NCBI GenBank assembly: GCA_028571685.1
Contig: CM053166.1
Coordinates: forward strand, 57,498,111 to 57,562,110
DNA: 64,000 bases
Origin: Heterohyrax brucei
Taxonomy: Eukaryota; Chordata; Mammalia; Hyracoidea; Procaviidae
Direction of reading: 5' to 3'
Shown: positions 1 to 64,000 of the stretch, piece by piece
Layout of the letters: each line of letters opens with the position of its first letter
Numbering within the stretch: the stretch's first letter is position 1
Notes under the pieces: generated by a model
The model's database searches: none
Seen by the model: only the letters and a program-made list of their open reading frames with translations
Told to the model about the DNA's origin: nothing
Position numbers and translations under genes: made by a program

Positions 1-860
1 TGCTGAGCAAATAATCTGAGAAGCTGGAAGATGTGAAAAGGAATGGGACATCATGACTAGAGGAAGACTTATTAACAGCTTATGTCTTGCAGATGGCACA
101 ACCATGCTTGCTGAAAGTGAAGAGAACTTAAAGCACTTACTGATGAAGATCGAAGACCATAGTCTTCAGTGTGGATTACATCTCAACTTCAGGAAAACAA
201 AAATCATCACAAATGGACCAATAATTACTGGAATGATAAATGGAGAAAATATTGAAGTTGTCAAGGATTTCATTTTACTTGATTCTACAATCAACACCCA
301 TGGAAGCAGCAGCTAAGAAGCCAAAAGATGCATTGCACTCGACAAATTGCTGCAAAAGACCTCGTCAAAGTGTTGAAAATCAAAGAAGTCATCTTGAAGA
401 CTAAGGTGCACCTGATCAAAGCCATGGTGTTTTCAGTCACTTCATATGCATGTGAAAGTTGGACAATGAATAAAGAGGACAGAAGAATTGATGTGTTTGA
501 TTGTGGTGTTGGAGGAGAACATTGAATGTATCATGGACTGCCACAAGAATGAACAAATCTGTCTCTGAAGAAGTACAAACAAAATGCACCTTAGAAGCAA
601 GGATGGTGAGACTACATCTTACACACTTTGGATATGTTGTCAGGAGGGATCAGTCCCTGGAGAAGGACATCATGCTTGGTAAAGTACAGCATCAGAGAAA
701 AAGAGAAAGACCTTCCATGAGATGGATTGATACAGCGGCTGCAACAATAGGCTTAAACATAACAACAATTATGGGCACGGCACAGGACCAGTCAGTATTT
801 CATTCTGTTGCACTTAGAGTCACTATGAGTCGGAACAGACTTGACAGCACATAACAATAA
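1..860 (+). pseudogene. RTE-type LINE, 3' part of ORF (reverse transcriptase C-terminal half) and 3' end
   Basis: This is a decayed copy of the reverse transcriptase C-terminal half of an RTE/BovB-class LINE. The reading is spread over three frames (53-316, 328-525, 501-854), so it is broken by frameshifts. The catalytic YADD box appears degraded as LADG near position 85, followed by TTMLAES, a context typical of RTE enzymes. The C-terminal block around 501-740 (CWRRTLNVSW, then FGYVVRRDQSLEKDIMLGKV) recurs in two other copies at 25954-26370 and 26940-27348. The element ends in an AACAATAA-like tail at about 850-860. The left edge lies outside the window. Class assignment is confident; subfamily is not determined. 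Confidence 0.8.
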
Positions 861-865
861 CGTGT

Positions 866-1287
866 GCAGCTTCCTCATTTTGTCTTTCCACAAATGTAGT
901 TGATCTGATTCCTGTCTGTTCCATCTGGTGAGGTCCATGTGTAGAGTTGCTGTTTACGTTGCTGAAAAAAGGTATTTGAAATGAAGAAGTTGTTGGTCTT
1001 GCAAAATTTTGTCATGGGATCTCCAGCTTCACTTCTATCACCAAGACTGTATTTTCCAACTACCAATCCTTTGTTTCCAACTTTAGCATTCTAATCACAG
1101 TAATTATCAATGCATCTTAATTCTATGTTTGATCAAGTCTAGTTTGCAAAAGTTGGTAAAAACCTTCAGTTCCTTCATCTTTGGCTTTAGTGGTTGGTGC
1201 ATAAATTTGAATAGTAGTTCTATTAAAGGGTCTTCCTTGTAGGACTATGGATATTGTCCTATCACTGACAGTGTTGTAATTCAGGAC
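866..1287 (-). pseudogene. RTE-type LINE, endonuclease-domain fragment
   Basis: Read on the minus strand, this stretch encodes pieces of an apurinic-type endonuclease of an RTE LINE. Visible are a segment with IQIYAPTTKAKDEGTEGFY (about 1130-1215) and a downstream segment with WTSPDGTDRNQINYI (about 895-945). In RTE endonucleases the second motif normally reads NQIDYI, so the acidic residue is replaced by Asn. Stops and frameshifts separate the pieces. It abuts the 3' tail of the oppositely oriented RTE fragment at 1-860, so the two are either separate insertions or an inverted pair. Confidence 0.7.
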
Positions 1288-2385
1288 ACAAGGTCTGCCA
1301 ACTAAGTTCACGAACTCATCCTAGAAAAAGTGCCATATATCTCATTGCTGAATATCACTATGGTCATCTTCAAAGTACTCCCCTTGGGAAGCCATGCACC
1401 TAGTCCACCCTTCCAAGCAACTTTGGAACTCTTTTCCTAGAATGCCCATCAGAGCCATCATATTACCTTGATGTCCTGAATGTCATCAAAATTTCTTCCT
1501 TTCGCAGCCATGGTGGGGCACACAATGTTGAGTCCCTGTGGCAACATGAGAAAAAGAAGGGTGCATCCCAAGGATTCTACTAAAAGATCACAACTGATGG
1601 TCTGACGGCCTGGGGCTTCCTCTGGGAGCATGACCTCTAGACCTGCTGCTACTCCTGACCAGAAAACACTACTGAGGTCAACTCGTCTACTCTTTGGACA
1701 AAAATGGATGGGACTGAGGTACACAATGTGACTGCAGAGTATGTGTACTTTATGGTTCTTTGCATTTATAAGATGCTGTCCTACTGGTCTCTATAGATGG
1801 GAGAGAAGAGCATGGAGAGGAGGGGACAAGAGCTTGTTAAGAGGATACGACAAGTACAGAATGAAAAGGAGGAGTGTGCTGTCACCAGGCAAGCACAGCA
1901 GAAGGAGCTGCAGATAGGCAGGCATGCAAAATTAATTTGGATTATATACTTTGACTTAATCACATTTAAAAGAGTTTTGTATGAGAAACTAACTTGAGCT
2001 GTAAACTTTCACCTAAAGCAGAATATAAAACTTTTTTTTAAAAATGCTTTTCTTTTAATATTTCCTTTATCTTCAGATAAAGAACAAAGTCACTGAGGGC
2101 CAGATCAGGTGAGTAGGGAGGGTGTTCCAATATAGTTATTTGTTTACTGGCTTAAAACTCCCTCACAGACAACCACACAATTAAGCTGTCACTGTGCCAA
2201 CACGTGCAATGGCCATTCCAGAAAGAGTTCCAAAATTGCTTTGAAGGGTGGACTAGGCACTGATATCAGTGCATAGCTTCTCAAAAGGAGTGTTTTGAAG
2301 TTGCCTGTAGTGATTTTCAGCAATGAGGTATGTGGCACTTAGAACAATTAAGTCTGCCAACTTAATTGTTGGACCTAATAGATCT
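1288..2385 (-). mobile_element. Short mariner-family DNA transposon copy, split by an L1 3' end at about 1502-2031
   Basis: The copy starts with AGGTCTGCCAACTAAG (1290 region) and ends with CTTAATTGTTGGACCT (about 2370-2385), which are inverted repeats of each other. It aligns along its length with a second copy at 42342-43395. Minus-strand remnants of a mariner transposase C-terminus are present; in the other copy the catalytic SPDLAPSD motif is readable. Without the L1 insert the element is only about 570 bp, so it is an internally deleted, non-autonomous form. No intact transposase remains. Confidence 0.7.
1502..2031 (+). mobile_element. L1 3' UTR fragment inserted in the mariner copy
   Basis: This is a 5'-truncated L1 consisting only of 3' UTR sequence. 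It shares long blocks with the other L1 3' UTRs in the window, e.g. the GTTGAGTCCCTGTGGCAACA block also near 40550 and the GAGGAGGGGACAAGAG block also near 41003. It ends in an A/T-rich tail (about 2025-2045). It interrupts the mariner between its transposase remnant and its right part, so it is younger than the mariner. Confidence 0.7.
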
Positions 2386-2589
2386 TGAAACGTTCTTTTT
2401 GATAATGAACCCAAGGCCATTCTCTTAATTTTATGATTCCTGGTATAGGAGACCATGTGATTGTCTGATTGAGCTTGGAAAGGGGATATATGGGTGGATA
2501 ATCAGGAAGCTAGGGTCACTGAGTCCTTAAAATACAGTAAATCACTACTGCTGGCAGAACCACACCAATCTGAGGAGATTACTTAATGT
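2386..2589. other. Unassigned spacer before ERVL gag
   Basis: I recognise no gene or repeat family here. It may be the ERVL leader, but I see no 5' LTR or primer-binding site upstream, so the provirus appears to lack its 5' end. Confidence 0.3.
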
Positions 2590-3592
2590 TTGTCAGCTAA
2601 ACCACCCTGCCTAGAAAAGCTATTAACTCCTCTGCTCCCATCTAATGAGATTAGCCCTAGCCCAGATGCCTCTAGAGAACCCTTGCCTAAGTCATTGCCT
2701 GGGTCACTGCCTGAAGCAGACACTTTAAAAAACAAAGCTGACTGTTGTCAGAACAATTCCACATCACTGATTCTGGCTTCCAGATCTATAACTAGACTTA
2801 AGCCTAGCCAGATCTAAAAGGTAAAGTAGAAAGTATGACAGAGGAGGAGGTATACTACCCTCCAAATGAATTGCTTGGCTTTTCTAATATGTATGAACAG
2901 AAACCTGGGGAATATGTGTGGAAATGGTTATTAAGGATGTGGGATAATGGTGCAAGGAACATAAAAATGCTTCAGTCTGAATTTATTGATATGGATCCAC
3001 TAAGGACAGATTCTTCATTCAGTGTTTCAGCTCAAGAAGTTAGGAAAGCATCTAATTGTCTATTTGTTGAGTTGCTGAAGCATGGCTGACAAAGTGGCCT
3101 ACACCAAATCAAGCTGAAGTACCAGACCTGCCTTTGTATACTACAGAAGAAGGTATCCAAAGCCTTAGGGAACTTGGCATGCTGTTGTTTTTAGGTGCTG
3201 CTGAGTCGGTTCTAACTCACAGCAACCCTGTGCACAAGAGAACAAAACACTGCTCAGTCCTGTGCCATGCCCACAATCATTTTTATGCCATGCTAGAATG
3301 GATTTAACCAGTTAGACCCTTGGACCCATACATGGAGTGCCCAGAGGACACACTGTTTATTACAACTGTGAGGAACAAATTTATGAAGGGAGCCCCAGCA
3401 TCCTTGAAGGCTACTGTGATTGCTAGTATAGGTAAATCACATTTGGCAGGAGGAATTGTCCTAATAGTATTAAGACATCTAACTACAATGGGACTGATTA
3501 GACCCTGTGGTAGTAGGGGACAAGTGGTTGCACTCAACCAACAAAGACAAGGTAGGTTCTTACAGCAAAGGGTAGCAGAATCAAAGCATTAA
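2590..3592 (+). pseudogene. ERVL gag remnant
   Basis: Capsid-precursor remnant in three pieces. The first (2590-2817) is Pro/Ser-rich. The second (2835-3089) contains ELLGFSNMYEQKPGEYVWKW and a downstream WDNGARNIKMLQSEFIDMDPL stretch typical of ERVL gag. It shifts frame near 3089 and continues as TKWPTPNQAEVPDLPLYTTE (from about 3090) up to about 3183, where an RTE tail is inserted. Gag-like reading resumes after 3295 and runs to 3592. Structural role in particle assembly is family knowledge; this copy cannot encode a protein. Confidence 0.7.
3184..3288 (-). mobile_element. 5'-truncated RTE/AfroSINE 3' tail inserted in ERVL gag
   Basis: The sequence is the reverse complement of the shared RTE/SINE tail (…GAGTCRGAACTGACTCGACRGC…AACAACAAC). 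The interrupted gag context repeats on each side: CATGCT at 3178-3183 and again at 3289-3294, consistent with a short target-site duplication. Confidence 0.65.
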
Positions 3593-3989
3593 TCAGAATA
3601 GTCTGACGTGTGTGGACTTAGTTTATCATCTACTTAGTCATGGTGTCCCTAGGAGTGAAATAGATAGGAAATCTAACTAAATATTCAATTGATCTGTACA
3701 AAAGGGTCGGCACTTGGCTGGCTTTGGCTGTACAAAAGGATGAATTCTAAGTCAAGTGAACAGCAGCCTAACTCAAATCACCAGAATAGTGTCACAGTTC
3801 CTCAATAAGTTTCCAGATTTGAGTGAATTTAAAGACCCACAACCCCTTCAATGAGGGAGAGACCAGATTCCCTTGAGGAAGGACTCCAATACACTGCCAA
3901 AATTTTTTACTCTTAATCTTTCTTCCAGCCTTCCCCAGATGGATCTACAGCCTTTTATGAGAGTGATTCTTCAGTGGGAAAAAGAAAAT
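3593..3989 (+). other. ERVL gag-pol junction region, no readable domain
   Basis: Continuous with the ERVL provirus by position, but I can read no conserved domain. It presumably covers the end of gag and the start of pro. Confidence 0.4.
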
Positions 3990-4320
3990 AATCAGGCTTT
4001 TTGAGGACTACTAGATACTGGCTCTGAACTGACAATAATTTCTGGAGACCTTAAGTGTATGTCACTATGGCCCACCAGTCAGAATGGAGGCATATGGAGG
4101 TCAGGTTATTAATGGAGTCTTGTCTTGTGTCTGTCTCACAGTAGGTCCAGTGGTTCTCCAAACCCATCCTGTAGTGATTTCCCCAGTTCCAGAATGCATA
4201 ACTGGAATAGATATACTCTGCAGCTGGCAGAATTCCTACACTGGATCCCTGACAAATAGTGTGAGGGCTATTATGGAAGTGAAGGCCATTAGAACTAGCC
4301 CTACCTAAGAGAATAGTAAA
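3990..4320 (+). pseudogene. ERVL aspartic protease remnant
   Basis: The catalytic motif is visible as LLDTGSELTIIS, with D-T-G-S at 4014-4025. This is the retroviral aspartic protease active site, which cleaves the Gag-Pol precursor. The following frame (4084-4308) continues with VVISPVPECITGIDIL, a typical end of the protease fold. A frameshift separates the two pieces. Confidence 0.7.
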
Positions 4321-4329
4321 CCAAAAGAA

Positions 4330-5640
4330 ACTTGTACTCCTGCTAGGATTGCAGAGATTACTGCCACCATCAAGGACTTGAAAGATGCAGGGGTGGTGGT
4401 TCCCACTACACTCCCATTAAACTCACCTATTCGGCTTGTGAAAAACACAGATGGATCTTGGACAATGAGAGTAGATCATTGAAAACTTAACCAGGTGGTA
4501 ACTCCAACCTCTGCTGGTGTTCCATATGCAGTTTTATTGCTTGAGCTCATTAATATATCTCCTAATACCTGACATGCAGCTATAGAACTGGTTGATGCCT
4601 TTTTCTCCATACCTGTTTCAAAGGACCATCAGAAGCAGTTTGCCCTCAGCTGGCAAGGTCTGCAATACACCTTCTGTTGTCTACCTCAGAGCTACATCAG
4701 CTTTCAGCCCTATGTTATAATTTAGTCTGAAGGGACTTCTGTTGCCTTTCCCTTCTACAAGACATCACACCAGTTCATTACATTGATGACATTTTGCTGA
4801 TTGGACCTGGTAAGAAGAAGTGCCAATGACTCTGGACTTATTGGTAAGATGTTCACGTGCTAGAGAGTAGGAAATTAATCCCACAAAAATTTGGGCACCT
4901 TCCACCTCAGTGAAGTTTCTAAGGGTCTGGTGGTATGGGGCATGATAAGGTATTCTTTCCAAAGTGAAGGATAGGTTATTACATCTGGCTGCTCCCTCAG
5001 TTAAAAATCCCAAGTGTCTCTTTGCATTTTGGAGGCAACATATTCCTCATCTGGGTGTGCTACTCTGGCCTATTTATCAGGTGACTCAACAAGCTGCCTG
5101 CTTTAAGTAGGGCCCAGAACAAGACAAGGCTTTGCAACAGATTCAGGATGCTGTGCAAGCTGTTCTTCAGTGTGGGCCATATGATCCAGCTAACTTAATT
5201 GTGCTTGAAGTGTCAGTGGCAGATACAGATGCTCTTTGGAGTCTTTGGTAAGTCCCCACTGGTGAATCACAGCCCAGATCCTTAGGATTTTGGAGCAAAG
5301 CCCTGCCATCCTTTGCAAATAACTCTTCTCCTTTTGAGAAACAGTTTTTGCCTTATTACTGGGCCTTATTAGAGACTGCACACTTACCTATGTGACACCA
5401 AGTCACCGTGAGGCCTGAACTGCTCATTGTGAACTGGATGTTGTCTAACTCAAAGAGTTGTAAAGTTTCACATGCACAGCAGCACTCTATCATTAAATAG
5501 AAGTAGTATATATGAGATTGGGCCTCAGCAGAACTTGAAGGCATAAGTAAGTTGCATGAGAAAGTGGCCCAAATGCCTATGGTCTCCACTCCTGTCACAC
5601 TACCTTCCGTCTCCCAGTCTGCACTTATGGCTTCTTGGGG
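4330..5640 (+). pseudogene. ERVL reverse transcriptase and connection-domain remnant
   Basis: The RT begins with EITATIKDLKDAGVVVPTT and LNSPIRLVKNTDGSW (about 4345-4470). The catalytic box is intact as YIDD (codons at 4779-4790, context HYIDDILLIGPGK). Downstream the connection region shows GFWSKALPSFANNSSPFEKQ (about 5288-5345). Stops and frameshifts occur throughout, for example a stop after RVDH near 4482. In the family this enzyme copies genomic RNA into DNA; here it is inactive. Confidence 0.8.
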
Positions 5641-5990
5641 AGCTCCTTATGATCAGCTGACTGAAGAACAGAAAACTCACATGCACAGTTGACAGTTCTG
5701 CCAGATATGCAAGTACCCCTCAAAACTTCCCCTTTCTAAGACCTCCCTGAAAGACAATGTTGAATGGAAATCTGCTCAATGGGCAGAACTTGGAGCAGTG
5801 CATCTGATGGTTCACTTTGCTTGGAAAGAGAAATGGTCAGATGTGCAAATGTACACTGATTCATGGGCTATGGCCAATGCTTTCAGTGGATGGTCACGGA
5901 CTTGGAAGGAACATGATTGGAAAATTGGAGACAAGGATTTACGGGAAGAGATCTGTGGATAGACTTCTCTGACTGGGACAAAGAAGTGAA
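5641..5990 (+). pseudogene. ERVL RNase H remnant
   Basis: The RNase H core is readable around 5790-5945 as VHLMVHFAWKEKWSDVQMYT followed by DSWAMANAFSGW and TWKEHDWKIGDKD. YTDS carries one of the conserved metal-binding Asp residues. The frame shifts near 5935, after which IDFSDWDKEVKIFVSHVNA leads into the integrase zinc-binding region. Confidence 0.7.
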
Positions 5991-6620
5991 GATATTTGTG
6001 TCTCATGTGAATGCTCTCCAAATGGTGACTTGCACAGAGGATGATTTTAACAGTCAAGTGGATAGGCTGACATGTTCTGTGGAAGCTGGTTATCCTTTTA
6101 CCCCATCTATTGCCATCATTGTTCAATGGGCTCATGAGCAAAGTGACTATGATGGCAGGGATGGAGGTTATGCATGGGCTCAGCAACATGGACTTCCAGT
6201 CACCAAGGCTGACTCGGGTACAGCCACTACTGAGTCCTCAATCTGCCAGCAGGAGAGACCAGCACTGAATCCTCAATATGGCACCATCCCTCAAGGTGAT
6301 CAGCCAGCAAGCTGGTGGACAAGTTGATTACACTGGACCACTTCCATCATGGAAAGTGCATTGTTTTGTCCTTACTGGAATAGCCACTTATTCTGGATAT
6401 AGATTTGTCTTCCTTGCACAAAGTGCTTCTGCTCTAACTACCATCCATAGACTTCTAGAATATCTTATCCACTGTCAGTATTTCACATAGCATTGCCTCG
6501 GATCAACAACTCACTTCATAGCAAGTGAAGTGCTGTTGTGGGCCCATGTTCGTGGAATTCTCTGTTCTTATCATCTTCCCCATCATCCTGAAAGCAGCTG
6601 CCTTTACACAATGATGGAAT
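5917..6620 (+). pseudogene. ERVL integrase remnant
   Basis: The N-terminal part (5917-6327) contains WAHEQSDYDGRDGGYAWAQQ and an ICQQERP segment that belongs to the HHCC zinc-binding region. The catalytic core starts with VDYTGPLPSWK near 6321 (first Asp), has an ASDQ segment near 6492 (second Asp) and HHPESS near 6583 (Glu), matching the D,D-35-E arrangement. The core is spread over at least two frames and carries a stop near 6490. It is followed by a duplicated downstream block. Confidence 0.75.
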
Positions 6621-6831
6621 AGCCTTCTAAAGACACAATTACAACACCAGCTAGGTGGCAATATATTGTAGGATTGGGGCAGTGATCTCCAGGAGGCTGT
6701 ATGTGCTCTAAACCAGCATCCAACAAGTGGTACTATTTCTCCCATAGCCAAGATTCACAGGTCTAGGAATCAAGGGGTGAAAATGGAAATGGCACCACTC
6801 ACTATTACCTCCAGTGATCCACTTGCAAGAT

Positions 6832-7000
6832 GTGTGCTTCCTGTCCTCATGACCTTATCCTCTGTGGGTCTAGAGGTTTTAGTTCCAAAGAAAAGAATAT
6901 TTCTACCTCGGGACAGATTACTGATTCTTTTGAACTGGAAGCTAAGAATGCCACCTGGCTGCTTTGGAATTCTTACGCCTCTGGAATAACAGGCAAAAAA
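6832..7000 (+). pseudogene. ERVL dUTPase remnant, first copy (N-terminal part only)
   Basis: VGLEVLVPKKRIFLPRDRLL and LNWKLRMPPGCFGILTPLE match the start of the dUTPase that ERVL carries downstream of integrase. Reading stops at about 6989 and does not reach the later dUTPase motifs. A second, longer copy follows at 7258. Confidence 0.65.
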
Positions 7001-7019
7001 GGGAATTACTATACTGTTT

Positions 7020-7258
7020 GTTGTGACTGACCTTGATTGCCAAGGTCACGGATCATGGTACTGGTCATACCATGTTCCCCGTTATCCAGAAGGAGCTGAC
7101 TTCAAAATAGATTAATGTAATAGCCTTTTAAAGACTCAATTATGGTGCCATCTAGGTAGTGATACCTTGCAGGACAGGAAGAATACTTTCCAGGAAGCTG
7201 TATATGCTTTAAATCAGTATCCAATATATGTTACTGTTTCTTTCATAGCCATAACCAT
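7020..7258 (+). repeat. Duplicated ERVL integrase-end block
   Basis: This stretch re-reads sequence already seen at about 6560-6760. The block GTAATAGCCTTTTAAAGACT (7117) matches GGAATAGCCTTCTAAAGACA (6616), and the CCAGGAAGCTGTATATGC segment (7189) matches CCAGGAGGCTGTATGTGC (6691). Relative to the first copy about 90 bp are missing just before the dUTPase. It is a diverged direct duplication, not a recent one. Confidence 0.6.
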
Positions 7259-7700
7259 ATGCTCTGTTGGTATAGAGGTCTTAATTCCAAACAGAGGAAT
7301 GATCCCACCAGGGGACACAACATTTATTTCATTGAACTGGAAGTTAATAATGCCACCTAGCCACTTTGGGCTCCCCATGCCTCTGAATCACCAGAAAAAG
7401 AAGAGAGTAACCATATTGATTCCAATTTCCAAAGGGAAATTGGACTTTTAGTACACAATGGAGGCAAAGAAGAATATGTCTAGAATGCAGAAGATCCCTT
7501 AACACATGTTTTAGTACTACCATGTCCTGTGATTAAAGTCAATGGATAGATACAGCAACCCAATTCTGACAGGACTAATAATGACCCAGACTCTTCAAAG
7601 AACCATGAGGTGCTTGCTAAGGGCAAAGGGAATATGGAATGAGTGGTAGAAGAAGGTAGTTCTAAATACCAGTTATGGCCACATGACCAGTTGCAGAAAT
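7258..7700 (+). pseudogene. ERVL dUTPase remnant, second copy
   Basis: The frame 7167-7451 contains VGIEVLIPNRGMIPPGD and LNWKLIMPPSHFGLPMPLN, then after a frame change GLLVHNGGKEEYV (about 7444) and PLTHVLVLPCPVIKVNG (about 7497). These are the N-terminal, central and late parts of the ERVL dUTPase, an enzyme that hydrolyses dUTP in retroviral particles. It is more complete than the first copy but is also broken. Confidence 0.65.
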
Positions 7701-7927
7701 GAGGACTGTAATTGCTATTAGCATTTCTGCTTTATATGTGTGCATCAAATATTTTTGTTTCCTTCACTTATAAAATATAGAATGCAAACAGGGTTGGTGT
7801 GTTTTCAGTTGTGCACATATTTGTTGTATCACATTAGGTGCAAATATGACTTTATAATTGTCTTTATTCAGAGATTATGTATGGTTTAAGGAGATGAGTC
7901 TATGTGCCAAGTTGACAAGGGATAGAC

Positions 7928-8911
7928 TGTGATGGTTAGGACAGTGTGTCAACTTGGCTGGACCATGATTCTCAGTATTTGCATGTGATCTGTCTCATGA
8001 TCACACCTTCTATGAGTAGCCATTCAGTTTAAAGGGAGTTTCCTTGGAGATGTGGCCTGCATTTGTATATAAGCAGACAATCTAGCTTTTTGCCTTCTCT
8101 GTATCCTGTGGCTGCCTCCCGTTCATCTGACCTCCAGCTCTTGGGACTTGAGCTATTAGCTTATCTGCAGATCTCTGGAATTTGTCCATCTTCACAGCCT
8201 GAGACCAAGAGCCTTGCTCTCCAACGTGCCTATTTTGGATATGCCAGCCCCTGCAGCTACATGAATCAGAGAGAAGCCTCCATCCTGATCCACACTCAGA
8301 ACATTCTAGTCTCTACAACTGTGTGAGCTGTTTCCTTGATATAAAGCTCTCTCTATGTCATGTATTGAATGTGTTCCCTAAAAAATCTGGAACAATTTGG
8401 CTGTGCCATACTTCCTGGTATTCTGTGATACTCCTCCATGTTGGAGTTCCTGCCTTTATGATCTCAGTAAAGGTGGATGGGCAGCAGTTGTATTGGTACA
8501 GCAAGACTCAATGTGTAACTTTGTTTTGTGCCTTGAGGCAGTCTCTTGAGATATAAAGGAGAAAACCTGTCAGAGAGAATTGGGAACCTCACACAATCAA
8601 GAAAGCAGCACCAAGAATACAGTGTGTCCTTCAGACCTGAGGTTCCTGTACCAAGATGCTCCCCTACCAAAGACTGATACAACGAAAAGACTTTCCTCCA
8701 GAGCTGACAGAAGGACAGCCCTCTCCTGGAACAGACATCTTGAATTCAGACTTGTAGCCTACCTTCCTTATACAAAGGAAAGTATGTCCTTTCCTTCGCT
8801 AAAGCCATCTATTCATGGTATTTACGTTAGAACAGTGCTAGCTGACTAAAACACACTCTATATATTTATATGCTTTACTGGTTTTGCTCTCTAGAACACA
8901 GCCTAGTCAAG
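7928..8911 (+). mobile_element. ERVL 3' LTR (MLT2-like), interrupted by a MaLR-like solo LTR
   Basis: The LTR begins TGTGATGGTTAGGACAGTGT, the typical start of ERVL/MLT2-type LTRs, and ends near CTCTAGAACACAGCCTAG (about 8890-8911). The end is inferred from related LTRs ending in AGAACCCAGCCTAAGACA. A 0.5-kb MaLR-like LTR sits inside it at 8356-8855. It lies directly downstream of the ERVL internal region, so it is that provirus's 3' LTR. Confidence 0.75.
8356..8855 (+). mobile_element. MaLR-like solo LTR nested in ERVL LTR
   Basis: Starts TGTCATGTATTGAATGTGTT and ends GCTGACTAAAACA(CA). The target CTCTA occurs at 8351-8355 and again at 8856-8860, giving a 5-bp duplication with a 2-nt uncertainty at the right edge. 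No internal region is attached, so it is a solo LTR. Confidence 0.75.
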
Positions 8912-9396
8912 CCAAGAGCTGTGGAGTCAGTTCCAGCCTAAGACAGCCTCTGTATACCATTTCCCATCTAAATGAACCAGGGCTCCTTGGAGCAACGGCT
9001 GGTTCTTGTCAAAAGCAGGAATTGTACAACAAAAGCAAAAATGCTGTCAATGATTGCTGTGGTCTTGTCAAAAGGATACAGATATCAACTTGAAGGGTCT
9101 CCCACTGGTTTAAGATGAGACTATTTGAGTACCAAAATGAATAATTATTGCAGTCTATTAACAAATATATATTTTTTAAATTCATGACTTCATAATGGTA
9201 CTAATAACACTGAAAACAAAAACTTTGTTGGTCACTCTTGGAGGTTGTTTGAATACCAATTCATTGTTCTGAAACTGATTTTTAAAAAGGAGAATGAAGT
9301 AACCATTTATTTTCATGAGAATTGGGTAAATTTGAATATAGTCTAGGACTAGATAATATTATAAAACTATCATTTACCTTTCAGGTGTAATTAAAA
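8912..9396. other. Unassigned, non-coding
   Basis: AT-rich sequence in which I recognise no gene, SINE tail or LTR. It could be an old, diverged repeat. Confidence 0.3.
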
Positions 9397-9397
9397 A

Positions 9398-9563
9398 AGA
9401 AACCTCAAACCCAGTGCCATCGAGTCAGTTGCAATTCATAATGACCCTATAAGACAGAGTAGAACTGTCATAAAGAGTTTCCAAGGAGCACCTGGTAGAT
9501 TCAAACTGCTAACCTTTTGGTTAGCAGCCATAACATTTAACCACTGTGCCAGCAGGATTTCCG
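9398..9563 (-). mobile_element. AfroSINE-type tRNA-derived SINE
   Basis: Reverse complement of the SINE unit GGAAATCCTGCTGGCACAGT…TTAAATG…, with a tRNA-like head (A box at the right end, B-box-like TTTGAATC near 9508 on the minus strand) and the GACTCGATGGCA tail near 9415-9430. Confidence 0.75.
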
Positions 9564-9649
9564 TCAGTGTAATAGTGATATGGTATTTATATTATTTTCA
9601 ATGTTAAAGAAATCAAAACTTTAGTAGATAAAATGATATGATCTGGGTT

Positions 9650-10345
9650 TTGTAGTAAAATAGCAAAAGCAAGCTGTGATCTAAGTAGCATCAACTGGTC
9701 CCAATCCACGTGGAGAAGAGGAGACTGAAGGACATCAAAGACATGAGGGAAGTATGAGCTCAGGAGAACAGAAAAGGCACCATGATCTGGAAACTATCAT
9801 CAGTATGAGACCAGAAGAACTAGATGGTGCCCAGCCACTGGCAATGACTGACTGCCCTGACAGAGATCACAACCTAGAGTCCCTGACATAGTGGGACAAA
9901 AATGGAAGTGCAGAACTAGAACTCTATTAAAAGACCAGACTTGATGGTCTGAAAGACTAGAGGGTCTCCTGAGGATATGGCCCCCAGACCCTCTATTAGA
10001 GTAGAGCTGAGACCAGTATTGAAGCCAACTCTTCAGACAAAGATTGGGCTGGATTATGAGACACTGAGTGACAATGGCAAAGAAAGTGTTTCTTGGCTTA
10101 AATATATACATAAGAATGTCTGAGCAGCTCCTGTCCAGAGGCAAGATGAGAGAGTGGAGAGAGGTGGACAAGAGTTGATTGAAAGGATGCTAGAAGTACA
10201 GGGTAAAAAGGAGTGTGCTGTCACAGGGTGGGCAGAGTAGCTAGAGTTGCATAGCAGTGAGTGTCCACAGTTTCGTATGCCAGATTGACTTAGATTGTAA
10301 ACCTTCTCTTAAAGCACAATAAAATACTTACAAAATAAAATAAAT
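9650..10345 (+). mobile_element. L1 3' UTR, older subfamily
   Basis: Shares ordered blocks with the younger L1 3' UTRs, e.g. ACCAGAAGAACTAGATGGTG (9811) and GAGTGTGCTGTCACAGGG (10210), ending in an AATAAAATACTTACAAAATAAA tail (about 10318-10345). It is 5'-truncated to the 3' UTR. Confidence 0.7.
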
Positions 10346-10369
10346 GAATAAAATATTCTAGCCAAAAAA

Positions 10370-10830
10370 AAAGTTAGGGTGGTGGATAAATAGAACAGGA
10401 TTTGCAAAATGTTGATAGTTGTTGAAGCTGAATGATGAGTACCTGGAAGTTCATTATACTATTGTTTCTAAGAGTATGTTTGTAAATGTTGGATGTTTAA
10501 AATTTTCCATGGTTAAAAAAATTTGTAAATGAATGTTCGTTAAAGACAAGGAAAGACCAAGAAACATTCACAGATTAGAGGAGACTAAGGAGACCTGACG
10601 ACTAAATGTCACGTGACATCCTGGATTGGGTCCTGGAAGAGAAAGGAAATCCAAAGTCTCTAGTTAAAAGTACTGTACCAGCTTTAATTTCTAAGTTTTA
10701 ATAAAATTACCACAGTTATATAAGGTTTTATCATTAGAGGAATTTGGGTGAAGAGTATACAGAAATTCTTCATACTATTTTTGCAACTCTTTTGTAAATC
10801 TAAAATTCTTTAGAAAACAAAATGTTAAAA
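10370..10830 (+). mobile_element. Two old L1 3'-tail-like fragments
   Basis: The stretch TGTTGATAGTTGTTGAAGCT…TTCATTATACTATTG (10411-10480) and the later TTCTTCATACTATTTTTGCAACTC (10768) resemble old mammalian L1 3' ends, each followed by an A-rich stretch. Assignment rests on general resemblance only. Confidence 0.4.
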
Positions 10831-11367
10831 ATTAATGTTCTTTACTCTCTACACATGTTTCTTTTTTGTTTTACTTACAAGTTTCCTAAAGTGAACTTAT
10901 ACCTTCACAGAAAATACTTGTTTCTATCATTGAACTACAGACTTTAAATATTTCTGAAAGATTAGTGAATTGGCATACTTACACTACTTTGCATGTTTTT
11001 CCCCCTCAATCTCCAGAGTTTGATTATGATTTCTATCTGTACCATCATGGTATATATATATTTGCATACCATTTTTATTTATAGTTCTCTAGCCTTTAAT
11101 GGACCTCTAGTCATTTTCACTATTATATCTGTTGTCCAAAATTGATCAGATAGTTGTGTCTTCCAGAAAGACTCTTGAGAACTATAAAACCATCTGTTTG
11201 TGCTATGAGAGTTAGATGGCCGTCTGCCTTGGCATATATTCTCTTTCCCTGAAGATTTGGTAAACATTGCTGCTCTATCTTCTAATGATAGATGTTATTA
11301 TAGAGAGGTTGGAAGTCAGATGAATTTTTTTTTTACCCTTCACAAGTCATTTGGTTTATTTATGAGC
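10831..11367. other. Unassigned, AT-rich, non-coding
   Basis: I see no recognisable repeat or gene in this stretch. Confidence 0.3.
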
Positions 11368-11849
11368 TGTGATGGTTAATGCTATCTGTCAGTTGGCTGA
11401 GCTATGATTCTCAGTGATTTGGCAAACACTTGGAATCGTCTTCCATATTGTGACCTGATGTGAGCTGCCAATCAGCTGAAAGGGGAATTTGCTTGTGGGT
11501 GGAGTCTGCCTCCAGTGTATTGACAAATGTGCTGAGAAAACTTGCTTGCTTGTAATTCTACACTTTTCCTGTCACTTGACCTACAGTTTTTTGGATGTGA
11601 GAAGCCTTTTGACTTGCAGATTTTGCAATTGCCAGCACCTGCATCCATGTAAACCAGCAGAAGACTTTAGCCTCTGCCAGAAGCCTTTAGCTTGCTGACT
11701 GACTCATAGATTTGGGACTTGCCAACCCCTACAAATGTGTGAGCCATTTCCTCACAATTATGTGAACCACTTACTTAAAGTAAATTTCTCTCTATATGTC
11801 TATGTATGGTTCACTAGGTTTGCTCCTCTAGAGAACCCAGACTAAAACA
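11368..11849 (+). mobile_element. ERVL/MLT2-like solo LTR
   Basis: Starts TGTGATGGTTAATGCTATCT and ends AGAACCCAGACTAAAACA. It shares internal blocks with the ERVL LTR at 7928, e.g. GTGAGCCATTTCCT near the 3' part. No internal region adjoins. The 5-bp flanks do not match, so its integration duplication has decayed or the ends are misplaced. Confidence 0.7.
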
Positions 11850-12069
11850 CAAAATTACCTATGGGAATAAATTTTTCTTTACATTTGAAGTCAAATAACT
11901 TCACCAGGATACGTGTTGATTTTTTCTTGTGAAACTAGGTTTGCTCTTTCAAGCTGTAGCTTCAGGTCTTATTCTGGATGCATTCTTGAATATAACTGAA
12001 CGTTTTTGTTGAGATGTTTCCATTTAATCTGTTCTTTTATTCAAAGACACCAATCATGCATATGGTGGG
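11850..12069. other. Unassigned spacer
   Basis: AT-rich sequence without recognised features between an ERVL LTR and a MaLR-like provirus. Confidence 0.3.
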
Positions 12070-13826
12070 TGTTTTAGTCAGCTAGGGCTGCTCTAACAGA
12101 AATACCACCAGGTGGATGGCTTTAACAAAGGAAGGTTTATTCTTACACAGTCCGGTAGGCTGCAAGTCCATATTCAGGGTGTCCGCTCCAGGGAAAGGCT
12201 TTCCCCTTGTCGGCTCTGGAGGAAAGTCCAGTATTGCATCAGTCTTGGTCCAGGGAGCGTCTTGGCGCAGGAACCTCAGGTCTGAAGGATGCGCTCTTCT
12301 CCCAGTGCTGCCTGCTTGATGGTAACGAGGTTCCCAATTCTCCTTGTTTCTCTTTCTTTTTATCTCTTGCAGGCTGAAAGGATTAAGGGTGGGGGGCAAG
12401 TGATACTCCAGGGAAACACTCGCTACAGCAGAGCAAGGAAGTAATCCTATGCAGGAATTTACAGCCCCACCCTAATCCTTTAACATACAGTTTAGTGAAA
12501 CCACAAAATGGAGGACAGTCCCAAGATACTGGGAATCATATCCCAGCCACATGCTACACATATTTGGGGGGAACACAATTCAACCCATGACATCCCACCC
12601 TTTGAAAACCCAAAAATCACATCACAGAAACATTTAACACATTCATCTCACCATAGCAAAATCATGTCCATCCCATACAACAGAAGTCTTAAATCAGTTC
12701 CAAGTCCAAAATACAAAAACTCTTCTACATCTGTGAAACCTAGAAGGTAAGCTATCTGCTTCTAAAGGTACAATGGCAGAACAGGCACAAGTTAGACATT
12801 CCATTACAAATGGAAGAAATTGCAGGGAAAGAAGGCATTAACAGGCAACAGGTGAGTCAACAGAACACATTACATTAGCCCTCAAAGCTTTGGAAATACT
12901 CTTACATTTTCTGAGATATTCTACACAATGACCCTGTCCTCGAGACTGAGGTATTGGCCACACTCTGTATTCTGAGTGGAAACCCCAGCCCTGTGCTACA
13001 ACTCTGCCTTCAAGGCCCACTTGGACAGAAACTCTGGCCCATCGGCTTTAGGAGCACCCTAAGCCCAACTGAGTGGAAATTCCGCCCTTACAAACACAGG
13101 ACACCATGGGTCCACCCTTTCAACTCCCTGAGGTCATGCCCATACCTTTTGAGACTGAGGCAGCTCAGCTTCTGGCACTGTCTGTCTCTTCAGCTTCAGT
13201 TTCGTATGGCCACATGGCCTGGGCCTCAGGCCCACATCTGCCCTGCCAGGCAAGTGTTCCAAAGCTCTGTAGCTCCACTGATTTAAGTGCCCGGAGGCAC
13301 TGTTTTAGTCAGCTAGGGCTGCTCTACCAGAAATACCACAGAATGGATGGCTTTAACAATTGAAAGTTTATTCTTACACAGTCCAGTAGGTTACAAGTCT
13401 GCACTCAAAGTGTCTGTTCCAGGGGAAGGACTTTCCTTCTTGTTGGCTCCAGAGGGAAGTCCTCGTGTTGCATCTGTCCTTATTCAGGGAGCATCTTGGT
13501 GCAGGAACCTCAGGTCTGAAGGATGCGCTGTACTTCAGGTACTGCTTTCTTGATGATGTGAGGTTTCCCATTCTCTACTTGCTTCCCTTTTCTTTTATCT
13601 CTTGTAAGGTAAAAGGATAAAGAGTGGTGCAAGTCATACTCCAGGGAACCTCCTTTTACAGTGGAGCAGGGAGGTGATCTTATGAAGGGATTTACAGCCC
13701 CACCCTAATCCTCTAACACACAGCGTAGGGAAATCACAAATGGAGGACAGTCATAAAACACTTGGAATCATGGCTCAGCCACACAGCTACACATGTTTTT
13801 GTGGAGACACATTTCAATCTGTGACA
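12070..13826 (-). mobile_element. MaLR-like provirus: LTR 12070-12592, internal 12593-13300, LTR 13301-13826
   Basis: Both LTRs begin (in + orientation) TGTTTTAGTCAGCTAGGGCT and end in TGACA. The internal region starts after the polypurine tract (TCCCACCCTTTGAAAACC on +, 12593-12610) and is homologous to the internal regions at 48097 and 56836. It stops at CCGGAGGCAC (13300), directly against the second LTR, so the leader and primer-binding site seen in the other copies are missing. The flanks (GTGGG versus AGCTA) do not form a target duplication. It has no coding capacity. Confidence 0.75.
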
Positions 13827-14633
13827 AGCTATTTTATCTTTGTTCAAGCCCCTGATTCACAGATTTTTTTATTATTATTTTTTTAAATTCCAGTATAAAT
13901 ATTTGGTCATGATTTTCATTTATTTCATGGTTAAATATTTTTGGTATGTACCCTTTGGCTTTCCTTCTGCCACACTTGTATATTCTTGAGTATATTTTTT
14001 CCATAATTCTTCTTTTGGCTCCTTGTATTTTTAATAGCATTTCAAAGATGGTAGCTTTTCCTTTTAAGGTGGAGGGGACAAGTTTGAGCTCTGAGCTACA
14101 AAAAGTGTCTCTGATTCGGAATGTGAAGACCTTGATTCAGAATTTGAAGTCCCTCAGGGCACAAGGTAATGCGTGAGAGTGCATTGGTTAAGTCTTTTTC
14201 ACTCCCCAATCAATAAAGATAGACAGATGCCAGACCATTCACTAATCTCAGTCTCATTTCTAACTTACCACAGCAACAGACTACTTCCCACAAAGATGGC
14301 TTATCATTTCCTGACCCAGTCTCATTTTTGGTACCATTCTTGGGTAACACACTGGGGCAAGTCAAGTGTTATCAACTTTTGCCCATGATGGAATGCCACA
14401 TACACTACACTAGAGCACTATGCCAGGCCAGATGTGTCTGGGATCAGAAAGGCAACCATCAGGAAGGGTCCTTCCAGGCCCTCGTTCCATCCTCATTGTA
14501 CTACTCAGCCCTTCCACATGCATTATAATTTGAGATTACAACTGCCTCCTTTTGTTGAAGGTTTAAGTCTCTGTTTTTCATTTTCCTTTTTGTCCTTGGT
14601 TGGCTACATCACAAAAAATGATGATTAAGAATA
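13827..14633. other. Unassigned, non-coding
   Basis: No recognisable repeat or gene. The longest open frames are 60-76 codons, have no family features and look like chance ORFs. Confidence 0.35.
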
Positions 14634-14735
14634 AATTTTCTGGAGTGAGGCAGACCTACATTTGAATACAGACACTGCCACTCACTAATTGTGTGATCTT
14701 AGACAAGTTATGAAGCCATCATAGACCTCAGTCAA
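14634..14735 (+). mobile_element. MIR-like SINE fragment
   Basis: TGAGGCAGACCTACATTTGAATAC…ACTGCCACTCACTAATTGTGTGATCTTAGACAAGTTA follows the core of the ancient mammalian MIR SINE. It is a diverged fragment. Confidence 0.6.
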
Positions 14736-14739
14736 ACTA

Positions 14740-17412
14740 ATATAATCAAACTGCTGAAAACTCAAGACAGATAAAAATTTTGATAGTAGACATAGAAAAC
14801 CAATGTACCCTCTGTAAGGGAACAATACTTTTGAATGCCTTCAGATTTTTCAGCAAAATCATGCAGATCAGAAGGAAGCAGCACAAAAATTTAAGTGTTG
14901 AAATAAAAAAAGTAAACATAGAATTCCATATTCAGAGGAACATCCTTCAGGAAACAAAGTGAAACAGTGACATTCTCAGGAAAATAGAAACTAAGAATTG
15001 TCATCAAGAGAACTCTTCTAAAAGAATTCAGAAGGAATTTCTTCAGACAGAGGGAAAATGAGTGAAGAAAAAGCAGCATAAAAGTAAATATATGGGTAAA
15101 TATAACAGTCTGAACTTCTCTCAAGTTATTTAAAATATGCCTAGCAATGGAAAGAAAAAAAATAATACTGTTCTTTGATAGGGTTTTAATGAATGTAAAT
15201 GTATGATATAAGACAACTACAACATAAAAGGAGGAGAGTAAAGAGATCTGTATGGTGGTAAGATATCTATATGCCACTTGAAGTAGTAAAATATTGGTTT
15301 AAAGTAGACTGTGAAAAGCTACGTATGTATGTTGTCATCTCTATAGCAAGAACAAGGACCAAAAAACCATACAAAGGGGTATAGTCAAAACTATGATTGA
15401 TAAATTAAAATAAAAACTTTAAATGTTAATGCAAAAGAAGGCACAGAAATAAACAGGACAAAAAAAAGGGGGTGAAAATAAATTAATAGACCTAAATGCA
15501 AACATACCAGTCATTACATTAAATGTGAACAGTGTACACATACCAATAAAAAGGTAAAGTTTCAAAATATATTAAGCAAAAATTGAGAAATCTAAGATAA
15601 AAAAAGATGAAATTACTGTTGGAGACTTCAGTGTTCTACTCAGCAAGGATACAGAACAACTAAGCAACACAATAAACCAGTGAGTTCTAACTGACATGAC
15701 ACTTGTAGAACCATCCCCCAAATAAGGACAGAACACATTTGTTTTAAATCTGTATAGAACCTTCTTCCAAAGAGAGCATATCCTAGATCATAAATTAAAC
15801 CATAACAAATTTAAGAGAATTAAAATCTTACAGAGTATATTCTTTGATTATAAGGAATCAAACTAAAATCAGTAACAAAGATAACTGAAAAGTCTCCAAT
15901 CATAAATGAATACATTTTATTAATGGATCTCAAAGGAAACTAGAAAATGTTGTGAATGAAGCAAAAATGAAAACATAACATTTCAAAATTTGTGAAATGC
16001 AATTAAAGCAGTGCTTAGACAGAAATATATACTGTTAGACATTAATAGTAAAAAAGATCTCAGATCAATAATCTAATCTTCTACCTCAAGACTAAAACAA
16101 ACAAAAGAAACCAAAGCAAGCAGATGGAAGAAAGTAATAAAAATAAGAACAGAAATATATGAAATTGAAACAGGAAAAAGTTAGGAAAAGAAATCAATGA
16201 AACAAAAAGCTGGTTCTTTGAAAAGATCAATAAAATTGATAAATCCCTAGCAAGACTGACAAGGAAAAAGAGAGAAGACATAAATTATCAATATCAGGAC
16301 TGAAAGAAACTATAACTATGGACTAAATCTGGATATAAATTTGACAACTTAGATGAAATGGACCAATTCTTCAAAAAGCAAAGACTCACTCAAGAAGATA
16401 ACTCAAGATGAAACAGGTAATCTGAATAGTCCAATAACTTTATTAAATTCATATTTAAAAACTTTCCAATAAGGAAAGCTATAGGTTCAGACAGTTTCAC
16501 CAGCAAAATTTACCAAATATTTAAAGAACAAATAATTCCAATTCTGTGGGTCTCTCCTCTAGAAGAGGAAGAAACTTTCTGTTTCTTTTTTGTGAGGCCA
16601 GTATTATCACGACACCATAGCCATATGAAGACATTACCAAAAACAAAAAAACAAAAAAACAAAAAAAACCTGAAGACTACTATGCCTTATGACCATAAAT
16701 GTAAACATCATCAACAAAATATCAGTAAATAAAATCCAGGAGTATACAAAGATACTAATACACAACTATAAACTATTCATTCAATATTCAAACATCAATG
16801 TAGTCCACCATACCAAAAACTCTATGATGAAAATCCACATGATCATATCAACTGATACAGAAAAAGTATTTGACAAAGTCAACATTCAACTGTGAGTAAA
16901 AAAAATTTTCAGTGAACTAGGAATAGATGAGAACTCTCAGTCTGATAACCAACAGGGTTGCTGGTGGGTCAGTGGTAGAATTATCATCTTCCGTGCAGGA
17001 AACCCAGGTTTAAATTTTGACCACCACCCATCAATTATTGGAGGATTTCCTAATATGATGCTGAACATGTTTCAGCAGAGCTTCCAGACTAAGACAAACC
17101 AGGAAGAAAGGCCTGGTGAAAGCTCTATGGATCACAATAATCCAATCTGCAACAAATTGTGGGAATGTTACAGAATCGGTCAGTATTTTGTTCCATTGTT
17201 CATGGGGTCTCTGTGATTGGGTCACTAACTCAGTGGCAGGTAACAACAACACACACACAAAAACCTATAGCAAACATCACTCTTAATGGTGAAGAGCTGG
17301 AAGCAAAGGAAGGGGAAATAAACTCTCACCACTCTTATTCAATTTCATAACGGAAATCCTACCCAGTGCAATAAGGCAAGAAAGATAAATAGAAGCATAC
17401 ATAATGAAAAAG
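14740..17412 (+). mobile_element. Old L1, ORF1 C-terminus through ORF2 RT, heavily decayed
   Basis: Order and content match L1: an ORF1 C-terminal stretch (about 14740-15100), then ORF2 with an endonuclease-like segment (GTTGGAGACTTC near 15620) and RT segments (16470-16900, including DTEKVFDKV, the usual D-x-EKAFDK block). It is too mutated to be coding. A tRNA-Gly-headed SINE interrupts it at about 16955-17265, and a mitochondrial insertion interrupts it at 17413. Confidence 0.7.
16955..17270 (+). mobile_element. tRNA-Gly-headed SINE with RTE-derived tail
   Basis: The head GCTGGTGGGTCAGTGGTAGA…CCTGGTTT-like region (16961-17030) reads as a diverged tRNA-Gly: GGTGGGTCAGTGGTAGAATT is the A-box side and CCCAGGTTTAAATTTTGACC the B-box side. 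The body and tail (GGAAGAAAGGCCTGGTGAAA, CCCTATGGATCACAA-like, then GTTCATGGGGTCTCTGTGA and AACAACAACACACAC) match the 3' end of the RTE LINE. It therefore has the composite structure of a SINE mobilised by an RTE. It sits inside the old L1. Confidence 0.65.
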
Positions 17413-17415
17413 GAG

Positions 17416-17700
17416 ACATAAAACTAGGAAGAGTACTAGCTCTAGTACTCTCTATTTTCATCCTAATATTGGTACCCCTATTACACACATCAAAGCAACA
17501 AAGCCTAATATTCTGACAACTCAGCCAATGCCTATTTTGTACATTAGGAGCCAACCTAGTTATACTCACACGAATCGGAGGACAACCCATAGAACACCCC
17601 TTCATCACAATCGGACAAGTAGCCTCCATTTTATACTTCTCCATTATCTTAATTCTAATACCCATTGCAGGCTTAATAAAAAACTGCCTCCTCAAATGAA
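17416..17700 (+). pseudogene. MT-CYB: Mitochondrial cytochrome b C-terminus (NUMT)
   Basis: Translated with the mitochondrial code the segment gives [19 protein letters not shown], then [26 protein letters not shown] and LYFSIILMLMPIAGL. These are the last two transmembrane helices of cytochrome b in the bc1 complex. An internal TGA at about 17516 reads as Trp only in mitochondria, so the copy could never be translated in the nucleus. It ends with LLKW directly before tRNA-Thr, as in mtDNA. Confidence 0.85.
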
Positions 17701-17701
17701 G

Positions 17702-17767
17702 GTCCTTGTGGTATAAACAATACCATGGTCTTGTAAATTATAAATGAAGAATAGTCTTTCAAGAACA
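17702..17767 (+). pseudogene. MT-TT: Mitochondrial tRNA-Thr (NUMT copy)
   Basis: GTCCTTGTGGTATAAACAAT starts the tRNA, the anticodon loop CTTGTAA carries TGT, and AAGAACA closes the acceptor stem. Its position right after cytochrome b fits mtDNA order. It is not expected to function in the nucleus. Confidence 0.8.
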
Positions 17768-17769
17768 AA

Positions 17770-17836
17770 TCAGGGAGGAGGCCAATGCCCCACCGTTAAC
17801 ACCCAAAGTTAACATTCTCCTTAAACTACTCCCTGA
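17770..17836 (-). pseudogene. MT-TP: Mitochondrial tRNA-Pro (NUMT copy)
   Basis: On + it reads TCAGGGAGGAGGCCAATGCC…ACTACTCCCTGA, the complement of mitochondrial tRNA-Pro; TCAGGGA and TCCCTGA form the acceptor stem. It lies between tRNA-Thr and the control region as in mtDNA. Confidence 0.8.
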
Positions 17837-18513
17837 AAAAAATTTTATTTATATTGTACATTTTGTGTATCTTCCCATACATTATACTGTGTATGTTTAA
17901 TCTTACATACCCTGTACTATGTATATCATGCATTAAATGATTGTCCCCATGCATACAAGCAAGTACATACCATTTATGTCAACAGGACCAGTACATGCTT
18001 TATCCACATAACTTGGCACAGAACACATCTAATCTTTACCCATAAGCCTGTACAACAGTACATAAACATTAATCCCTTGATTGGAAGTAGTACATCCATT
18101 GAAATATCTCTTGTCAACATGCTTATCACCTCCACTAGAACACTTTGAACACCTACCTCCAAGAAATCAGCAACCCACCCACCTAATGCTTCTCTCCTTG
18201 CTCCAGACCCATAACATGTGGGGGTTACTCCCCTGGAACTATAACTGGCATCTGGTTCTTTCCTCAGGTCCATCCCACCTAAAATTCTTTCCTCTTAAAT
18301 AAGACATCTCGATGAACTAATGACTAATTAGCTCATGATTATAACATAAATGTGGTGTCATACATTTGCTATCTTTTAATTTTAGGGATGCTATGATTCA
18401 CCTAGGCCATCTAGGCCTCAACCCAGTCAATTAACATTACATGAATATTACATGCCAGCATATTAACCATAAGGTGTTATTTTGTCAATGCTAAGTCAGG
18501 CAACATGACTGTC

Positions 18514-18806
18514 TTGTCTATGGAGAAAATCCCAAAGAATCTACATACTAAAAAACTCTAGAACTAATAAGGGGTTTTAGCAAGGCCATAGGATACAAGG
18601 TCAACACACAACATTTCTGCATACTAACAATTTGGTAACTGTATTTCCATATATTAGTAATCTGGAAACCAAAACAATTTTTGAATACTATTTACATAGC
18701 TCCCCAAAATGAAATATCTGGGTATAAATCTAATAATATATCCTAGAAGCTACAAATATCTGATGGAAGAAATCAAAGAAGACAAGAAATAGATGGAGAG
18801 ACTTAC
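18514..18806 (+). mobile_element. Old L1 ORF2, continuation after the NUMT
   Basis: GAGAAAATCCCAAAGAATCT…AGAACTAATAAGGGGTTTTAGCAAGG and the later AAATATCTGGGTATAAATCTAA are L1 ORF2 RT/thumb sequence in the orientation of the L1 before the NUMT. It ends at the LTR at 18807. Confidence 0.7.
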
Positions 18807-19187
18807 TGTCTTAGTTATCTAGTGCTGCTGTAACAGAAATACCACAAGTGGATGGCTTTAACAAAGAGAAATTTATTCTTTCTAGGAGGCTAGAAATCAG
18901 AATTCTGGATGCTGGCTCCAGAGGAAGGCTTTCTTTCTGTGGCAGAAGGTCCTTGTCATCAGTCTTCCCCTGATCTAGAAGCATCTCAGTGCAGGGACTC
19001 TGGATCCAAAGAACATAATCCACTACCAGCTCTGCTTTCTTGCTGGTAGGAAGTCCCTCATGTCTCTGCTTCCATCTCTTTTTTATATTTCAAAAGAGAT
19101 TGACTTAAGACACAACCTAATCTTGTAGATTGACTCCTGCCTCACTAACATCACAGAGACAGGAAAATGACACCAGATGATTGTGGT
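18807..19187 (-). mobile_element. MaLR-like LTR, older subfamily, truncated
   Basis: Starts TGTCTTAGTTATCTAGTGCT as in the old LTRs at 56264 and 60411, and follows that subfamily to about 19187 (AGGAAAATGACACCAGATGA). The rest is missing. It faces a + strand LTR 40 bp further on. Confidence 0.7.
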
Positions 19188-19228
19188 ATAATGGATTGCT
19201 TTCATATGGCCTTTCTTACAGTGGTCTT

Positions 19229-19718
19229 TGTCATGGATTGAATTGTGTCCCCTCAAAAAAGTGTATAGCAATTTGGCTGGGCCATGATTCCAGGTGTTGT
19301 ATGATTTTCCTGTGTGGTGTAAACCCTGCCTCTATGATGTTAATGAGGGATGATGGGTGTCAGTTTTGTTGGTGGGGCAGGACTCAGTGTGTAAGACTGT
19401 ATTATGCCTTGAAGCAGTCTCTAGAGATATAAAAAAAGAAGCTAGCAGAGAAATCTGGAAACCTCATACCACCAAGAAGCAGTGTAGGAGGAGAGTGCAT
19501 CCTTTGGAAAGGATTCCAGATCCTTGCATATCAGAAGCTCCCAGTCAAGGGGAAGATTGATGAGAAGGACCTTCCTCTAGAGCCATCAGAGAAAGCCTTC
19601 CCTTGGAGCTGACACCCTAAATTCGGACTTTTAGCTTACTGGATTTGACAAAATTTCTCTTTGTTAAAGCCATCTGCTTCCAGTATTTCTGTTAGAGCAG
19701 CACTAGATGACTAAAACA
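19229..19718 (+). mobile_element. MaLR-like solo LTR with target duplication
   Basis: Starts TGTCATGGATTGAATTGTGT and ends GATGACTAAAACA. GTCTT occurs directly before (19224-19228) and after (19719-19723), a perfect 5-bp target-site duplication. Confidence 0.85.
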
Positions 19719-19723
19719 GTCTT

Positions 19724-20397
19724 TTAACTTCCACCCACATAATAGGGTACCACTGTGTGATAAGGATAATTGTGGCCCACCAAAAGGATTAGTTAGTTTT
19801 ACCATCCTACTGGGTTTGAAATAAGTAACCTCAGAGGTGGGAGAGAGAAGATAGCATCACCATTAAGGAAGGAGAGACCGGCAGGAGAGCCTTAAAGGTA
19901 ACTATTGCTTCCCTAATAAACTTAGTAATTGTGAGTACTGTCTGTGAGTTCTATAGCCACAGCAATGGATTATCAAACCCAGCAAAGAAGTAGAGTACTG
20001 TGGGAGGGATGATTGGTACTAGAATTGGTAAAGATGGTAGAGAGAGGAGGCACGTCTGACCCCTTTCTCATAGGAATCAGCCTTGGTCTGTTGATCTGGA
20101 TTCTCCATTCTTCTTTTGAAGTTAAAGGAAGTCAGACAATGCCCTCATGCCATTTTTTACAGTTGGTGTCAGAAGTAGGATTCATTGCAATGGCTCCAGA
20201 TTCACAAGAGCATGGGACTTGTAAGGGAAAGTCCCAAGGGATTTGGAAACTGAAGCTTTTGATTCCTAGATGATTACTTTGATTATTGTTACCTGCAATG
20301 GCTAAAAAGTTGCAGCTGAAGTGGCCTGGAACCAAGGCCAAGCCAGATAAGCAGGATGATTGATAAGGGGCCAGGGACTACAGGTTTCACCTAGTCA
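19724..20397 (+). other. Unassigned; possible older LTR ending near 20160 with a PBS-like sequence
   Basis: TTGGTGTCAGAAGTAGGATT (20163-20182), just after a segment ending TTTTTTACA, resembles a retroviral primer-binding site downstream of an LTR. I cannot identify the family or a left edge. No coding sequence is visible. Confidence 0.3.
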
Positions 20398-20402
20398 GAA
20401 GC

Positions 20403-22234
20403 TGTTTCAGTCATCTGATACTGCTCTAACAGAAATGCCTTAGCAAAGAAAAGTTTATTCTGACAAAGTCCAGTAGGCTCCAAGTCTGAATTCAGGGTGT
20501 CAGCTTCAGAGGAAGGCTTTCTTTGCTGGTACTGTTGTTGTCCATCTTCCCCTGGACTGGAAGCTTCTAAGGCATAAAGATACTGGTCCTTTCCAAAGGA
20601 CTTGCTCAGATTCTGGCACTGCTTCTTGATGGTGTGAGGTCCCCAAATCTCTGCTTGCCTCCCTTTCTTTTTATATCTCAAGAGACTGCCTCAAGGCACA
20701 GAACGATTTCACACATTTAAGCCCTGCACACCCAAACACAGCAGCACCTATCTACCCTGATTAACATCATAGAGGCAGGAATTCCAACATGGAGGAATAT
20801 CACACAATATGAGGAATTATGGCTCAGTCAAATTGCTATAGATTTTTTAGGGAACATAATTCAATCCATGAAATCAAACTCTTTGTTATCTAAAAAAAAA
20901 ATCGCATCTTTGCAACATGTAAAGCATATTCATCCCATCATAGCAAAAGTCTTAAAATCCAAGTCCAAAATCCAGAAATTCTTCTTCAGCTGTAAAATCT
21001 AGAATATAAGCTATTTGCTCCTAAAATACAGTGGCAGAACAGGCAGGCACAAGTTAGACATTTTCATTACAAATGGGAGAAAACAGGCAACAAGTCAGCA
21101 AAACACATTACAGTAGCCCTCAAAGTTTTCAAAATAATCTTCCATTCTCTGAGTCATTTTACACAATGGTCTTCTCCCTCTGTACTCTAGGTATTAGCCA
21201 CCCTCTCCAGATTGTCAGTGGATGTCCCCCAGCCCAGTACTACACCTCTGCCTTCCAGGCCCACTGGTACAGCAACTTTTGCTCCCTTGGCTTCAGGTGC
21301 ACAATTTTCCAAGTCCACATGAGTGGGAACTCCACAATTAGAAACATCAGGGGCTGTGGTTCCACCCTTTCAACCCCCTGAGGTAATGACCATACCTTTG
21401 ATCTAGGTGGCTCGGCTTCTCATGCTCTGTCTTTTCAGCTTCTGCTTCCTATGGCCTTATGGCTCAGGCCTCAGTCCTGTATCTGCCCTTCTGGGGCAAG
21501 TGTTCCAAAGCTCTGTGGTTCCACTGATTCAAGTGCCTGGAAGCAGCCCATTTCACCAGGAAACCTCCGTGCACAGTCAGCTCTCACTCCAGAGGTTGAC
21601 TCCAGCACTGTCTCACACTGGTCTGGTTCTACTGCTGTTGTTTCTCACCATCTGTTTCTTCTTTGGTGTTAATAGTTCTACTTGGTTCCTTCTGAGTCTT
21701 CTATCCATTCAGTTTCAAAGCAGCTTCTGCATTTTTAGGTATTTGTTAGAGCAGTGCCCCACTCCTAGTCCTAAACCCTGTTTTAGTCGTCTGGTGCTAC
21801 TCTAACAGAAATACCATTAGTGGATGGCCTCAGCAAAGAAAAGTTTATTCTTACATAGTCCAGTAGGCTGTAAGTCTGAAGGCTTTCTCTGCTGGCACTG
21901 TTGTCATTGGTCTTCCCCTGGACTGGAAGCTTCTGAAGCTCAGGGACCCTGATCCTTTCCAAAGGACTGGCTCAGATTCTGGCACTGCTTCTTGGTGGTG
22001 TGTGGTCCTCAAATCTCTGCTTGTCTCCCTTTCTTTTTATATCCCAAGAGACTGCCTCAAGGTACACAATTGCACACATTTAAACCCTGACCCCCAACAC
22101 AGCAGCACCAGACTACCCTCATTAACATCATAGAGGCAGGAATTCCAACTTGGAGGACCATCCCACAACAGGAGGAATTATGGCCCAGGCAAACTGCCAC
22201 AGATTTTTTAGGAAACACAATTCAGTCCATGACT
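20403..22234 (-). mobile_element. Complete MaLR-like provirus: LTR 20403-20873, internal 20874-21778, LTR 21779-22234
   Basis: Both LTRs are full length (471 and 456 bp) and oriented minus. GAAGC flanks the whole unit at 20398-20402 and 22235-22239, a perfect 5-bp target duplication, so this is one undisturbed integration. The internal region is about 0.9 kb, homologous to those at 48097 and 56836, and has no open frame with family features. A decayed tRNA-Leu primer-binding site lies at about 21758-21775, next to the 21779 LTR. It is a non-autonomous element. Confidence 0.85.
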
Positions 22235-22257
22235 GAAGCCAAAGGCCATATGTATAT

Positions 22258-22335
22258 GAATAGGAAGATAGGTTAAAGCACAGGGAAACTCTCTTTGAAT
22301 AGGAAGATAGGTTAAAACACAGTGAAACTCTCTTT
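22258..22335. repeat. 39-bp tandem duplication
   Basis: GAATAGGAAGATAGGTTAAA… repeats exactly twice (22258-22296 and 22297-22335), each 39 bp, with two mismatches. The second unit runs directly into a block (about 22320-22400) duplicated again at 23004-23085. Confidence 0.8.
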
Positions 22336-22400
22336 ACATTGGATCAGGGTTGTGGGTGAGGAAGTGTGTTAAATTTTTATCCTAATCCTTTTAACATAAT

Positions 22401-22854
22401 CTAAAAAGGATTATATGTCTATCTGAATGTTAACCCTACCTAGTGCTATAAAGCTGATCTAAACATATGGTAGAAATGAATATTGAGTGTTCTAGATTAC
22501 AGAAAGTATGTAACTCTCCAGTCAGCCAATATTTGACTGGATATGGTAAAAGGGGAACTAGGATTTGCCTGAGGGAAACCGGACATTGGAATGCATAGCC
22601 CTGTGAACAGAGCAGGGGTTAGGTTGAAAACTTAAACTCCAACTAGATTTATGTTTGAAAAGACCTGCAGAACTACACAGAAGTGAGAGAACAAAAGATT
22701 TGCTTTTGAAGGTAGGACCTGAGGTGGTGGTGATTATTTTGCTTTTGAATTTCAAGCAAGGTGTGCTGTTGGATGCATAGAGGCAGGGAAAAGTCAGTGT
22801 CCATCTGAAGAAGTCCTTCCAGGACTGGAAGCTAAAGACAGCCAGCAAGTAGAC
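22401..22854. other. Unassigned, non-coding
   Basis: Sequence between a duplicated LTR block and a partial LTR. I recognise no family. It may be a rearranged LTR-element internal segment. Confidence 0.3.
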
Positions 22855-23238
22855 AGCTTTGTCGGCTCATTTGTGGTGTCCACAGTGGGCAAAGTGCACA
22901 CTCCTGTCCTGGATCTTCTTTCTTAGTGGTATGAGGTCCCTTATCTCTCTGTTCACGTTTCTCTTCTTTTTATCTCTTGTAAAAGTAATGCAGGTCACAC
23001 CCCAGGGAAACTCTCTTTACATTGGATCAGGGATGTGGGTGAGGAAGTGTGTTAAATTTTTATCCTAATCCTTTTAACATAATCTAATCTTGCCTCATTA
23101 ACCATAGACAGTGATTAGGATTTACAACACATAGGAAAATTACATCAATCACAAAGTGGAGGACAATCACACAGTACTAAAAATCATGGTCTACCCAGTT
23201 GAAACATATTTTAGAGGGACACAACTCAATACATGACA
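22855..23238 (-). mobile_element. MaLR-like LTR fragment
   Basis: From about 22855 the sequence follows the minus-strand MaLR-like LTR (TGGTATGAGGTCCCTTATCT, then the TTTATCTCTTGTAAAAG block) to its end at GACACAACTCAATACATGACA. The start of the LTR is missing. Confidence 0.65.
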
Positions 23239-24376
23239 TTAGTTTAATAGGATGTTGTTTGATTTCCATATGCTTATGTATTGTCCAGGTTCTTTGTTTA
23301 CTATTATTGATTACTAGCTTCACTTCACTGGGGTCAGAGAAAATACTTTGTATAATTTTAATCTCTTAATATTTATCAAGATTTACTTTAAGACCTAAAA
23401 TGTGGCTGTCCTGGAGAATGATCCATTTATACTGGAACAGAATGTACATTGTGATTTTTGGTGTGGAGTGTTCTATATATGTCTTTTAAGCCTAGTTGGT
23501 TTATAGTATCACTCAGGTTCTCTGTTTCCTTGTTGATCTTCTTTCTAGATATCCTGTTCACTACTAAAAGTGTTATATTGATGGCTCCAACTATTATTGT
23601 AGTATTATCTATTTCTCCTTTCAATTTTATCAGTGTTTGCTTTATATATTTAGGTTCCCCAAATTTGGGTGCATACATATTTATGACTGTTAAGTATTCT
23701 TGATTAACCCTTTTATCGCTGTATAATATCTATCTTTATTTCTTGTGACGTATTTTGTCTTAAAGTCTGTTTTGTCTGATATTAAGATTGCCACCCCAAC
23801 TGTCTTTTGATTATTATTTACAAAGACTTTTTTCCCCATGCTTTGACTTTCAACTTATTAGTATGCTTGTGTTTAAGGTGTGTCTCTTTTAAACACATAT
23901 AGTTGGACCATATTTTTTACACATCTTGCCATTCTGCCTTTTGATTGGAACATTTGGTCCATTTAAATTTACTGTAATTATCTAAAAGGGATGTACTTCT
24001 TCCATTTTGTTATTTCTTTTTGTGTATATATCTTAAGCATTCTTTTTCCTTTGCTACTGCTTGCTTTTGTGTTTTGTTAGTTTATTGTAGTGAGACTTTT
24101 TAATTCCCCTCTCCTTACCTTCTGTGTACATATATTTTTTAATCTGTGTTCTTAGTGGCTACTACGAATACTACAGTTAAGAGCTTGTATTTGTAAAATT
24201 CTAGAAGCTGGTACCGACTTAAGTAACATACAAGAAATTATTGCTATGTCATCCCACTCCCCCAGCTTCTGTTGTTATTATCACTAATTATGTCTTTATA
24301 CGTTGTGTGCCCTGTAACATAATTTTACTCTTGCTTTTTATACATGTGTTAAAAAATATGAAGGACAAAACATTTA

Positions 24377-25099
24377 GAATTATGGTTAAGATTGTGTGCC
24401 AACTTGGCTGGGAAATGATTCTCAGTGTTTTGGCGGTCATATAATGTTGTGACTACTTCCCTATTGAGATTTGATTTGTGATCACCGGGTCTACGGTGAG
24501 TAACCAATCAGTTGAAAGGAGGTTTCCTGGGAGATGTGGGTGGCCTGCATATGAATGTAAGAGGACATTCTGTCAAGGCTCTGGGCCTTTTGTTCATTTT
24601 GTATCCTGCACTTGGCTCTTGTTCATCTGACCTCTGGTTTGGGGGCCTTGAGCTAGCAGCTTACCTGTCATCTTGTCTACCAACCTTGGGATTCAACAAT
24701 ATTTTCAGCCTGTGAGCAAGAGCCCTGTTCACTAGCCTGCTGATCTCATGTTCACCAGCCCCTGCAGCTACATGAATCAGGAGATGCCTCTCTCCTATTC
24801 CATGGACTTGGGATGTTCCAGCTTCTACAACCATATTAGCCATTTCCTTGATATAAATCTCCCTATATATGTATTTGGAAACCCTGGTGGCATAATAGTT
24901 AAATGCTAACTAAAAGGTTGGCAGTTTGAATCCACCAGGATCTCCTTGGAAACTCTATGGGGCAGTTCTAACCTGTCCTATAGGGTCACTGTGATTTGGA
25001 ATAAACTTGATGGCAGGGGGTTTGGTTTGATTTTTTTATTTGATTTTTTATTTACACATTTTACTAGTTTTGCTCCTCCAGAGAACCCAGCCTAAGACA
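24377..25099 (+). mobile_element. ERVL/MLT2-like LTR interrupted by a SINE
   Basis: Starts with a diverged TGTGATGGTTAAG (ATTATGGTTAAGATTGTGTG) and ends AGAACCCAGCCTAAGACA (25082-25099). It shares GTGGCCTGCATATGAATGTA with the ERVL LTR at 7928. An AfroSINE lies inside at 24878-25045. Confidence 0.7.
24878..25045 (+). mobile_element. AfroSINE-type SINE
   Basis: GAAACCCTGGTGGCATAATA start, B-box-like GTTTGAATCC (24926) and tail ending GGGGGTTTGGTTTGATT. TATTTG at 24872-24877 recurs at 25037-25042 as a likely target duplication. Confidence 0.8.
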
Positions 25100-25836
25100 C
25101 TAGCCCTTATACATGTCCATTCATTTCCCTTTATTAGAGATCTATCTTTTTATGTATAACTTTGAATTACTTTCAAATGTCTTTTCCATTCCATCTAAAG
25201 AACTTTTATTGGTAATTTTTGTAGGACAAGTATGGTGGATATGAACTCTCTCAGCTTCTGTTTTTCTGGAATGTTTTAATTTCACTCTTGTTCCTAAAGG
25301 ATAGCTTCACTGGGTATAGTATCCTTGGTCAACAGTTTTGTTTTTGTTTTTTGTCTTTCAGCACTTTAAATGTGTCATTCCATTGCCTTCTGGCCAGCAG
25401 TGTTTCTAAGGAAAACTCAACATTTGATCTTATTGGGAATCCTTTGTATGTGATTGCTTCTCTCTCACTGCTTTCAGGATTCTCTCTTTTTAATTTTTGA
25501 GAGCCTAGCTGTGATGTGTTGTCATGTAGATTTTTTTTGTATTTATCCTTATAGAGGTTCTATGAGCTTCTTGGATTTGTAAATTTGTGTTCTTCATTAT
25601 ATTTGGGAAATTTTCTGTCATTTCTTCAAATATTCTTTCTGTACTTTTCTTTGTTCATCTCCTTCTGGAATGTCCATGACGCACATAACAGGTCTCTTGC
25701 TGTTGTCTGATAATACTATTAAACTGTGGTCAACTTTCCTGAGCCTCCATTATTTTTGCTCTCCAGTGTCTATAGTTCTTTAACCTTCTTATCTATAATT
25801 CACTGCTTCTTCTGCTTGATTAAACCTATTGATAAG

Positions 25837-26745
25837 TGTCATGGATTGAATTGTGTCCCTCAAAAACTATGTGTAGCCGTTTGACTAGGCTATGATTTCT
25901 GATATCATGTGATGCTTCTACATGCTGTAAACCCTGCCTCTGTGATGTTAATGGCATGCAAAAGTTGGACAGTGAATAAGGAAGACAGAAGAAGAATTGA
26001 TGCCCTTGAATTGTGGTGTTGGAGAAGAATATTGAATGTACCACAGACTGCTAAAACAACAAACAAATCTGTCCTGGAAGAATATAAACAGAGTGTTCCT
26101 TAAAAGCAAAGATGGCAAGATTGTGTTTCACATACTTTGGACGTGTTGTCAGGAGGGATCAGTTCCTGGAGAAGGACATTATGCTAGGTAGTGTAGAGAG
26201 TCAGTGAAAAAGAGGAAGACCTTTGATAAGATGGATTGACACAGTGGCTGCAATGATGGGCTTAAGCATAAAAATGATTGTGGACATGGCACAAGACTGG
26301 GCAGTGTTTCGTTCTGCTGTGCATAGAGTCTCTGAGTCAGAACTGACTCAACAGCACCTAACAACAACAATGATCTTAATGAGGGAGGATGGGTGTCAGT
26401 TGTGCTCATGGGATGGGACTCAATGTGTAGGATTGTATTGTGCCTTAAGACAATCTCTTGGGATATAAGAGAAAAAGCTAGCAGAGAGATTTGGGGACCT
26501 CATGCCACCAAGAAGCAGTGCTAGGAGCAGAGTACATCCTTTGACAAGGACCTGGGGTCTCTGCACCTCAGAAGTTCCCAGTCCAGGGGAAGATTGACAG
26601 TAAGGACCTTCATCCAGAGCCAACAGAGAATGCTTTCTCCTGGAGCTGATGCCATGAATTCAGACTGTGACAAAATGACATTTCTCTTTTTAAAGCCATC
26701 CACATGTGGTATCTCTGTTATAGCAGCACTAGAAGGACTGAAACA
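25837..26745 (+). mobile_element. MaLR-like solo LTR split by an RTE copy
   Basis: Starts TGTCATGGATTGAATTGTGT and ends AGAAGGACTGAAACA. After removing the RTE insert (25954-26370) it has normal LTR length. The 5-bp flanks do not match clearly. Confidence 0.75.
25954..26370 (+). mobile_element. 5'-truncated RTE LINE copy with target duplication
   Basis: A 417-bp 3' fragment of the RTE ORF end (same CWRRILNVP block as at 501-740) with an AACAACAACA tail. TGATGTTAATG at 25943-25953 recurs as TGATCTTAATG at 26371-26381, an 11-bp target duplication with one mismatch. Confidence 0.85.
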
Positions 26746-26939
26746 GTAGATCTTTCTATTGTGTTTATCATTTCAGTTGTCTTTTTTGGTTGCAATATCC
26801 CTTTTTAGATCTTCATTTTGTTTTCATTGTTTTCTTTCTTTTAGCTCTTGTCTGTTTCCCCTTAGTTCTTTCATTGTGTTTGATACCACTGTATTATTCC
26901 TTTTTTCCCCATTATTTACTTAACCCTGTATGTACTTTC

Positions 26940-27348
26940 TGGACAACAAACAAAAAAAGACAGAAGAATTATGGCCTTTGAATTATGGTGTTGGAGAAGA
27001 ACGTTCAATGTACCATGGACTGCCAAAAGAACAAACAAGTCTGTTCTGGAAGAAGTACAATCAGAGGGCTCCTTGGAAGCAAAGATGGCAAGACTGTGTC
27101 TTACATACTTTGGACATGTTGTCAGGAAGGGTCAGTCTCTGGAGAAGGACATCATGCTTGGTAGAGTGGAGGGTCAGTGAGAAAGAGGAAGACCCTTGAT
27201 GAGATGGATTGACACAGTGGCCACAACAATGCGCTTCAGCATAAAAACAATTGCGGACATGGCACAAGACCAGGCAGTGTTTCATTCTGTTGTTCATGGG
27301 GTTGCTATGAGTCAGAACTGACTCGACGGCATCTAACAACAACAATAA
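26940..27348 (+). mobile_element. 5'-truncated RTE LINE copy with target duplication
   Basis: A 409-bp RTE 3' fragment; one frame (26971-27180) keeps CWRRTFNVPWTAKRTNKS and FGHVVRKGQSLEKDIMLGRV. Tail AACAACAACAATAA. TATGTACTTTC flanks it exactly at 26929-26939 and 27349-27359. Confidence 0.9.
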
Positions 27349-27359
27349 TATGTACTTTC

Positions 27360-27528
27360 AGAAATCCTGGTGGTATAGTGGTTAAGTGCTACAGCTGTTA
27401 ACCTAACTGTTAAATCTACCAGGCATGCCTTAGAAACTCTATCTAGTCTGTTCTACTCTGTCCTATTGGGTTTCTATGAGTTGGAATCAACTCAACAGCA
27501 AAGGGTTTGGTTTGGTTTAGTTTTTATA
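27360..27528 (+). mobile_element. AfroSINE-type SINE
   Basis: AGAAATCCTGGTGGTATAGT head with TAGTGGTTAAGTGC A-box region, tail GGAATCAACTCAACAGCAAAGGGTTTGG. It abuts the RTE copy that ends at 27348. Confidence 0.8.
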
Positions 27529-27655
27529 TGTATGTCTACTCCTTATGTCAAGTTCATTTGAATGGGCCACTGTTTCTCTATTCTTTGTGTGTCTTGTAGT
27601 TTTTTATTGGGGCACTGGAATTTTCAGGGATGTTAACTTTCTCAGTTTTCCCCAA

Positions 27656-28214
27656 TGTCTCAGGCTGGGTTCTCCAGAGAAACAAAGCCAGTTAAGCATA
27701 TTAATAGATATACAGAGAGCTTTATATCAATGAAACAGGCTTACACAACTTTAGAAGCTGAAACATCCAATATCCTTGGGTCAGGCTAGAGGCTTCTCCT
27801 GATTCATACAGCTACAGGGGGTGACAAACCCATCAGTCCACGGGGCTCTTGCTCACAGGCTGCAAAGACCAATGAATCCCAATATTGGTCAGCAAGATGG
27901 TAGGTTAGCTGCTAGCTCAAGTCCCAAGAACTGGAGATCAGATAAATGGGAGCCAATTGCAGGATCCAGAGTAAGCAAAAGCCTGAGAGCTTTTCCAGAG
28001 TCCATGCATATTGGATACAGGCTATACCCTCAAGGAAACTTTCATTCAACTGATTGACCACTTACAGCAGATCTCATTATAGAGGTGATCCTATTATAAT
28101 AAATCTGATCATGAAGGTTATTACATCATCACACAACTGCTAAACTACATCATAACTGCTAAACCACTGAGAATAATGGCCCATTCAAGTTGACACACAA
28201 CCTTAACAATCACA
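27656..28214 (-). mobile_element. ERVL/MLT2-like solo LTR
   Basis: On + it starts TGTCTCAGGCTGGGTTCTCC and ends AACCTTAACAATCACA, the reverse complement of TGTGATTGTTAAGG. It shares the GAATCCCAATATTGG and CAAGTTGACACAC blocks of this LTR group. No internal region adjoins. Confidence 0.8.
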
Positions 28215-28889
28215 TCTAATGTTTGGTGGTGTTGCCCTCAATACTTTCTGCAAGAAACTCTTAGGTAGGTGAAGCCTTTGGCGTTTGCTTACCATTTCCT
28301 CTCCGTCTCTATTATAGCTCCTTCTCCCTCTCTGGTTTAATTAATTGGGGTCTAAGAATGCCAGATCTCATTTTTCAACTTTCAATCTCCTGCAAACACA
28401 CCAGAGAACATGCTGTGGTCAGTCTGTCCACCAGCAGACCAACACTAGGATGAGATATCATGTACTGATCAATCTAATCACTAGAGATGCAATTCCCTCT
28501 CTATGATTGTTACTCCCTTCCCTTCCCTGTTTCTGTAATCATGTTTCTACTCAGAAAACCCACACCCAATAAGGACTCTTCAGAGCTGAGTGTTGTTGTC
28601 CATTTTGTCCAACATTTCCTTCCCTGTTTTGTGGGGCCTGTGTAAATATGAGCTGACATTTAGTGGAAGAACAAGCAGACTTTTCCCCCATTTTAGGAGA
28701 AGGAGGGACTGGCACTACCCATAAGGACCTCCAAGAGATCTATCTTGGTAGAGGTCCAATAGCCCTGTAGTGGTTGGGAAAGAAGTTTCCACTTTGGTGA
28801 TCCAAATCCTAACTCTACTGTATGGTACCTTCTGCAGTAGTTTGTATCAGTTCAGCAGCCATCAGTTGCTAGTTGAGGGAGGGATAGTC

Positions 28890-29900
28890 ACACTCTGAAT
28901 GGACCCCCATGTAGGTCTGCTGTGATGCTATCAGAGCCTGCCCTGTAGTACGTTGGCTCTGGGTGTAGCCTCCACTCATAACACCTGATTCCTAGCACAT
29001 AGCAGTCTCAGTCAGAAGTCCTCAGTACCAACTCTAAACAGGAGCAGACAGGCCTAAACTGATCCCCAGGGAAGTCTACCCTATTTGTTTCAAATGTCTG
29101 AGCTATGGGGTTCACAGGGAGGTAGGTAGAATACTGACTATGGGAGCAGACTCCACTGCAAAGGCTTTTGCAACATCTTGGCAACCAAAAGTTACTAGTT
29201 GAGGGATGAGCTGTTGTGTTTTGGTCAGATCTTCATAGAGGTCTGCCTTGTTGTTATCAGAGTCCCCCCAATACATCATTGGCTGCAAGTACAGCTTCCA
29301 CTCAAGACTCTTGCTTTCTAACACATACCAGCCTCAACCAGAAGTTCTCAGAGCTGACTGGAAGTGGGGGAAGACTAACTTAATTGACTGCCGGGGAGGT
29401 TTGTCCTGTTGGTTTTCGAGGTCAGAACTATGGGGTGCCTAGGGAGGCAGATAGAGTTGTGACTATGGGAGCAGATTCTGCTGCATGGCACTTCTGTAAC
29501 AATTCATAGCAGGCTTGCAGATAACAGTGTCTGGGTGGGGAGGAGCTTTAGGGTTGTCATGTTCCAAACAGACCTCCAAGGAAGTCAGCCTTGTTGTCAT
29601 CAGAGCCTTCCCTATAGTCTATTAGCTGTGGAGACAGCCTCCACTAAAGATGTCTGCTTTTTAGCACACAGAGGCCTCAATCAGCAGTTCTCAGCACTGA
29701 CTAAAAAGGGATAGCAGAGAGACCACAAATGACTCCCTAGGAAGTTTGTCCTGTTGATTTCAGTAGCCGAACTGTGGTGTACACAGAGAGACAGATAGAT
29801 GTTGACTATCACCTTATGTAGTAATTTGCAGCAGGCTTGCAACCAACAGTGTCTATATGGGGGAGGTCATGACACACTCCAAACGGACTCCCAGGGAGGT
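28890..29900 (-). repeat. Tandem repeat of ~325-345 bp units in the L1 5' UTR
   Basis: About three diverged units lie head to tail. Anchors recur at GGTCTGCTGTGATGCTATCA (28914), GGTCTGCCTTGTTGTTATCA (29240) and GTCAGCCTTGTTGTCATCAG (29584), and again at the GAAGTYCTCAG block (29014, 29340, 29684). The array lies between the L1 5' end and ORF1, as do monomeric promoters in other L1 families. Confidence 0.7.
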
Positions 29901-30245
29901 TGGTTTTAGGGCAGAAACTTGAGATCCTGTCTTTATATAGGCAGTGGCTATGGTGGTTAGGGAAACGAGATCTTTTTCTGGAGCTGCTACCTTAGTTTAC
30001 AGCAACCAGCAGCGTACATGGCTGGGGGAGGGTCAGGGATGGGGAGAAGTGATCTTCCTACTACATGCAGCTTGTTGTTGATTTGTTGATTCTTGCCTAT
30101 CTGCAGTTCCCCATTGCTTTCTTCTGCTCTCTGATTCAGAGTCCCTTTAAAGCGAGCACTATTTCCTTGTTGTATTTCTTGTTTTATTTGTTGAGGGAGT
30201 CAGAAAAATGATTTGTTTATTCCACTATCTTCCCAGAATTCCCCC

Positions 30246-30709
30246 AACAGATTTTTTTAAAGGTACAAAACCCATTCAGTGGAAGGATAGACTTTTCAAC
30301 AGATGGTGCTGGAGGAAATGGACCTCCATAGAAAAAAGTCTCAACCTAGGCCTCTTGATATCTACTTTTAAAATTAACTGAAGTGCAACACAGATTTAAG
30401 TGGAATTCAATGTAAAGTGCGAAACTATAAAACATTTAAAGTAGGCTAAAATTTTGGGGATGTAGGGCTTAGTGAATAATTTTTAAACATTATATCAAAA
30501 GCATTATTCATAAAAGGAAAAAGTGATAGATTGAATCACATCAAAATTAAAACCGTTTGCTCTGTGGAAAACTGCTAAAAGGTTAAAGGGAAAAGCTACA
30601 GACTAGGAGAAAATGTGTGTAAGCCATATATCTGACAAAGAACTTACATCCAGGGTATATAAAAAAACCTCAAAACTAAACAATAAAAAACAACTAATTA
30701 GACATAAAT
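30246..30709 (+). mobile_element. Old L1 ORF2 C-terminal fragment
   Basis: ACTTTTCAACAGATGGTGCTGG…, ATTGAATCACATCAAAATTAAAACC and ATCTGACAAAGAACTTACATCC are L1 ORF2 C-terminal sequence of an old family. It could be the downstream part of the old L1 at 14740-18806, displaced by later insertions. Confidence 0.6.
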
Positions 30710-31844
30710 AGAAGACTGAGGGTGGGGCCAAGATGGTAGACTAGACAACATCCCCTCAATTTCCTCTGAGAACTAAGGCCTGGAATGATAATTGAACAGA
30801 GCAGCATGGACATCCGGGGAGCCCTAGGATCTGGCATAAGGTTGTCAGATTGGACTAGTCATCACTGATAGGGAAACCACCTTTCTCTAATATGAGCCAG
30901 CGGCATGCTGAGTCCTGCTTCTACTGACTCACTGTTTGGGAGGACTACAGGTACTGATGCTTTCTTTGTTATCTTGGAGGTGGGGACTGGGCATGAACTG
31001 GCTAATATGCTAAACTGTAGTGCTTAAGTAAACAGTGTATAATACAGCAGAGAGATTGTGCTCAAGATAGCCACATTTTGAGAGCCTGGTTGCTGGCTGA
31101 GGGGCACCACTGCCTTTCCACACTATCTTTTCTGAGCTGCACCATAGATTCTGCTGTTTCACGGCAGGCAGGGCAGCTTGGGCAAGATACTATCTTTGTT
31201 AACTTGGATGTGGAGTCACTCACCCACGGTTATTAGCTGGGGCTAAGTCTCACATGGAACAGCAGCCCCTGTTTGGAAAGTGCTTCTCCAACAAACAACC
31301 TGAGTTAGGATGGTGGTACCTAGAGGTATGGTTGGGGCCTAGCAAAGGACGGCAGCAAGGTTGTAACCCCTCCCTACTTTGAACCATGTCATAGTATCTG
31401 GGGAAGGCCTATGGTATGCTTTCACTGCCAGCCAGAAGGTGGGGTCTGCCACATCCGAGGTCCTGACTGATTTGGGCAGCTGTTGGACAGCTCCTTGCTT
31501 AGCAGTCAAGCACGTTTTCAAAATAAGACCACCTGGAGAACTGTCTGCTGAGCAGCCAGCAGCACCTCCTCTACCCCCCACTGATCCACATCATAGTGTC
31601 CGCTGATGGCCCCCCAGTGACTCCATAAGTAGGGTGCTGTCTTTGTCAGCAAGAAGGCAGAGCCTGCCACCCAATAGAGTCTACCTGGGGCAAGTCACCA
31701 GAGTACACAGAGGTATCTGGTGACCAACTCCCCTCTTAGAGTTATGCCTCAGCTCCTGTTGAGGTAACACCAGAGAAACTGAACAGCTTCTAGATGGCTT
31801 GAAGGCAACAACCAATAGGTAACCATTTAAAGAAACAGTCTACC

Positions 31845-32700
31845 ATGGCTCTGGAAAACTCCCAAAATAAAGAATCAAAAAACTTCCCAGATGAAGAAGA
31901 CTTTCTGAAAGTATCAGAGGTCTAGTACAAAAGAATTATATAGAGAGCCCTCCTAGAGATTAAAACAAATGCAGCAGAACAAAATGAAAAATTAAGCAAG
32001 CTATTTGAACTGATGGAATATCAACGATCTGAAATCCAGTAGATCAGTAATAAAATTACAAGGTTAGACAATTTAGTCTAAAGCCAGAAGAGCAGAATTG
32101 AGAAAATGGAAGCCAGAGTTAGTGAGCTTGAGTTAGCACGACTGACACCAGCATTTATGAGGAGAAATCAGAGAAAACAAATGAAAAGAAATAAGAAAAG
32201 TGAAGAAGCATTAAAAAACATGTGGGACTCTATCAAGAGGAATAATCTATGAATAACTGGAGTTCCTGAACAGGAAGGGATAGCTGAAAATATGGAGCAT
32301 TGTTACAGTTGCTGACTGAAAACTTCCCTGAAATTAAGAAAGAGAACATAGATTTCCAAGACATGAATCAAACACCACAAAAACTAGACCACAAGACATA
32401 TTATAATCAAGCTTAGTAAAATGAAACACAAACAGATACTCTTAAAGGCAGTGAGGCTTAAAGCAAAGCTAACATTCAGAGGGAAGCCCTATAGGCTTTT
32501 GTCTGACTTAGCAGAAATGATGCTGGCAAAAAGACAGTGGAATGACACATTCAAAGCCCTCAAGGAGAAAAACTTCTAACCAAGAATTATATATCCTGCA
32601 AAACTGTCTCTCAAATATGACAGTGAAATTAAGACATTCACAGATAAAGAGAAGCTTAGACACTTTGTAAAACCAAACAAAATCTACAAGAAATACTGAA
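31845..32700 (+). pseudogene. L1 ORF1 pseudogene (RNA-binding chaperone)
   Basis: Starts at ATG 31845 with MALENSQNKESKNFPDEEDF. A stop follows within about 30 codons. The N-terminal coiled-coil region (AEQNEKLSKLFELMEYQ) and the C-terminal region (AKRQWNDTFKALKEKNF, PRIIYPAKLSLKYDSE near 32530-32620) are recognisable. ORF1p normally trimerises and coats L1 RNA; this copy cannot be translated through. Confidence 0.7.
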
Positions 32701-33172
32701 AGAAGCTCTTTGCCTAGAAAAGCAAAAAGATTAAGTATATACTCAAGGAGACAATGCAGGTCACAGCATCCAGAAGCCTACTCAGTTAGGGAAGTCACAA
32801 AGCCCAGTCAAAGCTACAATATTAAAAGAAGGTAACCAGTGATCATATCACAAAAACTAGGACATTATCATACTAAAAAGAAGAATATATTACAATAGTT
32901 ATAACCCCTTCAGGTAGAGAGGAAATTAAAAAGACTTTCAGAAGTTAAAGTCTTGTTAAAATTTAGAATATTAAGGGGGAACATGAGGGGTAGTTGCAAA
33001 GCAAAATAACAATGTGACATAACAAAACAGGAAAGATAATACAGGAATCTCAACAAACACAAAACCAACACTGAAAAAGATGAAAAGTTAACCCATAAAG
33101 AAGAATGACCCAGCATAGAAGATTAAGAGAAACACAGAAAACACCAGCAATACAAAAATAAAGGCATCAATT

Positions 33173-36062
33173 TGACAGCAGTAAACACATAGATATCAAT
33201 AATTGCATTTAATGTAACTAGACTGAATGCTCCAATACAGAGACAGTGAGTGACATCCTGAATCAAAAGACATGGCCTGTCTGTATGTTGCTCACAAGAA
33301 ACACATTAGGTGCAAAGATATGAACAAATTGAAAATTAAAGTGTGGAAAAATATATACCAAGCCAACAGGAGTAGCAATACTAATCTCAGATAAAATAGA
33401 CTTTAATGTCAAATGCACCATCGTGGACAAGGATGGTTACTATTTATTGCTGAAAGGTTCAATACGTAAGCAGGATACAACAATATTAAATATTTATGCA
33501 CTGAATACAAGAGCACATAAACACATCGAACAAACACTGACAACATTGAAAAGTGAGACAGATTACTCCACAATAATAGTTGGAGACTTCAACACTCCAC
33601 TTTCACTAATGGACAGATCATCTAGGAAAAAAGCTCAATAGAGATGCAGATTTTAGTGCAGCAATCAACCAACTAGACATCATCGACATATACAGAACTT
33701 TTTACCGATCAACAGATAAGCACACCTTCTTCTGCAACACACATGGAACATTTTCCAGAATAGACCACATGTTAGGACATAAAGCAAATCTCAACAAAAC
33801 GCAAACCATTGAATTATTGCAAAGGATCTTCTCAGACCATCAAGCCATAAAAGTTGAAATCAATAGCAGAAAAAGCATAGGAAGAAATTTGAACTCACGG
33901 AAACTGAACAATGCCTAGCTCAAAAATCCATGGGTTATAGAAGAAATCAATGATGAAGTAAAGAAATTCATGGAATCAAATGAGAATGAAAACAAAACTT
34001 ACCAGAACCTATGGGATACAGCCAAAGCAGTGCTCAGTGGTCAATTTATCTCTATAAAAGAACACATCTAGAAGGGAGAAAAGACTCAGACCAAAGAATG
34101 AACTCTATAGCTTGAACAAGTAGCAACAGAGCAACAGAGGAACCCTCAGGCACCAGAAGAAAACAGATTATAAAGATTGGAACAGAAATAAATGAAAAAG
34201 AGAATAAAATAACAATCGAAAAAATTAACAAAACCCAAAGCTGGTTCTTTGGAAATATGAACAAAATTGATAAACCACTGGATAAACTTACAAAAGAAAA
34301 ACAGGAGAGGAAATAAATAATCCAAATAAGAAATCAGATGAGAGATGTCACAACACACCCAACTGAAATCAAAAGTATCGTAACAGAATACTACAGAAAA
34401 AGTGTACTCTAACAATTATGAAAACCTAGAGGAAATGCACAGATTTCTAGATTCATATCACTTACTAAATTATTACAAGGAGAAGTAGAACAGCTTAATA
34501 AACCTATCACAAAAGAAGAGAGACAAGGTAATCAAAAACTTACCATCCAAGAAAAGTCATGAACTGATGGCTTTACTGGAGAATTCTACCAAACTTTTAG
34601 AGAAGAGTTAACTCCAGTAGTACTGAGACTATTTCGCAGCATAGAAATGGAGCGAATACTCTCAGATTTATTCTATAAAGTCAGCATAGCCCTGATACCA
34701 AACCCAGGGAAAGATTCCACAAAGAAAGAATATTATAGACCAGTATCACTCATGAACCTAGATGCAAAAATCTTCAACGAAATCCTAGCCAATAGAATTC
34801 AACAACATATCAAAAAAATAATGACCAATCATCAAATCAATACCATTTACTATAGCCTCTAAGAAGATAAAGTACCTAGGAATTAATCTAACCAGAAAAA
34901 TGACAGACCTTTACAAAGAGAACTACAAGACCTTACTACAAGAAACTAAGAGAGACTTAGACAAATGGAGAAATCTACCCTGCTTATGGAGAGGAAGACT
35001 CAACATTGTGAAAATGTCTATTTTACCCAAAGCAATCTACTTATATAATGCAATCCCACTACAAGTTCCAGCATCATTTTTTAATGAGATGGAGAAACAA
35101 ATCACCAATTTTGTTTGGAAAGGGAAGAAGCCTTGGATAAGTAAGGTACTACTAAAGAAGAAGAACACACTGGGAGGCCTCTCATTACCCGACCTTAGAA
35201 CATATTACACTGCCACAGTGGTCAAAACAGCTTGGTACTGGTACAAGAACAGACACATCAATCAATGGAACAGAATTGAGACCCCAGAGATGACACCATC
35301 TGCCTATGAACAGTTGATATTTGACAAAGGCCCTAAGACATTAAACTGGGGTAAAAACAGTATTTTCAACAAATGGTGCTGGCAAAATTGGATATCCATC
35401 TGCAATAAATTGAAACAAGATCCATATCTTACACCTTATCCAAAGCCAACTCCAACTGTATAAAAGACCTAAGTATCAAACTTAAAACGATAAAGCTCAT
35501 CCAAGAAAAGGTAGAAACAATGGAAGTTTTAATACACAACATAGACAGACTTCAAAATCTGTCAAATAAACCACAATCATCAGAAAAGAAAATAGATCAA
35601 TGGAAACTATTAAGAATCAAACACTTTTGCTCATCCAAAGACTTTATTAATAGAGTTAAAAGGCCACCTACAGAATGGGAAAAAATATTTGGCAACTCTA
35701 TGTCAGACTGACACGTGATCTCCATAATCTATAAAATACTACAAAATATCAATAAGAAGAAGATAAATCATCCAATTAAGTGATGGGCAAAGGAGATGGA
35801 CAGACAATTCTCTAAAGAGGAGATCCAGGCAGCCAAAAAACACATGTGGTCATGTTCACGATCTTTAGTTATTAAAGAAATTCAAATCAAGACTACAATC
35901 AGATATCATCTCACCCCAACAAGGTTGGCTATGATCCAAAAAACACAAAACAACAAATGCTGGAGAGGCTGTGGAGAAAGTGGAACTCTCCTACACTGTT
36001 GGTGGGGTTGCAAAATGGTCCAGCCTCTTTGGAAAGCAATCTGGCACTTCCTTAAAAAATGA
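33173..36062 (+). pseudogene. L1 ORF2 pseudogene lacking the RT catalytic core
   Basis: The endonuclease is partly readable (33423-33641: NIYALNTRAHKHIEQTL, then IIVGDFNTPLS). The start codon is lost (TTGACAGCA where the 50169 copy has ATGGCAGCA). RT reads [20 protein letters not shown] and ends at [10 protein letters not shown] (about 34835), where it jumps to IYYSL and the thumb region, so the FADD-containing core is absent. The C-terminal part (34900-36062) retains the Cys-rich NNKCWRGCGESGTLLHCWWG motif. Confidence 0.75.
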
Positions 36063-37564
36063 ATATAGATATATCATTTGACCCAGTAATTCCACTACTT
36101 GGAATATATCCTACAGAATGAAGGCCTTTCACACTAATGGACACATGCACAAGAATGTTTATCGCAGCACAGTCCACGATAGCAAAAAGATGGAATCAAC
36201 TCAGATGCCCAACAACAGAAGAATGGATAGGTAAACTATGATATATATACTCAATGGAGCACTATGAAATGATAAAGAAAAATGATGACTCCAGGAAACA
36301 TCTCCTAACCTGCTTTCAACTGGAAGACATTATGTTGAGTGAAAGTAGTCAGCGACAAGAGGACAAATATTGTATGAGACTCCTACAATAAGATCTCAAA
36401 GACAGACTTATGTGTAGAAGAAAAGACTCTTTGATGGCTGCAAGGGAGGGACGGGAGTGATGGGTGAGGGCGCGGAGAGTTTAGATTAGATAGTTGGTAG
36501 AAATTTGGTTGGGTGAAATCGGTGATAGCACGCATTAGAAACAAGAACAATATTAAGTGGACTTCAGCATAACCTGAATACTCCTTCCATCTTAACCCAA
36601 TATTGTAAGGAAAGAGTAGCTGGGGCAGGGGGCAGGAGACTATACTCTTAGGTGAAATTGAGGCCAATTGGCATAACTAGCGTTTGCTAAGAGGGCTCTC
36701 TGCACCCCACATTGATGAGTGGCGTCTGGGGTCTTAAAAGCTGCTAAGCTGCCATCCAAGGGCACAGCAAACGGTCCCAACTCAGCAGGAATGGATGCTC
36801 ACTGAGGACCAAAATGACATGGGGTAAAGACAATCCAGAAGATAGAGAGACCCACATGAGTGGGTGCCTACATCGACTTGGGACCAGAAGAACTGGATGG
36901 TGTCCGGCCACCACCAGTGATAGCCGCGATGGAGCTCACTAAGTTGAGTCTCACTGGCAACACAAGAATAAAAAGGGGTGCACTCTGAGATCTCCACTAA
37001 ATGACCACAGTTGATGGCCCAGCAGCTTCGGGGTTCCCCTGGGAGCATGGCCCCTGGCCCTGATGCTGCCCTTACCCATAAATCATAACGAAGCTTCACT
37101 CTTTGTACACGAATGGATTGGACTTGGTAATGCAGAGTGACCATATATTGGATGCACTTTATGGTTCTGTGCATCTATCAGATATCATTCTGCTGACCTC
37201 TGGCTGGAGGAAGGAGAGTGGGTGGAGAGGAGGGGAAAGGAGGCTGTTGGGAGAATGAAACATGTATGGAGCAGAGAGGAAAAGTGTGCTGTGACTGGGC
37301 AGGGAGAGCAGTGGAAGCTGCATATAGGTGGGCATGTAAATTTATATGGCAATGTACATTTTCACTCAGTCATAATAAGAAAAAAACGCAGAAGACCAAG
37401 CCTAAAAATAATAATACTAATAATAATAATGACGAAGTCGGATTCATACCAGGGATGCGAGGCTGGATCGACATCAGGAAAACAATGTGATCAGCCGCAT
37501 AAATAGCACAAAAGATAAAAATCACCCAATTTTGTGAATTGATGCAGAAAAGGCATTTGATAAA

Positions 37565-39215
37565 GTGCAACACCCATTCATGCTAAAAACTCTTAGCAAA
37601 ATAAGAATACAGGGAAAGTTTCTTAACACGGTACAGAGTAGCTACACAAAGCCAAACACCTACATCATACTGAATGTAGAGAGACTGAAAAGAACTAAAC
37701 AAGGATGTCTACTCTCATCACTTCTATTCAACATTGTCGTAGAAGTTCTAGCCAGAGTGATTAGACAACACAAACAAATAAACGGTATCTACACTAGCAA
37801 AGAAGTAAAAATCTCCCTAGTTGCAGATGATATGATTGTATATGCAGCAAATCCTAAGGAATTCATAAGTACACTACTGGAACTAACAGAAGAGTTCAGC
37901 AAAGTATCAGGATATAGGATAAACATAAGTAAATCAGTAGAATTCCTTTATACCAACAAAGAAATCATCAAAGAAGAAATCACCAAATCAGTATAATTTA
38001 CTATAGCCCCGAAGAATATAAAATACCTAGGAATAAATCTAACTAGAGAAATAAGAGACCTATACAGAGAGAACTACAAGACCTTACTGCAAGAAACCAA
38101 AAGAGACTTAGATGAGTGGAGTAACCTACCCTGCTCATGGATAGGAAGACTTAACATTCTTTTTTTACCCAACGTGATCTACATTTTACCCAAAGTGATC
38201 TACATATACAATGCCATCCCAATAGAAATTCCAGTGTCACTTTTTAATGAGGTGGAGAAACAAATCACCAACTTTCTTTGGAAAGGGAAGAAATTCCAGA
38301 TATGTAAAGCACTACTGAAGAAAAGGAACACAGTGGGAGGCCTCACACTATCTGACCTTAGGAACTATTACACCGCCACAATAGTCAAGACAGCCTGGTA
38401 CTGGTACAAAAAGAGATATATAGACCACTGGAACAGAGTTGAGACCCCAGAGATGCTGCCATCCTCTTATGAACAGTTGGTATTTGGCAAGGGCCATAAG
38501 ATTGTAAACTGTGGTAAAAACAGTCTCTTTAACAAATTGTATTGGCAAAATTGGGTATCTATCCGCAAAAAATTGAACCAAGACTCGTATCTCACACCTT
38601 ACACAAAAAATAACTTCAAATTGTATCAAAGACCTAAGTATCAAACTAAAACAATAAAGATCATGCAAGAAAAAATAAGGTCAACAGTGGAATTTTTAAT
38701 ACACAGCTTAGACTTCAAAATCTGACAGACAGAGCACAATCAACAGAAGAGAAAATAGATAAGTGGGAACTATTAAGAATTAAACGTCCAAAAGCTTTGT
38801 CAAGAGAGTTAAAAGACCACCTACAGAATGGAAAAAAGTATTTGGCAACTGCATGTCAGACTGACGTCTGATCTCCATAATCTATAAAGTACTGCAAAAT
38901 ATCAACAAGAAAAAGGTAAATAACCCAATTAAGTACTCGACAAAGGAGATGGACAGACACTTCACCAAAGATGACATCCAGACACCCAAAAGACAGATGA
39001 GGAAATGCTCACTATCATTAGCTATCAGAGAAATGGAAATCAAAACTACAATGAGATACCATCTCACCATAACAAGGTTGGCCGTGATCCAAAAATCACA
39101 AAACAACAAATGCCAGGGAGGCTGTGGAGAGACTGAAACTCTCCTATACTGCTGGTGGGATTACAAAATGGTACAACCTCTTTGGAAAGCAATCTGGAGC
39201 TGAGCTTCCTTAAAA
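37565..39215 (+). pseudogene. L1 ORF2 pseudogene (RT core to C-terminus)
   Basis: RT segment with QGCLLSSLLFNIVVEVLARV and [17 protein letters not shown] (FADD changed to VADD), then thumb and C-terminal domain (VIYIYNAIPIEIPVSLFNEV; NNKCQGGCGETETLLYCWWD). Frameshifts fall near 37996, 38725 and 38900. It is a family relative of the ORF2s at 33173 and 50169. Confidence 0.75.
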
Positions 39216-39523
39216 AGCTGGAAATAGATATACCATTTGATCCAGTAATCCCACTGCTTGGAATTTATCCTACAGAAATAAAGGTCATCACATGAACATA
39301 CACGCACAAGAATATTTGTTGCATGATAGCAAAAGATAGAATCAACCCAGATGCCCGTCGATAGATGAATGGATAAACAAACTATGATACATATACTCAG
39401 TGCAACACTACACAATGATAAAGAACTATGATTTTTTTAGGACACACCTCATAACCTGGTTTCAATTGGAAGACATGCTGAGTGAAATCAGTCAGCAGCA
39501 AAAGACAAATATTGTATGAGAAT

Positions 39524-40010
39524 TGTTTTAGTCAGCTACAGCTGCTCTAACAGAAATACCACAGAATGGATGGCTCTAACAAAGGAGAGTCCGGTAGGCT
39601 GTAAGTCCGAATTTAGGATGTCTGCTCCAGGGGTAAGTTTTCCCCCTTGTCAGCTCTACAGGAAAATCCAGTACTGCATCAGTCTTTACCCAGGGAGTGT
39701 TTTGGCACAGGAATCTCAGGTCTGAGGGACATGCTCTTCTCCCGGTGCTGCTTTCTTGATGATGTGAGGTTCCCAATTCTCAGCCTGCAGGATGAAAGGA
39801 TTAAGGATGGGGTAAGCCATCGTCCAGGGAAACTCCGTTTACAGTGGAGCAGGGAGGTGATTTTATAAAGAGATTTACAGCCTCACCCTAATCCGTTAAC
39901 ATACAGCATAGGAAAACCACAAAATGGAGAACAGTCACAAGACACTGGGAATCATGGCCCAGTCACATGGCTACACCTATTTTTGGGGGGACACAATTTG
40001 ACCCATGACA
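39524..40010 (-). mobile_element. MaLR-like solo LTR in L1 3' UTR
   Basis: Starts TGTTTTAGTCAGCTACAGCT and ends GACCCATGACA; the L1 3' UTR resumes at ACTCCTACTATAAAAAC. Flanking 5-mers (AGAAT, TCACT) do not match, so the duplication has decayed. Confidence 0.8.
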
Positions 40011-40796
40011 TCACTCCTACTATAAAAACTTAAATTAGAGTTAAGTACAGAAGAAAAGACTCTGATGGCTACAGGGATGGGGAGGGAGAGAAAGGGTTGG
40101 TTATAGATTATATAGTTCATAGAAATTTGGTTAGGTGACAGCACAGTAGAAAGTAGATCAGCTAACTGGACTTCACCATAAACTGAAAAGTTTTGTAATC
40201 TTAACCTAATATTGCAAGGATAGAGTAGCAGGGGCGGGTTCTGGAGGCCCTGCTCTCAGAGGACATCGGGGGCAATTGGCATAACTAGCCTATTGCTAAG
40301 AGAGTCTTCTACACCCCATGCTGATGAGTGGCATCTGGGCTTTTAAAAGCTAGCAAGCTGCCGTCTGAGGTACACCAGAACAGAGCTACATCCAGAACAG
40401 AGGATCACAAAGAACAACAAAGACATGGGGAAAAAAGAGCCCAGGAGACAGAAAGACCCATGTGAATGGGAGACTGTATCAACTTGTGACCAGAAGAACC
40501 AGATAGTGCCCAGCCAGCACCAAAGACAGCCGTAATGGGGCATGTTGAGTCCCTGTGGCAACATGAGAAAAAGAGGTGTGCAGCTCAAGAACTCTACTAA
40601 AAGACCACAATTGATGGTGCATTGGCCAGGGGATCCCATGGGAGCATGGCCCCTAGACCTGCTGCTGCCCCTGTCCAGAAAACACTACTGAGGTCAACTC
40701 TTCAGACAAAAATGGACTGGACTCGGGAACACAATATGACCATATGGCATGTGTACTCTGTGGTTCTCTGCATTTATAGGATGCTGTCCTACTGGT

Positions 40797-40960
40797 AGAA
40801 ACCTTGGTGGCATAGTGGTTAAGTGCTACAACTGTTAACCAAATGTCAGCAGTTCAAATCCTCCAGGCACTCCTTGGAAACTCTATGAGGCTGTTCTACC
40901 CTGACCTATAGGGTTGCTATGAGTTAGAACAGACACGATGGCATGGTGTTTGTTTTGGTT
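40797..40960 (+). mobile_element. AfroSINE with perfect 12-bp target duplication
   Basis: AGAAACCTTGGTGGCATAGT head, B-box-like GTTCAAATCC (40851), and tail ending in GTTTGTTTTGGTT. TGTCCTACTGGT lies at 40785-40796 and 40961-40972. Confidence 0.9.
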
Positions 40961-41155
40961 TGTCCTACTGGTTTCTTTCCAGATGGGGGAGGAGAGGGTG
41001 GACAGGAGGGGACAAGAGATTTTTAAGAGGGTACAACTATAGAATGAAAAGGAGGAGTGTGCTGCCACTGGGCAAGGAGAGCAGAAGGAGCTGCAGATAG
41101 GCAAGCATGCAAATTTAACTTGGATTTTATGCTTTCACTTAACCCTAATTAAAAT

Positions 41156-41756
41156 ATATATATGTATATAATAAAAACAAAGAAATAAAAGACAAAAACA
41201 GTTTCCAGAAGAAGAGAGATGACAAATAAGTGCATGAAAAGATGCTCAACATCATTAACTATCAGAGAAATCCAATACAAAATCCCAATGAGATGTTGCC
41301 CATTATGGTAAGTATTAAAAACAAAAACAAAAATGCTAACAACCCCTCCCAGATTGTCTATGATTTTTAAAAAAGCGATGTTGGTGAGGATGTGGAGAAA
41401 CTGGAATCCTCATCACTTGCTAGTGGGAATGTAAAATGGTATAGCCACTGTGGAAAGTAGTTTGTTGGTCCATCAAAAGGTTAAATATAGAGTTACCTTA
41501 GGCCCTAGCAATCCCAGTCCTTGGTATATAGTGAAAAGAACTGAAAGCAGGAACACAAACAGAAACCTGTACAGCAGCACTCATTACAGCACCATTTACA
41601 ATAGTCAAAATGTGGAAACAACCAAAATGTATATGAACAAGTGAATAGATAAACAAAACGTGGTATATCATGGAACATGATGAACATAATCAATATCATT
41701 GAGTTGTATGTTTAACAATTACCAAATTGACAAATGTTTTTTTATATACATATAGA
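41156..41756 (+). mobile_element. Old L1 ORF2 C-terminus/3' region
   Basis: AAAAGATGCTCAACATCATT, GTGAGGATGTGGAGAAACTG and TATCATGGAACATGATGAAC are typical of the end of an old mammalian L1 ORF2. It ends before a (CA)n microsatellite. Confidence 0.7.
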
Positions 41757-41763
41757 TAGATAT

Positions 41764-41785
41764 AAACACACACACACACACACAA
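41764..41785. repeat. (CA)n microsatellite
   Basis: Uninterrupted CA dinucleotide run preceded by an ATAGATAGATATA stretch. Confidence 0.9.
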
Positions 41786-41964
41786 GTCCTGGCTATGCCA
41801 AGTGCGAGCAATGAAGCAATGATGTGGAGCAACTGGAACTCTTACACACTGCTGGTGGGAATACAAAAAGGTACAGATCCTCTGGAAAACAGTGTAGCAA
41901 TTTCTTACAAAGAAAAGAATCATTTTCATATTTTTAAAGAGCTGTTTATAAAAGAATGTGTGAC

Positions 41965-42048
41965 TGAAATTATGTATGACCCGCAAAGCTTAAAATATTT
42001 TATGCCTGTACCTTTACAGAAGAAGTTTGCCAAACCCTGCCCTAGGGA
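41965..42048 (+). mobile_element. Possible MER5A-like hAT DNA transposon fragment
   Basis: CCGCAAAGCTTAAAATATTT…CCTTTACAGAAGAAGTTTGCCAAACCCTGCCCTAG resembles the end of MER5A-type elements. Short and diverged. Confidence 0.5.
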
Positions 42049-42341
42049 AATTAAAGCATGCTCACACAAATCCTGTAATTTTTATAGTCCACGTATAACT
42101 TTCACCCAAACTGGAAGCAACTCAAATGTCCTTTAACTGGTGAATGGATAAACAAATTGTGTGACATAGTCATAAGAATGGAATTCTACTCAGTAATAAA
42201 TAGGAATACATTGTTGATACATACAACAACTTGGATGAGTCTTAAACATATTATGTTGAATGAAAGAAGGCAATCTCAGAAGTGTACTTATTGCATAATT
42301 CCACTCGGTAACATTTCCAAAATACATTGAGATGGCAAATA

Positions 42342-43395
42342 TGAGGACTGCCAATTAAGTTCACAAACTCATTGTTTTAGTCAGCTAGGGCTACTCTAAC
42401 TGAAATACCACAGAGTGGATGGCTTTAACAAAGGAAGGTTTATTCTTACACAGTCCGGTAGGCTACAAGTCCGTATTCGGGGTGTCTGCTCCAGGGGAAG
42501 GTTTTCCCCTTGTCGGCTCTGGAGGAAAGTCTGGTATTTTGTCCACGGAGCATCTTGGCACAGGATCCTCAGGTCTGGAGGATGCGCTCTTCTCCTAGTG
42601 CTGCTTTCTTCAGGTATGAGGTTCCCAATTCTCTTTCCTTTCATCTCTTGCAGGATGAAAGGATTAAGGGTGGGGTAAGCTATCTTCCAGGGAAACTCTC
42701 TTTACAGTGGAGCAGGGAGGCTATCCTATAAAGGGATTTACAGTCCCACTCTAATCCTTTAACATACAGCATAGGAAAAATCACAAAATGGAGGACAGTC
42801 ACAAGATGCTGGGAATCATGGCCCAGCAACATGGTTACATGTATTTTGGGGGGGGGACACAATTCAATCCAGGACACTCATCCCAGAAAGAGGCCCCATA
42901 GGCCTTTTGCTGAATATCATTGTGGCCATCTTTGAAATACTCCCCTTGGGAAGCTATGCACCAACACCAGTGCCTAGTCCACCCTTCAAAGCAATTTTGG
43001 AACTCTTTCTTGAGCAGCCATCAGAGCTATCATCCTATTACCCTTGATGTCCTGAATGTTATCAAAATGTCTTCCTTTCAATATTTTCTTTATCTTCAGG
43101 TAAAGATCACTGGGGGCCAGATCAGGAGAGTAGTGAGGGTGTTCCAATACAGTTATTTGTTTACTGGCTAAAAACTCCCTCACAGATAACTATACAATTA
43201 AGTTTGTGAACTTGCCACTATGCCACCGTGTGCAATGGCCATTCCAGAAAGAGTTCCAAAATTCCTTTGAAGGATGGACTAGGCACTGGTATTGGTGCAT
43301 AGCATCCCACTTTGAAGGTGACTGTAGTGATATTCAGCAATGAGGTATGTAGCACTTAGAACAATTAAGTTCATGGGCTTAATTGTCAGACCTTG
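42342..43395 (-). mobile_element. Short mariner-family transposon copy with TIRs and TA duplication, split by a solo LTR
   Basis: Left end TGAGGACTGCCAATTAAG and right end CTTAATTGTCAGACCTTG are inverted repeats; TA flanks the unit (42340-42341, 43396-43397). A minus-strand frame (42986-43183) reads HPHYSPDLAPSDLYL, the mariner catalytic-motif region, followed by KKILKGRHFDNIQDIK. Without the LTR and its duplication (509 bp) the element is about 545 bp, so most of the transposase gene is deleted. It lies in an old L1 3' end. Confidence 0.8.
42373..42876 (-). mobile_element. MaLR-like solo LTR nested in mariner
   Basis: Starts TGTTTTAGTCAGCTAGGGCT and ends CAATCCAGGACA. CTCAT flanks it at 42368-42372 and 42877-42881, a perfect 5-bp duplication; the mariner sequence joins cleanly across it. 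Confidence 0.9.
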
Positions 43396-43630
43396 TAGAT
43401 CAGTGGTTGCAGGCTTGTGGGTAAATAGGTGTGACTGTAAGCTGGCTGGCATAAAGAGGCAGTGTAAGGGAGTCTTTTGGGGTGATGGAAATGTTTGGTA
43501 TTCTGATGGTGGTGGTAATGGTTATATAAACTTGTATAAGGTTTAAAATTCATAGAACCATACACCAAAGGAAAAACAGTCAATTATACTGTATAAAAAT
43601 TGCTAAAGTAAAATAATTTTAAAAGGATTT

Positions 43631-44035
43631 TAAGTGGCCAAACACTTGCCAACAAGTAGCCCATTTTAAAGTGGCTCATGAAAGACAATCAAATTTTAAA
43701 TTGAGCTAACAATGGTAATAATAATAAGACAAAGTCAAAGGGTGCTTGTATCATTTCGGGTAAAGTTTAGGTTGGTTATTACCCTCTGTAATATTGTCTC
43801 ACATTATTGTAGACATTATACTACAGAATGTTATTTATGCCAGCACAAGAAGATGCTACAGTGGAAAGATGGTGAATACCATGGATCTGGAGGCAGGTGG
43901 AGGCTCATTAAACATGACACCAATACTAACACATTAGACATACAACCAATATTAACAGTGTTCTTCTGGAATAGCATTGCAAATGAAGGCATTTTGAGCA
44001 TCGTTGAATACTTGGCACAGCTTGTAGCAAACAGA
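43631..44035. other. Unassigned, non-coding
   Basis: I recognise no repeat or gene here. The 120-codon frame 43712-44074 runs into the next SINE and has no family features, so it is treated as chance. Confidence 0.35.
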
Positions 44036-44258
44036 GAGCACCCTGGTGGTGAAGTGGTTAAAGCATTTGGCTGATAACTGAAAGATTGGTGGTTCAAACC
44101 CATCAGCCACTCTGTGGAAGAAGGATGTAGCTGTCTGCTTCGTTACTAATTACAGCCTTGGAAAACCTATAGGGCAGTTCCATTCTGTCTTTTAGGGTCA
44201 CTAAGATTCAGAATTAATGGCAACTGGTTGTGTGGGGTTTTGTTTGTTTGTTTTACAG
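44036..44258 (+). mobile_element. AfroSINE, longer type
   Basis: GAGCACCCTGGTGGTGAAGT head, B-box-like GTTCAAACCC (44092), extra segment GCTGTCTGCTTCGTTACTAATTACAGCCTTGG, tail AGAATTAATGGCAACTGG and TTTGTTTGTTTTACAG. AGCAAA occurs on both sides. Confidence 0.8.
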
Positions 44259-45373
44259 CAAAGCGATACAAGTCATTCCCAGATATGGTTAAAAATATTT
44301 GGGTCAGTCAAATTTCAGAGGTCATAACCAGTGTCTAAAGTGCCACCACAGAACTAAAAGTGGCTTAGCATTCATGGGCAGGTGCCACAGGGAGCTGGGT
44401 TTCTCTTAGGTGAAGTTATCATGGACTTCACAAGCTGAAACACTTCTGTTAATGGAGCCCTGTGGTGATCAACATTCTAATATTACTTCCAGATGGTGGT
44501 GGTGATGAAGAATAACCCTAATCCTTTTATCCAATTAAAGACTTCCTAGTCATGGCTTACAAACCAACACAATATGGTCTTTCTTTGCCCTCCAAAGGTA
44601 TATCTCTCCACCTACTATCTCAGGGAACTTTTAAAATTTTAATTGAAATTAGATCTTTTCTAGATGAGAACATAAAGAAAAAGAACGCACTGATCAGACA
44701 CCTCTAAGTACATCATGTAGTCTTTCCAATATGCCAATTACCAACACCAAGAAAAAGTAAAGAAACACATTTACCTTGATTCTATCTAGCTGCAAGAGAG
44801 CCTAGTAATATGTTCAGGAATAAGGAAGAGGTTTGGTGAACAGCCTGCCAGTCTTTGCCACAAATTTATAGTAGTAGAGGATAAAGCAGAGAAAGACCAT
44901 TTGAACAAGTGTCATGAAGTGATTGATGACAGCACAAAGTGAACACTATGAGGCCAAGCAAAAAATACACTAATTCAAGTTTCTACATGTACATTTCAGT
45001 GACATCGATTACATCCTTCAAGTTGTGCAACCATTCTCACTCTTCTTTTCTGACATGTCCCATCCTTGTTGACATAAATTCACTGTCCCCAAGGGTCCTA
45101 GCTAATCTTTTGAGTTGTTGTTATCAATTTGATCTCATACAGATAGCTCTTAAAAGAGCATAATGCTCAAGGCAGGCCTTTTTTACTAGTTAAGCTAAAC
45201 TATTTTTCAGCTTTGAGATGACTTTAGTTTAAGGTTTAAAAATTATCTCAGGGCAATAGTTTCAGGGGGGCTCCAACCTTCAAGGCTCCTGGGAGTCCAT
45301 GAGAATTTGAAGCTGTATTCTATAATTTCATTCTTTTGATCAGTATTCTTCTGTAGGATCTTTGATCAAAATG
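44259..45373. other. Unassigned, apparently unique non-coding sequence
   Basis: No repeat family, RNA gene or coding feature recognised. This is one of the few long stretches here without an obvious transposon and may be ancestral unique DNA. Confidence 0.4.
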
Positions 45374-47596
45374 TTTGGTAATGGGAGGGGCGGAGTCAAG
45401 TTGGTGGACTAAACACATGTTTCCATAAATCCCTCTGAAAATCAAGACCTGAAATGATAATTAAATGGAGCCTTCTGGACCCCTAGTGAGCCCTAGAACA
45501 TGGCATAATGCTGTTAATTTGGACTTCACACCACTGAAAAGAAATCTTCCTCTCTTTCACTGACCCCCACTCTTGTGAGTGCTAGCTTTCATGTCTTAGC
45601 CAGCGGGCGGAGCTGGGACTTCGCTAGCAGCTAATCTCAGATGCTCGGCTGGTGGGATCGGCAGGTGAAATTGCCATATTTCAAGAGCCTGGCTTTGGAC
45701 TCTGTGCATCTCGGCAAATCTGACCTCTCTTTCCGCCTCCACCATTGAGTAGCTGGTACCAAGGCAGGTGGGAAGCTTGTGCAGGACGCCATCTTGTTCC
45801 ACTGGGAGGCAGATATACCCATATGGAGGCCTCAGCTGGACCTAATTCCTAGACTGGGAGACAGTACTTGCCCAGAGGAGAGCGCTTTTCCAGCAGAAAA
45901 GCAGTATTCTACACAGTGCCGCCTACGGCTGGGGCTCAATAGCAGAGGCTAGCAGGGCAGTAAACTTTGTGTATTTTGAACTAGTTCATAACACCTGGGG
46001 TTGGATACAGAGGTGCTTACTTTGCCAGCTGGGAAGAGGGACCTGTACACCTGAAAACCTGACTGACTTTGGAAGTTGTCAGACACCTTTAACTTTCATT
46101 TTAAGATGGCCTAGAGAAATAACTCTGACTCGATGGCACTTGGCTTGGCTTAGAGAAACAACTGTGGTCCATCCTCACAGCATCTCTCCCAGCCCTATTG
46201 ACTCACATGATGCTCAAAAAGCAACAAACTCTGGATAAAAGCATAATAAAGAAATCATCCATGGCTTCAGAAGGCCCCCAGTAGAAAGCACCAAAGAACT
46301 TCCCAAATGAAGAAACCTTTCTGAAACCATCAGAAGATGAATACAAAAGGATTATATATACAGCCCTCCTAGACCTTATACAAAATTCAGCAAAGCAAAA
46401 TGAAAAATTAAACAAGCTGTTCAATCTGATGGAACACCAGTACTCTGAAACCCAACAGATCAAGAACAAAATCAAAGACATAGAAACTTCAATTCAAAGC
46501 CAAGAAAACAGATTGGAACAAACGGAAAAGAGACTTTCTGATTTGAAAGACAGAGCTACTGACTCCAGCATCTATGAGGAGAAATCAGAAAATAAAGAAA
46601 CAAGAAAAATGAAGAAGCATTAAGAAGCACATGAGACTCTGTTAAGAGGAAAAATCTACGATTAATTGGGGTTCCTGAACAGGGCAGGACAACTGAGAAC
46701 ACAGAGAGTATTGTTGCTGAGCTGCTGACAGAAAACTTCCCAGAAATTAGGAAAGACGAGAATATAACCTGAACAAGGTTGGCCATGATCCAAAAAACAC
46801 AAAACAACAAATGCTGGAGAGGCTGTGGAGAAAGTAGAACTCTCCTACACTGTTGGTGGGGTTGCAAAATGGTCCAGCCTCTTTAGAAAGCAATCTGTCG
46901 CTTCCTTAAAAAAATGGATATTGATATACCATTTGACCCAGTAATTCCACTACTTGGAATATATCCTACAGAATCAAGGCCTTTCACACCAATGGACACA
47001 TGTACCAGAAGCTGCCAAGCTGCCATATGAGGGCACAGCAAATGGTTCCCAACACAGCAGGAATGGATGCTCACCGAGGACCAAAATGACATGGGGTAAA
47101 GACAACCCAGAAGATAGAGAGACCCACATGAGTGGGTGCCTACATTGACTTGGGACTGGAAGAACCAGATGGTGCCCGGCTGCGATGGAGCTCACTAAGT
47201 TGAGTCTCCCTGGCAACACAAAAATAAAAAGGGGTGCACCCTGAGATCCCCACTAAAAGACCTCAATTGATGGTCCAGTGGTTTCAGGATTCCCCTGGGA
47301 GCATGGCCCCTCGCCCTGATGCTGCCCTTGACCATAAATCATAACGAAGGTCCACGCTTCGGACAGGAATGGATTGGACTTGGCGATGCAGTGACCATAT
47401 ATTGGATGCACCTTATGGTTCTATACATCTATAGGATGTCATCTTGCTGATCTCTGGCTAGAGAAAGGAGAGTGGGTGGAGAGGAGGGAAAAAGGAGACT
47501 GTTGGGAGAATGAGACATGTATGGAGTGGAGAGGAATAGTGGGCTGTCACGGGGCAGGGAGAGCAGTGGAAGCTGCATATAGGTGGGTATGTAAAT

Positions 47597-49285
47597 TGTT
47601 TTAGTCAGCTAGGCTGCTCTAACAGAAATACCACAGAGTGGATGGCTTTAACAAAGAAAGATTTATTCTTACACAGTCCGGTAGGTTGCAAGTCCATATT
47701 CAGGGTGTCTGCTCCAGGGAAAGACTTTCCCCTTGACGGCTCTGGAGGAAAGTCCGGTATTGTGTCAGTCATTGTCCAGGGAGTGTCCTAATGCAAGAAC
47801 CTCTGGTCTGAACGACGCGCTCTGCTCCCGGTGCTGCTTGCTTGATGGTAGTGAGGTTCTCCAATTGTCCTTGGTTCTTTTTCCTTTTATTCCTTGCAAG
47901 CTAAAAGCATTAAGGGTGGGGCAAGCCATACTCCGGGGAAACTTCCCCCATAGCAGGTATTCACAGCCCCACCCTAATCCTTTAACATACAGGTTAGCAA
48001 AACCACACAATGGAGGACATTTCCAAGATACTGGGAACCATATCCCAGCCACATGGCTGCACACATTTTTGGGGGGACACAATTCAAACCATGACATCCC
48101 ACCCTTTGACAACCCAAAAATCACATCACAAAAGCATTTAACACATTCATCTCACCATAGCAAAATTATGTCCATCCATATAACAGAAGTCTTAAATCAG
48201 TTCCAAGTCCAAAATACAAAAACTCTTCTACATCTGTGAAACTTAGAAGGCATTAACAGGCAACAGGCAAGTCAACAGAACACATTACATTAGCCCTCAA
48301 AGCTTTGGAAATACTCTTACGTTTTCTGAGACATTCTACACAACAGCAATGCTCTCCAGATTCTAGGTATCAGCCACACTCTCAGGTTTCTGAGTGGAGA
48401 CCTCCAGCCCCGTGCTACAACTTTGCCTTCAAGGCCCACTTGGACAGAAACTCTGTCCCATCGGCTTTAGGAGCACCCTAAGCCCAACTGAGTGGCAATT
48501 CCACCCTTACGAACATAGGACGCCATGGTTCCACCCTTTCAAACCCCTGAGGTCATGGCCATACCTCTTGAGACTGAGGCAGCTCAGCTTCTCACGCTAT
48601 CTGCCTCTTCAGCGTCAGCTTCCTGTGGCCACATGGCTTGGGCCTCAGGCCCACATCTGCCCTGCCGGGCAAGTGTTCCAAAGCTCTGTAGCTCCACTGG
48701 TTTAAGTGCCCGGAGGCACCCCACTCTTGCTGGAAAGCGTCCTGCCCAAAGGCACTCAACTCTCTCACTCCGTGGGTCAGCAAGGCCAGCTCACCGATTC
48801 AAGTGCCCAGAGGCACCCCGTTCCGCGAGGAAAACTCTGCGCAGGCACTGACCTCTCTCGCTCCACGGGTCGGCTCCAGCGCTGCCTCTGGTTCTGCTGC
48901 TGCCGCTGCCGCTGCTGCCGGTCCTCTGTTGTTTCTCACCATCTGCGCCTTCTTCGTTCCTTCTGAATCTTCTATCCATTTGCAGTTTCAAAGTGGCTTC
49001 CACATTTTAGGTATTTGCTAGAGCAGCACCCCACTCCTGGTACCAATTCTGTTTTAGTCAGCTAGGCTGCTCTAACAGAAATACCACAGAGTGGATGGCT
49101 TTAACAAAGAAAGATTTATTCTTACACAGTCCGGTAGGTTGCAAGTCCATATTCAGGGTGTCCGCTCCAGGGAAAGACTTTCCCCTTGACGGCTCTGGAG
49201 GAAAGTCCGGTATTGCATCAGTCATTGTCCAGGGAGTGTCCTAATGCAAGAACCTCTGGTCTGAACGACGCGCTCTGCTCCCGGT
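47597..49285 (-). mobile_element. MaLR-like provirus: LTR 47597-48096, internal 48097-49049, truncated LTR 49050-49285
   Basis: The left LTR is 500 bp. The right LTR is identical for its first 236 bp except for three positions, then breaks off at CTCCCGG and joins L1 3' UTR (TACATTTTCACTCAG), so a deletion removed its outer half together with about 15 bp of L1. The internal region has a polypurine tract at 48097-48110 and a PBS at 49028-49045. Open frames of up to 168 codons run across LTR and internal sequence but show no family features. It is the youngest-looking LTR pair here. Confidence 0.85.
49028..49045 (-). promoter_or_regulatory. Primer-binding site matching tRNA-Leu 3' end
   Basis: On minus the 18 bases TGGTACCAGGAGTGGGGT are fully complementary to the 3' end of the tRNA-Leu(UAA) type including CCA. 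A four-base spacer (GAAT on minus) separates it from the LTR. A Leu primer is characteristic of ERVL/MaLR. Confidence 0.8.
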
Positions 49286-50168
49286 ACATTTTCACTCAGT
49301 TATATTAAATAAAAAATTTTAAAAAAAGAAGAGAATATAGACATCCAAGGTGCATATTGATACATACCAATATAGATGTCAAAAGAAAGACCCCAAGAGA
49401 TACTATAATCAAGCTTAACAAAATGAAACATAAGCAGAAACTCTTAAAGGCAGCAAGACTCAAAGCAGAGCTTACATTCAGAGGGAAACCCTATAGGCTT
49501 TCGTTGGATTTTTCAGCATAAACAATGCTGGCACAGAGACAGTGGCATGACACATTGAAAGCTTTGAAGGAGAAGAACTTCCAACCAAGAATTATATATC
49601 CTGCAAAACTATCTTTCAAATATGAAAATGAAATGAAGATATTTGCAGATAAACAGAAACTCAGAGACTTTGTAAAAACCAAACCAAAGCTACAAGAAAT
49701 ACTGAAAGAATCTCCTGGCTTAGTAGAACAAAACCACTGAATTTATATTTTAGAACCAAATACAGGACACATGACCCAGAAACCTACTCAGGGAAGGCTC
49801 CAAACTCAATCAAAGCTATAATAGCGAAAGAAACAATCCAGGGATCATATCATGTAAACTATGATATCATCATATTAAAAAGAGGGATGTACTACAGTGG
49901 TTATAGTCCTTCCAGATGGAGAGGAAGTTAATAAGACTGGTAGTAATTGAAATTGGGTTTATATGTAGTTTATTAAGGGGGATCATAGGGGCAGCCATAA
50001 AACACAACAAAGATGCAACATATCAAACCAAGAAACATATACAGGAGTCGCAACAACCACAAAACCAACCCTGAAAATGGTGAAAAATCAACTCACAAAG
50101 AAGAATGTCCCAGAACAGATTAATAAGAACAAGAGAGAAAACATCAACACAAAAATAAGTATATCACA

Positions 50169-53100
50169 ATGGCAGCACTGAACACATACCTATCAATAGT
50201 TACATCGTATGTAAATGGACTGAGTGCTCCAGTAAAGAGACATCGAGTGACATCTTGGATCAAAAGACACAATCCATCCATATGTTGCCTACAAGAGACT
50301 CACCTTAGACTTAAAGATAGGAACAAACTGAAAATTAAAGGATGGAAGAATATATATCAAGCTAACAATGAACAAAGAATAGCAGGTGTGGCAATTCTAA
50401 TCTCAGATAAAATCGATTTTAACGTAAAATTCATGATTGTGGACAAGGATGCACACTATTGCTGAAAGGTTCAATACACAAGCAGGACTTAACAATATTA
50501 AATATTTATGCACACATACTAGAGTATATAAATGCAGCGAAGAAACACTGACTACACTAAAAAATGAGATAGATCACTCCACAATAACAGTGTGAGGCTT
50601 CAACACTCCACTCTCAATATTGGACAGACTGTCTAGTAAAAAAGCTCAATAAAGACACAGAAGACCTTATTGCCGCCATTAACCACCTAGGCCTCGTTGA
50701 CATATACACAGCTTTCCATCCATCATCAGACAACTACACCTTCCTCTCCAGTGCCCATAGAACATTCTCCAGAATAGACTATGTGTTAGGACATGTCATG
50801 GATTGAATTGTGGCCCCCCAAAAATATGTGCAGCCATGTGCCTGGGCCATAATTGCCAGCATCTTGTGACTGTCCTCCATTCTGTGGTTTTCCAATGCTG
50901 TATGTTAAAGTATTAGGGTGGGATGGTAAATCCCTTTATAAGATGACCTGCCTGCTCCACTGTAAAGGGAGTTTCCCTGAAGTATGGCTTACCCCACCCT
51001 TAATCCTTTCATCCTACAAGAAGAGACAAAAGGAAAGAAAAGCAGGCAGAGAACGGGGAAACTCATACCATCAAGAAAACAGCACTGGGAGAAGAGCGCA
51101 TCCTTCAGACCTGAGGTTCTTGCACCAAGACGCTCCCTGGACAAAGACTGATGCAATACTAGACTTTCCTCCAGAGCTGACAAGGGCAAAGCCCTCCCCT
51201 GGAGTGGACACCCTGAATATGGACTTGCAGCCTACCAGACTATGTAAGAATAAAGTTTCCTTTATTGAAGCCATCCACTCTGTGGTATTTCTGCTAGAGC
51301 AGCCCTAGCTGGCTAAAATAGGACATAAAGCAATTCTCAACAAAATCCATACCACTGAATTAATCCAAAGCATCTTCTCAGATCATAAAGCCATAAAAGT
51401 CAAAATCAATAGCAGAAAAATATAGATAGAAAGTGGAACTCATGAAAACTGGACAACATCTTGCTCACAAAGCCATGGGTTATAGAACAAATCAAGGATG
51501 AAATAAAAAAATTTATGGTTTCCAGTGAGAATGAAAACATTTCCTACCTGAACCTATGGGATACAGCCAAAGCAGTGCTCAGATGTCAGTTTATCTCGAT
51601 AAATGCACACATCTGGAAGGAAGAAAGAAACCAAATCAAAGAACTAACCCTACAGCTTGAACAAGTAGAGAGAGAACAACAGAGGAACCCCTCAGGCACC
51701 AGAAGAAAACAGACCATAAAGATTAGAGCAGAACTAAACCAATTACAGAATAGAAGAACAACTGAAAAGATTGAAAAGACCAAAAGATGGTTTTTTGAAA
51801 AGATCCACAAAATTGACAAATCATTGGCTAAAGTTACTAAAGAAAAACAGGAAAGGAAACAAATAACCCAAATAAGAAATGAGAGGGGACTTGTCATAAC
51901 AGATCCAACAGAAAACAAAAATATCGTAACAGAATACTATGAAAGACTGTACTCTAACAAATATGAAAACCTAGAGGAAATGGACAAAGGTGATGTAGAA
52001 CAACTTAATAAACCCATCACAAAGGAAGAGATTGAAAAAGTCACTCAAAAACTACCAACCCAAACCAGCCTGGGACCAGATGGCTTCACCGCAAAATTCT
52101 ACCAAGCTTTTAGAGAGGAGTTATCTCCAATACTACTGAGACTATTTCACAGTATAGAAAGGGATGGAATACTCCCAAATTCATTCTATAAAGCCAGCAT
52201 AACCTTGATTCCAAAGCCAGGGAAAGACGCAACCAAAAAGGAGAACTACAGACTGATATCACTCATGAATCTAGATGCAAAAATCCTCCACAGAATTCCT
52301 GCCAATACTTATATAAAAAAAAAAAATAATCCATTGTGACCAAGTTGGATTCCTACCAGGGTTGCAAGGCTGGTTCAACATCAGAAAAACAATTAATGTG
52401 ATCAACCACATAAATAACACAACAGACAAGAGTTCACCTGATTTTGTCTATTGATGCAGGAAAAGCATTTGATAAAGTCCAACACCCACTCATGCTAAAA
52501 ACTCTCAGCAAAACAGGAATAGACAGCAAATTCCTCAATGCAATAAGGGCCATTTATAGAAAACCAAATGTCTACGCATCCTGAATGGAGAGAGACTGAA
52601 ACAATTTCCCTTGAGAATGGGAACTAAACAAGGATGCCCACTCTCACTCTGCTATTCAACATTGTACTAGAAGTTCTAGCCAGAGCAATTAGACAAGACC
52701 AAGAAATGAAGGGCATTGGCATTGGCAAAGAAGAGGTAACAATCTTCCTATTTGTAGATGATATGATTGTATATGCAGCGAATCCTAAAAAATCCACAAG
52801 TAAACTACTCAAACTGATAAAAGAGTTCAGCAAAGTCTCATGATAAAAGATATACATGAGTAAATCAGTAGGATTCCTTTATACCAACAACGAGATTATT
52901 AATGAAAAAATCACCAAATCAATACCATTTACTATAGCCCCTAGGAAGATAAAGTACCTAGAAATAAATCTAACCAGAGAAATAACAGACCTTTACAAAG
53001 AGAACTACAAGACCTTACTACAAGAAACTAAGAGAGACTTACGTAAGTGGAGAAACCTACCCTGCTCACGGATAGGAAGACTTAACATTGCAAAAATGTC

Positions 53101-54298
53101 TATTTTACCCAAAGCTATCTACTTATATAATGCAATCCCAAAACAAATTCCAGTGACATTTTTTAATGAGGTGGAGAAACAAATCACCAACTTTGGAAAG
53201 GGAGGAAGCCCCAGATAAGTAAAGTGCTACTGAAGAAGAAGAACACACTGGTGGCCTCTCACTACTCGACCTGGGAATCTATTACACTGCCAAAGTCTGG
53301 TACTGGTACAAAAAGAGACAGATAGATGAATGGAACAGAATTGAGAACCAAGAGATGATGTCACCTGGCTATGAACAGCTGATATTCGACAAAGGCCCTA
53401 AGACATTAAACCGGGATAAAAACAATCTCTTCAACAAATGGTGCTGGCAAAATTGGATATCCATCTGCAAGAAACTGAAGCAAGACCCATATCTCACACC
53501 TTATACAAAAAGCAACTCCAACTGGATAAAAGACCTAAATATCAAATCTAAAATGATAAAGCTCATCCAAGAAAAAGTAGGAACAACAATGGAAGTTTTA
53601 ATACACAATGTAGACAGACTTCAAAATCTGTCAAACAAACTACAAACAACAGAAGAGAAAATAGATAAATGGGAACTATTAAGAATCAAACACTTTGCTT
53701 GTCCAAAGGCCTTATTAATGGAATTAGAAGGCCACCTATAGAATGGGAAAAAATATTTGGCAACTATATGTCAGATCAACGCCTGATCTCCATTATCTAT
53801 AAGGTACTATAAAATATCAATAAGAAAAAGATAAATCATCCAATTAAGTGATGGGCAAAGGAGATGGACAGACACTTCTCTAAAGAGGAGATTCAGGGAG
53901 CCAAAACACACATGCAGACATGCTCACAATCATTAGCTATTAAAGAAATTCAAATCAAAACAACAATGAGATACCATGCCACCTCAACAAAGTTGGCCAT
54001 GATCCAAAAAATGCAAAACAACAAATGCTGGAGAGGCTGTGGAGAAATTGGAACTCTCCTACACTTTTGGTGGGATTGCAAAACTGTGCGATCTCTTTGG
54101 AAAGCAATCTGGCGCTTCCTTAAAAAGCTGAATATAGATATACCATTTGACCCAGTCATTCCACTGCTCAGAATATATCCTACAGAATCAAGACCACTCA
54201 CACCAACTGATATATGTACACGAATGTTTATTGCAGCACAGTCCACAATAGCAAAAGATAGAATCAACCCAGATGCCCAGCAACAGAGTAATGGATAG
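50169..54298 (+). pseudogene. L1 ORF2 pseudogene (endonuclease, RT, Cys-rich C-terminus)
   Basis: Starts ATG 50169 (MAALNTYLSIVTSYVNGLSA). The endonuclease shows VNGL and CCLQETHL, then an internal stop near 50462 and a solo LTR (50794-51320). The RT part 51461-52339 is a 292-codon open frame with SLGPDGFTAKFYQAF and ITLIPKPGKDATKKENY. The catalytic box reads FVDD (52751-52762) instead of FADD. The C-terminal motif is NNKCWRGCGEIGTLLHFWWD. Frameshifts occur near the A-run at 52316, and at 52843 and 53218. L1 ORF2 nicks target DNA and reverse-transcribes L1 RNA; this copy is inactive. Confidence 0.85.
50794..51320 (+). mobile_element. MaLR-like solo LTR nested in L1 ORF2, perfect target duplication
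   Basis: Starts TGTCATGGATTGAATTGTGG and ends GCTGGCTAAAATA. GGACA lies at 50789-50793 and 51321-51325. The L1 sequence (TGTGTTAGGACATAAAGCAA) is restored when the LTR and one duplicate are removed. 527 bp. Confidence 0.95.
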
Positions 54299-55452
54299 GT
54301 AAACTGTGCTATATATACTCAATGGAACACTATGCAATGATAAAGAACAACAGTGATTTTAGGAAACATCTCATAACCTGGTTTCACTTGGAGGACATTA
54401 TGCTGAGTTAAAATAGTCAACAACAAAAGGACAAATATTGTATGACATCCCTGTGATACGAACTGAAAAACAGACTCATGCATAGAAGAAAAGACTCTTG
54501 GATGGCTGCAAGGGAGAGGACAGAAGGAAGGAGATGGGGGGAGGGTTTAGATTAGAAAGTTTATAGAAACTTGTTTGGGGTGAAATCTGTGACAGCACAC
54601 GTTAGAAAGGAGATCAATATTAACCAGATTTCAACATAACACGATTACTCCTATCATCTTAACCCAATACTGCAAGGACAGAGTAGCTGGGGCGGGGGTC
54701 CAGGGACCATGCTCTCAAGGGAAATCGAGGCCAGTTGGCACAAGTAGGATTTTGCTTAGAGAACCCTCTGTACCCCACATTGGTGAGTGGCATCTGGGGC
54801 CTTAAAAGCTGCCAAGCTACCATTTGAAGGTACAGCAAATGGTCTCAACTTAGCAGGAACAGATGATCACCAGGGAACAAAATCACATGGGGGAAAGAGA
54901 ACCCAGAAGACAGAGAGACCCCTGTGAATGTGTGAATGGGTGACTACATCGACCTGTGACCAGGAAAACCGGATGGTTCCCAGCCACCAGGGGTGATAGC
55001 TGTGATGGAGCTCACAAAGCTGAGTCTCATTGGCAACACAAGAATTAAAAGGAGTGCACTCTGAGTTCGCCACCAAAAGATCACAATTGATGGTCCACAG
55101 ACCTTGGACTTCCCTTGGGAGCATGGCCTTCAGCCCTGATGCTGCCCCTGTCCATAAATTATAACGGAGGTCAACTCTTTTGACAGGAATGGATTGGACT
55201 TGGTGACACAGAGTGACCATATCATGTGTGCACTTTATGGTTCTATGCATCTATAGGACGTCATCCTGCTGACCTCTTACTGGAGGTGAGGGAGTGGGTG
55301 CAGACGAGGGGACAGGAGATTGTTGCGGGGTTAAGACACGTATGGAGTAGAGAGGAAGAGTGTGCTGTCACCGGACAGGGAGAGCAGTGGGAGCTGCATA
55401 TGGGTAGGCATGCAAATTTATATGGGAATGTACCTTTTCACTCAATCATAAT
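54299..55452 (+). other. L1 3' UTR of the full-length element
   Basis: Continuous with ORF2 and homologous to 36063-37380 and 40011-41150. It holds the GAGGGGACAGGAGATTGTTG and GTGTGCTGTCACCGGACAGG blocks and leads to the poly(A) tail. Confidence 0.8.
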
Positions 55453-55555
55453 TTAAAAAAAAAAAGATTTGGTAATAGTAACAAGACAATAACCAGTACT
55501 TCTTATCTCATGGCAAAGGAGTTGTTCATTAAGGCAATTAGCCGCACGTTCAATA

Positions 55556-55706
55556 TACATTGCCACTGAGTCAAACGCTGACACATAGCAACCCTGTAGA
55601 ACAGGACTGGTGCATAGGGGTTCCAAGGAGTGGCTGATAGATTTGAAGTGGTAACCTTTTGGTTAGTAGCTGTAGCTCTTAATTACTATACCACCAGGGC
55701 TCTGCA
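55556..55706 (-). mobile_element. AfroSINE
   Basis: Reverse complement of the SINE: AGAGCCCTGGTGGTATAGTA head on minus (ends about 55706), TTTGAAGTGG at the B-box position, tail CAGCGTTTGACTCAGTGGCA. Confidence 0.75.
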
Positions 55707-56263
55707 TATTCCATTATCTTTTTCTATACCCTACTCTTCTTCTTCCCGTTGTTGGTCTAGGTTAATAGAGACCAACTGTTGTGCCTTGGTTGGCTGTTTG
55801 CAAGCTTTGAAGACCCTAGGCACTAGGCAATGAAACAGGAGTTAGACCAAAAGTACTAAACATGTCAATAGGTCAATTAACTGGGATGTCCCATGAAACC
55901 ATGACCATAAACCTTCACACCAAAGAATGAAATCCCATGAGGTTTGTGGTTGTACATAAACAGCCCCAGCATCTATTCCTGGAGTAAATACCTGACACAA
56001 CTTTACCAAGTCAAATTTTTACAGGTATACAACTTATTGACAGCAATTACATTAATCAGCTGTGCAACCCTATCCTTAATGGATTTTTCCATCACTGTAA
56101 ACCCAAACTCAATACCCTGTAAACAATAACACCTCCTTTCCCCTTTCCCCCACACCCGTATTCTGTCTGTGTAAAATAATAGATTTTGATCTATGCATTT
56201 CCTAGTTCTTCTCTTTTTATATAAATAAGGTGACACAATATTTATTATTTCCTGATTGACTCA
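55707..56263. other. Unassigned; contains one 61-codon frame
   Basis: No repeat recognised. A 61-codon + frame (55944-56129) shows VNPNSIPCKQ at its end, but I know no family for it and it has no supporting context. Confidence 0.3.
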
Positions 56264-57730
56264 TATCTTAGTTATCCAGTGCTGCTCTAACAGAAATACC
56301 GCAAATGGATGACTGTTTTAGTCAGCTAGTGCTGCTCTAACAGAAATACACAGAGTGGATGGCTTTAACAAAGGAAGGGTTATTCTTACACAGTCCGGTA
56401 GGCTACAAGTCCATATTCATGGTGTCTGCTCCAGGGAAAGGCTTTCCCTCTTGTTGGCTCTGGAGGAAAATCCAGTGTTGCATCAGTCTTTGTCCAGGGA
56501 GCATCTTGGCACAGGAACCTCAGGTCTGAAGGATGTGCTCTTCTCCTGGTGCTGCTTTCTTGATGATACAAAGTTCCCAAATTTCTGCTTGCTTCTCTTT
56601 CCTTTTATCTCTTGCAGGATGAAAGGATTGAGGATGGGGCAAGCCATCTTCCAGGGAAACTCCCTTTACAGTGGAGCAGGGAGGTGATCTTATAAAGGGA
56701 TTTACCATCCTACCCTAATACTTTAACATACAGCATAGGAAAACCACAAAATGGAGGACAGTCACAAGGTACTGGGAATCATGGCCCAGCCACATGGCTA
56801 CACATTTTTGGGGGGACACAAGTCAATCCAGGACATCCCACCCTTTGGCACCCCAAAAATCACATTGTAGAAACATGCAACACGTTCATCTCATCATAGC
56901 AAAATCATGTCCATCCCATATGATAGGAGTCTTAAATCCGTTCCAAGTCCAAAATACAAAAACTCTTCTACATCTGTGAAACCTAGAAGGTAAGCTATCT
57001 GCTTCTAAAGGTACAATGGCAGAACAGGCACAAGTTAGACATTCCATTGTAAATAGAAGAAATTGCAGGGAAAGAAGGCATTAACAGGCAACAAGTGAGT
57101 CAGCAGAATGCATTACATTAGCCCTCAAAGCACTGAAAACACTTACATTTTCTGAGACATTTTACACAATGGCCCTACCTTCCAGTCTGTAGATATTGCC
57201 CAAACTCTCTGGTTTATGAGTGGAGACCTGTGCTACAACTCTGCCTTCAAGGCCCACCTGGACAGAAATTCTGCCCCATGCGCTTTAGGAGTACCCTAAG
57301 CCCAAGTGAGTGGCAATTCCACTCTTACGAACACAAGATGCCATGGTTCCACCCTCTCAAACCCCTGAGGTCATGGCCATACCTTTTGAGACTGAGGCAG
57401 CTCAGCTTCTCACGCTGTTTGTCTCTTCAGCTTCAGCTTCTTAAGGCTGCATGGCCCGAGCCTCAGGCCCACATCTGCCCTGCCAGGGCAAGTGTTCCAA
57501 AGCTCTGTAGCTCCACTGATTTAAGTGCCTGGAGGCACCCCGATCCATGAGGAAAACTGCACAGGCACTCAGCTCTCATGCTTCATGGGTCGGCTCCAGC
57601 ACTGCCTCTGGTTCTGCTGCTGCCACCAGTTCTCTGTTTCTCACCATCTGAGACATCTTTGTTACCTCTGAATCTTCTATCCATTCACAGTTTCAAAATG
57701 GCTTCCACATTTTAGATATTTGCTAGAACA

Positions 57731-57748
57731 GCACCCCATTCCTGGTAC
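57731..57748 (-). promoter_or_regulatory. Primer-binding site (tRNA-Leu) of the chimeric provirus
   Basis: ACCCCATTCCTGGTACCA on +, one mismatch from the perfect site at 49028. The spacer to the LTR is AAA on +, unlike the ATTC spacer of the MaLR-like provirus at 49046-49049. Confidence 0.75.
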
Positions 57749-57753
57749 CAAAA

Positions 57754-58277
57754 TGTCTTAGGCTGGGTTTTCAAGAGAAGCAAAAGCTGTAACATATGTA
57801 GATACAAGGAAAGATTTACAATATATATAGATAGATAGATATAGATATAGGAAACAGTTCATGCAGTCGCAAAAGCTGAATGTCCCAAGACCTGGCACAA
57901 GCCTCACGTGGCCATGGAAGCTGATGAACCCAAAGTCGGCAAGTCAGAGACCAGAGTTCCAGATCACCAGTTGTGTAGGTCAGTGGATCCCAAGCTGGCA
58001 GCGAGACGGAGTGGTAGAGGCTGGCGAACCCAGGATCGGCAGGTCAGGGAGCAGGACTCTCAAGCACCGACTGTAAGCATTGACAAATCCAATAGTGGCT
58101 AGTTCAAGTCCGGAAGAAGAGAGCAGGAGCTCCTGGCTACCAGAGCAGACCAGCAGTAGTAGGGAAAGGTTGAGAGATGAGAGCTGAGGGGTGGGAAGCC
58201 ACCACAGACCCCACCCTGCCACTTAATACAGCAGCCAAATATAGAGTAGCCAAGTTGACATAATCATGACCACCACA
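57754..58277 (-). mobile_element. ERVL/MLT2-like LTR acting as 5' LTR of the chimeric provirus
   Basis: On + it starts TGTCTTAGGCTGGGTTTTCA and ends AATCATGACCACCACA. The ends and the ACTTGGCTACTC-type start (minus) place it with the LTRs at 7928, 24377 and 27656. It has no target duplication of its own. Confidence 0.8.
57822..57850. repeat. ATAG/ATAGAT simple repeat
   Basis: ATATATAGATAGATAGATATAGATATAGG inside the LTR at 57754-58277. Confidence 0.85.
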
Positions 58278-58868
58278 ATGACTTTAACAGAGAAATTTAT
58301 TTTCTCACAGTCTAGTAGGCTAGAAATCCCAATTCAGGGTGTCAGCTCCAGGGAAAGGCTTTCTCTTTGTCTGCTCTGGTGGAAGGCCCTTCTCATCAAT
58401 TTTTCCCTGGACTAGGAGCTTCTGTACATAGGATCTCTGGGTCCAAAAGATGTCCTTGGCTCCCAGGACTGCTGCCTTGGTGGCGTGAGGTCCCCCTGTC
58501 TCCCTGCTCATTTCTCCCTTTTATACCCAAAAGAATTTGACTCAAGGACAATCCAATCTTATAGATTGATTCCTGCCTCATTAACATAACTGCTGCCTAT
58601 CTCCACTCATTAACATCATAGAGGCAGGAATTATAACACATAGGAAAATCACATCAGATGACAAAATGGTGGACAATCACACAACACTGAAAATCATAGT
58701 CCAGCCAAGGCCAAGTGCTGTCAAGTCTGATCCGACTCATGGCAACCCTAGGCAAATCAACCCTAGGCAAAATACCCATATTTTAGGGGAACAAGATTCA
58801 ATTCATGACATTCCACCCTTTGCCCCCCATCACATCCTTGCAATATGCAAAACATATTCACCCCATCA

Positions 58869-59525
58869 TGTTACCATATAACTATATGGTCTTGCTTAGT
58901 GCTAGAAAAAGAATTTCAAGAGGAGGTAACAAGAAAATTTGGAAAAGAGTCACCTTTATTGGAAGAGGGAAAAGCACACAGAGAAGTACTGTGCAGTACG
59001 CCAGCCACCAGGTAGATAGCACTCCAGGAGGCTAAAATATTGGACAAAAGCAGGGTGGGGATTATTAACATGTTAAAGCTCTAACAATCAGCCTATCAAG
59101 ACTACTAGTTTCAATTCTCTCTTCTTTGGCCTTGACAGTGGATGTGTCCTTTGGTCTTTCCCAGGACGCGTGCACATGCAAGCCTCAAGATAGCTTCTGA
59201 TCAGTTAGCAGGACCTAATATGCAATATCTGCACCTGAACAAACCTGTTCTTTACGTGTGACGCGTGACAGTTCACCATTCTTCACTGCCCTGCAGCAGT
59301 GGTCAAGGGTCAGGACAGACTGTTCACAGATGTACATGGCAGTTTTCTGAAAAACAGCCCTAAGGAATCATATTTAGTCATAATAGATGGAAAATGGCTC
59401 TGGGGCAAGATTCCTTCAAGGTTTTTTTGTTATTCAACATTCTGTCATCTGTTACTCCTGAGCTTATGGCTGCTGGGCAAGTAGGTTCTAGATTTTCCTG
59501 CTTTCTGACCATCTATCTTGTGTCA
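58869..59525 (-). mobile_element. Probable solo LTR of a class I ERV in the older provirus
   Basis: A 657-bp segment with TG…CA ends (TGTTACCATATAACTATATG to TATCTTGTGTCA) is absent from the related internal regions. ATCA occurs at 58865-58868 and 59526-59529, a 4-bp duplication as made by class I ERVs. A minus-strand AATAAAG (about 58952) would be its polyadenylation signal. Family not identified. Confidence 0.5.
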
Positions 59526-60933
59526 ATCATATTATAGCAAAAATCCTAACTCTAAGACCCAAATCCAAAATACTTGTGTTCATCTGCTAAATCTAGAATA
59601 CAAGTTATCTGCTTCCAAATGTATAATGGCAGAAGAGGCACAAGTTAAACATTTCCATTACAAATGGGAGAAACTGGAGGGAAAGAAGTGGTAACAGACA
59701 CCAAGTAAGTCAGTGGAACACTTTACATTAGCCCTCAAGGCTTTGAAAATAATCTTCTGTTTTCTGAAACAATTTATATGCTGAGCCTGCCCTCCAGACT
59801 CGGTGTTGGCCATAGTCTACGGATTCTGAATGGTGGTTGCTCAGCCCTGGGCTTCAGCTTTGCCTTCCAGGCCCACTGAAACATCAATTTTTCACCGTCA
59901 GCTTTAGATACACCGTTCTACTAGTTTACCTGAGTGGCAAATCCACCTTTAGAAATACCAGAGGCTATGGTTCCACCCTTTGAAGTTCCACAGGTTGTAC
60001 CCATACCTTTAGGAACGAGGCAGTTTGATTTCCTTTTTTCCTTGTCTCTTCAAATTCTGCTTCCTGGTCCTTTGACCTCTTGGCCCTCAGGACTTATACT
60101 TGCACCTGCCCTGCTGGGGCAAGTGTTCCAAAGCTCTACAGCTCCTCTGACAAGTGCCCAGAGACACACCACTCCAAGAGTAAACTTCAGCTGGAAGGCA
60201 GTTCTCTTGCTCTGTGGGTCAGCTCTAGTGCTGTCTCTCATTGATCTCCTGGTTCTGCTGCTTCCTGTCTTCTGCTGTATGAGGTCCTCTACTACTGTTT
60301 CTAGCCACTTCCTCAATTCCTTCTCAGTCTTCTACTGATTCACAGCTTCAAAACTACTTCCACATTTTGGGTATCTGTTAGAGGATCACCCCAGTCTCAG
60401 AACCAAATTCTGTCTTAGCTGTCTAGTGCTGCTGTAACAGAAACACCACAAATGGATGACTTTAACAGTGAGACATTTATTTTCTTACAGTTTAGTAGGC
60501 TAGAAATCCAAATTTAGGGTATCAGCTCTAGGTGAAGGCTTTCTCTGTTTGCTCTGGAGTAAAGTCTTTCTCATCAATTTTTCCCTGGACGAGGAGCTTC
60601 TCTGCACAGGAACCCTGGGTCCAAAGGATGCACTTGGCTCCCAGCACTGCTGTTTTCGTGGTATGAGGTCACCTTGTCTCTCTGCTCACTTCTCTCTTTT
60701 ATATCCAAAAGAAACTGGCTAAAGACACAACCCAATGTTGTATGTTGGGTCTTGTCTCATTAATATAACTGCTGCCTATCTACTCTCATTAAAATTATAG
60801 AGGCAGGATTTACAACACATAGGAAAATCACATCACATGACAAAATGGTGGATAAACACATAATACTGGGAATCGTGGCCTAGCCAATTTGACACACATT
60901 TCTGGGTGACACAATTCAATCCGTGACAACTTA

Positions 60934-62925
60934 TTTCACTTAGTGTGATGCCTTCAAGCTACATCTATATTGTAATAGGTATCAAGATCACTTTTATCTT
61001 ACTGGCTGAGTAGTAGTCTTCTGTATGAATGTGCTATATTTTGTTATCCACTCATCTGTTGATGGACATTTAGTTGTTTCCACCTTCTGGGTGTTGTGAA
61101 CAGTGCTGCAATGAACACAGGTGTGTGCAAGCATTGATTGAGCCTCTGCCTTCAAGTCTTCAGGAAACACATCTAAGAGTGTAATTACTGAATCACGTGA
61201 ATGCTATTTTTAGATTTTTGAGGAACCGCCACACTGTTTTCCACAATGACTGTACCATTTTTCAGTCTTACCAACAATGGACAAGGGTTCTGATTTCCCC
61301 ACAACCTTGCGAACATTTGCCATTTTATTTATTTAAATTAATCTTAGCCATCCTAGTGGGAGTAAAATGGTATTTTACTGTGGCTTTGATTTGCATCTCC
61401 TTGACACCTAATGATATTGAGCATATTTTCATGTGTTTAGTGGTCTTTTGGATGTCCTCTTTGGTAAAATGTCTGTACAAGTCCTTTATGAATTTTGTGA
61501 TTGTGTTGTCTTTTTGTTGTTAAGCTGTGGAAGTTTTACATACATTTTATTATATTCTAATCAGACACATGGTTTCCAAAGACTTTCTCCCAACTGGTGG
61601 CTTGTTTTTTCACTTTTCTAGTAAAGTCTTTTGATGAACAAAATTTTTAATTTTTATGAGGTCTCACTTATCTATTTTGTCTATTGCTGTTTGTGCTTTT
61701 GTTGCTGTTTTAGATAACCCATTGTTAAAAGTTAGGCTTGATAGTATTGCCCCTGCAGTTCACTCCGAGAATTTTATGATTTTGGTTTGAATTTAGGTCC
61801 TTAATCCATTTTAAATTTGTTTTGTGTGTATGTGTGTTTAAGGCATGGATCCTGTTTCATTTTTCTGAATAAGGAAATTCATTTTTCTCAACACTATTTA
61901 TTGAAGAGATTCTTCTTTTCCTATCAAACGGACTTAGCATCCTTGTCAAAAACCAGTTGGTCATATATGTGTGAGTTTATTTCTGGACTCTCTATGCCAC
62001 TGGTCTAGGTGTCTATTGTTATAGTAGTACCAGGCTGTTTTGATTACTGTAAGCTATATAATGTGTTTTAAAATTAAGAAAGTGAGTTGTCCTACGTTTT
62101 TCTTCTCTTTCACCATTCAGAACCTCTTGCCATTCCATACAAAGTTAGGATTGCTTTTTTTCATTTCTATAAAGAGGGCTGTTGGAATTTTGCCCAGGAT
62201 TGCATTGAATCTATAGATTGCTTTGGATAGTATTGACATCTTAACAATATTACTGTATTCCAATCCATCAATATGAGACATCTTGTCATTTCTTCCAGCA
62301 GTGTTTTATAATTTTTATCATGTTAGTCCTTGATATCTCTGGTTAGATTTATTCCTAGGTATTTTAGTTTCCTAAGTACTATGAAAACAAAACCAATCAC
62401 TGTCCAGCTGTTGAGTCAGGTATGACTCATAGCTACCCTGTGTAATAAGTGAAATTATTTCCATAATTTCTCTTTCAGCTTTCTCATTGTACGTTTATAG
62501 AGATTCAACTGATTTTTGTTTGCTAACCTTGTACCCTGCAACTTTGCTAAATTTCTCTGTTAGTTCTAGAAGTTTTCTTGCAGACTTTAGGAGTTTTCTA
62601 TATATAGGATCACATTATCTGGCAGTAGAAATCATTCTAATTCTTCTTTTCCAATATGAATACCTTTTGATTTCTTTTTACTTGTCCTATTTCTCTGGGT
62701 ATGATTTTAATTCAGTATTGAAGAGAAGCAGTGAGATCAGGCTCCCTTGTCTTGTTTCTGATTTCAAGAGGAAGTCTCTCAGTCTTTGTCCATTAAGTAA
62801 ATTCATAATGTTGGTTTTTCACATATGCCCTGTATCATGTTGAGAAATGTCACTTCTAGTTCAATCTTTCCTAGAATTTTGAACAAGAAAGCGTGCTAGA
62901 TAAGATTTTTGTTTTACCCTGTGTG
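60934..62925 (-). mobile_element. Old L1 ORF2/3' region on minus
   Basis: TTTCACTTAGTGTGATGCCTTCAAG, GTGAACAGTGCTGCAATGAAC and TCTCACTTATCTATTTTGTC are reverse complements of the ORF2 C-terminus and 3' region of an old L1. A short RTE/SINE tail (about 62383-62444, TGTTGAGTCAGGTATGACTC) interrupts it. Confidence 0.75.
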
Positions 62926-63060
62926 TTAGTGAGGTCTTCCAAAAATCAGATGCTATGACAGGAGTAGAAAGGTTTATTGGTAGGAAAAATCAGTTGCCAT
63001 CAAGTCAGTTCCTACCCATGGTGATTCTGTATATGCCATTTGATTTTTAATGGCTGAATT
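62926..63060. other. Short RTE/SINE tail fragment and unassigned sequence
   Basis: ATCAGTTGCCATCAAGTCAGTTCCTACCCATGG (about 62988-63022) is a minus-strand SINE/RTE tail. The rest is not recognised. Confidence 0.5.
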
Positions 63061-64000
63061 TTTTTTTTAATATGACTGAGTGAAAATGTACATTCCTCTA
63101 TAAATTTACATGCCCACCTATATGGAGCTTCCACTGCTCCCCCTGTCTGGTGACTGCACACTATTCCTCTCTGCTCCATACATGTCTCATCCTCCCATCA
63201 GCCTCCTTTCCCCTCCTCTCCACCCATTCTCCTTCCTCCAGCCAGAGGTCATCAGGATGACATCCTATAGATGTATAGAACCATAAAGTGCATCCAATAT
63301 ATGGTCACTCTGCATTGACAAGTCCAATCCATTTGTGTCGAAAGAGTGGACCTTCGTTATGGTTTATGGGAAATGGCAGCACCAGGGCCAGGGGCCATGC
63401 TTCCAGGGGAACCCCGAAACCACTGGACCATCAATTAAGATCTTTTAGTGGAGATCTCAGGGTGCACTCCTTTTTATTCTTGTGTTGCCAGTGAGACTCA
63501 ACTGAGTGAGCTCCATCATGGCTATCACTGGTGCTGGCTGGGCACCATCCGGTTCTTCTGGTCCCAGGTCGATGTAGGCACCCACTCATGTGGGTCTCTC
63601 TATCTTCTGGGTTGTCTTTACCCCATGTCATTTTGGTACTTGGTGAGCATCTGTTCCTGCTGAGTTGGGACCATTTGCTGTAACCTTGGATGGCAGCTTG
63701 GCAGCTTTTAAGGCCCCAGATGCCACTCATCAATGTGGGGTGGAGAGAGCCCTCTTAGCAAAACGCTGGTTGTGCCAATTGGCCTCGATTTAGCCTAAGA
63801 GTATGGTCCCCTGCCCCCTGCCTCAGTTACTCTATCCTTGCAATATTGGGTTAAGACGGAAGAAGGATTCAAGTTATGCTGAAGTCCACTTAATATTGTT
63901 CTTGTTTCTAATGTGTGCTATCACCGATTTCACCCAACCAGATGTCTACCAACTATCTAATCTAAAAAATCCCCCGCTCGTCCTCTGTGGTGGTGAGGAT
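63061..64000 (-). mobile_element. L1 3' UTR on minus, running off the window
   Basis: Begins with the T-rich complement of a poly(A) tail (63061-63069), then TATGACTGAGTGAAAATGTACATT, the reverse complement of the L1 3' ends near 37360 and 49286. It follows the same 3' UTR in reverse to the window edge. The body of this L1 lies beyond 64000. Confidence 0.85.

Follow-up and report, generated by a model that had tools for sequence, protein, structure and literature searches.

The unit described here occupies positions 56314–58277 of a 64 000 nt stretch of Heterohyrax brucei DNA (the window) and is read on the minus strand. From 58277 down to 56314 it consists, in order, of an ERVL-type LTR, a spacer, a tRNA-Leu primer-binding site (PBS), a MaLR-type internal region, a polypurine tract (PPT) and a MaLR-type LTR. 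The names ERVL and MaLR for the window parts are our working assumption, taken from the preliminary description and from context rather than from a consensus library. The 5′ LTR (524 bp, 57754–58277, minus strand) was assigned from its genome matches and its LTR kin; it has TG...CA ends and is 86–89% identical to 39 other scored places in the genome, and elsewhere in the genome LTRs of this kind run into ERVL internal sequence. Within the window it has only short or weak matches (54 bp, 31 bp, and 318 of 491 columns against 27640–28240). The 3′ LTR (522 bp, 56314–56835, minus strand) was assigned by its similarity to other LTRs of the window, with 79–87% identity over nearly the full length to those at 12070, 13301, 39524, 42373, 47597 and 50794–51318. 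The internal region (915 bp including the PBS, 56836–57750, minus strand) shows 81–88% identity to the window pieces 12593–13300 and 48097–49046, and its PPT (56836–56848, minus strand) adjoins the 3′ LTR; most of the 29 other units discussed below also have such a tract before their MaLR LTR. The preliminary description had claimed that two LTRs of different families belong to one provirus, and this agrees with our data: alignment of 57754–58277 with 56314–56835 gave zero aligned columns, and there is a single pair of ATGAC repeats.

These repeats, read directly from the sequence at 56309–56313 and 58278–58282, bracket the whole unit as a target-site duplication, at the coordinates originally given. 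The host is an older MaLR-like LTR on the minus strand, whose end lies to the left of the insertion (56266–56313, collinear with the sequence from 60411 on) and whose remainder follows at 58283–58830 (58278–58708 is 83% identical to 60456–60887). With the unit and one ATGAC removed, the joined flanks run collinear, through the join, with the second LTR of the host element (from 60411), which confirms that the removal restores the older LTR. A separate duplication around 57754–58277, which had been named in advance as a finding against a single insertion, was looked for and is absent (CAAAA on one side, ATGAC on the other); the insertion of a solo ERVL LTR is thereby ruled out.

The ERVL/MaLR junction falls in or next to the 18-nt PBS (TGGTACCAGGAATGGGGT on the minus strand, 57733–57750). 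A genomic tRNA-Leu(taa) gene ends in ...ACCCCACTCCTGGTA and is, with CCA added, complementary to the PBS except for one base; ARAGORN found no tRNA gene in the window. Between the 5′ LTR and the PBS lies the spacer TTT (57751–57753, minus strand), which is AAA on the plus strand, as the preliminary description had stated in contrasting it with ATTC in the pure MaLR-like copy of the window. On the minus strand that copy has the spacer GAAT, which is the MaLR norm, being present after the MaLR LTR in all but two cases among the matches listed; the spacer after the ERVL LTR is mostly ATT among the matches listed, grafted places included. Since ATT is the ERVL norm, the TTT of the window is one change away from an ERVL spacer. 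In the window unit and the listed grafted places alike, the join is at the PBS and the donor spacer is kept.

We searched a 3.49 Gb genome that contains the window. Apart from the window itself, the seven best matches to the 5′ LTR are L002–L008; one of these, L003 (refetched as L009), has the same two LTR types and carries an extra insert beside the PBS. A 600-base junction query had 8991 candidates, of which 40 places were scored, and every one of the 40 spans an ERVL LTR and a MaLR internal region; because such a query favours copies of exactly this kind, the result shows recurrence and not rate. Thirty loci were fetched from it (L010–L039, L010 being the window itself). MaLR LTR sequence is found on the 3′ side in 29 of the 29 others, although in L032 this applies to the first 127 bases only, and in none of the 30 is the MaLR internal region flanked by ERVL LTRs on both sides. 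An established family with the ERVL LTR at both ends, which had been raised as an objection, was thus absent from these loci, and the grafted LTRs do not group as a single lineage (see below).

The pattern 'ERVL LTR end + 3 nt + PBS' matched 904 places (none in the reversed control) and the pattern 'MaLR LTR end + 4 nt + PBS' matched 1208 (one in the control). As a less biased sample we took the first 30 exact places of the 904, all of them on contig C1. Thirteen lead directly into ERVL internal sequence, including five (L040–L044) that have common flanks and look like copies of one insertion. Another 12 lead into a MaLR internal region, counting L050, which has no recognisable ERVL LTR body. 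The other five (L048, L049, L054, L061 and L067) continue into other sequence, with ERVL sequence further in for L048, L049, L054 (assigned to ERVL by an automatic sort) and L067, and a MaLR LTR straight after the PBS in L061. As a rough estimate, if the proportion of 12 in 30 held for all 904 places, there would be about 360 grafted copies against about 1200 own-LTR junctions. Two of the sampled loci show particular arrangements: in L050 a piece of MaLR LTR gives way to ERVL-type sequence in the 20 nt preceding the PBS, and L067 is a fold-back variant with an ERVL LTR, the PBS, 113 nt of inverted pol and then sense pol.

Longer patterns, allowing up to two mismatches and giving no matches in reversed controls, were used for the direction of the joins. 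They gave 399 matches for an ERVL LTR leading into an ERVL internal region, 223 (53 exact) for an ERVL LTR leading into a MaLR internal region and one (L073) for a MaLR LTR leading into an ERVL internal region. The 223 are pattern matches of which part were inspected; at two mismatches, internally deleted ERVL copies like L054 may be included, and copies whose PBS has three additional bases, like L046, escape the pattern. The one match in the reverse direction is a compound locus with two PBS joins in succession, namely an ERVL LTR (its last 56 bases within the locus), PBS, MaLR internal region, MaLR LTR, PBS and ERVL internal region. A further MaLR-LTR-to-ERVL join, made via tRNA read-through and therefore invisible to the direction pattern, is present in L076. 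A single rare event is ruled out by the 40 junction places, the 29 of 29 loci with the same arrangement as far as readable, and the 223 pattern matches. Thus, the hybrid junction reported in the preliminary description stands and further ones of its kind are found in the genome, but the single fossil envisaged there is not unique. One of the patterns, run against viral contigs, gave no matches.

An exact 5-bp duplication at the strict position was found in 17 of the 36 asymmetric units examined, as against one of 1260 flank pairs taken from different units. The 36 exclude L032, L050, L051, L053 and L057, whose ends were not placed, and L052 and L059, which are the same places as L027 and L013. 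Among the 19 units without an exact strict duplication, there are near misses in L011, L013, L019, L030, L033 and L039, uncertain LTR starts in L018, L022 and L026, a second MaLR piece that makes the end doubtful in L015, and no close match in L012, L014, L016 and L036. The ends of L058 are clear and no duplication is present. In L021, L028 and L031, which also have no exact duplication, ERVL internal sequence lies upstream of the ERVL LTR, so that strong-stop DNA alone is insufficient to account for them; no same-strand ERVL LTR was found in the ∼8 kb upstream (L070–L072). The flanks of L017, compared by eye, repeat a stretch of well over 100 bp rather than 5 bp, and the end of its 3′ LTR is damaged, which suggests capture without integrase.

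These units were very probably generated by recurrent intermolecular plus-strand (second) transfer, in which ERVL strong-stop DNA moved onto MaLR minus-strand cDNA at the shared PBS and the product was integrated as one cDNA derived from two RNAs. In such a process ERVL RNA would yield plus-strand strong-stop DNA composed of U3-R-U5, the spacer and a copy of the 3′ end of tRNA-Leu. This DNA would anneal through the PBS to a MaLR-type minus-strand cDNA, not to its own minus strand, and would be extended to the end of the MaLR LTR, after which ERVL integrase would insert the asymmetric linear cDNA and create the 5-bp target duplication. The same route had been put forward in the preliminary description; it is supported by the anatomy of the unit with its one duplication, by recurrence across the genome, by counts that run almost entirely in one direction, by a spacer close to that of ERVL, and by grafted LTRs that group among ordinary ones. 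We infer that the ERVL and MaLR RNAs were both present in one particle and that ERVL was the source of the reverse transcriptase and integrase. The pol pieces of related ERVL copies match PF17921 and PF17919, in each case below the curated cut-offs. The one-way bias is probably due to the shortness of the MaLR internal region, whose minus strand would reach the PBS and accept strong-stop DNA before that of ERVL does.

Traces of the intermediate appear to be preserved in L009, which is flanked by the duplication GTCAC and comprises an ERVL LTR, the PBS, ∼50 nt of tRNA-Leu(UAA), an inverted piece of ERVL pol, a MaLR internal region and a MaLR LTR. The tRNA read-through and inverted pol, at L009 positions 3250–3486, are placed between the PBS and the MaLR internal region. 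The pol piece is 93.8% identical over 194 nt to L049, and the ∼50-nt piece matches the 3′ half of the genomic tRNA-Leu(taa) gene (47 nt at 89%); at the matching locus L077 ARAGORN predicts tRNA-Leu(taa). A Pfam search with 63 aa of the inverted pol and an Rfam search with 49 nt of the tRNA piece gave no match. The two pieces meet at GATCCAATGG, a sequence that pol and the tRNA have in common. L075 and L076 contain a join of this kind, which brings read-through into tRNA-Leu(UAA) to three loci. A pair of MaLR LTRs in inverted order is a further feature of L076, and the join pattern matches C2:158340618 and C20:1859094 as well. On the simplest reading, synthesis of strong-stop DNA continued into the tRNA primer, after which the 3′ end would have annealed to ERVL sense RNA and been extended, and the product would have moved to another minus strand. 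Such behaviour is to be expected of a free strong-stop 3′ end in search of a partner, and the three loci thus support the intermolecular transfer.

It is unlikely that free or double-stranded cDNAs were joined outside a shared particle, through repair at the 18-nt PBS. Co-packaging is itself an inferred step, and the long direct repeat at the flanks of L017 is unlike an integrase product, both of which would fit such repair; but the inverted pol and its junction at GATCCAATGG point to a plus-strand 3′ end that first copied the tRNA and afterwards annealed to ERVL sense RNA, and symmetric repair is not expected to give a one-way bias.

A different possibility is that a chimeric family, with an ERVL LTR, a MaLR internal region and a MaLR LTR, arose once or a few times and has since multiplied as a unit. 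The copies are certainly numerous, as seen from the 40 junction places and 223 pattern matches, but ordinary reverse transcription makes both LTRs alike, so that the asymmetry would not be inherited. Neither do the grafted ERVL LTRs behave as a single lineage. In a tree built from 55 ERVL LTRs (37 from asymmetric copies, nine from ordinary ones, three from copies with ERVL deletions and six without a tested internal region), the grafted LTRs are mixed with those of ordinary ERVL-internal copies, and the asymmetric label requires 16 changes compared with a mean of 15.3 for shuffled labels. Branch support in this tree is low (two of the 50 inner branches starred, 31 open). Forcing all asymmetric rows into one clade, on a quick tree of 48 rows that leaves out the six solo rows and L018, cost a dlnL of 182 (p-AU 1.4e-5), so that a single clade is rejected. 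The grafted LTR of L046, a unit bracketed by the duplication GCCCT, is identical over 644 bases to the ordinary ERVL LTRs of L060 and L065, both of which lead into ERVL internal sequence. At the other end, the MaLR LTRs from 34 asymmetric copies are interspersed with six further MaLR LTRs of the window (six changes, shuffled mean 5.7–5.8).

Joint descent is better matched by some individual copies. L051 and L058 share one MaLR deletion, from internal position 122 to LTR position 268 and without a PPT, and their MaLR bodies differ at 18 of 387 positions, but their ERVL LTRs differ from each other at 53 of 412 positions plus 56 gap columns. Splicing was rejected as the origin of this deletion, as the join, inspected by eye, lies in a short shared GAACC and not at the nearby GT. 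The young copies L017, L021 and L031 are equally close in all three parts, being ∼4% apart in the ERVL LTR, the internal region and the MaLR LTR. Across 30 copies, double-centred correlations were 0.54 between the ERVL LTR and the internal region and 0.60 between the ERVL LTR and the MaLR LTR. This covariation comes partly from the young group; with six copies dropped, the remaining 24 gave a raw r of 0.46 (p 0.003) and a residual r of 0.175 (p 0.005) for the two LTRs, and a raw r of 0.26 (p 0.08) and a residual of −0.08 for the ERVL LTR and the internal region, so that the parts still covary to some degree. Copies of the same age, or subfamilies active at the same time, can produce this, and limited unit-wise spread may contribute. 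As a general explanation of the asymmetric units, however, a chimeric family is very unlikely.

That a normal MaLR provirus later had its 5′ LTR replaced, through gene conversion, recombination or solo ERVL insertion, is extremely improbable: recombination between repeats is common and the MaLR-type provirus at window 12070–13819 has neither a PBS, its 5′ LTR (13301–13819) meeting the internal region directly, nor a visible 5-bp duplication at its flanks, but 17 of 36 units carry the duplication around their full length, none surrounds 57754–58277 alone, and replacement would need repeated exact stops at the LTR tip and at the PBS.

The transfer mechanism itself has been proposed for HIV-1, where asymmetric-LTR proviruses (26 of 88) were attributed to a switch of strong-stop DNA onto the PBS of the second co-packaged genome (PMC9278108). 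Those products have deletions into the 3′ LTR, as do L051 and L058; in HIV-1, however, the two LTRs are of a single viral origin and a deletion distinguishes them, whereas here they belong to different families and are read from a genome assembly. Intermolecular second-strand transfer has also been argued for in HIV-1 heterozygotes (PMC5651808), where no U5/gag breakpoints were seen in 27 proviruses; the equivalent join here has 223 pattern matches in one genome. The proposed supply of machinery by a coding element to a putatively non-coding partner resembles the MusD/ETn pair, but MusD is described as the likely progenitor of ETn, and the two LTRs of the window unit have no aligned column; the same paper calls the mouse MTA MaLR non-autonomous and related to MERV-L (PMC6466679). 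MaLR pieces also occur in mosaic HERV proviruses, for which recombination, secondary integration or a chain-building artefact has been offered, and no PBS-joined unit with two LTR families is named in the available part of that report (PMC4724089). The accessible part of PMC10735291 contained no relevant statement. Judged on titles and the openings of abstracts, none of the papers listed describes an ERVL LTR on a MaLR internal region, and joins between two LTR families that occur at numerous germline sites and run mostly one way appear, on that basis, to be new. Through them the germline preserves a record of second strand transfer, a step that earlier HIV studies, as cited in PMC5651808, have called generally intramolecular.

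In the present data, the pattern counts suggest that a physical ERVL–MaLR join is present in hundreds of insertions, up to the identical graft of L046. The movement of MaLR elements on ERVL proteins has been argued mainly from relatedness. The joins also show how a non-autonomous element can exchange its promoter in a single step. We consider it rather likely that ERVL strong-stop DNA has acted, over the long term and recently, as a one-way movable promoter end, with a large share of MaLR proviruses completed in trans and the plain reverse occurring almost never. If so, the genome records the frequency of intermolecular second transfer between unlike RNAs, and MaLR RNAs without a PPT could integrate by graft only.

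The older LTR that hosts the window unit carries a SINE-like insertion of its own at window 58700–58780, presumably AfroSINE-like.
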